Below, piece by piece: positions 1 through 64,000 of a DNA stretch of 64,000 bases. This DNA comes from an uncultured Haliea sp. (lineage in GTDB: Bacteria > Pseudomonadota > Gammaproteobacteria > Pseudomonadales > Halieaceae). The notes beneath the pieces are model-generated. The model did not search any database and was not told the origin of the DNA. It saw nothing but the letters and a program-made list of their open reading frames with translations. Within the stretch, counting starts at the first letter, position 1. Each line of letters begins with the position of its first letter. The stretch lies in NCBI GenBank assembly GCA_913061145.1, contig CAJXUQ010000008.1, forward strand, positions 81,916-145,915. The letters run 5' to 3'. Made by a program: the position numbers and the translations under genes.

Positions 1-1563
1 TGCGCCATCGGTCTGGATGAAAACACGGTTTTCGGGGTCTACCCAGAGTCCATCGGGTGAGGCCAGGCTGCGTTCACCACCGTGCGTTGACGAGGCAAGC
101 AGGAATATCTCCCAGGTGAAATGGCGGCCGACATGGCGGTTGCTGTCACGCCAGCGAATGATGTGACCGTCCGGATTCGGCGCCTGCGGATTGGCGGCAT
201 CCGCCTCCTCGCGGCGGCTGTTGTTGGTCAGTGTGCAATACACCGTGCCATCCCGGCCGACTGAGGTCCACTCAGGGCGGTCCATTGGTGTGGCGCCGGC
301 GAGGTCGGCGGCGATTCTGGCGTAGGTTAGTACTTCCGCCTCAGAGCTGAAGCGCGCTGCGATGGCGGGGTTGCGCAGGCTCAGTTCCAGCCACTCACCG
401 CTGCCGTCATCGTTGAATCTGGCGGCGTACAGCGTTCCGCTGTCCAGCGGGCTCAAACCCTGCGAGCGCATGAAGCGCCAGTTGCCGGCAGAAACGAACT
501 TGTAGATATAGTCGAAGCGCTCATCGTCACCCATGTAGCCTACGACGCGGCCACCGCGGCCCTCGACCAGAGCCACCCCTTCATGTTTGAAGCGCCCCAT
601 TGCCGTGCGTTTGACCGGCAGTGCATCGGGGTTGAAAGGGTCGACCTCAACGATCCAGCCAAAGCGGTTATCTTCGTTCGGGTGGCTGCCGCCGGACAGG
701 TCAAAGCGTTCGTCAAAGAGGTGCCAGCCATAGCCGAAGCCGTTGGCGCTCAGACCGTAGCGCGCCTGCTCTTCGCTGGGTGTCCAGTTCGGGTCGCTGG
801 TCCCGAAGTAGCCGTTGAAATTTTCCTCGCAGGTCAGGTACGTGCCCCAGGGTGTGTAGCCGTTGGCGCAGTTGTTGAGCGTGCCCATCGCGCCGGCTTC
901 GGGTCCGATGAACTCGCTGCCCGCCGCCGGGCCACTGAATTCCACCGGGGTGCGGCCGTGCACACGCCGGTTGTACATGCTGTCCTTTACCAGCTCCCAG
1001 CCGCGGCCGGTTTTGCGTATCTCCACGACGGAGATGCCGTGCGCATGCTGTGAGGTCATCACGTCTGCCAGGCTCTCTGGGGCCGCCTTGCCGAGTACCG
1101 TGCTGTTGGTGCCAAACTCGTGATTAATGGCAAGCAGGCCGCGCGTGCTGCTGCGACGGAAGGGAAAGAACCACATGCCGTCGTGACCGATACCGATTTG
1201 CTGGGCCTGTTCGCCGGCGCTGGGTCTTGCGTCCGGCGCGCCGCTGTAGTCCACGACGTTATGGGTCAGTGAGGTGCCCCAGGGGATCAGCACCTGGTAG
1301 TCATAGTCGGGAGAAATGGCGGGCAGGGGGCCGTTGCCCTCGGCCAGCGTCACGGGCTGGAAGTCGATCAGCCGGCTGCCGATCTTGCGGCTTGGCGCGG
1401 CCGGGGCACTGCTGGCGGCCGCCGACAGGGGCCCCGCCAGAAAGCTGCCTGCGGCCAGCGTAAGGCCGCCGCGCAGGACCTGCCGACGCGAGGCGTAGTC
1501 CTTGAGTACATCGCGAAAGGGACGGTTGTTTGACGGGTTGCTGGTGCCTTCATCGTGTTCCAT
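1..1563 (-). CDS. PhoX-family (DUF839) alkaline phosphatase, 3' end cut by window edge
   Basis: The minus strand is open from an ATG at 1563 to the window edge (521 codons, no stop), so it is missing from the ORF track. The N-terminus carries a twin-arginine signal (SRRQVLRGG followed by a short Ala-rich hydrophobic stretch), which implies export of a folded protein to the periplasm. The body has PhoX-like phrases such as AINHEF and, near the cut, SPDGLW and FIQTDG. PhoX enzymes are calcium/iron-dependent phosphatases that release phosphate from organic esters. The C-terminus is outside the window. The family call is firm; the substrate is not known. Confidence 0.87.
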   Translation of the reverse strand, partial: MEHDEGTSNPSNNRPFRDVLKDYASRRQVLRGGLTLAAGSFLAGPLSAAASSAPAAPSRKIGSRLIDFQPVTLAEGNGPLPAISPDYDYQVLIPWGTSLTHNVVDYSGAPDARPSAGEQAQQIGIGHDGMWFFPFRRSSTRGLLAINHEFGTNSTVLGKAAPESLADVMTSQHAHGISVVEIRKTGRGWELVKDSMYNRRVHGRTPVEFSGPAAGSEFIGPEAGAMGTLNNCANGYTPWGTYLTCEENFNGYFGTSDPNWTPSEEQARYGLSANGFGYGWHLFDERFDLSGGSHPNEDNRFGWIVEVDPFNPDALPVKRTAMGRFKHEGVALVEGRGGRVVGYMGDDERFDYIYKFVSAGNWRFMRSQGLSPLDSGTLYAARFNDDGSGEWLELSLRNPAIAARFSSEAEVLTYARIAADLAGATPMDRPEWTSVGRDGTVYCTLTNNSRREEADAANPQAPNPDGHIIRWRDSNRHVGRHFTWEIFLLASSTHGGERSLASPDGLWVDPENRVFIQTDGA

Positions 1564-1732
1564 GGTTGTCTCTACCTGCGCTGTGGGAAGTGAGCGGCAC
1601 TCCGGCGACAACCGCCGGGGGCCTGTTGCCGGTGCAGGGGTGCATCGGCTATCCATGCAGGAGGGTAGAGAGGCTGTGTTGCAGTGATGTGGCGCTTGCG
1701 TGGCGAAACCAAGAACTTTTTATTGCGGCATG

Positions 1733-1765
1733 AAAAAGGGCCGGTAGCGAATCGCTGCCGGCCCT
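1733..1765 (-). terminator. Rho-independent terminator of the TonB receptor gene
   Basis: Read on the minus strand, a GC-rich stem (GGGCCGGCAGCG pairing with CGCTACCGGCCC, one mismatch, short loop) is followed directly by TTTTT. It lies about 20 nt after the stop of the leftward TonB-dependent receptor gene, the expected place for an intrinsic terminator. Confidence 0.85.
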
Positions 1766-1784
1766 CGGGAGGAAGAGAAACCGT

Positions 1785-4214
1785 TTAGAAGGAGTACACC
1801 GCGTCAAAACCGAAGGTGCGTGGCTGGCCCCAGGTGTTGCCGGCCCATCCCAGTGTACCGAAGTCGATGCCCCACTCCCGGTATTCCTCATCCGTCAGGT
1901 TGCGCACCCAGGCCGAAAGACGCAGGTCGCCGCTCTCGCCCATCGTCAGCTCGTCCAGCGTGACACGCGCATTCAGCAGCGTGCGGGCGTCCGAGGAATC
2001 AAACTGATTCTGGAAGGGGTGGAATACCATGCTGTCGGTGTAGGACACATCCAGGCGTGCGCTCAGCCGCCCCATCCCCGTGTTGGCGGTGGAGTACTGC
2101 AGGCCAAGCGATGCGGTGTTCTCCGGTGCTCGGGTGACAGTGACAACGTCCTTGATGTTTTCGATCTGGTTGGTCACCGGGTTGCGCGCGTTGTATTCAT
2201 CGAATTCGGCGTCCAGATACCCGTAGTTCAGGTCAACGGACACGTTCTCGCTGAGCAGCGCAATCACCTCCAGTTCAAGACCCATGTAGGTCGCCTCACC
2301 CGCGTTGGTGATGCGGCTGGATGCACCGCCGCTGCCCGCTTCGAATACGGCAATCTGCATGTCCTTGTAGTTGTTGTAGAACACCGCGCCGTTGACCCGC
2401 AGGCGGCGATCCAGCCAGTCGGACTTCATCCCCAACTCGTAGGAGTCGAGGGTTTCTTCCTCGTAGGGCTCTTCCCAGGCTGTGGCGCTGGACGCGCGGC
2501 TGTTGAAACCGCCGCCGTTGTAACCCGTGGAGTAGGTGGCATAGACATTCATGTCCGGGCTGATCGAGTAGTTGGCTGTCAGCAGGTAGCTGATGTTGTC
2601 CCAGGTGTCCTCGTTGGTAAACCGGTCGTCGAAGCTGACGTGGTTCAGTCCCTCATTGAACAGGAACGCCTCGCGATCATCCTCCGTATAGCGCAAGCCC
2701 GCGGTGATATCCAACTGATCGGTGAGGGAGTAGGTCGCCTGGCCGTAGACCGCGGTCGATTCCGACTCCTGCCCGTAGATGAAATCCTGGAAGCCGTTCA
2801 GGTTCGGATCGGCGCCCGGGAACGGGAAGGGCAGGGGAAGCCGCTGGCTGCCCTGACAGACCGGGCCGGTGCCGAAGTCGTTACAGAAACCGGCGCCGAT
2901 AAAGGCCGGCCCGATCGCGCTGTCCACCAGGAACTGGATGGGCAGCACAAAGCTCTGCGGGTTGTCCTGATACACTTCTTCGTCAAACAGGAATACGCCT
3001 ACCGTGTACTGCAGGCGGTCATTGAAGGCATCGCCGATCAGCTGGAATTCGTGGCTTTCCATTTTAATCCAGCCTTCGGGAATGCCGGCCTGGAAGCCCT
3101 GTGTCGGAATCTCTGCGCCGCCACCGTACAGCAGGTCACGCATCGTGTAGGCTCCGCCATCAAGGTCGGTGGAGTCGTAGCCGGAGTCGGTGTCGCGGTT
3201 GGCGTAGATATATTTGAGAGTGAAGGGGTCAAGTTCCCAGGCAACCGTCAGGTTGTGGCCCTGCACTTCCAGCCATTCTTCGCTGGACCCCTCGAGCATG
3301 AAGGTCTCACGACGCTTGGTGGGGTCGCCTACCGTGGCCGCCATCTGCTGGAAGATTTCGCCGCCAAGGAAGGTGTAGGGGAAGGGGGTGGTGGTGAAAC
3401 CGTTGTAGATGGAGTCCTTCACCTTGGTCACCTGATACGGTGTGGGTACCCCGGTGTTGTCAGTGTCGTCATAGGAATAGTCTATGGTCAACCCGTCGGT
3501 GGGCTCCAGTCGCAACGCCACACGGTAGGAGGAGTTGTCTTCACTCGCCAGGTTGGGGTTGACGCCAGGGAATTCGTTGGTCGCCCAGCCGTCATATTCC
3601 ATCTTGCTGCCGGAAACCTTGACCGAGAGCATGTCCGCAATTTGCGGCAGGTCGACGGAGCCCGTGAGGCGGCGATAACCATCATTGCCGACGCTCACCT
3701 CCACGCGCCCACCCAGTTCGCCGGTGGGCTTGCGTGTGGTGACGTTCACAGCACCGCCGGTGCTGTTGCGGCCGAAGAGTGTGCCCTGTGGGCCGCGCAG
3801 TACTTCGATGGACTGCAGGTCAACGATATCGAAAATCGCGCCGACGGTTTTGCTCATGTAGACGCCGTCGAGGTAGAAGCTCGTTTTCGGGTCGGTCATC
3901 AGCGAGGTTTCACCGCTGCCCACCCCCCGGATGTAAATCGACATGTTGGAGTTGGACGAGGGCTGCTTCTGTACGTTGGTGTTCGGCACCAGCCCGTTCA
4001 GGTCCGTGACATTGTAGATGCCGAGGTCGGCAATCTGCTCGGCATTGAACGCGGTCACCGCGATGGGGGTTTCCTGCAGCAGCGTCTCCCGACGTTGTGC
4101 GGTGACCACGACTTCCTCCAGTGCCAGACCCTGGGCCTGAACTGCGGAAATGAAGGGGATCGACGTGGCCGCGATCAGCGCGGCGGCGATGGGTGTGTGC
4201 ATATATCTCGGCAT
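1785..4214 (-). CDS. TonB-dependent receptor
   Basis: An 809-residue outer-membrane receptor of the large TonB-dependent class common in marine and sphingomonad-like bacteria. A cleavable signal peptide ends near AVQAQ and is followed by a TonB-box/plug start (LEEVVVTAQRR). The plug phrases IEVLRGPQGTLFGRNSTGGAVN are typical, and the protein ends in aromatic-rich beta strands with terminal YSF. GGAGCC lies 6 nt before the ATG. The substrate is not evident: the sequence resembles the receptors often annotated for complex carbon or iron compounds and lacks features specific to siderophore receptors. It stands alone, with its own terminator and a divergent neighbour. Confidence 0.93.
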   Translation of the reverse strand: MPRYMHTPIAAALIAATSIPFISAVQAQGLALEEVVVTAQRRETLLQETPIAVTAFNAEQIADLGIYNVTDLNGLVPNTNVQKQPSSNSNMSIYIRGVGSGETSLMTDPKTSFYLDGVYMSKTVGAIFDIVDLQSIEVLRGPQGTLFGRNSTGGAVNVTTRKPTGELGGRVEVSVGNDGYRRLTGSVDLPQIADMLSVKVSGSKMEYDGWATNEFPGVNPNLASEDNSSYRVALRLEPTDGLTIDYSYDDTDNTGVPTPYQVTKVKDSIYNGFTTTPFPYTFLGGEIFQQMAATVGDPTKRRETFMLEGSSEEWLEVQGHNLTVAWELDPFTLKYIYANRDTDSGYDSTDLDGGAYTMRDLLYGGGAEIPTQGFQAGIPEGWIKMESHEFQLIGDAFNDRLQYTVGVFLFDEEVYQDNPQSFVLPIQFLVDSAIGPAFIGAGFCNDFGTGPVCQGSQRLPLPFPFPGADPNLNGFQDFIYGQESESTAVYGQATYSLTDQLDITAGLRYTEDDREAFLFNEGLNHVSFDDRFTNEDTWDNISYLLTANYSISPDMNVYATYSTGYNGGGFNSRASSATAWEEPYEEETLDSYELGMKSDWLDRRLRVNGAVFYNNYKDMQIAVFEAGSGGASSRITNAGEATYMGLELEVIALLSENVSVDLNYGYLDAEFDEYNARNPVTNQIENIKDVVTVTRAPENTASLGLQYSTANTGMGRLSARLDVSYTDSMVFHPFQNQFDSSDARTLLNARVTLDELTMGESGDLRLSAWVRNLTDEEYREWGIDFGTLGWAGNTWGQPRTFGFDAVYSF

Positions 4215-4553
4215 GGTGAGGCTCCGTAATCGTTATTATCAGCGCTCCGGAGGGGCGCCGGGGTAACCTGCCAACACAGTGTGTTGGATTGCGCAGTGAT
4301 TGTATGTTATCGAAAACCTGCAACCGCAGTTTAACGTTGTCGGGGCCTGCTGCGTCAAGTGTCGTGAGGAGAAATATTCACGCGTGTGTAGCGACTTGCC
4401 CCGATTTTGCCCACCGTCAACGACAGGGTACCGGTGGCCGGGGAGGGAATTGTATGAATTGCACCAAGAGTGATTGCGGGACTATTTTCCTCATGCTTAC
4501 ATGGACCGTATGAGGGTCGAAACCGGAAATAGCGCCGCGTCGCGGCAAAACAC
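4215..4553. other. Intergenic control region between the TonB receptor and the c-di-GMP protein
   Basis: A 339-nt divergent region with no convincing gene. It contains a perfect 8-1-8 inverted repeat (4271-4287) and, just upstream of the receptor ATG, a partial Fur-like half-site array (TAATCGT-T-ATTATCA at 4227-4241, about 11 of 14 consensus positions by eye). It presumably carries the promoters of both flanking genes. Short ORFs here lack ribosome-binding sites and protein-like composition. Confidence 0.5.
4271..4287. promoter_or_regulatory. Perfect 17-bp inverted repeat, candidate operator
   Basis: CCAACACA-G-TGTGTTGG is an exact 8-1-8 palindrome, 57 nt upstream of the receptor ATG and about 270 nt upstream of the c-di-GMP gene. 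No T-tract follows on either strand, so a protein-binding operator is likelier than a terminator. The cognate regulator is unknown. Confidence 0.5.
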
Positions 4554-7500
4554 ATGAAGGCTGTCAGAAAATACCGCTTTGCCAATCTGGTGCCAGCACT
4601 GTTATCCGTGTTCGTGCTGTCCCTGGGTATGGCGCTTACGATCGCCACCTGGCAGCAATACCAGCAACGTGAGCAGGCGCTGCTGTCTGCAGCTTTCACT
4701 GCCGAGTCACAACGCCTGATTGCCGTAGCGGAAAAGCAGCTGCACACCTACTCTGTGGTGATGCGCGGTCTGCAGGGTTTTTTCCAGGGCTCGGAAAGCG
4801 TTGAGTATCCCGAGTTCCTGGCCTACGCGAGGGCCCTGAATGCCACGACGGAGCTGGCAGGCCTGCAGGGAATCGCCTGGGTGCAACTGGTGCGACGCAG
4901 CCAGCTGGACAAGCACCTGGAGGAGATGGCTGCACAACTGCCGGTGGACTACAGCATTCGACCGGAGAACCCGGGCGAGGTGCTGGCGCCAATCATCTAC
5001 ATCGAGCCATTGGCGGGTGCCAACCTGCGCGCCATCGGCCTTGATGTCTACCAGCTTCCGGTGGCTCGCGCCGCCGCAGAGAAAGCGCGTGACCTCGGCG
5101 ATATCGTCATCACCCGCCCGCTGCAACTGGTGCAGGACCAAGGTGATGCACCGGCGGCGGAGAATCCCGAGTCTCCGTCCTTTGTGATGTACCTGCCGGT
5201 GTACGGTGCGTCGGCAGTGCCGGACACACTGGCGGAGCGCAGGGCCAGAATCACCGGCTATGTCGACGTGCCCTTCCGCGTCAGTGACCTGATTGAGGGT
5301 ATGGCGAGGGAGATTGATGCCGACCTGGATTTTGACATTTACGACGGCGACCCGCGCGATCCGGGTAATCGGCTGTATCTGTCGGACGCCGTATCCCATG
5401 CGGCCCGCGCCGCCGCGGGTGAGGTGCAGGCGGAGCACAGCGTCACGGTGGGTACCCGCAGCTGGACGTTCTATATTAGCTCCACGCCCGCCTTCCGCGC
5501 CGCGTCGCGGGCGCCGGGGGGCTCCTCCGCGATGTTTGTGGCGGGTGGTTCCGCCAGCCTTGCCCTGGCGTTGCTGGTGCTGGTGATAGCCCGCGGCCGC
5601 GACCGCAGCGACCGGCGCGCGGAACGTCTCGCCAGCCTTTATCACGCACTCAGTGAAGTCAACCAGTCCATTGTACGCATGGACAGCGAGGCGGAGCTGA
5701 TGCCCCTGGTCTGTAATGTGGCGGTTCGTTTTGGTGGCTTTACCCTGGCCTGGGTCGGTCGCATTGATGCCGCAAGTGGTGCGATTGTCGGCGTCGCCGG
5801 TGCCGGGGAGGGACGTGAATACTTCGACAGCAAGTCCCTGTCCATTGATGCCAACCATCCTGGCGGAGGCGGATCCATGGCCACCGCAGCGCGGGAGAAC
5901 CGGCCGGTGATCATCAACGACTACCTCGACTCTTCACTGACCGAACCCTGGCACGATCGGGCGCGCGAGTTCGGTTGGCGCTCATCGGCCGCGTTTCCGG
6001 TTCCCCGGGGCGGCAAGCCGTTTGCTGTGTTCAGTGTCTACCATGCGCATCGCAACGTGTTTGACGAGGAGGCGACGGCGCTCCTGCGTGAGATGAGCGC
6101 AGATATCAGTTTCGCACTCGACAACTTTGATCGGGAGGAACAGCGTACGCGCTATGAAAAGGCGGTGCGGGAAAGTGAGTCGCTGTTGTCCACCATCCTT
6201 GAGAATGTGGGTGCCTGCATCTACCTGAAGGATCTCGAGGGCAAGTACCTGTTCGTGAATCGACAGGTGCTTGCGACCTGGGGGGTCGAGCGCGAGGACA
6301 TTATCGGTCAGGGCGACGAGCGCCTGTTTGAACCGGATAGCGTGGCCCGTATTCGCGAGAACGACCGCAAGGTGCTCACCTCGGGTATTTCCGAGGAGCG
6401 CGAAGAGGTGGAGACCATCCGCAGCAGCGGCAAGACCTCCGTATTCTGGTCGGTGAAAATCCCGCTGTATGACGCTGAAGGCAAGGTCTACGCGCTCTGT
6501 GGTATCTCCACCGATATTACCGAGCATCGCGACAACCGGGACCGCATCCGCTTCCTCAGCCACTACGACACGCTCACAGGCCTGCCCAATCGGGAATTGC
6601 TGCACGAGCGGACGCGCCTGGCGGTGACCGCCGCTGCCGCGAGTGCCACGCCGCTGGCACTGCTCTATATCGATCTCGACCGTTTCCAGCTGATCAACGA
6701 ATCGCTCGGGCTCGCGGTGGGGGATGCTGTGCTCACCGCGCTGTCGAGCCGCCTGAGCGCCGAGCTGAACCTGGAGTCCACGCTGAGCCGCATGGGGGGA
6801 GACGAGTTTTTCCTCCTGCTTCCCGGCGTTGGCGAAGCAGGCGCCGTCCAGGTGGCGGAACGCCTGCTCAGTCGCATCGCCGAGCCCCTGCAGCTGGAGG
6901 CGCAACGGCTCAGCGTTACCGCGAGCATCGGCATCGCCTGCTTCCCGGAGCATGGCCGAGACCTCGATCAGCTGACGCAGGCCGCAGACGCAGCGCTCTC
7001 GCGTGCCAAGCTCGCCGGGCGCAATGTATTCTGCGTGTTCGAAGACGAGATGCGCGTGCATGCCAATGAAACGCTGCAGATCGAGAACCAGCTCAGGGAG
7101 GCTCTGGCCAAAGGCGATCTCAGCCTGCACTACCAGCCGCAAGTCAGTCTGACGACAGGAGAGATCACCGGCGTTGAGGCCCTGATCCGCTGGCAGCACC
7201 CTGAGCTGGGTTTCGTGCCGCCGTCACGGTTTATCCCCATCGCCGAGGAGAGCGGGCTGATCCTGGATATCGGCAGCTGGGTGTTGCGTACCGCCATAGC
7301 CCAGCAGGCGCTGTGGCAGTCAGCGGGGCTGCCTGTTGGGCCCGTCGCTGTGAACCTCTCCGCCATGCAGATCTACCGCGAAGACTTCGCCGAGATGGTA
7401 AGTCAGATGCTCGCCGACGCTGGCGTGCCGGCGGAACTGCTGGATCTCGAGCTCACCGAGCGCATTGCCATGGAGAGCTCCGGCAAGACACTGGCAACGC

Positions 7501-7841
7501 TGGCTGACCTGCATCGGCGCGGCGTCGTGCTGTCGATTGACGATTTCGGCACCGGTTACTCCTCATTGAGTTATCTCAAGCGCTATCCGGTACAGAAGCT
7601 GAAAATCGACAAGAGTTTTGTCGACGGGGTGGCAGAGGACGCCGAGGACCAGGCTATCGCGCTGGCCATTATCGGCGTGGCTCGCGGACTTGGGTTCCGC
7701 ACCATCGCCGAGGGCGTGGAGACGGAGGCGCAGTGGCAGTTCCTCAAGGACAACGGCTGTGACGAGTTTCAGGGATATTACTTCAGCAAGCCGCTGCCGG
7801 CCGAAGATTTTGAGGCCCTGCTGCGCAAGCTCGGATCATGA
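4554..7841 (+). CDS. CHASE-GAF-PAS-GGDEF-EAL membrane sensor for c-di-GMP
   Basis: A 1095-residue inner-membrane signalling protein. Layout: TM1 about 12-32; periplasmic CHASE domain about 75-295; TM2 about 322-345; GAF about 370-525; PAS about 535-660; GGDEF about 662-820; EAL about 835-1088. The cyclase signature is intact (MGGDEFF, residue ~748), as are the phosphodiesterase motifs (VEALIRW, DDFGTGYSS, KIDKSFV). Either activity, or both, is therefore possible. CHASE domains bind small extracellular ligands, so an environmental signal probably sets the c-di-GMP output. The 3' end overlaps the convergent exchanger gene by 6 nt. No strong SD precedes the ATG, so the start is less certain than the body. 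Confidence 0.92.
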   Translation: MKAVRKYRFANLVPALLSVFVLSLGMALTIATWQQYQQREQALLSAAFTAESQRLIAVAEKQLHTYSVVMRGLQGFFQGSESVEYPEFLAYARALNATTELAGLQGIAWVQLVRRSQLDKHLEEMAAQLPVDYSIRPENPGEVLAPIIYIEPLAGANLRAIGLDVYQLPVARAAAEKARDLGDIVITRPLQLVQDQGDAPAAENPESPSFVMYLPVYGASAVPDTLAERRARITGYVDVPFRVSDLIEGMAREIDADLDFDIYDGDPRDPGNRLYLSDAVSHAARAAAGEVQAEHSVTVGTRSWTFYISSTPAFRAASRAPGGSSAMFVAGGSASLALALLVLVIARGRDRSDRRAERLASLYHALSEVNQSIVRMDSEAELMPLVCNVAVRFGGFTLAWVGRIDAASGAIVGVAGAGEGREYFDSKSLSIDANHPGGGGSMATAARENRPVIINDYLDSSLTEPWHDRAREFGWRSSAAFPVPRGGKPFAVFSVYHAHRNVFDEEATALLREMSADISFALDNFDREEQRTRYEKAVRESESLLSTILENVGACIYLKDLEGKYLFVNRQVLATWGVEREDIIGQGDERLFEPDSVARIRENDRKVLTSGISEEREEVETIRSSGKTSVFWSVKIPLYDAEGKVYALCGISTDITEHRDNRDRIRFLSHYDTLTGLPNRELLHERTRLAVTAAAASATPLALLYIDLDRFQLINESLGLAVGDAVLTALSSRLSAELNLESTLSRMGGDEFFLLLPGVGEAGAVQVAERLLSRIAEPLQLEAQRLSVTASIGIACFPEHGRDLDQLTQAADAALSRAKLAGRNVFCVFEDEMRVHANETLQIENQLREALAKGDLSLHYQPQVSLTTGEITGVEALIRWQHPELGFVPPSRFIPIAEESGLILDIGSWVLRTAIAQQALWQSAGLPVGPVAVNLSAMQIYREDFAEMVSQMLADAGVPAELLDLELTERIAMESSGKTLATLADLHRRGVVLSIDDFGTGYSSLSYLKRYPVQKLKIDKSFVDGVAEDAEDQAIALAIIGVARGLGFRTIAEGVETEAQWQFLKDNGCDEFQGYYFSKPLPAEDFEALLRKLGS

Positions 7842-8804
7842 GCCGCTGGAGACAAGCACCCAACTGGTATAACCGACAAAGCACAGGATAAGCAGGGCGC
7901 CCTCCAGCCGGTTGATGCGGCCCGGTCCGCGGCGTCGATAGCCCATCACACACAACAGCAGCGCCAGGGCCCCCATGCTCAGTACGTCCCGGCCAAGCAC
8001 CTCCGGCGGCACGTCGATCTCGGCAATACCGCCCGCGATGCCCACCACCGCCAGCGTGTTGAACAGGTTGGAACCGATCACGTTGCCCAGCGCGATGTCG
8101 CTTTCACCCTTGCGCGCGGCAATCACCGAGGACGCGAGTTCGGGAAGCGACGTGCCAACCGCCACGATGGTGAGCCCGATCACCAGGTCGCTGACCCCCA
8201 GGCCCTCGGCAATCAGCACCGCGCCCCACACCAGCAGGCGCGAAGCAGCAATCAGGAGCAGCAGGCCGGCGAGCAGCCAGAACAGCGCGCGTCCCAGCGG
8301 CATGTGCTGGGTAGACGCGTGCTCCGCAGTGACCTCAATGGCCAGCGTATCGCGGTCGCCCCGCAGGCCCTGGTGGATAGACCAGCCCATCAGCAGGACG
8401 AACAGGCCAAGCAGCAGGAATGCCTCAAGGTGGGTGATGACGCCGTCGACCACCTGCCAGGCTGCCAGCGCCGTGACAGCGAGCAGTATCGGCAGCTCCT
8501 TGCGCAGGATCTGCGAGTGCACGGCCAGGGGGCTGAGCACAGCGGTGACGCCGATAATCAGCGCGATGTTGGTGATGTTGGAGCCGTAGGCATTGCCCAG
8601 TGCCAGGCCCGGATTCCCCTGGCTGGAGGCAATGGCGGAGACGACCATCTCGGGCGCCGATGTGCCGAAACCGATGATGACCATGCCGATCAGCAGCGGC
8701 GGCACGTTGAAATGCCAGGCCGTTGCCGCCGCGCCCGATACAAAGCGGTCGGCACTCCAGACCAGCAATACCAGGCCGATGAGTACGGCTCCCAACGCCA
8801 TCAT
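7836..8804 (-). CDS. Calcium/sodium exchanger (CaCA family, YrbG-like)
   Basis: A 322-residue inner-membrane antiporter with about ten hydrophobic segments in two inverted halves. Each half has the alpha-repeat signature of the family: GFGTSAPEMVVSA in the first and GTSLPELASSVIAA followed by GNVIGSNLFN in the second. The acidic residues of these repeats bind the cation. The family exchanges Ca2+ for Na+ or H+; the specificity here is inferred from family only. AGGAG precedes tandem ATGs at 8804 and 8801. It converges on the c-di-GMP gene with a 6-nt overlap. Confidence 0.9.
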   Translation of the reverse strand: MMALGAVLIGLVLLVWSADRFVSGAAATAWHFNVPPLLIGMVIIGFGTSAPEMVVSAIASSQGNPGLALGNAYGSNITNIALIIGVTAVLSPLAVHSQILRKELPILLAVTALAAWQVVDGVITHLEAFLLLGLFVLLMGWSIHQGLRGDRDTLAIEVTAEHASTQHMPLGRALFWLLAGLLLLIAASRLLVWGAVLIAEGLGVSDLVIGLTIVAVGTSLPELASSVIAARKGESDIALGNVIGSNLFNTLAVVGIAGGIAEIDVPPEVLGRDVLSMGALALLLCVMGYRRRGPGRINRLEGALLILCFVGYTSWVLVSSGS

Positions 8805-9054
8805 GAGTCAGCTCCTGCAAAACGGTTGTACCGGACTTGCGCCGGTGGTCGTGAGCAAGATACTGATCTCCCGGGCCCCTCGCCAGTGCCCCGCGGCACC
8901 ACTATTACCGTTTCTCCCCTGCCGCCTGCCCTGGCGCAGGTTTTCAGTGCCTTCGGTTTACATCCTCATTGCAGCCGTTAAACTGGAGCATTCGCGAGTT
9001 ACTGCGCCAGGCACTGCGTAGTTTCCCCTGTCCCTACGCAATCAGGAGCACAAT

Positions 9055-9483
9055 ATGAGCGCAGCCAAAGCAGGCGACAACGTCAGCATTCATTACACCG
9101 GTACCCTGGACGACGGCACCGTATTCGACAGTAGCGATGGTCGCGACCCATTGCAGTTCGAAGTGGGATCCGGGCAGATCATTCCCGGCCTGGATCGGGC
9201 CATCGAGGGCATGGCCGTCGGTGACAAAAAGCAGGTCAATGTGCCGGCAGACGAGGCCTACGGCCAGCCGGCTGCCGAGGCCCGGCAGGAAGTGGCCCGG
9301 TCGCAGATCCCCGAGCATATTCCGCTGGAACCGGGCTTGCAGTTGCAGATGCAAACCCCCGACGGTCAGGCGATCCCGGTGCGGGTCGCCGAAGTCAGTG
9401 ACGAGGTGGTCGTGCTGGATGCCAATCATCCGCTGGCCGGAAAAGACCTTACGTTTGACATCGAACTGGTAGCGATCGCCTGA
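9055..9483 (+). CDS. FKBP-type peptidyl-prolyl isomerase, SlyD/SlpA-like
   Basis: A 142-residue cytoplasmic FKBP-fold isomerase. The N-terminal phrases NVSIHYTGTLDDG, VFDSS and GSGQIIPGLDRAIEGM belong to the FKBP core. The central insert-in-flap region (about residues 65-125, with DEAYGQ and ANHPLAGK) marks the SlyD/FkpB subgroup. The His/Cys-rich metal-binding tail of E. coli SlyD is absent, so a nickel-storage role is not supported despite a hydrogenase cluster elsewhere in the window. AGGAGC lies upstream of the ATG. It is monocistronic or weakly linked to the next gene, from which a hairpin separates it. Confidence 0.92.
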   Translation: MSAAKAGDNVSIHYTGTLDDGTVFDSSDGRDPLQFEVGSGQIIPGLDRAIEGMAVGDKKQVNVPADEAYGQPAAEARQEVARSQIPEHIPLEPGLQLQMQTPDGQAIPVRVAEVSDEVVVLDANHPLAGKDLTFDIELVAIA

Positions 9484-9501
9484 CGTGGCTTTGTGATTTA
9501 C

Positions 9502-9528
9502 TCCGCCTGTGATAAATAGGCAGGCGGA
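9502..9528 (+). other. Intergenic hairpin after the FKBP gene
   Basis: TCCGCCTG and CAGGCGGA form an exact 8-bp stem around an 11-nt AT-rich loop, 20 nt after the FKBP stop. No T-run follows, so it may be a weak terminator or an mRNA 3'-end stabiliser. Confidence 0.5.
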
Positions 9529-9562
9529 ACTCCAATTCTAAAGATAATAAACCGGGAGCATC

Positions 9563-11941
9563 ATGAAGATATTCGCCAGAAACTCTGTTCTGTCCACTCT
9601 GCTGTTGCTCGGGTTGGCGTCACTGACGGCTTGCTCGGATGGCGGCGGGTCTGCTGCGCCACCGCCACCTGAGGTGACGCCCGAGGAGGTGCCGGACCCC
9701 GACCTGGTCGTCATCGAGCCCGGCGAAGATTTCCAGCGGCGGTTGATAGAGGCCTTTATCAACGTTGAGCCCGGGCAGACCATCGAACTGCCCGCTGGAG
9801 AATTTGAGCTGGACGCCCAGCTGTCGCTGGATGTGGACAATGTTACCGTACGCGGCCAGGGTCATGGTGAAACCCTGCTCGACTTCGGCAGCCAGGTGTC
9901 GGGTGGCGAGAGTATCCTGGTCACCAGTAACAACGTGGTGTTGGAAGATTTCGCGGTGATCGACGCGCCGTCAGATGGCATCAAGTTCAAATTCTCCAAC
10001 GGTGTGACACTGCGTTCGGTGCGCGTGGAATGGACCTGTGGCGCCTGTGAGAGCAATGGTGCCTACGGGCTGTACCCGGTACAGACCAAGAACGTGCTGA
10101 TCGAAGACTGTGTGGTCATCGGCGCCAGCGATGCGGGGATCTATGTCGGCCAGTCGGACAAGATCATCGTGCGCCGCAACAATGTCTCCCTGAACGTGGC
10201 GGGCATTGAGATCGAGAACTCCACAGACTCGGATGTGTACGACAACGTTGCGGAGAACAACACGGGCGGCATTCTGGTATTCGACCTGCCGAACCTGTCT
10301 GTGGACGGTGCGCGCGCGCGGATTTTCGACAATACCATCCGCGATAACAATACCCCCAACTTTGCGCCAGCGGGCAATATCGTGGGTGTTGTGCCGGCGG
10401 GCACCGGCATACTCGCCATGGCGTTTGACGATGTGGAGATTTTTGGTAACCGCATTGAAAACAACCAGTCCATGGCGGTGGCCATCGTCAGCTACGACAT
10501 CAGCGGCCTGACCACGAATGATGTGCGCTACGATCCGGATCCGCGCCGCATCCACGTGCACGACAACCTGTACGCCAACAATGCCTACGCACCCGCGGAC
10601 CTTGCGGCGGATGTTGCCGGGCTGTTCGCCGCGCTAGATGGCCTGCCTGAGGTGGTCTATGACGGGCTGGGTGAAGCGGAAGGTGCGTTCCCGGATGCGG
10701 ACCGTATCTGTGTTTCCGAAAAAGCCTCAGTTCGTCTGGGCGTTGTGTTCCAGCCCGGCGGCGGTGGCCCGAGCGTGGATCCCGCCTTCTTTGATTGCGC
10801 GCATGCATCACTGACCGCGGTAGTACTGGATACCCCGGAAGAGATTGCAGAGGGCGAGCGCCCCCTCACCGAAGATGAAATCGCGGCACTGTGTACCCCC
10901 GAGGGCAGCGACCCCAATTTCGATGCGGCGGAAGTCAGCTGTCGGGAGCTTGCCGGTTACAACCTGTTTGCGGATGCGCTGGAGCCGCGCTCAGCCGCCA
11001 ACGACGGTATCGGCTACGAGCTGACCAGCGCACTGTTTACCGACTATGCCAGCAAGTACCGCTTCATCTACGTGCCAGACGGTCTGCAAGCTGCTTACAA
11101 CAGTCAGAACGTATTCGATTTTCCGGTGGGCACCATCATCGCCAAGACCTTCGCCATGCCCAACGACTTCCTGAATCCGGCGGCGGGCGAGGAGATTATC
11201 GAAACCCGTCTGTTGATTCATCGCCGGGATGGGTGGGCAACACTGCCCTATATCTGGCGCGAGGATGGCAGCGGCGCCGACCTGGCGGTGGCGGGAGGCC
11301 GCCGCTCGCTGGAGTGGATTCACAGTGACGGCAGCACGCGCAGCACCGAGTACGTGATTCCCGATGCCAACAGTTGCAAAACCTGCCACGGCATGACCCG
11401 GGCGGAAACGGGCAGTGGCGTGAACACGGAGACCGTCAACCTGCCTATCGGGCCCAAGGCGCGGTTCCTTAACCGCGAGCGCTTGTACGACGGCACCCTG
11501 AAGAACCAGTTGGCGCATATGGCGGATCAAGGTGTCCTGGTGGGTTTGCCGGCAGATCTCGCGGCCATCGATACGGCGCCTGATTGGGAAGACGTGGGCA
11601 AGCCACTCGAGTCACGCGTGAAGGCCTACCTGGACATCAACTGCGCCCATTGCCATAGCCCCGGCGGCTTTGCCAGCAACTCCGGCATGTTCACCGAGTT
11701 CTGGCGCGAGGTGAACGCCACCTACGGTGTCTGCAAGCCCCCCGTTGCTGCCGGGGCAGGCTCAGGTGGCCTGCAGTATGCTCTTGTGCCGGGCAATGCC
11801 GATGCGTCCATCACCGTGTTTCGCATGAACTCCAACGAGCCCAATGTGCGCATGCCGGAAATCGGCCGCAGCATTATTCATGACGAAGCCGTAGGACTGG
11901 TGCGTGACTGGCTGAACAGCCTGAGTGGCGGCTGCGACTGA
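9563..11941 (+). CDS. Lipoprotein fusing a parallel beta-helix domain to an SO2930-type diheme cytochrome c
   Basis: A 792-residue exported lipoprotein (lipobox LTAC near residue 24). Residues about 50-420 are a right-handed parallel beta-helix with repeated N/D-rich turns (e.g. VTSNNVVLEDFAV, VRRNNVSLNVAGIEIENS). The C-terminal part carries two heme c sites, CKTCH and CAHCH, and a late Met (NVRMPEIG) that could be an axial ligand. In Shewanella and relatives these two families (as I recall TIGR03805 and TIGR03806) are adjacent genes; here they form one chain. Function is unknown. GGGAG precedes the ATG and a strong terminator follows. An extracytoplasmic electron-transfer or glycan-linked role is inference only. 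Confidence 0.87.
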   Translation: MKIFARNSVLSTLLLLGLASLTACSDGGGSAAPPPPEVTPEEVPDPDLVVIEPGEDFQRRLIEAFINVEPGQTIELPAGEFELDAQLSLDVDNVTVRGQGHGETLLDFGSQVSGGESILVTSNNVVLEDFAVIDAPSDGIKFKFSNGVTLRSVRVEWTCGACESNGAYGLYPVQTKNVLIEDCVVIGASDAGIYVGQSDKIIVRRNNVSLNVAGIEIENSTDSDVYDNVAENNTGGILVFDLPNLSVDGARARIFDNTIRDNNTPNFAPAGNIVGVVPAGTGILAMAFDDVEIFGNRIENNQSMAVAIVSYDISGLTTNDVRYDPDPRRIHVHDNLYANNAYAPADLAADVAGLFAALDGLPEVVYDGLGEAEGAFPDADRICVSEKASVRLGVVFQPGGGGPSVDPAFFDCAHASLTAVVLDTPEEIAEGERPLTEDEIAALCTPEGSDPNFDAAEVSCRELAGYNLFADALEPRSAANDGIGYELTSALFTDYASKYRFIYVPDGLQAAYNSQNVFDFPVGTIIAKTFAMPNDFLNPAAGEEIIETRLLIHRRDGWATLPYIWREDGSGADLAVAGGRRSLEWIHSDGSTRSTEYVIPDANSCKTCHGMTRAETGSGVNTETVNLPIGPKARFLNRERLYDGTLKNQLAHMADQGVLVGLPADLAAIDTAPDWEDVGKPLESRVKAYLDINCAHCHSPGGFASNSGMFTEFWREVNATYGVCKPPVAAGAGSGGLQYALVPGNADASITVFRMNSNEPNVRMPEIGRSIIHDEAVGLVRDWLNSLSGGCD

Positions 11942-11964
11942 GTGCGTCGCGCGCGGTAACACAG

Positions 11965-11994
11965 GCCCGCCGCAGAGACTGGGGCGGGCTTTTT
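11965..11994 (+). terminator. Rho-independent terminator after the diheme lipoprotein
   Basis: GCCCGCC and GGCGGGC form a 7-bp GC stem with an 11-nt loop, followed by TTTTT. It starts 24 nt after the lipoprotein stop and just before the convergent bfr 3' end. The minus strand lacks a U-tract here, so it serves the plus-strand gene. Confidence 0.88.
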
Positions 11995-11998
11995 CCTT

Positions 11999-12463
11999 CT
12001 AGATCATGGACTGCTGGTAGTTCTGTATACCGACGCGCTCGATGAGCTCGAGTTGCGTCTCCAGCCAGTCGACGTGCTCTTCTTCGCTCCTCAGGATCTC
12101 GGAGAACAGGTCGCGGGTGCCGAAATCAGAGACCGATTCACAGTGCACGATGGCCTCGCGCAACAGCGGAATGGCCAGCTCTTCCTGTTTCATGTCGCAT
12201 TGCAGGATTTCTGCAACGTTTTCACCAATGTACAGTTTGCCGAGGTCCTGCAGGTTAGGCAGCCCCTCGAGGAACAGAATACGCTTGATCAGCAGATCGG
12301 CGTGCTTCATTTCATCGATGGATTCCTCGTACTCTTTCTCATTGAGCTTGTTCAGCCCCCAGTTTTCAAACATTCGCGCGTGCAGGAAATACTGATTGAT
12401 GGCCGTGAGTTCGTTTTTCAGTGCCTGGTTCAGGAAGGCAATGACCTGCTTGTCACCTTTCAC
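11999..12463 (-). CDS. bfr: Bacterioferritin
   Basis: A 154-residue heme-containing ferritin that oxidises and stores iron as a 24-mer. All ferroxidase ligands sit at canonical positions (Glu18, Glu51, His54, Glu94, Glu127, His130), and the inter-subunit heme ligand is Met52 (DEMKHAD). It should therefore be catalytically complete. The start codon is GTG with AAGGAG 7-8 nt upstream. It is divergent from bfd, its usual electron-donor partner for iron release, across a 180-nt region with Fur-like sequences. Confidence 0.97.
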
Positions 12464-12570
12464 GCTCTGCTCCTTGTGTGGTGGGTTTCCCCTGCAGTGT
12501 AGTCAACTTGGCGTCGGGAGACCACGGATTCCGGCCGTCAAGCTCGGCGGCCCATTTCTGTGTTCGAGAC

Positions 12571-12608
12571 TGACAATTAATACCACACGCAATTGACAAT
12601 TATTCGCA
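12571..12608 (+). promoter_or_regulatory. Tandem Fur-like boxes between bfr and bfd
   Basis: The 9-mer TGACAATTA occurs twice, 23 bp apart (12571 and 12594). Each copy begins a 7-1-7 arrangement resembling the Fur consensus TGATAAT-N-ATTATCA (about 11 of 14 positions each by eye). The second copy overlaps the -35 element of the bfd promoter, the position expected for iron-dependent repression of bfd and the downstream receptor. This is a visual match only. Confidence 0.55.
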
Positions 12609-12620
12609 TTCGTCTACACT
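12593..12620 (+). promoter_or_regulatory. Sigma-70-type promoter of bfd
   Basis: A perfect -35 (TTGACA, 12593-12598) is separated by 16 nt from TACACT (12615-12620). The bfd ATG lies 24 nt downstream with AGGAGG at 12631-12636. The -35 is embedded in a Fur-like box. Confidence 0.7.
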
Positions 12621-12643
12621 GGGTGCAGTCAGGAGGTTATTGC

Positions 12644-12856
12644 ATGTTTATTTGTCTGTGCCGCGGAGTGACCGACTCCGCCATCCGCGCCGAAGTCCAG
12701 CAGGGCGCCGTCCGCTATGAAGACATTCAGGCCCGCCTGGAGGTGGGTACATGTTGCGGTACCTGCAAGGACAGCGCTGAAGAAGTGATAGCCGAGACGG
12801 TTGCTGAATCCCTTTTCTTTGAACTCAAGCCCACATCGGAAACCGCCTGGGCCTGA
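12644..12856 (+). CDS. bfd: Bacterioferritin-associated ferredoxin
   Basis: A 70-residue [2Fe-2S] ferredoxin that reduces bacterioferritin heme to release stored iron. The cluster pattern is as expected: C4-x-C6 near the N-terminus (MFICLC) and C38-x2-C41 (GTCCGTC). The ORF track starts upstream, but the ATG at 12644 is preceded by a strong AGGAGG and gives the usual family N-terminus. It is the first gene of an apparent two-gene unit: the FecA-like receptor starts 14 nt after its stop. Iron starvation would thus raise both release of stored iron and uptake of external iron, which fits the Fur-like boxes upstream. Confidence 0.95.
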   Translation: MFICLCRGVTDSAIRAEVQQGAVRYEDIQARLEVGTCCGTCKDSAEEVIAETVAESLFFELKPTSETAWA

Positions 12857-12870
12857 TCCTGGAGTAACCT

Positions 12871-14928
12871 ATGAACACCATGCCCTCGCGCCCACCGAAA
12901 CGGGTGCTCACCCTTGCTGTTGCCGCCATTTTGCTGCCATCCGGCCTTGCCGCGCAGGAGGGGGGTGAATTTCCCATGCCGGTGATCGAGGTTATCGGCA
13001 AAAGCGACGATGCCGTGTCGCGGCAGACGGGTTCGGTGGTGCTGATTGACCGGGAGGCGCTGGAGCTGATCCAGCCGCTGTCCACCGATGACGCGCTGCG
13101 CCGCGTCGCCGGCATCAATGCGACAACGGAAGACGAGACGGCGATTGTAGCCAATCTGGGAATTCGCGGGTTGTCGGCCAGTGAGTCAAAATCCCTGATT
13201 CTTGAAGACGGTGTGCCTGTGGCCCCGGGCCTGTTTATCGGCAACGAGCGGTATTTCAACCCCCGCATTCAGCGTGTCGAACGCATCGAAGTGCTGAAAG
13301 GGTCGGCGTCCCTGCGCTATGGCCCCTCCACCATCGGTGGCGTGGTGAACTACCAGACGAAGACACCGGACGACGGTGTTCTGCTGTCGGGTCGGCTTGG
13401 CTCTTTCGATACCCGCGAAGCCTCCCTGGAGGCGGGAGGTCGCAGCGCCTCTGGCGATGCCTTTGCCGGGCTTGTGGCGACCCGCGCAGAAAGCGACGGC
13501 TTCATGGACAAGGACTACGAAATGACGGACATTCTCGTCAAGTCCGGCATGGCGCTCAGCGACAGCCAGGAGGTGGGTGTGAAGTTCTCCTGGTACGAAA
13601 ATGACGCCAACATTTCCTACCGCGGCCTGTTGCTCGGTGACTATGAGGCCGGCGCAACCTACAACCCGGCGCCAGATGACTACTTCCTGACCGATCGTGT
13701 GGCCTTCGACCTCAATCATGCCTGGCGCATCAACGATAACGCCAGGCTGCAAACCGTGGCCTACTGGAGCGAGGTGTCGCGGGATTACTGGCGCTACAAT
13801 GTCGATACAGCGGCCTCCAACGAGGCGGGTCGCTGGGTTTATACCGACACCCTCACCGGCAACAACCGGTCCTTTGAGCGGCTCGGCCTGGAGACACGCC
13901 TGCAGCTGGATCACCAGCTTTTCGGCCTGGAAAATGCCGCGGAAATCGGTTTCCGGGTGATGAGCGAGGAGTCGGACGACACGCGCATACGCGCCACTCG
14001 GGACGCCGATCGCACCGGTATCAATGACCGCCATATCGTGGATAGCGCCGACAGCATCGCAGTGCACGTGCAGAACCGTACCGAGCTGACCCAGCGGCTG
14101 GCAGTGACACCGGGGCTGCGAATCGAATCCTATGAGCAGAAGCGTCGGGTGCTGACCGAGAACAACGCCTCGGCCAAAACTTCCAACACTGAGCTCCTGC
14201 CCGGGGTCGGCGCAACCTTCGAACTGACCCCCACGGCCCAGCTCTACGGCGGCCTCTACCGCGCGTTCTCGCCGGCGGCAAATGGCGTGGCGCTGGACGG
14301 CCTCACGGACCAGAGCCTGGACGGCGAGCGCTCTAACAATTATGAGGTCGGCATTCGTGGCTTGCAGGGCAAGCTGAGCTATGAAGTCGCTGCGTTCTAT
14401 ATGGATTTCGACAACCAGGTGGTCACGGGCAACAGCGATCCCAACCTGTCCCAGTCCAATGCCGGCGAAACGGTGCATAAAGGCATGGAGCTGATCCTCG
14501 GCTATGAGTTGGGCGCGGGCTTCAGCGTGGATGCCAACGCGACCTGGGTGCCTGAGTCGGACTTCCAGACTGGGGAGTTTGCGGGGAACAGGCTGCCCTA
14601 TGCACCGGAGCATCTGGCCAATCTGGCCCTTAACTACCGTGGCAGCCAGTGGAATGCCGCGCTGACCGCCCACTACCGTGGCTCGCAGTTCGGTGATGCA
14701 AGCAACCAGGTTGATATCCCCGACAACGCAGCCGGCGGTATCTGGGGTGGCAAGATGCCTTCCTATACGCTGCTGGATTTCATGGCTGAGTATGAATTCA
14801 GCAGCAGCCTGACGGTGTTCGGTGCGGTGAAAAACCTGACAGATGAACGCTATATCACGGGCCTGCGCCAGGGTATCTACGTGGGGCCCGAGCGCTCTTT
14901 TGAAATCGGCGCGCGCTTCCGCCTCTGA
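12871..14928 (+). CDS. TonB-dependent ferric-siderophore/citrate receptor, FecA-like
   Basis: A 685-residue outer-membrane receptor. A signal peptide ends near GLAAQ. The plug contains VIEVIGK, IRGLSASESKSLILEDG and RIEVLKGSASLRYGPSTIGGVVN, a pattern close to FecA-type iron-chelate receptors. The barrel ends in the typical aromatic/basic strand (RSFEIGARFRL). It lacks the extra N-terminal signalling domain of FecA transducers, and no fecIR pair is nearby, so control is probably by Fur through the bfd promoter. GGAG precedes the ATG. The iron-chelate role is supported by sequence style and linkage to bfd; the exact ligand is unknown. Confidence 0.92.
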   Translation: MNTMPSRPPKRVLTLAVAAILLPSGLAAQEGGEFPMPVIEVIGKSDDAVSRQTGSVVLIDREALELIQPLSTDDALRRVAGINATTEDETAIVANLGIRGLSASESKSLILEDGVPVAPGLFIGNERYFNPRIQRVERIEVLKGSASLRYGPSTIGGVVNYQTKTPDDGVLLSGRLGSFDTREASLEAGGRSASGDAFAGLVATRAESDGFMDKDYEMTDILVKSGMALSDSQEVGVKFSWYENDANISYRGLLLGDYEAGATYNPAPDDYFLTDRVAFDLNHAWRINDNARLQTVAYWSEVSRDYWRYNVDTAASNEAGRWVYTDTLTGNNRSFERLGLETRLQLDHQLFGLENAAEIGFRVMSEESDDTRIRATRDADRTGINDRHIVDSADSIAVHVQNRTELTQRLAVTPGLRIESYEQKRRVLTENNASAKTSNTELLPGVGATFELTPTAQLYGGLYRAFSPAANGVALDGLTDQSLDGERSNNYEVGIRGLQGKLSYEVAAFYMDFDNQVVTGNSDPNLSQSNAGETVHKGMELILGYELGAGFSVDANATWVPESDFQTGEFAGNRLPYAPEHLANLALNYRGSQWNAALTAHYRGSQFGDASNQVDIPDNAAGGIWGGKMPSYTLLDFMAEYEFSSSLTVFGAVKNLTDERYITGLRQGIYVGPERSFEIGARFRL

Positions 14929-15039
14929 TGCCAGGGCCCCCGCCGCGGGTGCCAGGGCTGCCCGGTGGTGTTGGGTCCCCCCACTGATGTAACCTTTTCT
15001 TTGTCGCATGGCCAGGCATGACACGGCGGGGAGGATGGC

Positions 15040-15954
15040 GTGGCGCGAACAACCGGGAAAGTCGTTGCACTCCTGCTACTGCTGATGTCAGTGAGCTCGA
15101 GGCCACTGGCACAGGAGCTTTCTCCCCGCGCCTACTGGCCCGCACCACAGGGCACGCAGATCGGTGCCCTCGGGTTTGCGCATACCCGGGGCGACACCAT
15201 TCCCGATCCCTCGTTGCCGATTGCCGGCCTTAACTCGTCCATTACCACGGCACAGCTCAGTGTTCGCCAGACCTTCTCCCTCGCGGGGCGCACCGCGACC
15301 TTTGTGGTAGATGCGCCTTATGCCAGCGGCCGCTCCTCAGCAGAGATTGATGGGCTGGGCACGGTGTCTCGCGACTATGATGGCCTCGGGGATATCGCTG
15401 CAACACTGTCGGTCAACTTTTCCGGTGCGCCCGCCATGGATCGTAAGGCCTTTGCCGAGATGCTGCGGTCGCCCCGCCCCCTGCTTGGCGGCAGCCTGCG
15501 CATTGTGGCACCGACGGGCCGCTACGACCCTGAGCGGCTGCTGAATGTCGGTGCGAACCGCTGGGCAACCAAGCTGGAGCTGGGTTACATCCTGCCTATC
15601 GGAAACCAGTGGATATGGGAGCTTGAGGCGGGCGGCTGGTGGTTTCAGGACAACGACAACTTTCTGGGCTTGCGGCGGGAGCAGGCTGCGCTGTACTCGG
15701 TCGAGACGCATCTCGTGCGCCAGATCCATCCGGGACTTTGGGTATCGCTGGATGCGAACTTCTATCGCGGAGGACGAAGCACGCTGGGCGGCCGGCGCCT
15801 GGATAACCTGCAGCGCGACAGTAAAGCGGGATTCACCCTGGTATTCCCCTTCAACCGGCGCAATGCGTTTAAGCTCGCCTATGAGCAGGGCTCCCTCAAC
15901 GACAGCGATGAAAACTTTCGCGCCTACTCGCTCAGCTATCTGCGCACCTTCTAG
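15040..15954 (+). CDS. Outer-membrane transporter-like protein (MetA-pathway phenol-degradation family)
   Basis: A 304-residue protein with a GTG start and GGGGAGGA upstream. A cleavable signal peptide (VVALLLLLMSVSS...AQ) is followed by alternating-residue beta strands and a C-terminal strand ending SYLRTF, as in an outer-membrane barrel. The style (GGSLRIVAPTGRYDPERLLNVGANRW) matches the PF13557-type transporter family often found near aromatic-degradation genes. No degradation genes adjoin it here, so the substrate is unknown. It lies about 110 nt after the FecA-like receptor, and I see no terminator between, so co-transcription is possible. Confidence 0.72.
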   Translation: MARTTGKVVALLLLLMSVSSRPLAQELSPRAYWPAPQGTQIGALGFAHTRGDTIPDPSLPIAGLNSSITTAQLSVRQTFSLAGRTATFVVDAPYASGRSSAEIDGLGTVSRDYDGLGDIAATLSVNFSGAPAMDRKAFAEMLRSPRPLLGGSLRIVAPTGRYDPERLLNVGANRWATKLELGYILPIGNQWIWELEAGGWWFQDNDNFLGLRREQAALYSVETHLVRQIHPGLWVSLDANFYRGGRSTLGGRRLDNLQRDSKAGFTLVFPFNRRNAFKLAYEQGSLNDSDENFRAYSLSYLRTF

Positions 15955-15981
15955 CCGGTGCGTTCCGAACGTCGGCCCGTA

Positions 15982-16839
15982 TCAGATGGGGTAGGTGAAT
16001 CCGGTACAGTCTTCCGTATACGCCCACAGCTTAGCCGCGGCCGCATCGTCTCTGGCCCAGGGACGCGGACGCACCCGCTTGCAGTTGGCAAAATACTCAC
16101 CGCTGGTGTCTGCAACGTCATCGCTGGTGCACAGATACACAGATGTCTCGGCACCCTTGTCCGGGGAGCGGAAGAATATCTTCATGAACGCCGGTGCAAT
16201 GTTCTTCAGGAAGCCGTCATTCTGCTGGCCCAGTGAGGTGGCTACCGCGCCGGGGTGCAGGGCGTTGACCGTGATCGGCTGCCCCTCGAGACGCTGTGCC
16301 AGGGTTCGGGTGAACAGAATGTTCGCCAGCTTGGAGCGGCCATATTCGCGAAACGCCTTGTAGTTCTTCTCCGCCTGCATGTCATCGAAATGCATGCCGC
16401 GGACAAACGCGTGCGCGGCAGACGCAACGTTGACGATGCGTGCGCTGGGCGCTTCCATCAATGCGGGCAGCAGCAGGCCCGTGAGCAGGAAGGGCGCGAA
16501 GTGGTTCACCGCGAGCGTCTCTTCGTAGCCGTCCACCGTCGTCTTGCGGCTGGTATTCATCAGGCCCGCGTTGTTGAGGAGTATGTCTATCGGCCGCCCC
16601 TGGGACAGGCACGTTTCGCCGGCGGCGCGAACGCTGGCCAGGCTTGCCATGTCAAGCTGTACCACGCTGGGCTCAGCCCCGCCCGCTGCGACGATCTCCC
16701 GGCTGAGCGCCGCACCCTTTTCCAGATTGCGGCACAGCAGCGTGAGTACCGCTCCCTTGCCGGCAAGGGTGAGGGCGGCGCTGCGGCCAATGCCCGCCGT
16801 GGGGCCCGTGATAGCGATATGCTTGTTGTTGATATCCAT
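15982..16839 (-). CDS. SDR-family oxidoreductase, retinol-dehydrogenase-like
   Basis: A 285-residue short-chain dehydrogenase/reductase. The nucleotide-binding motif TGPTAGIG is at residues 11-18, NNAG occurs mid-protein, and the catalytic pair is YGRSKLAN. The longer chain and the YxxSKLAN style resemble the retinol dehydrogenase/WW-oxidoreductase branch rather than classical 250-residue SDRs. Cofactor and substrate cannot be told from sequence. GGGAAGAG precedes the ATG. The gene stands alone, convergent with the transporter gene. Confidence 0.88.
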   Translation of the reverse strand: MDINNKHIAITGPTAGIGRSAALTLAGKGAVLTLLCRNLEKGAALSREIVAAGGAEPSVVQLDMASLASVRAAGETCLSQGRPIDILLNNAGLMNTSRKTTVDGYEETLAVNHFAPFLLTGLLLPALMEAPSARIVNVASAAHAFVRGMHFDDMQAEKNYKAFREYGRSKLANILFTRTLAQRLEGQPITVNALHPGAVATSLGQQNDGFLKNIAPAFMKIFFRSPDKGAETSVYLCTSDDVADTSGEYFANCKRVRPRPWARDDAAAAKLWAYTEDCTGFTYPI

Positions 16840-16900
16840 GGTGTGCTCTTCCCTCGTTGACCATTAATAGTGGTATGGGGTGGGTCATTTCGGACGTCGG

Positions 16901-18682
16901 CTACAGGCTCTCTGTAGACCAGACCAGCGCCAGCAGCTTGCCCTCGGCCAGCTCCTCCACGGGTGCATCGTCGTTGATGACGCGCAGTTTGCCGTCAGTT
17001 GTCAGGGTGAACAGCGGGATCATGCTGGTGCCATTTTTTTCTTTGTAGGCGACGAGGTCAAACTCTGCATTGAGGTTGATCGCCCGTATCTCCGCGCCAC
17101 GCGCCAGCAGGCTGGCCAGCTTCTGGTAGGTGACTTCGCTGCCAAAGAGACGCGGTGCGCGGAATTCGTCCGCGGGCCGTTCACGCTCGCTGACTTCACG
17201 CTCTTCCGCGTTGCGCAGGCTGAAAACCTTCTTCGGGCCGAACTCGCTGCGGTATTTCAGGCAGGCCAGCGTGTTCCAACGCGCGCGCCGGGACATGGCG
17301 AAGAGTCTCCCAATGCCCACGAGTTCCAGATACTGGTCGGCGTGGGAGGAAATCGGATCGCCGTAATAGGTTTCCAGTCCCGCCATGCGTGCGCTGCGAA
17401 TCTCTTCATAGGAGGTGTCTGCGAGTTTTACCCGGAAACCCTGCCGTACCAGGGCCTGGGCCACGGCCCGAGCCACGGCATTCGCGCCGACAATCAGTAC
17501 GCCGTTCGGCTCCGCTTCGGCGAGGCCCAGTGCACGGGTCGCCGCGCCGGCGGTGAGGCTCTGCAGCACGACGGTGGCGATGATCACCAGGAACGTGTAG
17601 GCCACCAGGTCCGAGGCGCCAGGGTAGTCGATGCCTTCGAGTCGCAGCGCAAACAGTGAGGAGACGGCTGCGGCAACAATACCGCGCGGTGCAACCCAGC
17701 TCAGCAGCGCTTTCTGGCGCCAGCTGTAGTTGCCGCCGATGGCGGATGCCCATACCACGACCGGCCGCGCCAGTAGCACCACCAGCAGCACGATCACGCC
17801 GTTCCAGCCGGTGGCGAGAATATCCTGGGGATCAACCCGCGCGCCCAGCACAATGAACAGCACCGAGATAATCAGCACCGACAGGCTTTCCTTGAAGCTG
17901 AGTATTTCACTCACGCCCACGTCTTTCATATTGCCCAGCCAGATGCCCATCACGGTAACGGTGAGCAGGCCGGATTCGTGGGCGACGTAATCACTGCCGG
18001 CGAACATCATGATGACCCAGGCCAGGGTGACCACGTTGATGAGGTATTCCGGAACCCAGTGTTTGCGCAACACGAACCCCAGGCTGAGGGCGCCAACAAA
18101 ACCCGCCACCAGGCCGACGCCGATGCTCTGGGCAAACACGGCCCACGAATCCACGCCTGAGAGGATGTACTGGAAGACCAGAACGGCAAGCAGCGCGCCC
18201 ACCGGGTCAATCAGAATGCCCTCCCAGCGCAGCACCTGGCTGACCTCCGGCTTGGCGCGCATGGTGCGCAACAACGGGTTGATTACAGTCGGCCCGGTGA
18301 CCACGACCAGTGCCGCAAACAGCAGGGCAACAGGCAGGGAGAAGTCGGCCAGCAGCCAGCAGCCTACCGCCATCAGCACCCAGTTAAGCAGGGCCCCCCA
18401 GCTCACCAGGTTGGTGACTACCCGTCCGTGGCCCTTCAGGTCTCGGAACTTCAGCGTCATGCCACCTTCGAATAGCACCAGTGCCACCCCGAGAGACACC
18501 ATGGGGAAGAGCAGGTCACCGAACTGTTCATCGGGTCGGAGCAGTCCGGTGACGGGTCCGGCGATGATGCCCAGCACCAGCAGGGCAAGGATAGAGGGCT
18601 GCTTCAGTCGCCAGGAGAGCCACTGGGCCCCCACGCCCAGTACCAGTACGGCGGCGATGATGTACAGCAGGTTCTGATCCAC
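16901..18682 (-). CDS. CPA-family Na+(K+)/H+ antiporter with C-terminal TrkA-N domain
   Basis: About 593 residues when started at GTG 18682, which has AGGAGT upstream; the ORF-track start at 18748 adds an unlikely basic leader. Residues about 1-400 form some 12 membrane segments of a CPA exchanger, including VTGPTVINPLL and the WVAPRGIVAAAVSSLFALRL stretch typical of NhaP/KefB-type proteins. From about residue 405 a Rossmann RCK/TrkA-N region (GVLIVGANAVARAVAQAL) suggests gating by a nucleotide, followed by a TrkA-C-like tail. It probably exchanges Na+ or K+ for H+ in pH or osmotic homeostasis. The ion cannot be fixed from sequence. Confidence 0.9.
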   Translation of the reverse strand: MDQNLLYIIAAVLVLGVGAQWLSWRLKQPSILALLVLGIIAGPVTGLLRPDEQFGDLLFPMVSLGVALVLFEGGMTLKFRDLKGHGRVVTNLVSWGALLNWVLMAVGCWLLADFSLPVALLFAALVVVTGPTVINPLLRTMRAKPEVSQVLRWEGILIDPVGALLAVLVFQYILSGVDSWAVFAQSIGVGLVAGFVGALSLGFVLRKHWVPEYLINVVTLAWVIMMFAGSDYVAHESGLLTVTVMGIWLGNMKDVGVSEILSFKESLSVLIISVLFIVLGARVDPQDILATGWNGVIVLLVVLLARPVVVWASAIGGNYSWRQKALLSWVAPRGIVAAAVSSLFALRLEGIDYPGASDLVAYTFLVIIATVVLQSLTAGAATRALGLAEAEPNGVLIVGANAVARAVAQALVRQGFRVKLADTSYEEIRSARMAGLETYYGDPISSHADQYLELVGIGRLFAMSRRARWNTLACLKYRSEFGPKKVFSLRNAEEREVSERERPADEFRAPRLFGSEVTYQKLASLLARGAEIRAINLNAEFDLVAYKEKNGTSMIPLFTLTTDGKLRVINDDAPVEELAEGKLLALVWSTESL

Positions 18683-18838
18683 GCGAGACTCCTGTCGGTA
18701 TGCGATGCCAGCGCAGCATAGCGCAATTGTTGGTGTCCGCGCGCGCACGGTTGGCGAGGGGCACGTCCGGGTGCGAGAGTGCGCGTGGTGTCAAGAGAGC
18801 GCCGCACCCGCTGAAACGGTGCGACGCTTGTACGTTGC

Positions 18839-21154
18839 CTAGTCGATGACGCCCGGCTGGCTGTAGTCGCAGACCCCATCGGGGAAGATGGCCTGCAGCT
18901 TTGCATACTCCTCGGCGGACGGTTCCCAGCTGCCGTAAAGGCCCGCATCAATTGCGTCGTCAAGGGGCTGCAGTGCGCAACGGAAGACGTCACCGGTGAT
19001 GGGCGCACCGGCGACGATGCGCGATGTGCTGTAGGGTGGAAAGCGCTCTGTGCAGCTGCCGGCGGGCCGGTCATTGAGGATGCCGTCCCATACCGTCTCT
19101 CCGCTGGCGATCAGTTCGCCGTCGCTGTCAAAGCAGCTGTCCACCGCAGCAGCAGGGCGGTTGGCGCCCACCGGGCTATCCGGGTTGGCATGAATGTTGG
19201 CCACCCACTCGTCGAGCACGGCAAACGCCTGCATGGTGTTGTCGTAGTCGCTGCCGTTCGGATTGCGGTCGATGAACCAGATCACCTGGTTGGAAGCATC
19301 ACCATCGTGATTCAGGAGGCGCTGTCGTGTGACGAAGGACTGGATCGTGTTGTGCATGTCCAGCTCGTCCTCCAGGTAGTGGCGCAGGTCGATGAAAGGT
19401 ATTTCCGCCTCGCCCCGTTGCACCATCCCCGAATCGAATGCGGCCCGGATCGCGCCCGGGTCGGCGCGCTTGCGTGGCGCCGGTGTGTCCTCCGTCGCGG
19501 TTGTGGCATTGCGCCAACTCCAGGGGTCGATCTGGTTGGGGTACAGCGGCTCGTCGTCGGTCAGGGCAAAGCACAGGTCGATGATAAAGGGGCAGCCCTC
19601 CTGCACCATGTCCGGTTCGTTCTTCCAGCTGCCGATATTCCAGTTCAGATCGATGAACTCGTCAGGGCTGATGTTGCCGTCAAGCAGTGCCTGCAGACCG
19701 TACTGCACGCCGACGTTGTCCCAGGTGGTGGCGGCAAAGCCGTCCTCGGCACGACCGTAGATGTTGATCACGTCAGCAAAGTGTGTCCATTCCACCTCGG
19801 CCTGCTGCTCTGGCGTGATGCCGGGAGCCTCGCCAAAGTGAGGGTTCAGCGCCAGCGGCGAGAGGCCGCGCCAGGAGGCTGTGCACTCGCTGGAACCCTG
19901 CGGGACCCAGGGTGTGAGCCCGAAACTGACGACGTCGTTAGGTACATCGTTAACTGCATTCAGGCCTATCAGCCAGCTGCGGTTGTTCCAATCCGCCCAC
20001 TTGCCGCCGGGATCTTCGCGCAGTTGCAGATCGATCCAGCGTTCAATCAGCTCGCAGTCCCCGATGTGTATGGTTTGCGTGACCATGTCTGAATAGGAGT
20101 ACTGGGGGACGCCAGCGTCAATCAGCCCTGGATGATTCTGGGCGTAAACGTACTGCTGAATGCCACCACCAGAGCCGCCGACGCCAACGGTGTACTCGGG
20201 TGCACCATAGGCCGAGACGAAACGGCTCTTGACCATGATGGCGGTCTCGCCGCCGAGCTCGAGGTTGTAGTGAGTACCCGTTTTCGTGCCAGTGGAATAG
20301 GCCACCGCGTACCCGGCGGCCAGACCGTCCGTATACAGTGCCCGGCTACGGCTGGGGCCACCCTGGTAGTGGCCAATGGCAACGCCCCCTTGGAAGTAGT
20401 AGATGAGCCGCTGGTTCCAGACGCTCAGGTCGGGGTCGTCGTCCTCTTGGGGCGCTGGCGAGAGCATGGCGATTGAGTAGAGGAAACGGTTCAGGCTGCC
20501 GCGTTCCCAGCGTACGATGAAGTCGACTTCGCGGTCGTCAATCGTGGTCGTGGTGGCGATGTCGGCGGGGCGTTCGCCGTTTTCCGGGTAATCCATCCAG
20601 GCGCCACCCTCGGTCAGGTATTTGTAACTGACTACTGTTTCCACGCTGCAGTTTTCATCAATCACCGGGCCCAGCTCAAGATCGGCCAGGTGACGGTCGG
20701 TTGCGCAGAAAAAAGGTGCCTGTTGCGGTCCGGAGAAGATTGGCCCACTCGCAGGATGATTGCTCAGGGTGATGCTGGCAGCGGTGACATTGTTTGCGCT
20801 ACTGCTGACTTCCAGTGCGTTGTCACCCACCACCAGCCCGACAACCCGGCCCTCCAGGCCGTGGCCGTCGCTGCGTGCTTCGAACTGCCCGGTGATATCC
20901 TCTCCATCCAGCATCACCACCACGTTCTCCAGTGGCAGCGCGGCCGGCACTTCTATGCCGACCCGCGCCTCTCCCCCGCTGACCATCTCGGGTGGGCTGG
21001 ACAGTACGGAGACGGCGAACGCACCGAGCAGCTCAGGTTCACCTCCGTTTCCATGGTCGGTGCCGTCGCTGCAGGCGGTCAGCAGCAACGCCAGCGTGAG
21101 TAAGTGGGCGCGCAGAGCGCCGCTTTGGCGCGGCGCTGAGAACGGTAGCTGCAT
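18839..21154 (-). CDS. DUF6351-family exported lipoprotein, alpha/beta-hydrolase-like
   Basis: A 771-residue protein with a lipoprotein signal (LLLTACSDG) and AGGAG before the ATG. The N-terminal 130 residues look like an Ig-like or carbohydrate-binding beta module (VVMLDGEDITGQFEAR). The rest matches my recollection of DUF6351 proteins, with a GVGGSGGGIQQ segment that resembles a nucleophile elbow (G-x-S-G-G) and many conserved Trp/Asp positions. A periplasmic or surface esterase role is plausible but unproven. It has no obvious operon partner and diverges from the acyltransferase gene. Confidence 0.72.
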   Translation of the reverse strand: MQLPFSAPRQSGALRAHLLTLALLLTACSDGTDHGNGGEPELLGAFAVSVLSSPPEMVSGGEARVGIEVPAALPLENVVVMLDGEDITGQFEARSDGHGLEGRVVGLVVGDNALEVSSSANNVTAASITLSNHPASGPIFSGPQQAPFFCATDRHLADLELGPVIDENCSVETVVSYKYLTEGGAWMDYPENGERPADIATTTTIDDREVDFIVRWERGSLNRFLYSIAMLSPAPQEDDDPDLSVWNQRLIYYFQGGVAIGHYQGGPSRSRALYTDGLAAGYAVAYSTGTKTGTHYNLELGGETAIMVKSRFVSAYGAPEYTVGVGGSGGGIQQYVYAQNHPGLIDAGVPQYSYSDMVTQTIHIGDCELIERWIDLQLREDPGGKWADWNNRSWLIGLNAVNDVPNDVVSFGLTPWVPQGSSECTASWRGLSPLALNPHFGEAPGITPEQQAEVEWTHFADVINIYGRAEDGFAATTWDNVGVQYGLQALLDGNISPDEFIDLNWNIGSWKNEPDMVQEGCPFIIDLCFALTDDEPLYPNQIDPWSWRNATTATEDTPAPRKRADPGAIRAAFDSGMVQRGEAEIPFIDLRHYLEDELDMHNTIQSFVTRQRLLNHDGDASNQVIWFIDRNPNGSDYDNTMQAFAVLDEWVANIHANPDSPVGANRPAAAVDSCFDSDGELIASGETVWDGILNDRPAGSCTERFPPYSTSRIVAGAPITGDVFRCALQPLDDAIDAGLYGSWEPSAEEYAKLQAIFPDGVCDYSQPGVID

Positions 21155-21357
21155 CGTATTCTCCTTATTTTTTACCGTGCAGACTTCACATACTAGCTGC
21201 TCCCGGTGTGGCTGCCAGCGCGGCGGTCCAACTATCTGGACGACACATCCGGAAATGCCGCAAGTCTGCTAGACTCCGCGTTCACGAAAAAGCCTGCTGC
21301 CATGTGGCGCCAACTGACCGGGCCCCAACCCGCAACCGCTCTGGGAGTGCCAGATAC

Positions 21358-21927
21358 ATGAAGCAGACAATCGCGCGCTGGCTGCTGCGCGCCGCGGGTT
21401 GGAGCCTGGAGGGTGCTCCTCCGGCACATGCGCGCTATGTCCTGATCGCGGCGCCCCATACCTCCAATTGGGACTTTCCGTTGATGCTGCTGTACGCCGC
21501 CGCCTTCGACATCAAGGTGCGATGGATGGGCAAGCACAGCCTCTTTGTCTGGCCCTTTGGCGGGGTCATGCGCGGCCTCGGCGGAATGCCCATCGTCAGG
21601 CATCGCGCCGGTAATCTGGTGACGTCCATGGTTGCAGCCTTCGAGCAGGTAGACCAGCTGGTGCTGGTGGTGCCGACGGAGGGCACGCGAGACCGCACCG
21701 ACTACTGGAAATCGGGTTTTTACCACATCGCTCGCCAGGCCAACGTCCCCATCGTGCCTTCCTTTCTGGATTTCTCCCGCAAACGGGGAGGGTTTGGGCC
21801 CGGCCTCTCGACCACCGGCAACGTGGTAGCCGACATGCAGTATTTCCGCGACTTCTATGCCGGTATGGTCGGCAAGTTCCCGGCCAACGTGGGGCCGATA
21901 CGGCTGCGGGAAGAGGCGGACCTGTAG
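21358..21927 (+). CDS. 1-acylglycerol-3-phosphate acyltransferase-like protein (PlsC family)
   Basis: About 189 residues from the ATG at 21358 (GGGAG upstream); the ORF-track start 150 nt earlier looks non-coding. The acyltransferase HX4D motif is present (APHTSNWDFP), followed by MGKHSLF and a VVPTEGTRDRTDYWKSGFYHIA segment that matches the second conserved block. The protein is short for PlsC and resembles the small soluble or membrane-associated acyltransferases of this superfamily. It probably transfers acyl chains to a lysophospholipid or related acceptor at the inner membrane. It stands alone upstream of the acyl-CoA dehydrogenase operon. Confidence 0.85.
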   Translation: MKQTIARWLLRAAGWSLEGAPPAHARYVLIAAPHTSNWDFPLMLLYAAAFDIKVRWMGKHSLFVWPFGGVMRGLGGMPIVRHRAGNLVTSMVAAFEQVDQLVLVVPTEGTRDRTDYWKSGFYHIARQANVPIVPSFLDFSRKRGGFGPGLSTTGNVVADMQYFRDFYAGMVGKFPANVGPIRLREEADL

Positions 21928-21995
21928 TCTTGGCCCCCGCGTCCTGCGGGGGCCTGCGCCAATGTGGTGGAAAGGCTTGCAGCGGCCGGCCCTGT

Positions 21996-22021
21996 AAAAT
22001 AATATATATAATATATTTAAT
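21996..22021. promoter_or_regulatory. 26-bp pure A/T tract upstream of the acyl-CoA operon
   Basis: AAAATAATATATATAATATATTTAAT stands out in a GC-rich genome and is nearly self-complementary around its centre. It lies 22 nt before the TTG start of the first acyl-CoA dehydrogenase. It probably contains the promoter -10 region and could be the operator for the TetR regulator encoded in the same operon. Confidence 0.5.
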
Positions 22022-22042
22022 GGGATTGCAGGGAGTGTACGC

Positions 22043-23233
22043 TTGAACATCGACTTTTCACCCGCGCAGCGGGAGCTGCGTGACGCGTTCAGGGCCTATA
22101 TGCAGGTGCTGATGACACCGGCGCTGCGCGAGGAACTTCAGCAGCCTCTGGCGACCGAGGGTGGTGGTCCGCTCTGGCGCAAAGCCATGCAGCAAATGGG
22201 CGCCGATGGCTGGATCGGTCTGGGCTGGCCAACAGAGTGGGGCGGACGCGGGTATGGCCCGATTGAGCAGTACATTTTTATCGAGGAGGTCACGCGCGCC
22301 GGCCTCCCGTTTCCCTACCTGACCACGGAGTCGATCGGCCCCGCCGTCGCAGAATTTGCCGACCCGGAGATTCGTGACGCCCTGCTGCCGCGCATCCTCG
22401 CGGGTGAGACTGTGGTCGCCATCGGGTACTCCGAACCCCAGGCGGGTACCGATATGGCGGCGCTGCGCACGACTGCAGTACGCGAGGGAGACGAGTACGT
22501 GATCAACGGGCAGAAGGTCTATACCTCGCTCGCACATTTTGCCGATTACGTGTTTCTCGCCGTGCGCACGGGAGATCCGGAAACATTGCCGCGGCATAAG
22601 GGCATTTCCATTCTGCTGGTCCCGACCAATTCCCCAGGCTTTTCCGCCACCCCCATCTACACCGTGGGTGACGGTGAAACCAATATCACCTGGTACGACA
22701 ACGTGCGTGTGCCTGTCAAGAACCTCATCGGCGCCGAAAACGGTGGCTGGCGCGTGGTCACCAGCCAGCTCAATCGGGAACGGCTGACACTGATGAACCC
22801 CGGCACAGCCAATCTGCTCTACCAGCAGACGTTGGAGCACGCGCGCACCACACTGGCGGCGGATGGCCGGCCCCTGCTGGAGCAGCCCCGGGTGCAGCGG
22901 CTGCTTGCCTCCGTCTACAGCCAGCTCCGTGTGCTGCAGCTTGCCTGTCGCAAACAGGCCTGGGCGATCGCCAATGGCAGCCTGGAAACCGCTGATGCCT
23001 CCGCCATCAAAGTGTCCGGCTACGAGATTTTTCTGAGCTGCTACCGCAGCCTGCTCGAGGTGCTGGGGCCCGACGGTATCCTCAAACGCGGCTCCACCGG
23101 TGCGCTGCTGCAGGGACAGCTTGAGCTGATTTACCGCTCTGTACCAGTGTATGGCTTCGCTGGCGGCACTAATGAAATTCAGCGCGATCTTGTGGCCCAG
23201 TTCGGACTGGGCCTGCCGCGCGCCAAACGCTAG
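22043..23233 (+). CDS. Acyl-CoA dehydrogenase (first of an adjacent pair)
   Basis: A 396-residue flavoprotein with a TTG start and AGGGAG upstream. It has the N-terminal helical domain with GWPTEWGGRGYGP, the middle beta-domain phrase GYSEPQAGTDMAALRTTA (FAD/substrate binding) and the C-terminal helical domain with GGTNEIQRDLVAQFGLGLP. In medium-chain enzymes the last block has Glu (YEGT) as catalytic base; here it reads FAGGT, so the base may lie elsewhere, as in isovaleryl-CoA-type or heteromeric enzymes. It is followed after 11 nt by a second, divergent dehydrogenase, so an alpha-beta heteromer is likely. Substrate unknown. Confidence 0.93.
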   Translation: MNIDFSPAQRELRDAFRAYMQVLMTPALREELQQPLATEGGGPLWRKAMQQMGADGWIGLGWPTEWGGRGYGPIEQYIFIEEVTRAGLPFPYLTTESIGPAVAEFADPEIRDALLPRILAGETVVAIGYSEPQAGTDMAALRTTAVREGDEYVINGQKVYTSLAHFADYVFLAVRTGDPETLPRHKGISILLVPTNSPGFSATPIYTVGDGETNITWYDNVRVPVKNLIGAENGGWRVVTSQLNRERLTLMNPGTANLLYQQTLEHARTTLAADGRPLLEQPRVQRLLASVYSQLRVLQLACRKQAWAIANGSLETADASAIKVSGYEIFLSCYRSLLEVLGPDGILKRGSTGALLQGQLELIYRSVPVYGFAGGTNEIQRDLVAQFGLGLPRAKR

Positions 23234-23244
23234 GAGCAGGGGTT

Positions 23245-24312
23245 ATGGATTTTGCATTGACGGAACTGCAGCAACAGGTGCGCGAACTCGCGCGCGAGAT
23301 TCTGACCGACGGCAGCACCGTGGAACGCTTGCGGGAAATAGAGGAAAGGGAGCAGCGCGTCGATCAGGAACTCTGGCAAACCCTGCGTGAGGCCGGCCTG
23401 TCTGCGGTGGCTGCCAGTGAAGAGGCCGGTGGCGGTGGGCTGGGCCTGCTGGGGTTCGGCCTGATTCTGGAGCAGGTCGGCGCGACGGCTGCGCCCATAC
23501 CGCTGTTGGCTCACGGTCTGGCGGCTTTGGCTGTTGAGCGCAGCCGGGGGGCTTCGGCGCTGGCGCCGCTGCTTGCTGTTGACGGTTGGATGGCGGCTTC
23601 CACACGTACCGATGGCAATACGCTGCGCTGTGTGAACGGTCGGCTCAGCGGGTCGCTGGGTGGCATTGCCCATGGGCGCGGCTGCCATCACCTGGTTGTT
23701 CCCGCCCGCGACGAGCAGGGCTGGTGCCTGTGCCTGCTGGAAGTCTCCAGTGACGAAGTCACCTGGCAGGCTCAGACAAGCACCGCTCTGGAGCCGCTGG
23801 GACTGCTGCAGGTTGACGCCGTGGCCGCGCAGCGGCTGGGTGGCGCCGAATTGCTGGCCTGGCTGGACCAGTGCGGGGCGATGGCCTCTGCCATGGCGCA
23901 GACCGGTGTACTGGATGCTGCACTGCAGCTCGCCCGCAACCATGCCTGCGAGCGGGAGCAGTTCGGTGTGCTTATCGGCAGTTTCCAGGCAGTGTCCCAG
24001 CGCCTGGCGGATTGCTGGATCGACCTGATGAACCTGCGCCTTGCTGCCCTCGCGGCGGCAACACAGCTGGACAATGGTGAGGACGCCGAGCTGGATGTGC
24101 TCACGGCGCGCATCTGGGCGGCAGACGCCGGCCATCGGGTGCTGGCGGGCTGCCAGCATGTGCATGGTGGTTTGGGGCACGACCGTGACTACCCACTCTG
24201 GCGCTATGCGGTATGGGCGCGGCACTACGAGATGCTGTCTGGCGGTGTTAATGTCGCCCTGGAGCAGTTGGGCCAGGCTATCGCGCTGAACCCCGAGCGG
24301 TCCTGTTTGTAA
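23245..24312 (+). CDS. Acyl-CoA dehydrogenase (second, divergent partner)
   Basis: A 355-residue member of the same superfamily, shorter than the usual ~380. The N-terminal domain (EEAGGGGLGLLGFGLILEQVG) and C-terminal helices (REQFGVLIGSFQAVSQRLADC, HVHGGLGHDRDYPLWRY) are recognisable. The middle beta-domain is weakly conserved and the E-P-x-A-G-T-D block of its neighbour is absent. Such degenerate partners are known in heteromeric acyl-CoA dehydrogenases acting on steroid side chains and other bulky acyl-CoAs. AGGAG precedes the ATG, 11 nt after the first subunit. It likely contributes structure or one half of the FAD site. Confidence 0.9.
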   Translation: MDFALTELQQQVRELAREILTDGSTVERLREIEEREQRVDQELWQTLREAGLSAVAASEEAGGGGLGLLGFGLILEQVGATAAPIPLLAHGLAALAVERSRGASALAPLLAVDGWMAASTRTDGNTLRCVNGRLSGSLGGIAHGRGCHHLVVPARDEQGWCLCLLEVSSDEVTWQAQTSTALEPLGLLQVDAVAAQRLGGAELLAWLDQCGAMASAMAQTGVLDAALQLARNHACEREQFGVLIGSFQAVSQRLADCWIDLMNLRLAALAAATQLDNGEDAELDVLTARIWAADAGHRVLAGCQHVHGGLGHDRDYPLWRYAVWARHYEMLSGGVNVALEQLGQAIALNPERSCL

Positions 24313-24361
24313 TGAGCTCGATCAACTACGATCGACCAATGACACCACGAGTGACGACACT

Positions 24362-25177
24362 ATGAAAACGGTGCTGAGACGACAGCTGGCAGAGGGAGTG
24401 CTTGAGGTCAGCCTGAACAGGCCGGATCGCCTGAACGCCCTGAATGAGAATCTGATCGGCGAGTTGCTGGCTGTGTTTCGCGGCCTGAACAACGATCGCG
24501 AAACGCGGGTGGTTATTCTCACGGGGCGGGGCAAGGGCTTCTGTGCGGGAGCAGATCTCAAGTCCAGTGGATCCCGGCCCGGTTCGGTGCCCGGCACCGA
24601 GGGCATGGGCCAGTTGGGCTATGTCTACAAGTACCAGGAGTATCTGGCGGAGTTGGTATTGGCCATTCAGGAGTGCGACAAGCCTGTCATTGCGGCCGTC
24701 AACGGGGCCGCGGTGGGTGGCGGCCTGGCGCTGGCGCTGGCCTGCGATATCCGCATTACAGCCGAGGTGGGCAAGTTTGGCTCGGTATTCATCAAGACGG
24801 GCCTGTCCTCCTGCGACGTGGGCACCAGCTATCTGCTGCCGCGTATTGTCGGCGTTTCCGCCGCGACAGAGCTGATGCTGACCGGAAGGGTCTTCCCCGC
24901 CGCGGAAGCCCGTGAGCTTGGCCTGGTATCCCGGGTGGTACTGGCTGATGAACTGATCCCGGAAGCCACCCGTCTGGCACAGATGATTCTCGAGAACAGT
25001 GAGTATGGCGTTTGGATGACCAAGAAAGGCATTCGCGCCAATCAGGACGCCCCCAGCCTGCGCCATGCCATGGAATTGGAAAACCGCACGCAGGTTCTGG
25101 GGTACTTTTCCGGGTGCATGGAAGAATCCATGCAGGCGTTCCAGGAGGGTCGCGCACCCGTATGGAGCAAACTGTGA
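24362..25177 (+). CDS. Enoyl-CoA hydratase/isomerase (crotonase family)
   Basis: A 271-residue crotonase-fold enzyme. The oxyanion-hole segments are visible: GRGKGFCAGADLKSSG and AAVNGAAVGGGLALALACDIRI. A later stretch (GLSSCDVGTSYLLPRIVG) carries an Asp where classical hydratases have the catalytic Glu pair, so hydratase versus isomerase activity is open. It follows the dehydrogenase pair by 49 nt in the same direction, the natural next step of beta-oxidation. Its 3' end overlaps the TetR regulator start. Confidence 0.93.
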   Translation: MKTVLRRQLAEGVLEVSLNRPDRLNALNENLIGELLAVFRGLNNDRETRVVILTGRGKGFCAGADLKSSGSRPGSVPGTEGMGQLGYVYKYQEYLAELVLAIQECDKPVIAAVNGAAVGGGLALALACDIRITAEVGKFGSVFIKTGLSSCDVGTSYLLPRIVGVSAATELMLTGRVFPAAEARELGLVSRVVLADELIPEATRLAQMILENSEYGVWMTKKGIRANQDAPSLRHAMELENRTQVLGYFSGCMEESMQAFQEGRAPVWSKL

Positions 25178-25815
25178 GCACTCCGGTGACACGGCGCGGG
25201 AGGCCGCCAAAAACGTCGCTGGAGGACATCGTCGACAAGGCCGTCGAACTCATGGCCCGTGAGCCCGAAAAAGACCTCTCACTGAACGCCATTGCCAAGG
25301 CCCTCGGTATCACGCCGATGGCGATCTACCGCTATGCGAGTGATCGGGATGAGCTGATGGAGGCGGTGGCCGATCGTATGTTGCGTGATTTCAAGCCTGA
25401 AATTCCGGATCAGCCCTGGCAGTCGCAGATCCGCCACTGGGCATTCGCCACACGCGACTATTTTCTGGCCAATCCCGCCCTGTTCACCATCATCGGCTGG
25501 CAACAGCATATCGCCAGTGCATGGCTGGCCCAGATAGCAATCCTGGCCCGTATATTGGCGCAAACCGGGCGGACGGATGAGCGCCTTGCGGACACGGTGC
25601 AATGGGTCTCTACAACTGTGATGAGTGCCATTTTAATGGAAATCGCCAGCAAGCGTTCAGGCTCGCGCGTGAGCATGAGCGATGTCGACAAGTTGCCCGC
25701 GGAGGACGCCGCGCTGGTGCGCTCCCTGATGCGGCACCTGCTGAAGAAGAATGCGCGAACGGTATTTACCGAATGCGTTGAGAACATGATTCTGACGATA
25801 GAGGTCTCACAATGA
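25162..25815 (+). CDS. TetR/AcrR-family transcriptional regulator
   Basis: About 217 residues from the ATG at 25162, which overlaps the crotonase stop by 16 nt and has AGGAGGG upstream. The longer ORF-track start lies inside the crotonase. The N-terminal HTH is clear (LEDIVDKAVELMAREPEKDLSLNAIAKALG and MAIYRYASDRDELMEAVADRM), and the C-terminal ligand-binding helices are variable, as usual. Embedded in the acyl-CoA operon, it probably represses it until an acyl-CoA or related ligand binds. The AT-only tract before the operon is a candidate operator. Confidence 0.92.
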   Translation: MEQTVSTPVTRRGRPPKTSLEDIVDKAVELMAREPEKDLSLNAIAKALGITPMAIYRYASDRDELMEAVADRMLRDFKPEIPDQPWQSQIRHWAFATRDYFLANPALFTIIGWQQHIASAWLAQIAILARILAQTGRTDERLADTVQWVSTTVMSAILMEIASKRSGSRVSMSDVDKLPAEDAALVRSLMRHLLKKNARTVFTECVENMILTIEVSQ

Positions 25816-26825
25816 GTTCACTGAAACTGGGTCTGCAACTGGGTTACTGGGGCGCACAGCCGCCGCCGGATTTTGTCGGTATGGCACAGGAGGCGGAGCG
25901 CCTTGGTTTCGATTCCGTGTGGACGGCGGAGTCCTGGGGTAATGACTGCTTTACGCCGCTGGCCTGGGTGGGCGCACACACGTCCCGTATTCGCCTTGGA
26001 ACCGCGATCGCACAGCTCTCTGCGCGTACGCCGGCGTCCTGCGCGATGGCGGCGCTGGCGCTGGATCACATGTCCGGTGGACGCATGATGCTTGGCCTCG
26101 GTGTGTCCGGGCCGCAGGTGGTTGAGGGGTGGTACGGCCAGCCGTATAGCAAGCCTTTGGCCCGCACCCGCGAATACGTCAGCATCATCCGCAAGATCCT
26201 GCGTCGCGAAGAGCCCGTGTCCAACGATGGTGAGCATTATCCGCTGCCCTATCACGGCCCCAACGCCTGGGGGCAGGGCAAGCCGCTGAAGTCGATCACC
26301 CACCCCCTGCGTGCCGACCTGCCGATTTTCATCGGCGCCGAGGGGCCCAAGAACGTGACGCAGACGGCGGAAATCGCCGATGGCTGGTTGCCGCTGTACT
26401 ACTCACCCTGGCGTCATGAGGTCTACGAAAGCCAGCTGGTGGCGGCGAAGCCAGGCTTCGAAATTGCCCCCATGGTGATGGTCAATATCAACGATGACCT
26501 GCAAGCGGCCCTGCGCCCGGTCAAGGCGATGCTCGGTTTCTACGTGGGCGGCATGGGCTCCAAGACCAACAATTTCCACAAAGACCTGATGGCGCGACTC
26601 GGCTTTCCGGATGAGGCGGACCAGATTCAGGAGCTGTTCTTTGCCGGTGAGCGTGAGAAGGCGATCGACATGGTGCCGGACACCTTTGCCGACGAGATCG
26701 CGCTGTGCGGCCCGCTGGACCGCATACGTGAACGGCTGCAGGACTGGAAGCGCTCACCGGTAACCACCATGCTGGTCAATGGTGACCGCGAGTTCCTGCG
26801 CCAGATGGCTGAACTGGTGCTTTGA
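25812..26825 (+). CDS. LLM-class (luciferase-like) flavin or F420-dependent oxidoreductase
   Basis: A 337-residue TIM-barrel enzyme overlapping the TetR gene by 4 nt (ATGA), so translationally coupled. The N-terminus (LKLGLQLGYWG, AERLGFDSVWTAE) and the GLGVSGPQVVEGWYG block match the bacterial luciferase superfamily, and the overall style resembles the mycobacterial Rv3520c group annotated as F420-dependent. Whether this organism makes F420 cannot be judged from the window, so reduced FMN is an equal alternative. As the last gene of the acyl-CoA operon it may act on an acyl-CoA-derived carbonyl. Confidence 0.9.
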   Translation: MSSLKLGLQLGYWGAQPPPDFVGMAQEAERLGFDSVWTAESWGNDCFTPLAWVGAHTSRIRLGTAIAQLSARTPASCAMAALALDHMSGGRMMLGLGVSGPQVVEGWYGQPYSKPLARTREYVSIIRKILRREEPVSNDGEHYPLPYHGPNAWGQGKPLKSITHPLRADLPIFIGAEGPKNVTQTAEIADGWLPLYYSPWRHEVYESQLVAAKPGFEIAPMVMVNINDDLQAALRPVKAMLGFYVGGMGSKTNNFHKDLMARLGFPDEADQIQELFFAGEREKAIDMVPDTFADEIALCGPLDRIRERLQDWKRSPVTTMLVNGDREFLRQMAELVL

Positions 26826-26883
26826 TTGAGAGGCCAGGGAGGCACTGGTTGCGGGCTGGGCGGTCAGAGTGCCGCCTTGCCCT

Positions 26884-27645
26884 TCACAACACCATATAGC
26901 CGCCGTCAGTCACCAGGGTATGCCCGGTGGTGAAGCTCGACAGGTCGCTGGCGAGGTAGAGCACGGGCCCGATGATTTCCTCGGTTTCAGCCACCCGTTT
27001 CTGCAATGATGCCGCAATGGCCCCGTCCAGATAGCCGGGGATATTCGCTGCACTGTCGAACAGGTCGGAGTGGTAGCTGCCGGGCGCCAGGCTGTTGACC
27101 CGTATGCCCTTGCCGGCCCATTCCGCAGCCATCACTTTGGTCAGTGCGTCCAGGGCCGCCTTCGTGGCGGCGTAAAAGCCCTGTAATGCGGAGGGCTTAA
27201 GGCCGCCCACGGAGATCACGTTGATCACCGAGCCGCCGCCGTGCTCTGCCATTCTCGGAGCCATTCTTGACGCCAGGTACCAGGGTCCCTTGGTGTTGAC
27301 ATCGAACAGCTTCTGGAACAGATCCGGCTGCAGGTCGGAAAGCTCGCCAATCATCGGGTTCATGCCGGCGTTGTTGATCAGAATATCCACGCGACCGAAG
27401 GTTTCGTAGGCGGCCTCAATGACCCTGTCGAGGTCCTCAGTGCGACCCATGTGTGCCGACAGCGCCAGCGCCTTGCGCCCCTTGGCGCGCAGCTCATCCG
27501 CGACAGTCTCGCAGTTTTCCAGTCGCCGGCTGACGACGATGATGTCGGCGCCGACCTCGGCGAGGCCGTGGCACATGGCCTTGCCGAGGCCGCGACTGCC
27601 GCCGGTTACGAGTGCGACCTTGCCGGTCAGATCAATGTTATGCAT
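26884..27645 (-). CDS. SDR-family oxidoreductase (FabG-like)
   Basis: About 253 residues from the ATG at 27645 (AAGGA upstream); the 72-nt longer ORF-track start is unsupported. It is a classical SDR with TGGSRGLG (cofactor loop), INNAG, catalytic YAATKAALDAL and a C-terminal TDGGYM. Arg after the glycine loop (SRRLE) suggests NADP(H). It ends close to the convergent LLM gene and starts 75 nt downstream of the phosphoketolase stop, so it could be the last gene of the ackA-phosphoketolase unit or independent. Substrate unknown. Confidence 0.9.
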   Translation of the reverse strand: MHNIDLTGKVALVTGGSRGLGKAMCHGLAEVGADIIVVSRRLENCETVADELRAKGRKALALSAHMGRTEDLDRVIEAAYETFGRVDILINNAGMNPMIGELSDLQPDLFQKLFDVNTKGPWYLASRMAPRMAEHGGGSVINVISVGGLKPSALQGFYAATKAALDALTKVMAAEWAGKGIRVNSLAPGSYHSDLFDSAANIPGYLDGAIAASLQKRVAETEEIIGPVLYLASDLSSFTTGHTLVTDGGYMVL

Positions 27646-27719
27646 GGTTTGAAGTCCTTGTTGCGTACTCGGGCACCCACTCCAGTGAGTCGTGTTGGCC
27701 CATAAAAAGTCTTGCACGT

Positions 27720-30110
27720 TTACCCGCTGGCCCCCCAGCGCCAGTCGCGGATCTCCGGTTTGTCGACACCGTGTTCATAGGCGTAGGCCTGGCAGTCGAG
27801 CTGTAGCTCGCGCATCTTCTGCCGCACATGGGCACCCGCCACCAGCAGGCCAGGCACGCGGTTGATCACGTCGATCACCAGGCTGAATCGGTCAATTTCA
27901 TTCTTGATGGCGAGGTCCAATGGTGTGTTGATGCTGCCCTTTTCCTTGTAGCCGCGCACATGCAGGTGGGCGTGATTACTGCGCTTGTAGGCGAGCCGGT
28001 GGATCAGCCACGGGTAGCCGTGGAAATTGAAGATGATCGGCTTGTCCACCGTGAACAGGCTGTCGAAGTCGCGGTCCGAGAGGCCGTGGGGGTGCTCCTG
28101 GGGCGACGTCAGGGTGAACAGGTCGACCACGTTGATAAAACGGATTTTCAAGGCGGGGAAATGTTCCCGCAGCAGTTCAACGGCCGCCAGCGCCTCCTGC
28201 GTGGTCACATCCCCGCAGCCGGCCAGCACCACATCGGGCTCCTCGCCCTGGTCGTTGCTGGCCCAGTCCCAGATGCCAATGCCCTGGGTGCAGTGGCGAA
28301 TTGCCGCAGGCATGTCCAGATACTGCAGGTGCTGCTGTTTGTCGGCCACGATCACGTTGATATCGTTGCGGCTGCGCAGGCAGTGGTCGGCCACGCTGAG
28401 CAGGGTGTTGACGTCCGGTGGCAGGTACACACGCACAACGCTGGGGCTCTTGTTCACCACCAGGTCGAGGAAGCCGGGGTCCTGGTGGGTGAAACCGTTG
28501 TGATCCTGGCGCCAGACGGTCGAGGTGATCAACAGGTTCAGCGATGAGATGGGTGCCCGCCAATCGATATCCTCCGCGCCGTCCAGCCACTTCGCGTGCT
28601 GGTTGAACATGGAGTCGATCACGTGCACGAAAGCCTCGTAGGTTGACAGGAAACCATGCCGCCCGGTCAGCAGGTAGCCCTCCAGCCAGCCCTCCAGCGT
28701 GTGTTCAGACAGCAGCTCCATGACGCGACCATCTGCGGCCAGCTCGCCGCCATCGTCATCTCCCGGCACCCGGTCGGCCATCCAGGTCTTCTTACTGGCC
28801 TCGTAGACGGCGTGCAGCTTGTTGGATGAGGTTTCGTCGGGCCCGAACACGCGGAAGTTCGTCGGGTTGGCGCGCAGGATATCGCGCAGCAGCTCGCCCA
28901 GTGGAAACGTGTTGCCGGCGATACTCGCGCCGGGCTGCGGTACCGCAACGGCATAGTCGCGGAAGTCGGGCAGCTGCAGAGCCTTGCGCAACAGGCCGCC
29001 GTTGGCGTGCGGGTTGGCGCTCATGCGGCGGTTCCCCTGCGGTGCGAGTGCCCTAAGCTCGCTGTTCAGCCGACCCTCGGCGTCAAACAGCTCATCGGGC
29101 CGGTAGCTGCGCAGCCAGTCTTCCAGGCTCTGTAGTTGCCCGGCATCCTCGCGCACCTTCGCCAGCGGGACCTGATGTGCTCGCCAGCTGCCTTCAATGG
29201 CATGGCCATCGACGGTTTTCGGGCCGGTCCACCCTTTCGGGCTGCGCAGCACAATCATCGGCCAGCGTGGGCGTTCCGGCGCAGACGTTGTCGAGCCGCG
29301 CGCGTCCGCCTGAATGCGGCGTATCTCCGCCACGCAGTGCTGCAGTGCCGCCGCCATCGCCTGATGCATCAGCTCGGGGTCGTCGCCCTCCACAAACAGC
29401 GGGGACCAGCCATACCCCCGGAACAGCGCATCGAGTTCCTCATGCGATATTCGCGCGAGCACGGTGGGGTTGTTGATCTTGTACCCGTTCAGGTGCAGCA
29501 CGGGGAGCACCGCGCCATCGCGGCGCGGGTTGAGAAACTTGTTGGAGTGCCAGGCGGCGGCCAGTGGGCCGGTTTCGGCCTCGCCGTCACCCACCATCAC
29601 CGCAACCAGCAGGTCGGGGTTGTCGAAAGCCGCACCGAAGGCGTGCGAGAGGCTGTAGCCCAGCTCGCCGCCCTCGTGAATCGATCCCGGGGTCTCTGGC
29701 GTGCAATGGCTGCCGATGCCGCCTGGAAAGGAGAAATCGCGGAAGAACTGCAGCAGGCCGGCGCTGTTTTCTCCCTTGTGCGGGTAGACCTCCGAGTACG
29801 TGCCTTCCAGGTACACCGGTGCCAGTACGCCAGGTGCGCCGTGGCCCGGCCCTGCCAGGTAAATGGCGTTGAGATCGTGCTTGCGGATGAGCCGGTTCAG
29901 GTGCACGTACAGGAAACTCAAGCCCGGGCTGCTACCCCAATGTCCGAGCAGGCGCTCCTTGATGTGCTCAGGCTGCAGTGGTTCGCGCAGCAGCGGGTTA
30001 TCGCGCAGGTAGATCATGCCTGCCGCGAGGTAGTTGCAGGCGCGCCAGTAGGCGTCTATCTGGCGCAGTTCGTCGGCCTCCAGAGGCGATATGTTCCCGG
30101 GCCTGTCCAT
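27720..30110 (-). CDS. xfp: Xylulose-5-phosphate/fructose-6-phosphate phosphoketolase
   Basis: A 796-residue ThDP enzyme that splits xylulose-5-P or fructose-6-P with phosphate to give acetyl-phosphate plus glyceraldehyde-3-P or erythrose-4-P. Full-length family features include [33 protein letters not shown] and the ThDP/Mg motif [21 protein letters not shown]. The ATG at 30110 has AGGAG at 9-nt spacing; the ATG at 30119 abuts the SD and is less likely. It lies 45 nt downstream of acetate kinase, which converts its acetyl-phosphate to acetate and ATP, giving an oxygen-independent ATP bypass of lower glycolysis. Confidence 0.96.
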
Positions 30111-30154
30111 AAGTCGCATCTCCTGTGGGTGTTTGCTGGGTCGGTTTCCGCCGA

Positions 30155-31273
30155 TCAGTGCGTTGCTTGTGCGGCCAGCAGGGTAGCGGCCTGCCTGGCC
30201 ATCAGCGCCTGCTCGTCTGCCTTCAGCACCCAGACGCTGACCGGGCTCTGCAGGTTGCTGATGCGGCGTTCATGACCCGTTGTCGCGCTGTTCGCGGTCG
30301 GATCGATATGCACGCCTGCCCAGTCCATATCGCTGAGGATGCGTGCGCGCACCTCCGGGGCGTTTTCGCCTACACCGCCGCCGAATACGATGCTGTCTGC
30401 GCCACCGAGTACCGCGAGGTAGGCGCCAACGTATTTCCGCACGCGATAGCAGTATAGCCCCACCGCCAGTTTTGCCGCTGCACTGTCGGACGCCAGCAGC
30501 ACGCGCATGTCGGCGCTCAGGCCCGATACACCCAGCAGTCCACTCTGGCGGTTGAGCAGGTCGTCCAGGTCACCGGTGCTCCAGCCGTGGTGCTGTTGCA
30601 GGTACAGCAGCAGGCCTGGATCAATGTCGCCGCTGCGGGTGGCCATCATCAGGCCCTCGAGCGGGGTGAACCCCATGGAGGTGTCCACCGGCCTGCCATC
30701 GCGGGTGGCGGTGATGGAGCAGCCTGAACCCAGTTGCAGCGTCAGGATACGCCCCGTGCTCGCCCGCCGCGCTGCGACCGCCGACCAGCGCTGCCACAGC
30801 GCTTCGTGGGCCAGCCCATGGAAGCCGTAGCGCCGCAGGCCCAGGCGCGTCGTCAGTTCTGCCGGCAGGGCGTAGTGGCGTGCGAACGGCGGCAGGCCTG
30901 AGTAGAACGCGGTGTCAAAGCTGGCGATGTGCGGTGTGTCGGCGCTGAACAGCGCCCGGGCGGCGCGAATCAGCGACAGCGACCGCCCGGTGTGCAGGGG
31001 TGCCAGCGGTGTGAGCTGCGCGAGCTGCTGCTCCGACGCTGCGTCAATCAGGCTGGGCCCGGAGAAATGCGGCCCCCCGTGGACGATGCGATGTACCACG
31101 GCCGTGATGTGCCCCGGTTGGTATTGCGCCAGGAAGTTGCGGAGGAGCTCCGCCACCGATGCACCCTGCAATTCGTAACGCGCGCTGGCAATCGCTTCCG
31201 GTTCGCCGCCGCTTACGCTGTACGCGGCGAGGCGCAGGGAGGAGCTGCCGGCATTGACGGTGAGTAGCATCAT
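30155..31273 (-). CDS. ackA: Acetate kinase
   Basis: About 372 residues when started at the ATG pair 31273/31270; the ORF-track extension overlaps a plus-strand SDR and is spurious. It has the ASKHA-fold signatures VNAGSSSLR at the N-terminus, [10 protein letters not shown] in the middle and [13 protein letters not shown]. The usual Lys after GSSSL is Arg. The protein is shorter than the common ~400 residues but has all blocks. It transfers phosphate between acetyl-phosphate and ADP. The phosphoketolase gene follows 45 nt downstream, so the pair makes ATP and acetate from sugar phosphates. No clear SD was seen. Confidence 0.93.
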
Positions 31274-31378
31274 AGTGTCGAGTATGGCGTTTTCCTCGAT
31301 GGCCGACCAGACCATGGCCCGCGCAACGTCGCCTGAGGCGCCCTCTGGCCTGCTGGCCACGAGCAATCCGTGGTAGAT

Positions 31379-31399
31379 TTGGCCCAATTCTTGGCCCAA
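31379..31399. repeat. Two 9-bp direct repeats upstream of an SDR gene
   Basis: TTGGCCCAA occurs twice, separated by TTC (31379-31387 and 31391-31399), in the divergent region between ackA and the plus-strand SDR, 15 nt before the SDR ATG. It may be an operator or chance. Confidence 0.35.
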
Positions 31400-31414
31400 C
31401 AGTGAGTACACAGG

Positions 31415-32170
31415 ATGAAACGTTTTCAAGGGAAAGTGGCGTTTGTGACGGGAGCAGCCTCGGGCATCGGCCTGGCAACCATGGCGCGTCTGGGCCGCGA
31501 GGGCGCGCAGGTGTACGCTGTCGACATCAACGCTGAACAGCTGGCGCGCGAAGCCGCGAGCCTTGCCGGGGAAGGGTTGGCTATTCGCAATCTCGCCCTC
31601 GACGTCAGCGACGAGACGGCCTGTCGCGCGGCCATTGCAGCGTGCGTGGCCGAGCTCGGCAAGCTGGATGTGCTGTGCAACATCGCGGGTATGGCGCTGA
31701 CCAAAAACTTTGCCGACGTGAGCGCAGCGGACTGGGACCGCGTGATGACGGTAAACACCCGCTCCGTTTTTGTGCTGTGCCAGGCCGCCATGCCGCACCT
31801 GCTGGAAACCGGCGGCAACATTGTCAATATTTCCTCTGCGGCGGGCCTGCAGGGCCTGCCCTATAACAGTGCCTACTGCGCCAGTAAGGGCGCGGTGTTG
31901 CTGCTGTCGAAGTCCCTCGCTGCGGAGTTCGCGGGCCGCGGTGTGCGGGTCAATGCCGTATGTCCGGGTGCGGTGGATACACCGCTGGTCAAGGACGTCC
32001 AGATACCCGAGGGTGCCGATATGTCGCTCTATGGCCGGATGTTCCCGCTGACCCCCTACTTCGCGCAGGCGGAGGAAATCGCCGGCGCTGTGGCTTACCT
32101 GGCCTCGGAAGAGGCGAGGTTTATCACCGGCTCAGCGCTGGTGATTGATGGCGGGCAGACCACGATCTAG
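31415..32170 (+). CDS. SDR-family oxidoreductase
   Basis: A 251-residue classical SDR with TGAASGIG, IAGMALTKN in place of NNAG, catalytic YCASKGAVLLL and C-terminal VIDGGQTTI. An acidic residue after the second strand (AVDINAE) points to NAD(H) preference. It diverges from ackA and runs into the cation ATPase gene, which starts 13 nt after its stop, so they form a likely two-gene unit. The substrate is not predictable; the start is the first ATG with a weak AGG upstream. Confidence 0.9.
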   Translation: MKRFQGKVAFVTGAASGIGLATMARLGREGAQVYAVDINAEQLAREAASLAGEGLAIRNLALDVSDETACRAAIAACVAELGKLDVLCNIAGMALTKNFADVSAADWDRVMTVNTRSVFVLCQAAMPHLLETGGNIVNISSAAGLQGLPYNSAYCASKGAVLLLSKSLAAEFAGRGVRVNAVCPGAVDTPLVKDVQIPEGADMSLYGRMFPLTPYFAQAEEIAGAVAYLASEEARFITGSALVIDGGQTTI

Positions 32171-32183
32171 ACAGGAGGGTGCC

Positions 32184-34877
32184 ATGACGCAGGCACGGCA
32201 TCACTGGCATTCTCTGTCCGCGGAGGACACGCTGGCAGCGGTCGAGGGCTCTGCCCAGGGGCTCAATGCCGCGGAAGTAGAGCGTCGCACAGCGCTGCAC
32301 GGCCCCAATCGCTTGCCGGAACCGCCACCTCGCCACCCCCTGTTGCGCTTTCTGGCGCACTTTCACAACCTGCTCATCTACGTCCTGCTCGCCTCCGCCC
32401 TGGTGACGGCTGCCCTGGGGCATTGGGTCGATACGGGCGTCATCCTCGCTGTCGTGCTGGTGAATGGCGTGATCGGCTTTATTCAGGAGGGGCGCGCGGA
32501 GCAGGCCATGCTGGCCATTCGCGGCATGCTGGCACCACGGTCGTCTGTATTGCGCGAGGGTCGACGCGTCACTGTCGACGCCGCGGATCTGGTCCCCGGT
32601 GACATCGTGCTGGTGGAGCCCGGAGACCGCGTGCCCGCTGATATCCGGCTTATTGAAGCGCGTGGATTGTCTGCCGAAGAAGCCATTCTTACCGGCGAAT
32701 CGGTGCCAGTCGAGAAGAGTCTCGCAGCTGTGCCGACCGAAGCCGCTCTGGGCGATCAGAGTTCAATGCTGTTCAGTGGCACGCTGGTGGCCGCGGGCGC
32801 CGCCCGCGGGGTTGTCGTTGCTACCGGCGCGCAGACCCAGATAGGCCGCATCAGCGGCATGCTGGCGCGTGTAGAGACCCTGACGACCCCGCTGGTGCGG
32901 CAGATGGATATGTTTGCGCGCTGGCTGACGGTTTTCATTCTGCTGGTTGCGGGGAGCCTGCTGTTCTACGGCTACGTGCGCGAGGCGCTGCCCTTCGCCG
33001 AGTTGTTCATGGCGGTGGTAGGGCTGTCCGTGGCTGCGATTCCAGAGGGGTTGCCGGCGGTACTCACCATCACCCTGGCGGTGGGTGTGCAGGCGATGGC
33101 AAGGCGCAACGCCATCGTGCGCCGCTTGCCGGCTATCGAAACACTGGGGTCTGTCTCGGTGATCTGCTCAGACAAAACCGGCACGCTGACGCGAAATGAA
33201 ATGCTGGCCTCGACCCTGGCGGCGCGAGGTTCAATCTATGTGGTAGAGGGCGACGGCTACACGCCCGAAGGTCTGGTGGAGCGAAAAGATGGCGCAGACT
33301 GCCAGGACGATGCGGTATTGCTGGAGTTTGCCCAGGCTGCTGCGCTCTGCAACGACGCTGTGCTGCACCAGCGCGCCGCAGGCTGGCAGGTCGAAGGCGA
33401 CCCGATGGAGGGGGCTTTGCGCGCACTGGCGGGCAAGATCAGCCGCGAAGGGCCGGACCCGTTTCCACACTGGAAGCGTACTGATGTCATTCCGTTCGAC
33501 GCTGCACACAGGTATATGGCCGTGCTGAACCATGACCACGACGGGCACGCCTGCATCTTCGTGAAGGGTGCGCCCGAGGCGGTTCTGGCGATGAGCGTGC
33601 ATCAGCGCACCGCGTCTGGCGGCTATGAGCCGCTCCAGGCTGACTACTGGCACGACATGGTGGAGCGTCTGGCGGCGGATGGCCAGCGTGTTATCGCGGT
33701 TGCGACGCGCTCCGTGCCCCAGGCACACACGGTGCTTAATAACGCCGATGTCGAGGGGCAGATGACGCTGCTCGGGCTGATAGGGCTCATTGACCCCCCG
33801 CGACCGGAAGCGATCGAGGCGGTCGCCGAGTGCCATGCGGCGGGGATCCGCGTGAAGATGATCACCGGTGACCACGCGGCTACGGCCAGGGCGATTGCCG
33901 TGCAGGTGGGCCTGCAGAATACGCAGCGGGTGTTAACCGGTGCAGAACTGGAGAAGCTCGACGACGCCCAACTGGCCAGCGTTGTGGGTGAGACGGATAT
34001 TTTTGCCCGTACATCACCCCGGCATAAATTGCGCCTCGTCATGGCGTTGCAATCGCACGGTCTGACGGTGGCGATGACCGGGGACGGAGTCAATGATGCC
34101 CCGGCGCTCAAGCGCGCGGATGCGGGAATTGCCATGGGTCTGAAGGGCAGCGCCGCCGCGCGGGAAGCCGCCGAGTTGGTGTTGGCGGATGACAACTTTG
34201 CCTCGATTGCGGCGGCGGTGCGCGAAGGCCGCACCGTGTATGACAATATCAAGAAGGTCATCAGCTGGACGCTGCCCACGAATGCGGGTGAAGCCATGAC
34301 CATTGTGGTCGCGTTGTTCTTGGGGCTGGCCCTGCCGATCACCGCCGTGCAGATTCTCTGGGTCAACCTGGTCACGGCGATTACGCTCGGGATGGCGCTC
34401 GCCTTTGAGCCGAGCGAGCCGGGCACGATGCGCCGCCCGCCCCGTCGGCGGGACGAGCCACTGCTCAAGGGCGAGCTTGTCTGGCACATCGTTCTGGTTT
34501 CCACACTCTTTCTGATAGCGGTGTTCGGCATGTTCACCTACGCGACCGGCCGCGGCTATGAGCCGGCACTGGCGCAGACGATGGCGCTGAACACGCTGGT
34601 GGTGCTGGAGATCTTTCACCTGTTCTTCATCCGCAATATCTACGGGACGTCACTGACCTGGGCTGCAGCCCGCGGCACCCGAGTGGTGTGGGCCTGCGTG
34701 ATCGCAGTGACGGGCGCCCAGTTCGCGATCACCTATGCGCCGCCGCTGCAGTCCGTCTTCGGGACACAGTCGGTGCCGCTGCTTGACGGTCTGCTGATCA
34801 TTGTGGTCGGTGCCGTGTTCTTTGCCATCATCGAAGTCGAGAAGCAGCTGCGACTCGCGCTGCAGCGCAGGTCCTAA
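32184..34877 (+). CDS. P2-type cation-transporting ATPase
   Basis: An 897-residue P-type ATPase started at ATG 32184 (AGGAGGGT upstream). It has an N-terminal cation-ATPase domain, the TGES-containing actuator loop, SDKTGTLTRNE (phosphorylated Asp about residue 330), GDGVNDAPALKRADAGIAMG and ten membrane segments. M4 keeps PEGLPA and M5 has NAGEA, but M6 reads NLVTAITLG, lacking the Asp of Ca2+ pumps (NLVTD). I recall mycobacterial CtpF having a similar M6. The transported ion is therefore uncertain (Ca2+, Na+ or other). Its location beside ackA and phosphoketolase suggests a stress or low-oxygen role. Confidence 0.93.
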   Translation: MTQARHHWHSLSAEDTLAAVEGSAQGLNAAEVERRTALHGPNRLPEPPPRHPLLRFLAHFHNLLIYVLLASALVTAALGHWVDTGVILAVVLVNGVIGFIQEGRAEQAMLAIRGMLAPRSSVLREGRRVTVDAADLVPGDIVLVEPGDRVPADIRLIEARGLSAEEAILTGESVPVEKSLAAVPTEAALGDQSSMLFSGTLVAAGAARGVVVATGAQTQIGRISGMLARVETLTTPLVRQMDMFARWLTVFILLVAGSLLFYGYVREALPFAELFMAVVGLSVAAIPEGLPAVLTITLAVGVQAMARRNAIVRRLPAIETLGSVSVICSDKTGTLTRNEMLASTLAARGSIYVVEGDGYTPEGLVERKDGADCQDDAVLLEFAQAAALCNDAVLHQRAAGWQVEGDPMEGALRALAGKISREGPDPFPHWKRTDVIPFDAAHRYMAVLNHDHDGHACIFVKGAPEAVLAMSVHQRTASGGYEPLQADYWHDMVERLAADGQRVIAVATRSVPQAHTVLNNADVEGQMTLLGLIGLIDPPRPEAIEAVAECHAAGIRVKMITGDHAATARAIAVQVGLQNTQRVLTGAELEKLDDAQLASVVGETDIFARTSPRHKLRLVMALQSHGLTVAMTGDGVNDAPALKRADAGIAMGLKGSAAAREAAELVLADDNFASIAAAVREGRTVYDNIKKVISWTLPTNAGEAMTIVVALFLGLALPITAVQILWVNLVTAITLGMALAFEPSEPGTMRRPPRRRDEPLLKGELVWHIVLVSTLFLIAVFGMFTYATGRGYEPALAQTMALNTLVVLEIFHLFFIRNIYGTSLTWAAARGTRVVWACVIAVTGAQFAITYAPPLQSVFGTQSVPLLDGLLIIVVGAVFFAIIEVEKQLRLALQRRS

Positions 34878-35023
34878 CCTTCATTAGCGAACGGTGGGGT
34901 GAAGCCCTAGGGTATGCGGGCGAGGACCTAGCTGTCGCTGTGCGCCGGGAGGGTTTCGGCTGGATAGCTTTGAGATTCCTGTCTACGCTTCATGTATGAG
35001 ACTGGCTTCCCTGGGGACTGGAC

Positions 35024-35515
35024 ATGCTTCGATCACTCAAGATTGCAACAGCGTTCTTTGTGGCACTACTCGGCCTTTTGCATGTGCTCGGCAACCTTGC
35101 CAATCTGGAAGCCGCAATCGGGTTTGTAGGCGCCGTTACAGCAGGAAGTGAGCAGCCGTTCTATACGCTCTATGGTCCCCCTGCGATGTCGCGCGTCCTT
35201 CATGGGCTTGCGCTGGCGCTGATACTGGTGGGTGAACTGGCGGTCGCAGGCCTGGCGAGTGCGGCGGTGTTCATGATGCTGAAGAACCGTTCCGCCGACG
35301 CGCAGCTGTTTGCCGCGGCCACGCGGCCCGCAGTCGCCGCATGCGCGGTGGGAATGCTGGTCTGGTTTGGTATCTTCATCGTGGTCGGCGAAGGCTACTT
35401 TATGATCTGGCAGACCGCAGCGGGCGCTGGCCCGATAGCTGGCGCGATGCGCTACGGTACGGTGTGCGGGTTGTTCATGGTGTTCCTGCTGCTGGCCCCC
35501 GACAGCGACCCGTAA
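35024..35515 (+). CDS. DUF2165-family small integral membrane protein
   Basis: A 163-residue protein with four hydrophobic segments (about 5-30, 58-88, 102-125, 140-158). The order of segments and the conserved W-F/GEGYFMIWQ stretch near residue 125 match my recollection of DUF2165 proteins. Function is unknown. A weak GGGGA precedes the ATG. It lies 146 nt after the cation ATPase in the same direction and ends 7 nt from the convergent protease gene. Confidence 0.72.
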   Translation: MLRSLKIATAFFVALLGLLHVLGNLANLEAAIGFVGAVTAGSEQPFYTLYGPPAMSRVLHGLALALILVGELAVAGLASAAVFMMLKNRSADAQLFAAATRPAVAACAVGMLVWFGIFIVVGEGYFMIWQTAAGAGPIAGAMRYGTVCGLFMVFLLLAPDSDP

Positions 35516-35522
35516 GCACGGC

Positions 35523-36053
35523 TTACAGATACTGGCGCAGTGTCAGGCTGTCCCCGCGCTGGGTAAACTCGATGTGTTTCAGGAAGCTCATACCGAGCAG
35601 CACCTCATCGGTTTGTAGCCCGGGCACAATGCCGGCACGTACATCGGGAAGCCGTATGTCGGCTACCGCCACTTCGTCCAGCGTTGTGGCGTAGCTGATC
35701 GCCGTACCGTTGGCGGTTTGCGTGCGGTAGGCACGCCCACGCTGCAGCCCCAGCCGGTTCGCCAGCGTCTCTGGAATGGCCACGCCTGTGGCTCCGGTAT
35801 CCAGCAGGAAGGTAACCGGCTGGCCGTTGATTTCTCCGCTGGTCACGTAGTGGCCGAACCGGTTCCGCTGCAGGGTGACTTCGCGAACGCCCTCGTCGGT
35901 GTAGAGGGTCTCCAGCTGCCGGTTGGGGTTCAACTGTCTGTCCAGCACATCACTGAAATAGAGCACACCCAGCCCCAGCAGCACGACCCACGCGAGGGCC
36001 TGCATCGCCAAGCCCATGCGTTTCTGTTCACGGATTTCGTGTTCTTCGTTCAT
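35523..36053 (-). CDS. Membrane-anchored clan-AA aspartic protease (TIGR02281-like)
   Basis: About 176 residues from the ATG at 36053; the ORF-track start 168 nt upstream is Arg/Cys-rich and overlaps the divergent gene. One membrane anchor (residues about 17-35) precedes a retropepsin-like domain with the catalytic FLLDTGATGVAIP and a C-terminal LLGMSFL block, as in single-domain bacterial retropepsins that act as dimers. The active site should face the periplasm. The role of the family is not established. The short GAGCGACC upstream is a poor SD. Confidence 0.87.
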   Translation of the reverse strand: MNEEHEIREQKRMGLAMQALAWVVLLGLGVLYFSDVLDRQLNPNRQLETLYTDEGVREVTLQRNRFGHYVTSGEINGQPVTFLLDTGATGVAIPETLANRLGLQRGRAYRTQTANGTAISYATTLDEVAVADIRLPDVRAGIVPGLQTDEVLLGMSFLKHIEFTQRGDSLTLRQYL

Positions 36054-36200
36054 TTGGTCGCTCCAGTGCCCGAAGCGTGCTCCACAGAAGGCCCGCATTG
36101 TAACGCACTTGGACGGCAACCCTTTATGACAGGGGGATTGACGTTTGCCGCCCCGGCGTGGGCATAATCGGGGCGCTACCCTCAGAGTGAGATCAACTGC

Positions 36201-37313
36201 ATGCCCTTGCGAGGACTCCACATACTGGCAATGTGCCTTGTGTCTTTACTGTTGAGCGGCTGCAGCGGTGACAAAACGCCGGATTCGGACGCGGGGGCTC
36301 CGGGAGACGAGCTGACAGCCCCCGAAGACTCTGCTGCGGCACGGGCGACCAGCGACGCAGAGGTGCTCGTGTCTGCGTCACTGCAGGACATGATCGCACT
36401 GTTGGAGAAGGAGAGCTGGTGGGGTGAAGCCAAGGCCGATGAGCCATTGGACGTGCCGCGCCTGCTGATTACCGCGATCAGGCCGAGTTGGCAGGAAGCG
36501 TCGAAGAGTATCCCGGTGCAAGACAAGAAGGCCCTGTTCTATCGCCTGATGCTGCCGCAGGTGCTGCACGCCAACCATATGGTGATGGAATTTCGCGCCG
36601 GGCTGGAGCAAGCACAGCGGGAACTGGCCAGCGAGGGCCGGGTGTCGGAGCAGAGCCTCGCCCTGCTGCGCCGACTGGCACTGCTGTTGCCCGGTGAGAC
36701 GGCAGAGCATGTCGCTGCACTGCGGGAGAACACCCCGGAGTTGAAGGACATGATCGGCAGCCTGCTCTACCGTGTTGATGCTGTCCCTGCAGGTCTTGCG
36801 CTGGGGCAGGCGGCCTACGAGAGTGGCTATGGCACCTCGCGTTTCGCGGTGGAGGGCAATTCGCTGTTCGGTCAGTGGACGTATCAGGGTGACGGCATCA
36901 AGGCGAAGGAACACCGCGCCTACAAGGGCGACTACTCCATCAAGGCTTTTGACTGGCCCTTCGACAGCGTGCGTGGCTATTTCATCAACCTGATGTCCCA
37001 CCCCGCCTATGAGGACTTCCGGCAACTGCGCGCTGACATGCGCGCGCGTGGTGAGCCGCTCTCCTCATTGCCGCTGGCCGACGGCCTGCTGCGCTACTCC
37101 GAGCGGGGCCAGGATTATGTGGATTCCCTGAAAGGCATGATCCGCCACAACAAGCTCGATCGCGCTGATAATGCGGTGCTGCGCGATGAGCCGGTACGCT
37201 TTCTGTTGGGAGCCGAGAGCCCGGAGGCCGCGGCAGACCTGCGTGCAGAAATCGAGGCCATGCGCGCGAACGGCAAGTTGCAGGAGTTGATCGACAGCAT
37301 GCGCCTTGAATGA
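36201..37313 (+). CDS. Bax-like glucosaminidase-domain lipoprotein
   Basis: A 370-residue lipoprotein (LLLSGCSGD lipobox) with an Asp/Ala-rich linker and a C-terminal lysozyme-like glucosaminidase domain. The key phrase is AAYESGYGTSRFAVEGNSLFGQWTY, with the catalytic Glu in ESGYG, followed by YKGDYSIKAFDWPFDSVRGYF, as in E. coli Bax and LytG-type enzymes. It should cleave the N-acetylglucosaminyl bond of peptidoglycan in the periplasm. It diverges from the aspartic protease gene with a 147-nt gap and has no SD of note. Confidence 0.88.
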   Translation: MPLRGLHILAMCLVSLLLSGCSGDKTPDSDAGAPGDELTAPEDSAAARATSDAEVLVSASLQDMIALLEKESWWGEAKADEPLDVPRLLITAIRPSWQEASKSIPVQDKKALFYRLMLPQVLHANHMVMEFRAGLEQAQRELASEGRVSEQSLALLRRLALLLPGETAEHVAALRENTPELKDMIGSLLYRVDAVPAGLALGQAAYESGYGTSRFAVEGNSLFGQWTYQGDGIKAKEHRAYKGDYSIKAFDWPFDSVRGYFINLMSHPAYEDFRQLRADMRARGEPLSSLPLADGLLRYSERGQDYVDSLKGMIRHNKLDRADNAVLRDEPVRFLLGAESPEAAADLRAEIEAMRANGKLQELIDSMRLE

Positions 37314-37460
37314 AGCAGGGCTTCTGTTCGCTGTTGCCACCGGCACTGGTATCTGCGTCGTCTCGCTCGCCGGCGGCGTGACACCATTCGGTGAGACGGC
37401 GTTGCACCGGTAAATGCGCTATGCTCTCAGCTCCAGGTCCAGGTCCACGGAGTCGATGTC

Positions 37461-38642
37461 ATGGAAACCGGTAAGGCCCTGCGGGGCAGCACACACCTGG
37501 CGTTTGATGCCGTCGATGGCGTTACACACATTGTCGAAGGCATGTATCGGAACATCGCGGCGGGCGCCTGGCCCCTGGGCAAGTCCCCGGAGGGGCCGGC
37601 ACCCGGCATCGCAGGCTTCGTGCATACAGCGATCCGCCAGGTCAGCGGCATCAGCCGAAGCAGCCTGGATCTTGTGCTCAAGCAGGTTGCGCCGCGACTT
37701 GACAGCATCGCGCCACCGGGCCCGCGCAGGGAGGCGATCATCGCCGCGCTGAATGGTGTCTGTGGCGATCACCTGGCGCGCACGGGCAATCCGCTGGCGA
37801 TACCGACGCGCCTGCGTGTCGGCCGGGCAGGGCCCAGCGACAACATCCGCAAGCCGGGTGGGCGCCTGCTGATTGCTATCCACGGCCTGAGCATGAATGA
37901 TCAGGAATGGACCTCGCAGAACCTGAACCACATCGAGACGCTGGCCAACCAGCATGGTTTCACCCCCGTCTATGTGTCCTACAACTCCGGGAAGCACATC
38001 TCCGACAATGGCCGGGAGCTGTCCGCGGCGCTCGACGCACTGGTGGCCGGCTGGCCGTTGCCGGTGGAGTCCATCACCCTGATTGGATTCAGCATGGGGG
38101 GGCTGGTTGCCCGCAGCGCCATGCTCCGTGCACAACAGCGGCAGTTGGGCTGGATCAACCAGGTCGACAAGGCTGTCTACATCGGCACGCCCCATCATGG
38201 CGCGGTGCTGGAGCGCGGCGGCTTTTGGCTACAGAAACTGCTGACTTACAGCCCCTATACCGCCCCATTCGCCGTGCTGGGCAGGATTCGCAGCGACGGT
38301 ATTATCGATTTGCGCCACGGCAACCTGCGCGATGAAGACTGGCAACACCACGACGCGGACAGCGACAATGGCGATTATCGCGTTCCCACGCCACTGGCTG
38401 AGGGCATAGAGCACTACGCAATCGCAGCAACCCTGTCAAAAAAACCCGGAGAACGGCTAGGCAGGTTGCTGGGCGATGGCCTTGTGCATCCCTCAAGTGC
38501 CACCGGCAGGCACGCCAACCCGCGACACGATCTCGGGTTGAACCGTGAGAACACACGCATCCTGTACGATCTTGGTCACCTGGGCATGTTATGCGACCCG
38601 CGCGTTTCGGATCAGCTCGCCAGCTGGCTGGGCAGGGTGTAG
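37461..38642 (+). CDS. Alpha/beta-hydrolase (lipase/PGAP1-like)
   Basis: A 393-residue protein without an obvious signal peptide. Residues about 135-300 carry an alpha/beta-hydrolase core: LLIAIHGLSMND (oxyanion region), the nucleophile elbow GFSMGGLVARSAM (G-x-S-x-G) and IGTPHHGAVLERGG, typical of esterases and lipases including the PGAP1-like group. A later DGLVHPSSA could supply the acid/His region. The N-terminal 130 residues are helical and unassigned. GGAG lies about 10 nt before the ATG. Substrate unknown; it converges with the ferritin-like gene. Confidence 0.85.
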   Translation: METGKALRGSTHLAFDAVDGVTHIVEGMYRNIAAGAWPLGKSPEGPAPGIAGFVHTAIRQVSGISRSSLDLVLKQVAPRLDSIAPPGPRREAIIAALNGVCGDHLARTGNPLAIPTRLRVGRAGPSDNIRKPGGRLLIAIHGLSMNDQEWTSQNLNHIETLANQHGFTPVYVSYNSGKHISDNGRELSAALDALVAGWPLPVESITLIGFSMGGLVARSAMLRAQQRQLGWINQVDKAVYIGTPHHGAVLERGGFWLQKLLTYSPYTAPFAVLGRIRSDGIIDLRHGNLRDEDWQHHDADSDNGDYRVPTPLAEGIEHYAIAATLSKKPGERLGRLLGDGLVHPSSATGRHANPRHDLGLNRENTRILYDLGHLGMLCDPRVSDQLASWLGRV

Positions 38643-38665
38643 GGGGTATTGGCGGACCTGGCTGC

Positions 38666-39190
38666 CTAATCCGGCTGGTGGGGCGGGTCGATGTCCGGCG
38701 CCGGCGGCGCCGCACTGTTCTCTCGCTGCAGCGTTGCCAGCCTCGCCTGCAGGAGGCTAGCGTGCTCGCGCTCCTCCGCCGCAAACTCCGCGGCGTATTT
38801 CACGATCTCCGGGTCTGTTGAGCGGGCCGCAACGTCGGCGTAAAAATCCGCCGCTGCGGTTTCCTGCCTGATCATCAGGCCCAGTGCCGTCTCCGGCTGC
38901 ATTTCGTAGCGCAGGTCGGCATAGGCGCCGGTCTCCGGCGGCTCTTCGTCGGGCCAGGCGAACTCCCAGGGCTTGAGACGCGGCAGGTCCTGGCTGGCAC
39001 AGATGGCGGCGACCTCTTGCGCGTGCAGGTCACTGTAGGTGGCCAACTCGTCGAACAGTGCTGCCAGGGCCTGCTGCCGGTGGTGACGCATCGTGTCGGC
39101 AAATTCGCGCAAACGCTCGGCAGATTCCTGTTCCAGTTCCAGGCTGTGGGCGAGGAACAGGGACAAATCCGTGATCAGATCGTTATTCAC
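38666..39190 (-). CDS. Ferritin-like/rubrerythrin-type diiron protein
   Basis: About 174 residues from a GTG at 39190 that overlaps the stop of the oxidoreductase beta subunit by 4 nt (GTGA), good evidence for this start over the longer ORF. It is a four-helix bundle with candidate diiron ligands in LELEQESAE, LHAQEV, RQETAAADFYAD and EEREHASLL (Glu and ExxH patterns). It lacks the rubredoxin domain of true rubrerythrins. The Pro/Asp-rich tail is disordered. Tight coupling to the oxygen-sensitive Fe-S enzyme suggests peroxide/oxygen protection or iron handling. Confidence 0.8.
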   Translation of the reverse strand: MNNDLITDLSLFLAHSLELEQESAERLREFADTMRHHRQQALAALFDELATYSDLHAQEVAAICASQDLPRLKPWEFAWPDEEPPETGAYADLRYEMQPETALGLMIRQETAAADFYADVAARSTDPEIVKYAAEFAAEEREHASLLQARLATLQRENSAAPPAPDIDPPHQPD

Positions 39191-39999
39191 AGTGCAAACC
39201 CCGCTCGTGGATCTTCCCCCCCGCCAGCCTGTGGATGCATCCGCGGCCATACGGGCCGCGGATTGCGGTACAGAATACCCTTGCCGAAACCGTCGTCCGC
39301 GTGAATCAGCGCTGCAGCCTCCGCGGCGGTTGCAGGCGTGCCCTCCACAGGGTGCACGCGCTGTTTCCAGGCAGTTTGCTCTGGTACAAAGGTCACGCAC
39401 TGGCTGAGCACGTGAATGAAGGCAAAGCCGGGAAAGGCCATGGCCTCAAAGATAAGCTGTGCCAGGCCGTTGGGATCCCCGCTGTAGCCACGGGCGATAA
39501 AGCCGGCACCGCTGGCCAGGGCGATGGCGCAGGGCTGGAAGGCGCGCATCTCGGTGCCGTGAGGGGTCAGTTTGCCATCCAGCCAGGATTCCGGACTGGT
39601 GGGAGATGCCTGCCCCTTGGTCATGCCGTAGACCTCGTTGTCCATTGCAATGTAGACAATATTCACGTTGCGGCGGCAGGCGTGGAGGAAGTGGTTGCCG
39701 CCAATCGAAAAGCCGTCGCCATCGCCGCCCACTGCGACTACCTCGAGATCGGGGCGCGCCACTTTCAGGCCGGCGGCCAGGGGTAGTGCCCGCCCGTGCA
39801 CACCGTGGAAACCGTAGCTGCTGACGTAGGCGGGCAGGCGCGAGGAGCAGCCAATGCCGGAGACGATCGCCGTATTGTGGCTGGCAACCTCGCGCGCAGC
39901 CATGGCCTTGGTGATTGCGTTGAGCACACTGTAGTGGCCACAACCCGGGCACCAGATAGGCTTGATCCCGGATTTGTAGTCTCTCGCTTTAAGTGGCAT
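39187..39999 (-). CDS. korB: 2-oxoacid:ferredoxin oxidoreductase, beta subunit
   Basis: A 270-residue ThDP and [4Fe-4S] subunit. WCPGCGHYSVLNA and GIGCSSRLPAYV contain three cluster Cys, a fourth is probably in the CVTFVPEQ segment, and GGDGDGFSIGGNHF is the ThDP/Mg2+ motif. The ATG at 39999 overlaps the alpha subunit end by 11 nt; the longer ORF is a shadow. With the fused gamma-alpha subunit it oxidises a 2-oxoacid (2-oxoglutarate or pyruvate) to acyl-CoA and CO2, reducing ferredoxin. The substrate cannot be decided by eye. The symbol denotes the Kor-type architecture. Confidence 0.92.
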   Translation of the reverse strand: MPLKARDYKSGIKPIWCPGCGHYSVLNAITKAMAAREVASHNTAIVSGIGCSSRLPAYVSSYGFHGVHGRALPLAAGLKVARPDLEVVAVGGDGDGFSIGGNHFLHACRRNVNIVYIAMDNEVYGMTKGQASPTSPESWLDGKLTPHGTEMRAFQPCAIALASGAGFIARGYSGDPNGLAQLIFEAMAFPGFAFIHVLSQCVTFVPEQTAWKQRVHPVEGTPATAAEAAALIHADDGFGKGILYRNPRPVWPRMHPQAGGGEDPRAGFAL

Positions 40000-41713
40000 T
40001 GGCCGCCTCCAGTGCTGTGTAGATGTCCCGGGGTTGGATCGCTGCGGGCCCGGGCAGCGCCAGGCTCTCGAAGGCGAGTTGCGGCAGCAGGGAGCGCAGG
40101 TAGTGCCAAAGCTGTGCCCCATGGTTGTGCTCTACCACCAGAAGTCGGGTGCCGGACGCAAGCAGGGTTGCCAGCTGTTTCGTGGGCAGCGGCGCCAGCA
40201 GGCGCAGACTGAGCACCGCGACCTCGCGCCCAGCGGCTGCCATGGCCGCCTGCGCCTCCAGCGCGGTGGCGGTGACCGACCCCATACAAAGGATCACGGG
40301 GCGCTGGTCCACCTGGCCGACGAGTTCGGCCCAGTGCCCACCGAAGTCCCAGTCGGCGAGCTTGCGCCAGCGTTTATCCAGCTGCATGCGGTGGTCCCGG
40401 GCACGCGGTGACGGGATGGCATTCTCGCCGTGTTCGAGTCCATCGGCGGTATACATGTGGCCCGGCTCACCGGGCAGGGCCAGCGGCGACACACCCGAAT
40501 CCGTGTCGCGATAGCGCAAGTAGGGTTCTGCCTCTTGCGAGCTGTTGACGGCGGCCCGTGGGCAGTCGCTCCCGGGCGCATCAATCACCTGAATGGACTG
40601 GCCAAGGGACTGGTCGCTGAGCACGATCACCAGGGTTTGCAGGCGGGTTGCCAGATGCACCGCCCACGCGGCGGTGAAGTGGCAGTCGGCGATCGACTGT
40701 GCCGCCAGCACAATATGCGGTGCGTCACCGTGCATGCCGTAGAGCGCCAGGTTCAGGTCGCTTTGTTCGCTCTTGGTGGGAATACCCGTGGAGGGGCCGC
40801 CGCGCATGACATCGACCACCACTGCCGCGGTCTCGCTGGCGACTGCGAGTCCCATGGCCTCGCTCATCAGCGCCATTCCGGGGCCAGAGGTGGCGGTCAT
40901 GGCCGGCACGCCACCAAACCCTGCGCCAATCACCATGTTGATGGCCGCGAGTTCATCTTCGGCCTGCACCAGGTGGCCGCCGTAGTGATCGATATGGTGG
41001 GCCAGCCACTCCAGCAGGTCGGACGCGGGTGTGATGGGATAGGCCGCGACAAAACGTACCCCGGCCTCAAGCGCGCCCAGCGCCGCCATCTGGTTGCCGC
41101 TGGCTAGCCAGCGTTGGGGCTGCCCGGGGGCAGTCGCCGCGGGCACCGGTAATGTGGCGAGGAGTTCCCGTAACGGATCCGGCAGTGCCTGGGCAAACCC
41201 GGCCTGCAGTGCCCGGCAGGCGGCATCCAGCACTGCATCGTCGTGTTTTTCGAGGCGCGCGCGCAGCAGCGTCTCCGCCGCGGCGCATGTGCAACCCAGG
41301 CCGCTGGCGAGCATCCCGAAAAACACCATGTTCAGCCACCCCGAGTCCGCGGCGGCAGCAATCCCTGGGGCGTCAACAGTCAGGAGATTGTCGGGGGTGA
41401 CCCCGGGTGGAGGGACGTCGGTGCCGGTATGCAGGACCAGGGTGCTGGCGCTGATCGGCACTTCATCGGCAAAGCGTGCAAAGTTCTGCCAGTCCAACGC
41501 AACCAGCAGGTCAATCGTAGCCGGTATCGTCGATACCGGCGCGTCGCCCAGGCGCAAGATTGCGGCTGATTCGCCACCGCGGATCTGTGGGCTGAAGGTC
41601 TTTTTCAGCATGCCGTAGCCGCCGACCTCCGCGAACAGACGCAGGAGCAGTTCACCGGTCGAGATTGCGCCAGCGCCGCCACTGCCGCTGATCGCCAGGG
41701 TGAGAGTCGTCAT
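39989..41713 (-). CDS. korA: 2-oxoacid:ferredoxin oxidoreductase, fused gamma-alpha subunit
   Basis: A 574-residue fusion. Residues about 1-185 are the gamma domain (ISGSGGAGAISTGELLLRLFA, FSPQIRGGESAAILRLG). From about 200 on is the alpha domain (RFVAAYPITPASDLLEWLA, AEDELAAINMVIGAGFGG, RGGPSTGIPTKSEQSDL), typical of the Kor/Vor class. No ferredoxin domain is fused, so an external ferredoxin is needed, and none is encoded nearby. It precedes korB with an 11-nt overlap and lies 150 nt after ppsA in the same direction. The pathway could run oxidatively, feeding a ferredoxin pool, or reductively. Confidence 0.93.
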   Translation of the reverse strand: MTTLTLAISGSGGAGAISTGELLLRLFAEVGGYGMLKKTFSPQIRGGESAAILRLGDAPVSTIPATIDLLVALDWQNFARFADEVPISASTLVLHTGTDVPPPGVTPDNLLTVDAPGIAAAADSGWLNMVFFGMLASGLGCTCAAAETLLRARLEKHDDAVLDAACRALQAGFAQALPDPLRELLATLPVPAATAPGQPQRWLASGNQMAALGALEAGVRFVAAYPITPASDLLEWLAHHIDHYGGHLVQAEDELAAINMVIGAGFGGVPAMTATSGPGMALMSEAMGLAVASETAAVVVDVMRGGPSTGIPTKSEQSDLNLALYGMHGDAPHIVLAAQSIADCHFTAAWAVHLATRLQTLVIVLSDQSLGQSIQVIDAPGSDCPRAAVNSSQEAEPYLRYRDTDSGVSPLALPGEPGHMYTADGLEHGENAIPSPRARDHRMQLDKRWRKLADWDFGGHWAELVGQVDQRPVILCMGSVTATALEAQAAMAAAGREVAVLSLRLLAPLPTKQLATLLASGTRLLVVEHNHGAQLWHYLRSLLPQLAFESLALPGPAAIQPRDIYTALEAANAT

Positions 41714-41863
41714 AATCGCTGCGTTCCAGAGTCATCGGGTTGTCGTGTCATTCGGGTCACGCTTAAGTTGGCCCTGAAGGGGCTAGTTCCACAGTCGCCT
41801 GCATGCCGAAGGCTCGTCGAATCCTTGTTGTGGGGCAACACGCTGCACGAACTGGTCGACCGT

Positions 41864-44287
41864 CTAATCGGAGCAATGGCGGGGAGGCGCACTGCTGCCG
41901 CGGGTCGAGCCTGATTCCACGTCCAGAACCAGCTGTGTCATTTTCAGAATACTGTCGGGATTCAGCGCGATGGATTCAATGTCCTGCTCTACGAGCCAGC
42001 GAGTTATCTCGGGAAAATCAGACGGCGCCTGCCCACAGATACCGATGTATTTCCCCGCCTTCTTGCAGGCCCGAATAGCCATCCCCATAAGTGCGGCAAC
42101 GGCGTCGTTGCGCTCATCGAACTCCGTCAGGAGTTCTGAATCCCGGTCTACCCCGAGTGTGAGTTGTGTCAGGTCATTTGAGCCAATCGAAAAGCCATCG
42201 CAATGCTCCAGAAAGCGCTCTGCCAGCAATGCATTGGCCGGGATTTCGCACATGAGATGAATACGCAGGCCATTCTCTCCCCGGCGCAGACCTTGTCCCG
42301 CCATCAGTTCCATGACCTTGATTTCCTCTTCCACGCTGCGGACGAAGGGAATCATCAACTCCAGGTTGGCAAGCCCCATGACGTCGCGGACTCGCTTTAC
42401 CGCATCGCACTCCATGGCGAAGCAGTCCGCGAAGCGTGGTGAGTGGTAACGGGATGCCCCCCTGAAGCCGAGCATCGGGTTGTCCTCCCGTGGCTCGTAG
42501 TCCACACCACCAAGCAACTGCGCATATTCATTGGACTTGAAGTCGCTCATGCGCACGATCACTGGCTTCGGGTAAAAGGCAGCCGCGATAGTGCCTATTC
42601 CTTCGGCGAGACGACCGACATAGAACTCCCGGGGACTGCCGTAGCCTGTGATCCGTTCGCGTATCTCTGACTGTAGCGACGGCTCAAGCTTGTCGATATC
42701 CAGCAGGGCCTGGGGGTGCACGCCGATGTGATCGTTGATGATGAACTCGATTCGGACCAGGCCGACACCATCATTCGGCAGCCGACTGAACTCGAGGGCA
42801 CGTCCGGGGTTGCCAACGATCATCATGATTTTTGTGCGTGGGCGTATACCCGCCTCAAGATTGAACTCCACAGTCTCGAAGGATAGACGTCCGTCATAGA
42901 CCTTCCCCGTTTCGCCCTCGGCACAGCACACCGTTACCGCCTGCCCGTCGCTCAGTCGATCCGTTGCATCGACAGTTCCGACGATGGCAGGAATACCCAG
43001 TTCACGGGCAATGATAGCCGCGTGGCAGACGCGCCCGCCGCGATTGGTGACAATCGCGCTGGCACGTTTCATGATGGGCTCCCAGTCAGGGTCGGTCATG
43101 TCAGTCACGAGTACATCGCCGTCCTCGATATCGGCCATGTGCGAGGCATCGAGTATCGTTTTCACCGTGCCGCTGCCAATGCGCGCGCCCACGCTTTTGC
43201 CGGTGAGCAAGACCTTGCCCTTTTCCGTCAGGCGGTAGCTCAGCTGTTTGCTGGCGTCCAGGTTTGAGTGCACAGTCTCCGGGCGAGCCTGAACAATGAA
43301 CAGTTCGCCACTCCGGCCATCTTTGGCCCACTCAATATCCATGGGTCTCCCGTAGTGGTGTTCGATGCTGATTGCCAGGTGGGCCAGCTGCAGCACTTCG
43401 TCGTCGGTGATCGCAAAGCGCTCGCGATCCTCACGACGCACCTCGACGTTGCGGGTAGCCACGCCGGTAACGTCGTCTTTGCTGTACACCATCTTCAGGG
43501 CCTTCGAACCCAGCTGCCTGCGAATGATGGGCCGAAAGCCGTCCGCCAGTGTGTTCTTGTAAACCAGGAATTCATCAGGCGTAACCGCCCCCTGGACCAC
43601 GTTTTCACCGAGGCCGTATGCGGCGGTAACCATGACCACGTCGGTAAAGCCACTCTCCGTATCGATGCTGAACATGACGCCGGATGAGGCAAGGTCGGAA
43701 CGCACCATGTTCTGTACACCGACGGACAGTGCCACTGCCATGTGGTCGAAGCCCTTGTGCACGCGGTAGGCGATGGCGCGGTCTGTGAACAGTGACGCGA
43801 GCACCCGTTTGCAGCTGCGCTGCAGGTGCTCTTCGCCCTGTATGTTGAGGTAGGTCTCCTGTTGCCCCGCAAATGAGGCGTCAGGCATGTCCTCGGCAGT
43901 TGCGGATGACCGTACGGCGACCTCGGGGTCCATGCCGCCGTTTTTCTGTCTCAGGATGTCGTAGGCGGCGTTGATCTCTGCGGCGATTTCAGGAGGCATT
44001 TCACCATCGACAATCCAGCCGCGGATGCTGGCACCCACAGTGGCCAGCGCGCGGACATCCGCGATATCCAGCTGGGCCAGCGCCTCGGTGATCTTGTTGC
44101 GCAGATCGTTATGATCAAGGAATGCGTAGTAGGCTGCAGCCACCGTAGCAAAGCCATCCGGCACCTGTATTGTCTGGCCGGACAGTGTGCTGTACATCTC
44201 GCCCAATGAGGCATTCTTGCCTCCTACCAAAGGCACATCACCGATGCCCAGTTCAGAGAACAGTCGAACGTAACTGAAGTTACTCAT
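41864..44287 (-). CDS. ppsA: Phosphoenolpyruvate synthase
   Basis: An 807-residue enzyme converting pyruvate, ATP and water to PEP, AMP and phosphate. The N-terminal ATP-grasp domain is seen in VPLVGGKNASLGEM and AVRSSATAEDMPDASFAGQQETYLN. The swivelling domain has the phosphohistidine in NRGGRVCHAAIIARE (about His422). The C-terminal PEP/pyruvate barrel shows ICGQAPSD with its catalytic Cys. The ATG at 44287 (GGGAGG upstream) fits the MSNFSYVRLF family N-terminus better than the 5-residue longer start. It heads the leftward korAB set and diverges from the hydrogenase operon across an FNR-like site. Confidence 0.97.
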   Translation of the reverse strand: MSNFSYVRLFSELGIGDVPLVGGKNASLGEMYSTLSGQTIQVPDGFATVAAAYYAFLDHNDLRNKITEALAQLDIADVRALATVGASIRGWIVDGEMPPEIAAEINAAYDILRQKNGGMDPEVAVRSSATAEDMPDASFAGQQETYLNIQGEEHLQRSCKRVLASLFTDRAIAYRVHKGFDHMAVALSVGVQNMVRSDLASSGVMFSIDTESGFTDVVMVTAAYGLGENVVQGAVTPDEFLVYKNTLADGFRPIIRRQLGSKALKMVYSKDDVTGVATRNVEVRREDRERFAITDDEVLQLAHLAISIEHHYGRPMDIEWAKDGRSGELFIVQARPETVHSNLDASKQLSYRLTEKGKVLLTGKSVGARIGSGTVKTILDASHMADIEDGDVLVTDMTDPDWEPIMKRASAIVTNRGGRVCHAAIIARELGIPAIVGTVDATDRLSDGQAVTVCCAEGETGKVYDGRLSFETVEFNLEAGIRPRTKIMMIVGNPGRALEFSRLPNDGVGLVRIEFIINDHIGVHPQALLDIDKLEPSLQSEIRERITGYGSPREFYVGRLAEGIGTIAAAFYPKPVIVRMSDFKSNEYAQLLGGVDYEPREDNPMLGFRGASRYHSPRFADCFAMECDAVKRVRDVMGLANLELMIPFVRSVEEEIKVMELMAGQGLRRGENGLRIHLMCEIPANALLAERFLEHCDGFSIGSNDLTQLTLGVDRDSELLTEFDERNDAVAALMGMAIRACKKAGKYIGICGQAPSDFPEITRWLVEQDIESIALNPDSILKMTQLVLDVESGSTRGSSAPPRHCSD

Positions 44288-44341
44288 GACATTGCCTCCC
44301 ACGTCCCGATTTCAGTGTGTTCGCAACGCGGGCCAGGATAA

Positions 44342-44355
44342 TTGACCTGCCTCAA
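44342..44355. promoter_or_regulatory. FNR/ANR-like site in the ppsA-hydrogenase divergent promoter region
   Basis: TTGAC-CTGC-CTCAA matches the FNR/ANR dyad TTGAY-N4-RTCAA at 9 of 10 positions. It lies 55 nt upstream of the ppsA ATG and about 160 nt upstream of the hyhB start, so one regulator could serve both directions. No -35 match is obvious on either side, as expected for activator-dependent promoters. A second small dyad (ATTCT-N5-AGAAT) occurs at 44418-44432. Confidence 0.6.
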
Positions 44356-44515
44356 GATTCAGTGGGATTCCGCCGGCTTCACTGGCATTTTTGCCGTTCG
44401 GGGTGTCGTCCGCACAAATTCTTCTACAGAATAGACGCGGTGATAAGAATACGGGTTTAGCCGCGCAGCACTTCGCAGCGCCGGCGTGTTGACCCGATAC
44501 TGGAAGGCCATGCTT

Positions 44516-45589
44516 ATGCAACGCTGGACTCCAAGGGATTTACAGGCGCTGATCGACGGCTTGCGTGCCGAGGGGGTTCGCGTACTTGGTCCCAGGGTGG
44601 GCGATGCGGCCATACTCTACGATGAGATTGAAACTCTGCCCATCGGATGTGGTGATGAGCAGGCCCCCGGCCACTATCGTCTGACCGCGAGACACGATCA
44701 GAGTCGGTTCGGTTACAACCTGGGCCCGTCGACCTGGAAACAGTTCCTGTTTCCGCCAGAGGAGGCGATATTTCGTGTGCAGGACGGGGAGTTTATCAGC
44801 TGCCGTGAGCAGCCCGATAAAATGGCTTTTTTCGGTGTCCGAGCCTGCGAGCTGGCCGCGATTTCGATTCAGGACCGGGTATTCATCGGCGACTTTGCCG
44901 ACCCTGGCTACGCCTCGCGCCGTGAAAACCTGCTGCTGATTGCGGTCAACTGCTCCCAGGCTTCGGGTAACTGTTTTTGCGCATCTACCGGTGATGGCCC
45001 TGCAGTGGGTGTCGGCGCCGACCTGATCCTGACCGAGCTGCGGCCGGAGGATCCCTACTACCTGGTGGAGGCTCAGACCGAAGCTGGCCAATTGATGATG
45101 TCGGCTATCGGTGGCCCTGCGGCGGCAACCGGGGAAATCGACGCCCGGGATGAAGTTCTGGCTGCGACCCGACTGCAGATGCAGCGCGAGTTTGCCACCG
45201 AGGGCATTGCCGAGGCACTGTACTCCGCCCTTGATCATCCGCATTGGGATGTGGTCGCCGAGCGCTGTCTGGCCTGCGGGAACTGCACCCAGGTCTGCCC
45301 GACCTGTTTTTGTAGCTCAACCCGGGAGCATGTAAACCCTGTCGGTCTTGGGGTGACGCACATGCGCCGCTGGGAATCCTGCTTTGCTGCCGATCACTCC
45401 TATCTTTCCGGTGGTGTGGTACGCCCGAGTGTGAAGTCGCGCTATCGCCAGTGGTTGACGCACAAGCTGGCAGGCTGGGAGCTACAATTCGGCGTGTCCG
45501 GCTGCACGGGATGCGGGCGCTGCATCAGTTGGTGTCCGGTTGGCATTGATTTGACGGAGGAAGTTGCCGAGATCAGGCGGCCGCTATGA
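44516..45589 (+). CDS. hyhB: [NiFe]-hydrogenase (group 3b-like) beta subunit, Fe-S electron-transfer protein
   Basis: About 357 residues from the ATG at 44516, which has GGAAGG at 8-nt spacing (ATGs at 44486 and 44510 are less well placed). The C-terminal half carries two [4Fe-4S] motifs, [12 protein letters not shown] and [12 protein letters not shown], with extra Cys in CFCSS and NCFCAST. This matches the beta subunit of cytoplasmic sulfhydrogenase-type enzymes, which wires the hydrogenase heterodimer to the flavin subunit. It is first in the operon and overlaps the next gene by 4 nt. Cytoplasmic: no signal peptide. Confidence 0.93.
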
Positions 45590-46053
45590 GAACTGTTGGC
45601 GACGAGTTGCGGGCCCATCCGTTCTTCGCTGGACTGAGTGAGGACTGCATGCAGTTGATCGCAGGCTGTGGCGAACATGTGGTGTTCCGGTCAGGTGCGA
45701 CGATAGCCAGCGAAGGCAGTGCGGCCAATGAGTTTTATGTCATTGAGCGAGGGCGGGTCGCGTTGCAGCTACACACGTCGGCAACGGGCGCTTTACTCAT
45801 ACAAACGCTCGATGCCGGCGATATTCTGGGCTGGTCCTGGCTGTTTCCGCCGTTTCGCTGGTCGATCGAGGCAAGAGCAATGCAGGATGTGCATGCCATT
45901 CGACTTGACGGAAAATGTCTGCGCGGCAAGTGTGATACTGATCCTGCGATGGGGTACGCGCTGATGCAACGTTTTTCCTACATCATGAGTCAGCGAGTAG
46001 AGGCCACTCGCCTGCAGGTGTTGGATGTGTACGGTAGAGCGAACCGCTCGTGA
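45586..46053 (+). CDS. Single-domain cyclic-nucleotide-binding-like protein in the hydrogenase operon
   Basis: A 155-residue Crp/Fnr-type cNMP-binding beta-roll without an HTH, overlapping hyhB by 4 nt (ATGA) and hyhG by 4 nt. The beta-roll is seen in [28 protein letters not shown]. The phosphate-binding cassette region reads [20 protein letters not shown]; the canonical GE-[LI]-A is replaced by GWSWLF while an Arg-x-Ala end remains, so classical cAMP/cGMP binding is doubtful. A C-terminal helix follows. Similar genes occur in other 3b-type operons, as I recall. A regulatory or assembly partner of the hydrogenase is inferred. Confidence 0.88.
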
Positions 46054-46871
46054 AGGACCCACTGCTGCCGCACCTTGTTGAGATGCAATCCTGGCAGCAG
46101 GAAAGCGAGCTTGTGTTTACGTTTCAGGTCGCACCGCCGGAAGAGTACGGGAGCTTTCGTGCCGGTCAGTTCAATATGCTCTATTTACCCGGCATGGGTG
46201 AATCGGCGATATCTATCAGCGGTGACCCGGCTGACAGGAATCACCTGACACACACAGTCAGGGCAGTGGGCAACGTGACGCGGGCTCTGCACGGACTCAG
46301 GCCACCTGCCCGCATCGGTTTGCGCGGTCCTTTCGGTCGAGGCTGGCCTCTGGCCGCCGCCGAAGGTCGGGAGCTGCTGCTAATGGCTGGCGGAATCGGA
46401 CTGGCGCCGCTGCGACCGGTACTGTTTCAGGCGCTGGCTGCGCCGGAGCGCTACCAACGTGTCACTCTGCTGCTGGGTGCCCGTTCCCCGGAGGAGATTC
46501 TGTATTCTGAACAGCTGTTGCGCTGGAAATCAGATGCCGGCCTGCAGTTCCTGGCAACCGTTGACGTGGCCTCCGCTGCATGGCGCGGCGATGTCGGTGT
46601 TATCACGGATCTGGTGCAGAGGGCTGCTATAAACCCGCAGCAAACAGTGGCGATGGTCTGCGGCCCGGAAATCATGCTGCGCTTCTGCGCAAGGCGGTTG
46701 CGGGAACTCGGCGTCGCCAGCGACGCGATTCATGTCTCCCTGGAACGCCACATGCAGTGTGGCACCGGCTTCTGCGGCCATTGTCAGCTGGGACCGTATT
46801 TTCTCTGCAAAGACGGGCCGGTGTTTGCCTATCCCGCTGTGGAGCCCTACCTCATGACGCAGGAATTCTGA
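46050..46871 (+). CDS. hyhG: [NiFe]-hydrogenase (group 3b-like) gamma subunit, FAD/NAD(P)-binding
   Basis: A 273-residue ferredoxin-reductase-type subunit with a GTG start. The FAD-binding barrel contains [13 protein letters not shown] and SISGDP, and the NAD(P)-binding half has [16 protein letters not shown] and [11 protein letters not shown]-terminal [2Fe-2S] motif follows ([20 protein letters not shown]). It passes electrons between NAD(P)(H) and the Fe-S chain of the beta and small subunits. The architecture equals the sulfhydrogenase gamma subunit and dihydroorotate dehydrogenase PyrK-type reductases; the operon settles the former. Confidence 0.94.
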
Positions 46872-47698
46872 TGGCTATGCCTGCTCGGCCGCGACTGGCT
46901 GTTTTCAAGTTTGCCTCCTGCGATGGCTGCCAGTTAAGCCTGCTCGATTGCGAGGATGAATTGCTGAGCATCGCTGAGCGGCTCGATATCGTGCATTTTC
47001 CCGAGGCATCCAGGCGGATGCTGATCGGTCCCTACGATATCGCCCTGGTCGAAGGTTCGATTACTACCGCGCACGATCGTGAACGTCTCACTGAGATTCG
47101 CGAGCAGAGTGGCTTCCTGGTCTCTATTGGTGCCTGTGCCACAGCGGGTGGCCTGCAGGCTATGCGCAACTTCGCTGATGTCAGTGACTATGCCCGCACG
47201 GTCTATCCCCATCCGGAGTACCTTTCGACGCTGGAGACCTCTACGCCGATCGCTGACCATGTCGCCGTCGATTACGAGCTGCATGGCTGCCCCGTCGACA
47301 AGTATCAATTGCTGGAAGTGGTGCTGGCTTTCGCCAGCGGGCGCCGTCCCCAGATCGCCCGCGAAAGCGTTTGTATGGAGTGCAAAGCCCGGGGCAATGT
47401 CTGCGTACTCGTTGCCCAGGGGCAGCATTGTCTGGGCCCGATTACCCAGGCTGGCTGCGGTGCATTGTGTCCTGCCTATAACCGCGGTTGCTATGGTTGC
47501 TTCGGGGGGAAAGAGCAGGCTCAGGTGGGTTCGCTGATTGACCATTTGCGAGTGCACCATGGTATGACCCTGGACCAGGCCAGGCGCAGCCTGCGAGCCT
47601 ACAATCCTACAGCTGAACCGCTGCAGATCATCGCCCTGCAGTGCGACAAGGACGATGTTTCCGGTAGCAAAAGAGGGAGCGGTGGCCATGACGGGTAA
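46871..47698 (+). CDS. hyhS: [NiFe]-hydrogenase (group 3b-like) small subunit
   Basis: A 275-residue Fe-S subunit started at ATG 46871, which shares one base with the hyhG stop; the ORF-track start lies inside hyhG. The proximal cluster Cys are in [24 protein letters not shown] and LHGCPVDKY. The medial/distal set is [33 protein letters not shown] and RGCYGCFGG. There is no Tat signal, so the enzyme is cytoplasmic, unlike membrane uptake hydrogenases. It carries electrons from the NiFe site to the beta and gamma subunits. It overlaps hyhL by 11 nt. Confidence 0.95.
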
Positions 47699-49013
47699 AG
47701 ACATTCCGGTCAGGGCCGGGTTGAAAACCCGGCGTATTGATGTGGGTTATCTTGCCCGGGTGGAAGGCGAGGGTGCCCTGATGGTGGATGTGGTTGACGG
47801 TGAGCTCAGGGACGTCCAGTTAAAGATTTTTGAACCGCCGCGCTTCTTCGAGGCTTTTTTGCAGGGCCGAGAACTGACAGAGGCGCCGGACATCACCGCG
47901 CGCATTTGCGGAATATGCCCCGTGGCCTACATGATGAGCGCCGTGCATGCGCTGGAGGCGATGCTCGGTATCCGCCCCGACGAGGGCATCCGCCGATTAC
48001 GCCGGCTGCTGTACTGCGGTGAATGGATTGAAAGTCACGTTTTGCATATCTATATGCTCCACGCACCGGATTTCCTCGGTTTCGACGACGCAATCACACT
48101 GGCTCGGGAGCATCCGGACGTGGTGAAACGCGGCCTGCGCATGAAAAAAGCGGGTAACGATATCGTCAAGTTGCTGGGTGGTCGGGAAATTCATCCCATC
48201 AATGTCCGCGTGGGCGGGTTCTACAAGATTCCCGAAGTCGCGGTATTCAACGCGCTGCTTGATGAACTGAAGTGGGCCCGTGACGCGGCCGCAGAGACGG
48301 TGTTCTGGGCAGCCGGTCTCGATATTCCGAATATGCATCGCGACTATGAGTTCGTCGCACTGCGCCACGATAGCGACTATCCCTTCAGCGAGGGGCGCAT
48401 TGTGTCCAGCCGCGGGCTTGATATTGCGATGGCACAGTACCCAAACCATTTCTCAGAGCGTCAGGTGCCCCACAGCAATGCCCTGCACTCAGTGCGCACG
48501 CCTGGCAATACGCCTTACTTTGTCGGTCCCATGGCTCGATACAACCTGAATCGCGACCGCCTTTCGAACGCGACCCGGAACCTCGCATGCGAAGTCGGTT
48601 TTGATCGCACGGTGGATAACCCCTTTGAGAGCATCGTGGTGCGCGCGCTGGAAGTTTTTCAGGCATTCGACGAAGCCATTCGGCTGATAGACGATTTTAT
48701 CGTTCCAGCACGGGCGGCAGAGGTGGTTCCCGCGGGTGGCGGTGTGGGGATGGCGGCCACAGAAGCGCCGCGTGGGTTGCTTTTTCACCGCTATGAAGTC
48801 GGTGAGGACGGGCTTATCACCCTGGCCAATATTGTGCCGCCAACCTCACAGAACCAACTGACGATCGAGCAGGACCTGCACGAGCTGGTAGCGGGCAATC
48901 TTCATCTCGCCGAGAGCGAGCTGACTGTGCTCTGTGAACAGGCGATTCGAAACTATGATCCTTGTATTTCCTGTGCGACCCACTTCCTTAAGCTACAGTT
49001 ACGTCATGGCTAG
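47688..49013 (+). CDS. hyhL: [NiFe]-hydrogenase (group 3b-like) large catalytic subunit
   Basis: A 441-residue NiFe subunit (ATG 47688, AGAGGGAG upstream). The four Ni ligands are C74 and C77 ([11 protein letters not shown]) and C426 and C429 (DPCISCATH). The position where many classes have His after the first CxxC (CxxCxxxH) is Tyr81. Only nine residues (FLKLQLRHG) follow the processing His, so the cleaved tail is short. With the beta, gamma and small subunits it forms a soluble NAD(P)-linked enzyme that can consume or evolve H2. The protease gene overlaps its end by 8 nt. Confidence 0.96.
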
Positions 49014-49470
49014 AGGGGGCAGAATTGTGACTGTGGGTAATTCCTACCGCGGAGATGACGGTGTTGGACCCTACGTCTTCAGCAGATTGTCCGAGGCGCT
49101 TCCCGGGTTGGATCTGGTGGCATCTGACGGCGAGGTCAGTGGACTTATTGCCGCGTTCCAGGGCTGTGATGAATTGCTGCTCATCGATGCCGTGGATGCT
49201 GTTGGCGCGGGGTTATGCCCGGGCAGCGTGATCTGGTTGGAGGCGAATGACCCGGCGCTTGCTGACGTCGGGCTGCGCGCCAGCACACATGCTATGGGCG
49301 TGGCCGAGGCTATCGCGTTGGCTCGATCACTCGGTTCCCTGCCTGACCGTTTCACCGTAATTGCTATTGCCGGCGCGTGCTTTGGTCAGGGGCAGGGCCT
49401 TTCCGCTGACGTGATGGCGGCCGCGGACCGCCTTGTCGCAGAACTCAGCGGACGGTATGGCCATGCATGA
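49006..49470 (+). CDS. Hydrogenase maturation endopeptidase
   Basis: About 154 residues from the ATG at 49006, overlapping the hyhL stop by 8 nt. The fold and motifs match HycI/HyaD-type proteases: [17 protein letters not shown] at the N-terminus, [10 protein letters not shown] in the middle and [13 protein letters not shown] with the Ni-sensing His. It clips the C-terminal tail of the large subunit after Ni insertion. The expected target tail on the adjacent HyhL is nine residues. It overlaps the hypA-like gene by 8 nt. Confidence 0.93.
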
Positions 49471-49729
49471 GGCTGGGTTGATCAGGGATTTGCTCGAAAA
49501 AATCAACGAGTTAGCCAATCGGGAAGCGGCGACGTCGGTGACACGGGTAACGGTCTGGCTGGGTGCCCTGAGCCATATTTCGCCGGAACATTTTGCCGAG
49601 CATTTTCGCAACGAAACTGTCGGCAGCCTGGCGGAGGGCGCTGACCTCACAGTCGAGACATCGACAGATATCCACCATCCGCAGGCCCAGGCAATTCTCT
49701 TGAGGAGTATAGACATTGCCGAGGCCTGA
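49463..49729 (+). CDS. hypA: HypA-like nickel metallochaperone lacking the zinc-binding cysteines
   Basis: An 88-residue protein started at ATG 49463, giving the family N-terminus [11 protein letters not shown] with Ni-binding His2. The core resembles HypA (VTVWLGALSHISPEHFAEHF, AEGADLTVET). Normal HypA is about 113 residues with two CxxC pairs forming a Zn site; here there is no Cys at all and the chain ends DIHHPQAQAILLRSIDIAEA. It therefore either works without Zn or represents a distinct short branch. It overlaps the protease gene by 8 nt and hypF by 14 nt. No hypB follows. Confidence 0.82.
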   Translation: MHEAGLIRDLLEKINELANREAATSVTRVTVWLGALSHISPEHFAEHFRNETVGSLAEGADLTVETSTDIHHPQAQAILLRSIDIAEA

Positions 49730-51863
49730 GTGCCGCCATATTCAGGTTACCGGCCTGGTCCAGGGGGTGGGTTTTCGGCCTTATGTTTACCGGCTGGCGC
49801 AGCAGCTGGGCCTGCAGGGTGAAGTACGCAATCGTTCGTCAGGCGTGCGTATTACGGTACAGGGTCACATGGCGGCGCTGGACCAGTTTTTGACTGAGCT
49901 TCGCCGGAATGCTCCCGGACAGCGGCAGGAGTTTTCGGTAGAGGTGGCCGCAGCAACAGCGTGCAGCGACTTTGTGATTGCGCCGAGTCAGTCTGACGCT
50001 GGTGTCGCCAGCACGCTGCTTGTGGATCAGGCAATCTGCGATGACTGTCGTCGTGAGTTTCACGATCAGAGCGATCGGCGTTATCACTATCCGTTTATCA
50101 GCTGCACGTCCTGTGGTCCGCGCTTTTCCATTTGTAGGCGGCTGCCCTGGGATCGGAACAATACCAGCTGGCGCCGGTTTTCCCTCTGCGCAGCGTGTCG
50201 ACAGGAGTACGAGTCGCCTCTGGACCGTCGCTTCCACGCTGTGGGTATTTCCTGTCCGGACTGTGGTCCGGTGTTGTTCACTGCTGACGGTCTGCAGGGC
50301 GATGCGGCATTACAGGAGGCCTGTGCTGTTCTGGAGCGCGGTGGTGTGGTTGCCGTCAAAGGTAGTGCCGGATTCCACTTGCTGGTGGATGCGCAGAATC
50401 AGGCGGCCGTTGCGGGCCTGCGCGAGCGCAAGCGACGCAGTAAACCACTCGCGGTGCTGGCTCCCACGTTCGAATGGGTGCTTGAAAATGCCCATACCGA
50501 GGCTGCAGAGCGTGCTGCCCTGAAGGGAGCTGCAGCGCCTATCGTGTTGCTCAGGGCGTATGGCGAGATGCAGGAATTATTGGCGCCTGGCCTGGGTACA
50601 CTGGGCGTCATGTTGCCCAGCAGTGGTATTCAGCTATCCATAATGCGGGAGCTGCAGCGCCCTCTGGTCGTTACGAGTGCCAATCTTTCCGGTGCGCCGC
50701 TGATTTATGAAAATGACACCGCGCTGTCTGCGTTGGCTGACATTGCCGATGCGTTCCTGTTGCACGATCTTGATCTGGTACAGGGCCTGGATGATGCCGT
50801 ACTGCGGGTCATGGCTGGCCAGTCGGTCAGTCTTCGACTTGGGCGAGGCTTGGCGCCCCAGATACACACTGTACCGGTAGCCCGCTCATCGCTGGGTTGT
50901 GGCGCGCATTTGAAGGTCAACCTCGCCATGCAAGAGAGGCATACGCTGATCGTTGGCCCGTACATCGGCGATCTTCAGGGAGCTGGCAACAGGCAGCGTT
51001 ATCTCCAGCAGAAGTCCACAATGCCCGCTTTTTTCCAGATTGATGCAGGGACTGAAGTCACTGATCTGCACCCCGATTATGGTTCTAGCGTGGAGGCGGA
51101 TGATCACGCGCTCACGGTGCCGCACCACGTAGCCCATGCCATGGCTGTTTGGCTGGAGCATCAGCCGGACCCCCCTTTTCAGGCGCTCACCTGGGACGGT
51201 GTTGGCCTGGGTCCCGACGGCACGGTCTGGGGGGGAGAGTGCCTGCAGTTTGAGGCGGGAATGGAGTGGCAGCGCCTGGGTAGCATTCGCCCGTTTCAGT
51301 TGCCAGCGGGGCACGATATCGCCCGGTTTCCAGGCAGGATCGCCAGAGTCCTGAGCGGCGAGACGTATCCCGGCAGGTCGATTGCCTGCTCAAGCATGGG
51401 CCGATTAATCGAGGGTCTCGCCGCTCTGGCCGGGCTTCGGGAGGAAAACCTGTTCGAGGCCCAGGTCGCCATGGAGTGGGAAGCGCTCGGCCACCGTGCA
51501 ACCAACGCGTCGCACATGGATTTCACCTTGGTTGGCGCTGATCTGGACTGGCGCCCGCTGTTGCCGGTGGTTGCTGACCGTAGCGTCAGTCTGTCTGCCC
51601 GTGCCCTGGGCTTTCATCAGGCATTGGCCAGAGCGGCGCTGCGCCAGTGCCGTCTGGGGCGTGGTGATAGCGTTCTGCTGTCTGGTGGGGTTTTTCAAAA
51701 TCGCCTGTTGGTAGAGCTGATGGTTGCTGGCGCCAGGGAACTTGGATTGAAGCTATTGCTGCCCGGGCGACTCCCGCCCAACGATGGAAGTATTGCCGCT
51801 GGGCAGTGTGTGGCCCTCGCCATGGGTGCAAAACAGACCGGAGTTTCTCAGCAATGTGCCTAG
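49716..51863 (+). CDS. hypF: Carbamoyltransferase HypF
   Basis: A 715-residue protein with a TTG start and AGGAG upstream. Domain order: acylphosphatase (VTGLVQGVGFRPYVYRLA); zinc-finger-like pairs CDDC-x18-CTSC-x24-CAAC-x18-CPDC, exactly as in the family; YrdC-like domain (AVKGSAGFHLLVDA); and the Kae1-like carbamoyltransferase domain (TWDGVGLGPDGTVWGGE, HHVAHAMAVW, LSGGVFQNRLL). It activates carbamoyl-phosphate and transfers the carbamoyl group to HypE, the first step in making the cyanide ligands of the NiFe site. It is slightly short of typical 750+ residues but complete. Confidence 0.96.
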   Translation: MPRPECRHIQVTGLVQGVGFRPYVYRLAQQLGLQGEVRNRSSGVRITVQGHMAALDQFLTELRRNAPGQRQEFSVEVAAATACSDFVIAPSQSDAGVASTLLVDQAICDDCRREFHDQSDRRYHYPFISCTSCGPRFSICRRLPWDRNNTSWRRFSLCAACRQEYESPLDRRFHAVGISCPDCGPVLFTADGLQGDAALQEACAVLERGGVVAVKGSAGFHLLVDAQNQAAVAGLRERKRRSKPLAVLAPTFEWVLENAHTEAAERAALKGAAAPIVLLRAYGEMQELLAPGLGTLGVMLPSSGIQLSIMRELQRPLVVTSANLSGAPLIYENDTALSALADIADAFLLHDLDLVQGLDDAVLRVMAGQSVSLRLGRGLAPQIHTVPVARSSLGCGAHLKVNLAMQERHTLIVGPYIGDLQGAGNRQRYLQQKSTMPAFFQIDAGTEVTDLHPDYGSSVEADDHALTVPHHVAHAMAVWLEHQPDPPFQALTWDGVGLGPDGTVWGGECLQFEAGMEWQRLGSIRPFQLPAGHDIARFPGRIARVLSGETYPGRSIACSSMGRLIEGLAALAGLREENLFEAQVAMEWEALGHRATNASHMDFTLVGADLDWRPLLPVVADRSVSLSARALGFHQALARAALRQCRLGRGDSVLLSGGVFQNRLLVELMVAGARELGLKLLLPGRLPPNDGSIAAGQCVALAMGAKQTGVSQQCA

Positions 51864-52102
51864 CGATACCCGGAAGAGTCATCAGCATCAGCGGCGTCGG
51901 CCTTGAGCGACAGGCCCTGGTTCGCTTCGGCGATGTTGAACGTGTCGTTAACCTGTGCCTGACGCCAGAGGCAGTAACAGACGACTACGTCATTGTGCAC
52001 GTGGGTTGCGCGATCCGGGTATTGGATCAGGAGGAGGCACAGCGCGCCTTGTCCCTGCTGCATGAGCTGGCCTCGATGGAGCGCGGTCATGCGGTTTCTT
52101 GA
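51854..52102 (+). CDS. hypC: Hydrogenase assembly chaperone HypC
   Basis: An 82-residue protein from the ATG at 51854, overlapping hypF by 10 nt; the upstream ORF-track start is not needed. The N-terminus MCLAIPGRV is diagnostic, with Cys2 carrying the Fe(CN)2CO moiety from HypD to the large subunit. It overlaps hypD by 14 nt. Confidence 0.96.
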
Positions 52103-53192
52103 GGAGTTTCGGGACCCTGTGCTGGCTGAGGCGATCGTTGCCCGAATCGCTGGCCTGGTAACTCGGCCGTGGGTCCTGATGGAGGTCTGCGGCGGTCAGA
52201 CTCACGCCATTATCCGGTATGGTATCGATCAATTGCTGCCTGATTCAGTAGAGCTGATTCACGGTCCGGGATGTCCCGTCTGTGTCACGCCAGTAGCCTG
52301 CATTGATGAGGCGCTTGAGTTGGCTCGAAGGCAAGACGTGATTTTCGCGACCTTTGCCGACATGTTGCGAGTGCCAGGCAGCGATACGGATTTACTGGCC
52401 TGCAAAGCCATGGGAGGAGACGTCCGCACGGTTTACTCACCCCTGGACGCAGTGCAGTTGGCGCGTGAGAATCCCGGGCGCGAGGTCGTTTTCTTTGCGG
52501 TTGGCTTTGAAACCACGGCACCCGTAAATGCGCTCAGCGTTGTGCAGGCCAAGGCATCCAGCGTCGACAACTTTTCCCTGTTGGTCAGTCAGGTTCGGGT
52601 ACCACCGGCTATTGAAGCAATAGCCGGCTCGCTCGGTAACCGGGTACAGGCCTTTCTTGCTGCGGGACATGTGTGTGCTGTGATGGGCTATTGGGAGTAC
52701 GAGGCGGTAGCAGCTCGTTTGGGAGTGCCTGTGGTTGTGACCGGCTTCGAACCACTGGATGTTCTCCTCGGTATTGAGGCTGCGCTGGGACAGCTTGAGC
52801 GCGGTGAGGCCCGGGTCGAAAATCAATATGCCCGCTGTGTGGACCGGGATGGGAATCGCGAGGCACAGAACTTGATGAAGCAGGTCTTTCGCGAGACCGG
52901 ACAGTCCTGGCGGGGTTTGGGCAGGCTTGAGGCCTCCGGACTCCAGCTGCAGGGTCGTTACGCCAGCTACGATGCCAGGGAAAAATTCGCCTTGAGTGGC
53001 GTACCGTCCAGGGAGTCAGGTGAGTGCCTCGCCGGAGACGTCCTCACTGGACGCATCCGCCCCTATGAGTGTCCACGTTTCGGCAGGGAATGCACCCCGG
53101 ATTCCCCACTGGGAGCTACCATGGTGTCCGGTGAGGGCGCTTGCGCGGCGTACTATCGCTACCGCCGAAATGCAGGAGCACACCGTGCCTGA
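52089..53192 (+). CDS. hypD: Hydrogenase formation protein HypD
   Basis: A 367-residue scaffold from the ATG at 52089 ([10 protein letters not shown]). Conserved stretches include [11 protein letters not shown] with the iron-binding Cys, [22 protein letters not shown] and a C-terminal Cys set ([12 protein letters not shown]) that binds a [4Fe-4S] cluster. It assembles the Fe(CN)2CO unit with HypC and HypE. The longer ORF start lies inside hypC. It overlaps hypE by 8 nt. Confidence 0.96.
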
Positions 53193-54195
53193 GTGTCGTT
53201 TCCCCTTCACCAGATATCCCGTCGTTACGCTTGCTCATGGTGCTGGTGGTCGTTTCACCCAGCAACTGATACGGGATATTTTCTCTGCGGCCATGACCGA
53301 TGTGCAGGCGGATCAGGATGGCGCTGATCTCGTATTTCAGGACCCGCCCGACAGTCGCCTGGTGTTCACCACGGATTCCTACGTCGTCAGCCCGCTGGTG
53401 TTTCCAGGTGGGGATATTGGCAAGCTTTCGGTGATCGGCACCTGCAACGATCTCGCCGTGTGTGGCGCCGAGCCTGCGTATCTGAGCTGTGGCTGGATCA
53501 TCGAAGAGGGTTTTCCGACCGAGTCATTATTCGCGCTGGCACAGTCCATGGCCCTGGCTGCAGCTGACGTCGGCGCCAGAATCGTAACCGGCGATACGAA
53601 AGTGGTAGAGCGCAGTCACGGTGACGGTGTGTTCCTGAACGTGTCCGGTATCGGTGTGCGCAGGTTTTCCTGCCATCCCCGGCGTATTCAGCCCGGTGAC
53701 GTGGTGATTGTCTCCGGTGACCTGGGCCGGCACGGTGCCTGCATCCTCGCCCAGCGAGAGGATTTGCAGATTCAGACGCCAATAGAAAGTGACTGTGCCC
53801 ACCTGTGGCCTGCCGTCGCGCGTTTATCGCCTTTGGCTGAGTCTGTTCACTGTATCCGCGATCTCACTCGCGGTGGCCTGGCTACGGTTTTGGCGGAGCT
53901 CAGTGAAACGGCTTCCCTGCAGATAACCATCGAACGCGACCGGGTGCCCGTCAGCAAGAAAGTGGCTTCGGTCTGCGAATTGTTCGGTATGGATCCTCTG
54001 TATATGGCCAATGAGGGTCGGATGGTGGTGTTTGCCGAGCCGCGGCGTGAAAAACATATTCTGGAGAGTCTGGGTGCCGGCGCCCGAACGATTGGCGTCG
54101 TGTCTGAAGGTCGCGGCGTCGTCGCCAGCAGTCATTTGGGCGGAAGCCAGATGCTGGACATGCTCAGTGGTGAGCAATTGCCGCGGATCTGCTAG
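53185..54195 (+). CDS. hypE: Hydrogenase maturation protein HypE
   Basis: About 336 residues from GTG 53185, which has AGGAG at 6-nt spacing and overlaps hypD by 8 nt; an ATG at 53170 is possible. The PurM-like ATP-binding fold is seen in [39 protein letters not shown] and [16 protein letters not shown]. The C-terminus is PRIC, with the terminal Cys that is converted to thiocyanate to donate cyanide. It is the last gene of the eleven-gene operon; I see no clear terminator in the next 200 nt. Confidence 0.96.
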
Positions 54196-54402
54196 CGCTG
54201 ATAGTCATTTGGCGTGTGTGAAATCTACGGGATCGAACGTGTTGAACTCGCCCTTGATCTCCGTTTCACGGCTTGCAGTTTCTTCGGTCTTAGTGGTTTA
54301 GGCATCAACAGTACATTCAGCGGCGGCTATCTAGGTCCTGCTGTTTCTGCTTAAACTATGCCCCGCCGACCGGCGACTCACATTTATTGCAGGAGATGGA
54401 CT

Positions 54403-55455
54403 TTGGAAGCGCAACACATTACACGACGCAAACTTATCGCCGCGGCACTCGCTGGAGCTGCAATGAGTACCGGTTTGCTTACAGTTTCCCCAGGGGCGCT
54501 GGCCGGTGTGAGCCTGAAGATGTCCAACAAGCGGGGGTTGACCAATATCAAGCGTGTCAGGTTGGGGAGTGTCGCGCTGGCCTGCCTGACTGAACGCAAA
54601 CGCCAAATTTCGGTAGGCGGCGGGTTTCGCAGTATGGGTGGGGCCTCACAGGCAACCGTGCAAACCAACCTCACTGGCTTGACGGAAGCGGACTTTCAAG
54701 CAGCGGCAGACGCGGCTTATAACGCCGTCTTCGCCGCGTTGGCTGCCAGCGGGGTAGAGGTACTGGATAACAGTGCACTGCTCGCAGCTCTCCGGGAGAG
54801 TGAGCCCCCGCAGGCCAATGGCACCGAATACTCTTTTCCTGAAGGCAACAAGCAAAGTAGCAAGGCGGTGATATACGGCGCGAGTGTGTTTGGCGGCTAC
54901 GTACCGCTTCCTGAATGGACACCTGCTTCGCCCGGTCTTGCGGGTATTGGCTCCATGGGACTGGTGATGTCGGCAAATCGCGTCGCCACCCTCTTTTCCC
55001 AGCAAGCGGGCGAGGACGGGGTGCCCATACTGGGTGTGTTGATTGGCGTAAGCCCAGTGCGTATCGAAGCAGATTTTGGGTCCGACTGGCGTGTTCCGGA
55101 TGCTTTTGGCAATGGCGGCCTGGCGCGTACGGGAACGTTGAGCACAGAAACCGGGCTCTCCTCTCATCCCCTGCTCACCAAGTTGGAGGTTTTCCCCGCG
55201 AGCGGAAAACCGGCGCAAATCAGAACAGAAGACGAAATCGGTATCCAGGGAGGCGTAGGCAGTTTGGCGGATACCACGGATGGCGTGACTCAGGCAGCAC
55301 AGGGCATTGGCAATGTCTTGTCTGCTTTTGGTGGGTCGGGTCGTCAGTCCAAGACAACCCGTTACACGCTGGAGGCCGATGTGCCTTCCTACACTGCAGG
55401 CGTGGCCGCACTCGCGAGCGATGTGACGACGGCGCTGGCGGGTGGCTTGTCCTGA
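54403..55455 (+). CDS. Exported protein of unknown function with a Tat-like signal
   Basis: About 350 residues from a TTG at 54403 with AGGAG 7 nt upstream; the ORF-track ATG has no SD. The N-terminus is HITRRKLIAAALAGAAMS, a twin-arginine-like signal with cleavage near ALAG. The mature part is rich in Gly, Ala and Thr with a segment ADFQAAADAAYNAVFAALAASGVEVLD that looks like an alpha/beta unit. I do not recognise the family. It starts 207 nt after hypE in the same direction and may or may not be co-expressed. The short C-terminal Gly-Ala tail is notable. Confidence 0.8.
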   Translation: MEAQHITRRKLIAAALAGAAMSTGLLTVSPGALAGVSLKMSNKRGLTNIKRVRLGSVALACLTERKRQISVGGGFRSMGGASQATVQTNLTGLTEADFQAAADAAYNAVFAALAASGVEVLDNSALLAALRESEPPQANGTEYSFPEGNKQSSKAVIYGASVFGGYVPLPEWTPASPGLAGIGSMGLVMSANRVATLFSQQAGEDGVPILGVLIGVSPVRIEADFGSDWRVPDAFGNGGLARTGTLSTETGLSSHPLLTKLEVFPASGKPAQIRTEDEIGIQGGVGSLADTTDGVTQAAQGIGNVLSAFGGSGRQSKTTRYTLEADVPSYTAGVAALASDVTTALAGGLS

Positions 55456-55602
55456 ACGTCTTGCACTGGCCTCGCGAGTTGTCGGAGAAGATGTGTGCTA
55501 CTTTGCTTATACGCTGAAGAGTAAACCGGTGAGGTCAGTGAAGAAGATCAGGTGTGAAACAAATACCGTACGCGGGTACCAGTCCTGCAATGGCGCGATC
55601 TC

Positions 55603-56259
55603 GTGATTGAGGATTTCAAGGGCGATGAGTCCTGGCGAGTCTTCCGCATTATCAGTGAATTCACTGAGGGCATAGACAGGTTGTCTTCTTTCGAGGAGAT
55701 CATCACTATCTTTGGCTCGGCAAGGCTTGCCCCTGATTCCTTTTATTACCAGCGTACCGTCGAGCTGGCGTCCAGGCTGGGCAACGATGGCTTCGCGATC
55801 ATGTCGGGCGGTGGGCCGGGGATTATGGAGGCGGCAAACCGCGGTGCAGCGGAGGCGGCCACGCCCTCCATCGGCTTGAATATTGCGTTGCCGGCAGAGC
55901 AGCAGTCGAACCCCTACCAGACAACCTCGCTGAACTTTCGCTATTTCTTTGTGCGTAAAGTGATGTTCGTCAAATACTCCATTGGCTATGTTTGCATGCC
56001 GGGCGGGTTTGGCACCCTGGACGAGCTGTCGGAAGCGCTCACCCTGATGCAGACCCATAAAGCGTATCCTCTGCCGATTATCTTATTTGGTGTCGACTTC
56101 TGGTCCGGCCTGGTGACGTGGTTCAGGGAGCAACTGGTTGGCGAAAAGCTGGTTAAAGAGCAGGATCTCGACCTTCTGCATGTGACTGACAGCATTGATG
56201 AGACTGTGGCTATCCTCCTCGCGCATCGGAAGTTGAAGCGAGCTTACCGGCACCGTTGA
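55603..56259 (+). CDS. LOG-family (TIGR00730-like) Rossmann protein
   Basis: A 218-residue protein with the phosphoribohydrolase motifs SGGGPGIMEAANRGA and PGGFGTLDELSEALTLMQ (PGGxGTxxE). Family members release cytokinin-type bases from nucleotide monophosphates or hydrolyse other nucleotides; the bacterial substrate is often unknown. The GTG start at 55603 lacks a clear SD, but the phrase WRVFRIISEF matches the usual family N-terminal region, so the start is close. It lies 147 nt after the exported protein and converges with the K+ channel gene. Confidence 0.9.
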   Translation: MIEDFKGDESWRVFRIISEFTEGIDRLSSFEEIITIFGSARLAPDSFYYQRTVELASRLGNDGFAIMSGGGPGIMEAANRGAAEAATPSIGLNIALPAEQQSNPYQTTSLNFRYFFVRKVMFVKYSIGYVCMPGGFGTLDELSEALTLMQTHKAYPLPIILFGVDFWSGLVTWFREQLVGEKLVKEQDLDLLHVTDSIDETVAILLAHRKLKRAYRHR

Positions 56260-56364
56260 GTCGCTATGGTAGAGGCGGAAGCAGAGCGTGCGAGGCTCCC
56301 TGCCCGTTGGTCGCTAGTTCACAGCTTGCAGTTTTTCTCGCCGGCCATGACGCGCCTGAACTTT

Positions 56365-57138
56365 TCAGCTGGCGTCATCCTTGAGCGTGGCTTCGCGCGT
56401 GCTGACAATTGCCATGGTAATCAGGCCCGTAGGTACCGCGAACACGCCAAGCCCGATCATAAGGGTAAAAAAGGTGAATATCTTGCCGCCCACGGTGACA
56501 GGGTACACATCGCCATAACCCACGGTCGTGAGGGTGGCCAGTGCCCACCAGAAAGAATGGAACACGGACGCGAAGGTTTCGGGCTGTGCGTCGCGCTCGA
56601 AGAAATAAATTCCCACAGCGGCGAGATAAAACACAAACAGCGCGCCAATGCCAAATACGGCGAGGTCAACGCGCACAAGGCGAAAGGCATCGCCAATGCG
56701 CTTGGCGGCATCGACGTAGCGAACGAGCTTGAATAAACGGAACAGCCGAAACAACCAGAGAATGCGCAAGCTGCGCAAATCCAGCCCGAGCTGCAGATAA
56801 AATGGCAGAATCACCAGCAAATCGATAAGGCCATAAAAACTGAAGATGAATGCCAGACGTCTTTCGCTAAGCCAGAGACGCAACAGATATTCGATGGTGA
56901 ATACGGTTATCACGAACACTTCAAACCTGCGCAGGTTGGTGCGTACCTCCTGCGGCAGGTCGGGCAGGGTCTCCACGGTAAACGCCACAATAGAGAGCAC
57001 AATCAGGGCTTGAATCAATATTTGGCAAATTCGCCCGAAGAGCGTTTTATTACCGGAAAAAACTGTCTGCAGCCGCCTCCGCAGGCTGGTTTTCTCTGCC
57101 GTCAACTCTTCCTCCTCCTGTGAATCACCCTCGTGCAT
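56365..57138 (-). CDS. Voltage-gated-type potassium channel
   Basis: A 257-residue six-transmembrane channel. S4 is clear with regularly spaced Arg (RSLRILWLFRLFRLFKLVRY), the pore helix precedes the selectivity filter TTVGYGD, and S6 ends near VSTREA. It lacks a C-terminal RCK or cNMP domain, so gating is by voltage or through partners. The acidic N-terminus (GDSQEEEELTAE) is cytoplasmic. Its ATG shares one base with the stop of the upstream 543-residue gene (TGATG), so the two are translationally coupled and probably work together. Confidence 0.95.
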   Translation of the reverse strand: MHEGDSQEEEELTAEKTSLRRRLQTVFSGNKTLFGRICQILIQALIVLSIVAFTVETLPDLPQEVRTNLRRFEVFVITVFTIEYLLRLWLSERRLAFIFSFYGLIDLLVILPFYLQLGLDLRSLRILWLFRLFRLFKLVRYVDAAKRIGDAFRLVRVDLAVFGIGALFVFYLAAVGIYFFERDAQPETFASVFHSFWWALATLTTVGYGDVYPVTVGGKIFTFFTLMIGLGVFAVPTGLITMAIVSTREATLKDDAS

Positions 57139-58769
57139 CAGCCGGGATAGTCAAAGCGCTGCACGGCGGATTGCTCGCCACTTTTGTAGGTCAGTTGCAC
57201 GGTCACATAGTCTGTACTGCGCGGCACGATGATATACATAGGCGTCTTGGCGTCGATGGGTGCCATCCCAGCCTTGTTCCAGGGCTTGAAGCGAAAGTTC
57301 TTGTTTGGCTGAGCACTGTTTAATCCGTACTGTATATTCCTGATACTGCCGCGGTAGCTCATCAGGTGCGTGAAGTACAGCAGGCGCTTGCCCTCGTAAT
57401 CCCGAAAACTCACCCAACTTGTTGTGGTCGATTCCAGAATTCGCTGGTTTGCGTCTTCGCTTTGCTGCTTGCCCTTGAACTCAAAGCTATAAGGCCCCTG
57501 CACAATGCCTTTGATATCGCGGTAGCGGATTTCAAGGCGTGTATCACGCTGGCTGGCAGGAAGGGTGAAAAACATTTGCGGCATGGGCTTGCCCGTTTGC
57601 GGGTTGATGGCACTGCTATCCCCGGTGCTGCGCGGTTCGGTGCTGCCCTGCACATTCCACAGTATTTCGAGCGCCGGCTCGGCGATGCCGACGGTGACGG
57701 TGTAACCGGAATTGTTGACGCCAAAGGACAGAGAAACAGGGTTCTCCAGAACACCTTCGCCTAAGCCGTTCAGAGCCTGAAGCCGCGCTGCCGCATCGTT
57801 GCGCCATTCTTCCACCAATGCCTGATCGATTATGTGCTTGAGCAGGCCGCCGGCTTCGTCCGCCGTCTGAAACTTCTGCAGGTAACGCTGCTCTTCGCGT
57901 TTGTCGGCTAAAGTTTGAAACCCCAGGCGGCGCGCGGAAACGTCTTCGCTGAGATGATAGTAAGCCGGTGCAAATTGCGGGTGCTGCTCTGCATAGGTTT
58001 CAAGCGCCATTACACGTTGAGGGGCTGGCAGGAGCAACAGTCGAACATAGGCCGGCATGCCGTCTTCCTTGCCCGCCATCAGAGTTGTGTAGGTTTCGCG
58101 AGCCCCCGCGGTGCCTTCCTGCACTGTCAGAAACGCCAAAAACCGGAGATGCGGATCGAGAAGCGGTAAATCACTGCGAAAATAGCTGATATACGAGCGG
58201 CGCGCGGCAGAATAATCGCCACCGAGTTCCTGCAGCCTCGCGTTGTGATAGTAGTCTTCCGGCGAGCGCGGCTTGTCGATTAACCCGCCGCTGGCGAAGT
58301 TCTCTCTCATCTCCTCCAGCGTACGGAGCACCTGAGCGGAATTATCCTCAAGGCGTGCGGCGCTTTCACGCAGGCTTTGGGTATCTTCGGCAATGCTGTC
58401 GAGTTTGGCGTCGATGATACCGAGGCTGGCCTGCAATTCAGCAACGCCGGGGATGGCTGCAGCGATAAACCCGCTTTCTTCCGCGTCCTCACCGGATTGA
58501 AAGAAAACAATCAGGCCAAATACACCGGCTGCAATGCCGCTAAAGGCCACGCTGCCCAGAAGCTCTTCATTGCCACGACGATACAGAATGAACAGAAGCA
58601 CGAAGGCAAGTATGGCAATAGCGAACATATAGAATGCGAATGGCGCTATTGGCTGCAGGACATCAGCGATGAGACCGCCGATGGTGCATGCTGAGCCAGT
58701 GATTGTGAGTGTGGTGTTGCGTAGGCTCTGGAAGACGGCACGATTAGTGAGGGACTGAAGAACAGGCAT
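57138..58769 (-). CDS. Membrane protein of unknown function coupled to the K+ channel
   Basis: A 543-residue protein I do not recognise. It has two membrane segments (about 37-62 and 70-92), an acidic coiled coil (about 108-155, LDSIAEDTQSLRESAARLEDNSAQVLRTLEE), a helical TPR-like region (about 165-330, with EDYYHNARLQELGGDYSAARRSY) and a beta-rich C-terminal domain (about 345-543) ending RFDYPG. The order suggests a membrane-anchored sensor or scaffold. Codon use looks more A/T-rich than the hydrogenase region. The stop shares a base with the channel start, so it is the first gene of a two-gene unit. Confidence 0.88.
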   Translation of the reverse strand: MPVLQSLTNRAVFQSLRNTTLTITGSACTIGGLIADVLQPIAPFAFYMFAIAILAFVLLFILYRRGNEELLGSVAFSGIAAGVFGLIVFFQSGEDAEESGFIAAAIPGVAELQASLGIIDAKLDSIAEDTQSLRESAARLEDNSAQVLRTLEEMRENFASGGLIDKPRSPEDYYHNARLQELGGDYSAARRSYISYFRSDLPLLDPHLRFLAFLTVQEGTAGARETYTTLMAGKEDGMPAYVRLLLLPAPQRVMALETYAEQHPQFAPAYYHLSEDVSARRLGFQTLADKREEQRYLQKFQTADEAGGLLKHIIDQALVEEWRNDAAARLQALNGLGEGVLENPVSLSFGVNNSGYTVTVGIAEPALEILWNVQGSTEPRSTGDSSAINPQTGKPMPQMFFTLPASQRDTRLEIRYRDIKGIVQGPYSFEFKGKQQSEDANQRILESTTTSWVSFRDYEGKRLLYFTHLMSYRGSIRNIQYGLNSAQPNKNFRFKPWNKAGMAPIDAKTPMYIIVPRSTDYVTVQLTYKSGEQSAVQRFDYPG

Positions 58770-58832
58770 AGGCGGCGGTCACGGCTTTTGTTTCAATACT
58801 ACACTGTGATATTCCGTTCGGCTATTTTGAGT

Positions 58833-58855
58833 AAAAAGGCCGCGCGGGGCCGCGC
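58833..58855 (-). terminator. Possible intrinsic terminator of the NTF2-like gene
   Basis: On the minus strand GCGCGGCCCCGCGCGGCC can fold as short GC stems and is followed by TTTTTAC. It sits about 65 nt after the NTF2-like stop. The stem is short and ambiguous, so confidence is limited. Confidence 0.4.
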
Positions 58856-58918
58856 AGAGCTACTACAAGCGGGTGGCCACTCGAATGAAAACACGTTCAT
58901 GGGCAGTCCGGTTCACGA

Positions 58919-59353
58919 CTAAACCAGAAAGTTGAGATGATCCCTGAGGTCGCCCTTCAAATCGAACAACGAATAGTCACGATAACGGAACCGCCAGAGA
59001 CCCGCTACCCGCTCGAATTCGTCGTGATAACGCCCCGCAGCAACGACCTGTAAGGGCAAGGTATCAGTCGCCTGCAGGACAGTGTAATAGGAGCGACAAG
59101 TTGCCGCATCGGCCTCTTCGTTCACTTCAATAATCGGATTGGTAATGACGTGTTTGGTGAGCGGTGTACCATTGGGGTGGATTTTCACCCATTGCTGCCA
59201 TTGCTCTAGTAGTCCTTGGCTGTCCAGGAGGGCACCTTGGCTCTTGATCGTTGCACTATCAAACAGAGCGGCAACCGCTTCCAGTTCGCCGCTGTCCATT
59301 AACTCAGCGTAGCGATACAGCAAATTAGCGATCTCAGTAGCACTGTTACTCAC
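58919..59353 (-). CDS. NTF2-like/SnoaL-fold protein
   Basis: About 144 residues from GTG 59353 with AGGAG at 7-nt spacing; the ORF-track start adds an unlikely leader. It has the cone-shaped NTF2 fold pattern: an N-terminal helix (EIANLLYRYAELMDSGELEAVAALF), central strands with His (LTKHVITNPIIEVN) and a C-terminal WRFRYRDYSLFDLKGDL. Similar proteins are annotated as polyketide-cyclase-like or aromatic-ring dioxygenase small-subunit-like, some acting on steroids. No partner adjoins it; function unknown. Confidence 0.83.
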   Translation of the reverse strand: MSNSATEIANLLYRYAELMDSGELEAVAALFDSATIKSQGALLDSQGLLEQWQQWVKIHPNGTPLTKHVITNPIIEVNEEADAATCRSYYTVLQATDTLPLQVVAAGRYHDEFERVAGLWRFRYRDYSLFDLKGDLRDHLNFLV

Positions 59354-59452
59354 TGTTTCTCTCCTGGGGCGGCAACCGCCTGTAATCGTCAACTGTAGCC
59401 GGCGTCAGGCTGGAGGTCGCGTGCGGCCTGTGGCAGTAACTTCGCCAGTATC

Positions 59453-59466
59453 AAGATGCGCATCTT
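59453..59466. promoter_or_regulatory. Perfect 14-bp palindrome upstream of the NTF2-like gene
   Basis: AAGATGCGCATCTT is exactly self-complementary, 100 nt upstream of the NTF2-like GTG and 44 nt after the PNPOx-like stop. It has no T-tract and is a candidate operator. Confidence 0.4.
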
Positions 59467-59509
59467 AGCCTTTTCTTCATTCAGCCCCCGTTACACCTGG
59501 CAAAGAGGC

Positions 59510-60055
59510 TCAGGGAACCAACCATTGGAATTTATCGGGCGTCAACAACGCTCGTCGATGCCCTTCAGCGCCCAGTTCCAGCCAATCGATACTGAGGACG
59601 CTGGCGATAATGAGGGCGAAGGCAGACTCCTCGGCAGGCTTTCCAGCATGGGCGGGCATTGGTGACCCTGGGGTTTGTGGCGAGAGATAATCAGCTGCAG
59701 CGGCAGTTTGACGTACGGTTTCCCAGGCCTTTTCTACCTTTTCGCCCCGGGTTTCAATCCGGGCGCTCAACGACACACGTAGTTGCCAGCTCAGTGCTTT
59801 GCTCCAGAAGACCAGTACCGACGACGGATTGACGGCCAGAGCCAGCGCCTTGGGGCTGCGATGATCGGTGTAAATCATCAGGCGCTGGGACGCTTCCTGC
59901 ACCTCGCGCAACACCACAGTGCGCGCCTGCGGTGAGCCATGTTCGTCTACATTCGCCAGAACGGGCAAGCGCCACGCATGATGTCGGTCAATAGTCGCGC
60001 ACTGCAGTTGCTCCCAGATTGCGCGCCGTATTTCCGCTTCAGAATCCACTCGCAA
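59510..60055 (-). CDS. Pyridoxamine 5'-phosphate oxidase-family protein
   Basis: A 181-residue split-barrel flavin-binding protein. The N-terminal half matches the PNPOx pattern (WRLPVLANVDEHGSPQARTVVLREV, LMIYTDHRSPKALAL, VLVFWSKALSWQLRVSLSARIE), and the C-terminal half contains WLELGAEGHRRALLT as in the PdxH-like small flavoproteins. It is shorter than authentic PdxH (~215) and likely an FMN-dependent oxidoreductase of unknown substrate rather than the vitamin B6 enzyme. The start is TTG 60055 or GTG 60049; both lie after GGAAGAG. Confidence 0.85.
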   Translation of the reverse strand: MRVDSEAEIRRAIWEQLQCATIDRHHAWRLPVLANVDEHGSPQARTVVLREVQEASQRLMIYTDHRSPKALALAVNPSSVLVFWSKALSWQLRVSLSARIETRGEKVEKAWETVRQTAAAADYLSPQTPGSPMPAHAGKPAEESAFALIIASVLSIDWLELGAEGHRRALLTPDKFQWLVP

Positions 60056-60104
60056 TTCTCTTCCGGCTATTGAGCTTCCGCGGCTTCACCTGCGTGTCCC
60101 CGCT

Positions 60105-60638
60105 CTACTGGTTAGGCACTGCCGCTGCTTTCTTTGCCATAACTCGCATGCCTGCCCACAGCAGGCCGACGAAGTAGATGAAGGCCAAGCCCAGTGAGAT
60201 GAAGGCGTCTGCAAAGTTGACGTGTTCCTGCACGGCGGGAATCGTACCGGCGGTTAGGAGCAGCATAGTGGCCAGATTGATCGCCACCGACAGCCAGCCC
60301 ATCACCTGGCAGTAGATCAACGCCAGGATGAGTGCGAGGAAGACCAACCCGCCAGCATCACCTAGCCAGCCCGGCAGAGCGAAGGCCAACCAGGCCATCA
60401 GTAACCCCACAATGGCGCCCACCACACAAGCCGCCAGCTTGTCCCAGGCAAACTGTTCGATGCCCGCCCAGTAGAGCAGGAACAAAAATCCTGCCCAGAA
60501 TTCGTGTAAACCGAGGGCCGTATTCAGCGCGATGAATCCCCCGACCACGATGATGATGCCCAGCAGCACGAGCAGCCCCTTAACGGGCGTCATGGGATCG
60601 GTGGTCTCGGCCTGAGCGGTTGTGCTGTTGTCATTCAT
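60105..60638 (-). CDS. Five- to six-segment membrane protein of unknown function
   Basis: A 177-residue integral membrane protein with a polar N-terminus (MNDNSTTAQAETTDP) and hydrophobic segments around 20-42, 46-64, 68-90, 95-118, 120-135 and 145-168. Single Trp residues at membrane boundaries are notable (EFWAG, YWAG, LLWAG). I do not recognise the family. It lies upstream of the PNPOx-like gene with a 49-nt gap in the same direction, so co-transcription is possible. About 290 nt of A/T-richer DNA without a gene separates it from the next SDR. Confidence 0.78.
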   Translation of the reverse strand: MNDNSTTAQAETTDPMTPVKGLLVLLGIIIVVGGFIALNTALGLHEFWAGFLFLLYWAGIEQFAWDKLAACVVGAIVGLLMAWLAFALPGWLGDAGGLVFLALILALIYCQVMGWLSVAINLATMLLLTAGTIPAVQEHVNFADAFISLGLAFIYFVGLLWAGMRVMAKKAAAVPNQ

Positions 60639-60925
60639 TATAAATCCCTTTGAAATGGGTTTTCTTTATCGAGTTATAGCTTGTAGAACCGTGCTGCCTT
60701 GACGATGCTAAAGCAAGCTTCGCGCAGGCGTTATGAAACAATACCGTAGGGTGGTTCAAATTTTTTTCGGTCCGCGAACTACTAGGCTGCCCTTGCTATG
60801 ATTCGGGTAGCTAGCGTGTGGTTTAGAGCGACTAAGCCAGGGGCGACAGGCAACTTTCGCCCGCAACGCTGGCCCCGGGTTGTAATCACCCGGCATCCCA
60901 AGATCATGAGGAGCAGGGTTGAACC

Positions 60926-61696
60926 ATGAAGATCGACTACACAGGTAAAAGTGTCATTATCACTGGCGCGGGTGGAAGCATCGGCCGGGCCAGCTCGCTG
61001 CTCTTTGCCCGGCTTGGTGCATCGGTGATTGCCAGCGATATCAACGAGGAGCGCTTGCAGGAGACAGTTAACCAAATCGCTGATGCGGGCGGTTCCGCCA
61101 TGTCGATTGTTGCTGATGTCACCGATCCCGACGAGGCCGCTGGCATTGTGAAGGTTGCCTGTAACAAATTCGGTGGTATCGACGTGCTGTTTAATAACGC
61201 GGGCGGTTCGTTCCCGACCCCAATGGAAGCGATCAGCAAAGCAGAGTTCCAGCGACTCAGATCGCTCAACTTCGATGCCGTATACCACGCGTCGATGGAG
61301 GCACTTCCGGTCATGGTTGCCAAGGGGGGCGGGGTGATCCTGTCGACGACCTCGGGAGCAGGCACCGGCGCGGTGAACGGGCTCGCGGTCTACGGCGCGG
61401 CCAAAGCCGGAGTCAATAGCCTGATGCGCAGTATCGCCATTGAGTATGGTCGCAAGGGCATCCGGGCGAACGCGATAGCACCGTCTGCTGCCAGCACAGG
61501 CATGATCCAGTGGCTGGAGTCGACACCGGGTGGGGTCAAAGGCTTTGCCGAGGCACAACCAATGGGGAGATTGGGCACGCCGGAGGATATCGCATCGGTG
61601 GTGGCGTTCCTCGCTTCAGAGCATGCCGGCTTCGTCAATGGTGTGGTGCTTCCCGTCGACGGCGGCGTTGAAGCGATGCTTGCCGTGCCCGGTTGA
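60926..61696 (+). CDS. SDR-family oxidoreductase
   Basis: A 256-residue classical SDR: TGAGGSIG cofactor loop, FNNAGGSFP, catalytic YGAAKAGVNSLM and C-terminal PVDGGVEA. ASDINEE after the second strand suggests NAD(H). An unusual GGGVILSTTSGAGTG stretch contributes the catalytic Ser region. GAGGAGCAGG precedes the ATG. It is monocistronic and converges on the GGDEF-EAL gene, whose terminator lies between them. Substrate unknown. Confidence 0.92.
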   Translation: MKIDYTGKSVIITGAGGSIGRASSLLFARLGASVIASDINEERLQETVNQIADAGGSAMSIVADVTDPDEAAGIVKVACNKFGGIDVLFNNAGGSFPTPMEAISKAEFQRLRSLNFDAVYHASMEALPVMVAKGGGVILSTTSGAGTGAVNGLAVYGAAKAGVNSLMRSIAIEYGRKGIRANAIAPSAASTGMIQWLESTPGGVKGFAEAQPMGRLGTPEDIASVVAFLASEHAGFVNGVVLPVDGGVEAMLAVPG

Positions 61697-61737
61697 CCAA
61701 TGTGGCGCACCGCGTTGGTGGACATTGATGAACAATG

Positions 61738-61773
61738 AAAAACGCCACACGGGCCCTTGTGGGGTGCGGCGTT
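61738..61773 (-). terminator. Rho-independent terminator of the second GGDEF-EAL gene
   Basis: On the minus strand AACGCCGCAC and GTGTGGCGTT form a 10-bp stem with one G-U pair, followed by TTTC. It starts 24 nt after the gene's stop. Confidence 0.75.
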
Positions 61774-61796
61774 CCAGGCATACCTGGCGGCGCAGA

Positions 61797-63767
61797 TCAC
61801 GCGCGCTGCCGTGAAGCCTGGTCTATGAAACTCAGTAAATGCTCGAAGATCAGAGGACGCGAGAAATAATAGCCTTGGAAATACGTACAGTGGCGAGCAA
61901 TCAGAAAGTCGCGCACCTCGACTGACTCTACGCCCTCCGCAACAGTTGCCAACCCCAAGTGCTGAGCCATTGAGAGGATCGCCCCAACGATGCCCGCATC
62001 GTTATGATCCAGCAGCACATCACGCACGAACGACTGGTCAATCTTAATGTTATCGACTGGCAGTTTTTTCAGATACGCCAACGATGAATAACCTGTGCCA
62101 AAATCGTCAACGGAGAACTTCACACCAAGCGCCCGCAGGGACTCCATGGTGCTGATGGCACGCTCCACGTTATCCATCAGGCTACCTTCGGTAACCTCCA
62201 GACACAATTTTGACAGTGGCGCGCCTGCGTCAGCTGCAATCGCCACAACCGTATCGACCAGGCTTGGCAAGCGGAACTGGCGCGCGCTTAGATTGACAGA
62301 AATGGACGGGGTTGCATCACCGAACCGCCGCAGCAACCGCACGAGATCACGACAGGCTGTGGATAGAACCCACTCGCCCAGTTCAAGAATAATTCCGGTC
62401 TCCTCCGCGATAGGGATAAATTCCGCCGGGGGAATCATGCCGCGTTCAGGGTGATTCCAGCGTAGCAATGCCTCCAAACCACTAATCTGTCCGTTCTGAT
62501 CCACCATCGGCTGATAGTGCAAGCTCAGCTGACCGCCCCGCAATGCAGCACGCAGCTCCCGGTCTAGCTGCAGGCGCAGGCTGGCAGCCTCGTGCAGCGC
62601 ACCATGATAAAAACTGATAGCGTTGCGACCACTCGCCTTGGCGTCATACATCGCGGTGTCAGCCTGTCGCATCAGATCGTCGATATCCGTTCCGTTCCCG
62701 GGGAACACAGTGATCCCTATGCTGGCAGACATGTGCAGAACATGCTCTTGTGTTTCGTAGGGATGGTCGGTAAGCACATGCTGGAGGTCTTCGGCAAAGC
62801 GCATCGCCGCAGCTTCAGCGGTTTGTACATCAACACTCAAATCCGAAAGCAACACCACAAATTCATCACCACCAAGACGCGCCGCGATATCCTCTGTACG
62901 CAACCGGGTGCGCAGTCGATCCGCAACCTGTCGCAGCACCTGGTCGCCTACTGGATGGCCCAGTGAGTCATTAACGGTCTTGAAATTATCCAGATCCAGA
63001 AATAGCAGAGCACCCCCAATGCCGTGACGTCGCGAGCGCGCCAGGTTCCGCTGGGTCTGTTCGTGCAGGTAACGCCGGTTTGGCAGCTCTGTCAGATCAT
63101 CAAAGCGCGCTTGATACGACGCCGAGTTCTCGGCCTGCTGGCAGTCATAACGTGTACGCAAAGAGTCGGTAATCGTTGTATTCAAACGCCGGGCGGTGAC
63201 ATACAGTGCAATCATGAACAGCAGCGCCATGCCTCCCATGAGCCAGCCCACACGTCCCCCCTCAAACAAGAAGCGAAGGATCAGTGGGGACAGCGAGATA
63301 ACCAGGAATGCGTTGACTGCATAACGAAGAGAGGACAAAACCGACAGCGCACCCGCTGCCATACCCGCCAACACAAACGCGAGAATAACCTGCTCAACAG
63401 GATCGTGCGGAGCAAACAACACCCAACCGGCGGCACCCCAAACGGTACCCGCAACCACAGCCCCCAGAAAGGCTCTGCGCTCCCAGACTCGGGCATCGTG
63501 CTGAGAAGGTGCGCGCTGATAAGCCAGCATGTCTTGCCATCGCAGGGCAGATATCAGCAGCAGAACAAGATACCACGGTCCTACCCTCGCCAAGCCAAGA
63601 GCAGGGGACATAATTGCCGCCAGAATGAAGCCATTGAGAACGCTCATCGACAAGGACAACCTGAGCGACTCGTACAACAGCTTGACCAGCCCCTCACGGA
63701 CGGTTTCGGTTTCAATTGCTGTGTCGGACGCGCGGGACGCTCGCACCATGCTGGGCTCTCCCGCCAT
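61797..63767 (-). CDS. Membrane-bound GGDEF-EAL protein for c-di-GMP turnover
   Basis: A 656-residue inner-membrane protein. The N-terminal 200 residues contain about six hydrophobic segments forming a MASE-like sensor. The GGDEF domain (about 225-385) has LGGDEFVVLL near residue 299, and the EAL domain (about 400-650) has LEALLRWNHPERG, DDFGTGYSS and KIDQSFVRD. Both active sites look intact, so either direction of c-di-GMP metabolism is possible. GAGGA precedes the ATG at 63767, supporting that start. It is monocistronic. Confidence 0.94.
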   Translation of the reverse strand: MAGEPSMVRASRASDTAIETETVREGLVKLLYESLRLSLSMSVLNGFILAAIMSPALGLARVGPWYLVLLLISALRWQDMLAYQRAPSQHDARVWERRAFLGAVVAGTVWGAAGWVLFAPHDPVEQVILAFVLAGMAAGALSVLSSLRYAVNAFLVISLSPLILRFLFEGGRVGWLMGGMALLFMIALYVTARRLNTTITDSLRTRYDCQQAENSASYQARFDDLTELPNRRYLHEQTQRNLARSRRHGIGGALLFLDLDNFKTVNDSLGHPVGDQVLRQVADRLRTRLRTEDIAARLGGDEFVVLLSDLSVDVQTAEAAAMRFAEDLQHVLTDHPYETQEHVLHMSASIGITVFPGNGTDIDDLMRQADTAMYDAKASGRNAISFYHGALHEAASLRLQLDRELRAALRGGQLSLHYQPMVDQNGQISGLEALLRWNHPERGMIPPAEFIPIAEETGIILELGEWVLSTACRDLVRLLRRFGDATPSISVNLSARQFRLPSLVDTVVAIAADAGAPLSKLCLEVTEGSLMDNVERAISTMESLRALGVKFSVDDFGTGYSSLAYLKKLPVDNIKIDQSFVRDVLLDHNDAGIVGAILSMAQHLGLATVAEGVESVEVRDFLIARHCTYFQGYYFSRPLIFEHLLSFIDQASRQRA

Positions 63768-63934
63768 AGTATCCTCGATAAGAGTAGAAGAACCCGTTGA
63801 GGTTAACGGGGCAGTTCAAACCGAGTCAACCGATCTCTGCGACATAGACGACCCCGCCGGACCAATCCTGATGTGGCTGAGAGTGAAGCGAGGTTTGGAC
63901 GGTCCTGCAGCCAGTCGTCGTCGATCTCTTGCTC

Positions 63935-64000
63935 TCAGCGTGCCTCCAGCAACGCCTCGGCATCAAACGCTATCTGCCGCAGCTGCTGCGGCGCGCGACC
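63935..64000 (-). CDS. 3' end of a truncated gene
   Basis: The last 66 nt read on the minus strand as 21 codons plus TGA, ending QLRQIAFDAEALLEAR. The frame is open to the window edge and the composition is protein-like (helical, charged). Too little is visible to name it. Confidence 0.5.
   Translation of the reverse strand, partial: GRAPQQLRQIAFDAEALLEAR

Follow-up and report, generated by a model that had tools for sequence, protein, structure and literature searches.

The two genes considered here lie on the minus strand of the window, which is the whole stretch of 64,000 nucleotides that was analysed and which belongs to a Haliea-like genome (G000) whose near public relatives are Haliea salexigens, H. 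alexandrii, and the Halieaceae MAG UBA5085. Both open reading frames were found where the initial annotation had placed them, the upstream one encoding a multidomain membrane protein, called the partner in this text, and the downstream one encoding a K+ channel (Table 1). No description of this channel and partner pair was found in the literature.

Table 1. Positions in the window of the partner and channel genes and of their features
Feature	Position	Strand	Description
Terminator-like hairpin with T-run	58840..58857	-	Stem of 7 pairs (6 GC), from a consensus scan only
Block 5' of the partner, AATAGCCGAACGG...GTGTAGTATTGA	58793..58826	-	Candidate promoter; four-species comparison by eye
Partner gene	57138..58769	-	543 codons and a stop codon; its five parts are given in the rows below
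Membrane module	58497..58718	-	Residues 18-91; hydropathy and charge
Coiled-coil stretch	58293..58445	-	Residues 109-159; alignment A9; long helix 109-159 in low-confidence model
Helical module	57756..58289	-	Residues 161-338; alignments A4 and A8; TPR-like
First beta domain	57462..57755	-	Residues 339-436; strands in low-confidence model; alignments A8 and A10
Second beta domain	57141..57461	-	Residues 437-543; elsewhere alone behind a signal peptide
Shine-Dalgarno-like AGGAGGAGG before the channel	57111..57119	-	Sequence and four-species comparison
Channel as longest ORF	56365-57138	-	257 codons from the first ATG
Kv-type channel	56365..57105	-	246 codons plus stop from the likely true start, TTG 57105; six membrane helices
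S4 helix	56719..56775	-	R122, R125, W128, R131, R134, K137, R140 (257-residue numbering)
Selectivity filter TVGYGD	56509..56526	-	Residues 205-210; K+ filter

The identity of the downstream gene as a K+ channel is certain. Its product matched Ion_trans (PF00520) over residues 36-250 with an E value of 1.6e-33 and Ion_trans_2 with an E value of 8e-16, it has the six membrane segments expected of Ion_trans, and its closest solved relatives by sequence comparison with the PDB were Kv1 (Kv1.2), Kv2 (Kv2.1), and Kv4. With KvAP, Kv1, Kv2, and Kv4, all of PF00520, it has in common the S1-S6 layout, the charge-transfer centre made up of F and E in S2 and D in S3, the positive charges of S4, and the TVGYGD filter, whereas it differs from them in its very short tail after S6, the absence of a cytoplasmic domain, the W at R2, and the presence of an operon partner. 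When 30 channels drawn from the genus, the family, and the order were aligned, the voltage-sensor residues F80, E83, and R87 in S2 and D106 in S3 were invariant in all 30, and the S4 charges of the window channel recur at every third position in a series that is interrupted by W128. Because the S4 charges and the invariant S2 and S3 residues are present, the channel is of the Kv type with a full voltage sensor of its own, and it is predicted to carry a voltage-dependent K+ current. The initial annotation had stated that the channel has no gating domain. This holds for a cytoplasmic regulatory domain, as the tail past S6 is only about 15 residues long and Pfam gave no RCK- or CNBD-like domain and nothing else beyond Ion_trans and Ion_trans_2, but it does not hold for the voltage sensor, and for the same reason the idea that gating of the channel depends on a partner found no support.

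The position of W128, which from the alignment with Shaker numbering we take to be R2, the second Kv gating charge, is occupied by R in 24 of the 30 channels and by W in four, and these four are the paired channels of Haliea and no others. The nearest unpaired relatives of the channel (G135, G015, and G018) all have R at this position. As a separate observation, the G018 channel gene (L061, 100-2568) is interrupted before the filter by an apparent IS200/IS605-type insertion with TnpA-like and TnpB-like ORFs, and an ankyrin protein is encoded upstream of the split channel.

The two genes had been described as sharing a base at the channel start. This is true of the longest ORF, whose ATG at 57138 overlaps the TGA of the partner by one base, but it is an effect of the ORF caller, as in two other Haliea loci (L005 and L006) the overlapping ATG is out of the channel frame and reaches a TGA after 11 codons, whereas a TTG start (M-T-A-E) behind AGGAGG or a GGGAGAG-like sequence is conserved in all four Haliea species that have the gene. 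From this comparison the true start of the channel is most likely the TTG, 32 nt past the stop codon of the partner. This gap of about 32 nt with its Shine-Dalgarno sequence counts for an operon, as does the terminator-like hairpin upstream of the partner. Since the hairpin separates the pair from the SnoaL-like gene that precedes it, transcription of the pair probably begins at a promoter of its own. About 34 nt 5' of the partner form a block that is for the most part conserved among the four species; a scan for a sigma-70 promoter before the partner found none, and the block does not fit one.

In the partner the order of parts runs from membrane helices through a coiled coil and a helical module to the beta domains, as judged from hydropathy, homology boundaries, and the secondary structure of an AlphaFold model built from the four Haliea sequences, which with a mean pLDDT of 41.5 and a pTM of 0.23 was too poor for a fold search and was used for secondary structure only. 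The earlier description of the protein as two-TM, coiled-coil, TPR, and beta is supported in its order and needs revision in two of its parts. The membrane module has a weak first hydrophobic segment with a D-x-x-Q/N-P-[IL] motif followed by two strong helices, and three membrane segments are more likely than two. The helical module, of about 180 residues with the invariant motifs GG, Y-x-NAR-x(2)-E, and AGARE, resembles TPR repeats but no TPR family matched the partner at E values up to 1. Searches of the partner against Pfam, NCBIfam, and PADLOC gave no usable match, those on some of its relatives being chance coiled-coil matches, and the helical and beta modules gave nothing below an E value of 0.06 against the PDB by sequence or by profile, searches that a known fold may escape. 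An internal duplication was considered for the two beta domains, but the local alignment score was no better than that of shuffled sequences (245 of 500 reached it), which gives no ground for deriving the two from a common ancestor.

Several features bear on which side of the membrane the soluble part of the partner lies. In the membrane module the loop YRRGNEE (residues 63-69), which bears the RR, connects the two strong helices and is predicted to be cytoplasmic, and an acidic stretch follows the last helix. Relatives of the modules that have no anchor (G425, G129, the caspase fusions, and the standalone forms) carry signal peptides, and in G599 and G851 a cyclase of the cytoplasmic type is followed by a single helix and then by the modules. 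Of 41 sequences, 36 have a Cys pair in the second beta domain. The four Haliea partners and the sister-genus sequence G586 have lost both Cys residues, with G at residue 474 and W at residue 497 (G474 and W497) in their place in Haliea and the same G and W in G586. The five joint losses may be one event, and the retention or loss of the two Cys residues as a pair fits a disulfide, which needs an oxidising compartment. As the charge distribution, the signal peptides of relatives, the fusions to cyclases, and the paired Cys residues all point the same way, the soluble part of the partner is probably periplasmic, and so, probably, is the coiled-coil stretch. A channel without a cytoplasmic regulatory domain might be expected to have one supplied in trans, and the partner could then be a cytoplasmic gating ring or ligand sensor comparable to RCK or CNBD domains. 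With all four of these lines of evidence placing the soluble modules in the periplasm, we consider such a role for the partner highly improbable.

The modules of the partner are found in many other settings. Similarity at the profile level extends across both the helical module and the beta domains, in the same order (alignment A8), relatives from outside the profile were recovered with E values down to 6e-136, and the identity between the partner and its relatives is 26-41% over the beta domains. By these comparisons the helical and two beta modules form an undescribed family with no entry in Pfam or NCBIfam. The full architecture of anchor, coiled coil, helical module, and beta domains is present in G635, G689, G731, and G829 with no channel nearby; the gene of the last three has a D-Ala-D-Ala carboxypeptidase-like neighbour (tested against Pfam for G689), and that of G635 lies between two GGDEF genes. 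G599 and G851 encode a class III cyclase (PF00211, as tested for G599) with one membrane helix after it and then the helical and beta modules, and in G425 the modules are preceded by a signal peptide and by an N-terminal region that is unrelated. In the proteobacterial order of G689, where 45 of 150 genomes matched the partner family, secreted caspase-like proteins (PF00656, Peptidase_C14) have either the beta part by itself or the two modules together, and secreted proteins of about 130-160 residues consist of the second beta domain alone. Among the sampled genomes of the phylum the helical module was found in 8 of 399, its own genome included, the class and phylum samples being partial, and a search of phages, plasmids, and viral contigs gave no relatives. 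Compared with the caspase-like, cyclase, and standalone secreted proteins, with which it has the helical module and the two beta domains in common, the Haliea partner has a three-helix anchor in place of the enzyme, lacks the Cys pair, and is the only one that adjoins a channel. A survey of prokaryotic caspases has reported many alphaproteobacterial caspase homologues (PMC3501461), and the available part of that survey does not describe the C-terminal helical and beta module. Coupling to such varied outputs from one bacterium to another suggests that the module is a general periplasmic part for binding or sensing. The helical and two-beta module recurs at loci L079-L108, L072-L078, and L016.

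The anchor too occurs in other combinations. The membrane module recurs in 12 aligned proteins and also precedes ankyrin, MORN_2, and SH3-like regions: genome G474 has the anchor and the helical module in a protein that ends in MORN-type repeats, G352 has three anchor-bearing proteins of which at least one has ankyrin-like repeats behind the anchor, and in G634, G710, and G776 the anchor stands before a region that is SH3-like by eye. In these last three genomes the anchor gene adjoins a Lon protease-like gene. The loci in other proteobacteria where the three-helix anchor precedes ankyrin-like or SH3-like regions are L018-L020 and L135-L138.

Outside Haliea the channel and the partner were found only apart. 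At none of the 31 non-Haliea loci was there a channel near the soluble modules of the partner, in flanks that were mostly 5-9 kb per side and shorter on small contigs, and no partner was found upstream of the three nearest channel relatives, two of which have 53% identity to the channel. In the sister genus, G586 has a C-terminal domain of the partner type that is 55% identical, on a contig that starts inside the gene, and the 10 kb downstream of it contained no channel. The proposal that channel and partner make up a two-component system is not supported as a widespread arrangement. A partner gene that mostly occurs independently of the channel, which had been named as the observation that would count against the proposal, is what was found for the partner family and is not what was found within Haliea. 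Because near relatives of the channel and members of the partner family occur without each other, each can function alone.

Within Haliea, the partner was found in the window genome and, among seven further genomes of the genus, in three; the channel was found in exactly these four, and in all four species the genes are adjacent and in the same order, while the four remaining congeners have neither. The partner orthologues in the three further species have 95, 82, and 83% identity to that of the window. The genes that immediately flank the pair vary: in the window they are SnoaL-like and LOG-like, and L005 and L006 have others in their place. Purifying selection acts on both members of the pair, dN/dS being 0.07-0.17 in the partner and 0.04-0.16 in the channel, and between the two Haliea species pairs dS is about 0.8-1.4. 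Across the species the channel is 92-97% identical and the partner 82-95%; of the two the channel has the slower evolution, and there is no sign of tight co-evolution. The operon-like pairing in Haliea is supported by the spacing of the genes, by their retention in four species despite differing neighbours, and by their joint absence from four congeners. As the species are few and all of one genus, this joint presence and absence may be a single event, and the channel could have been inserted or retained by chance behind an unrelated gene for a periplasmic sensor or scaffold in a Haliea ancestor, with the order being inherited by the four descendants. That the pairing was seen nowhere else is in keeping with such an origin, but the divergence at synonymous sites together with the turnover of both immediate flanks left time for the genes to separate, and the absence of both from the same four congeners is not what chance neighbours would lead one to expect. 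For these reasons we consider chance adjacency rather improbable.

The explanation that we tentatively prefer is that in a part of Haliea a lineage-specific operon joins a Kv channel to a membrane-anchored periplasmic sensor or adaptor that modulates or localises it. In such an operon the partner gene upstream and the channel gene downstream would be co-transcribed, the channel would open by its own S4 voltage sensor, and the partner would be held in the inner membrane by its three N-terminal helices, with the coiled coil, which is probably oligomeric, joining this anchor to the periplasmic helical-repeat module and the two beta domains. A ligand or protein of the envelope would be the most likely binding target of the periplasmic modules, because elsewhere the family is coupled to cyclases, to caspase-like proteins, and to other anchors, and in Haliea such a module would have come under common expression with a K+ channel and would modulate or position it from the periplasmic side. 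Physical association of the two proteins, and this direction of regulation, are plausible. Another possibility is that the two genes are co-expressed and their products are not physically coupled, both serving one envelope, osmotic, or voltage-related response in which the channel works alone. This reading, with each protein acting separately, comes close in likelihood to modulation or positioning of the channel from the periplasm: closely related channels occur with no partner, members of the partner family occur with no channel, and the spacing is compatible with plain operon organisation, but the confinement of the R-to-W change in S4 to the paired channels and the strict joint presence or absence in the genus hint at a closer link.

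A stronger form of the preferred explanation, in which the partner is a dedicated periplasmic auxiliary or sensor subunit drawn from an exchangeable module and the voltage sensor of the Kv channel has been altered to suit it (R2 to W), is more doubtful. In eukaryotes, membrane-anchored subunits tune Kv channels from the outside, among them DPP6 and DPP10, the auxiliary subunits of Kv4, which are membrane-anchored and have extracellular domains. Like these and similar subunits the partner has a membrane anchor and a large extracytoplasmic domain and would act on a Kv channel from outside; the likeness is an analogy, and the association of the partner with the channel is putative. If true, a bacterial counterpart of such subunits would offer a compact system that is easy to study and would link K+ flux to sensing at the envelope. 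Finding the binding target of the module would explain several systems at once, namely the caspase-like, cyclase, anchored, and standalone forms.

Finally, some further genes around the pair were noted. In H. alexandrii and H. salexigens the channel is followed on the same strand by a gene for a 123-residue protein (L005, 10488-10859, and the same place in L006) which has a signal-peptide-like start and no Pfam match and which does not follow the channel in the window. A protein of 365 residues encoded at 54358-55455 of the window is Tat-like at its N terminus and matched nothing in Pfam; a homologue of it lies directly beside the pair in L005, in divergent orientation. At 49716-54195 of the window there are ORFs that by eye resemble the hydrogenase maturation set HypF, HypC, HypD, and HypE.
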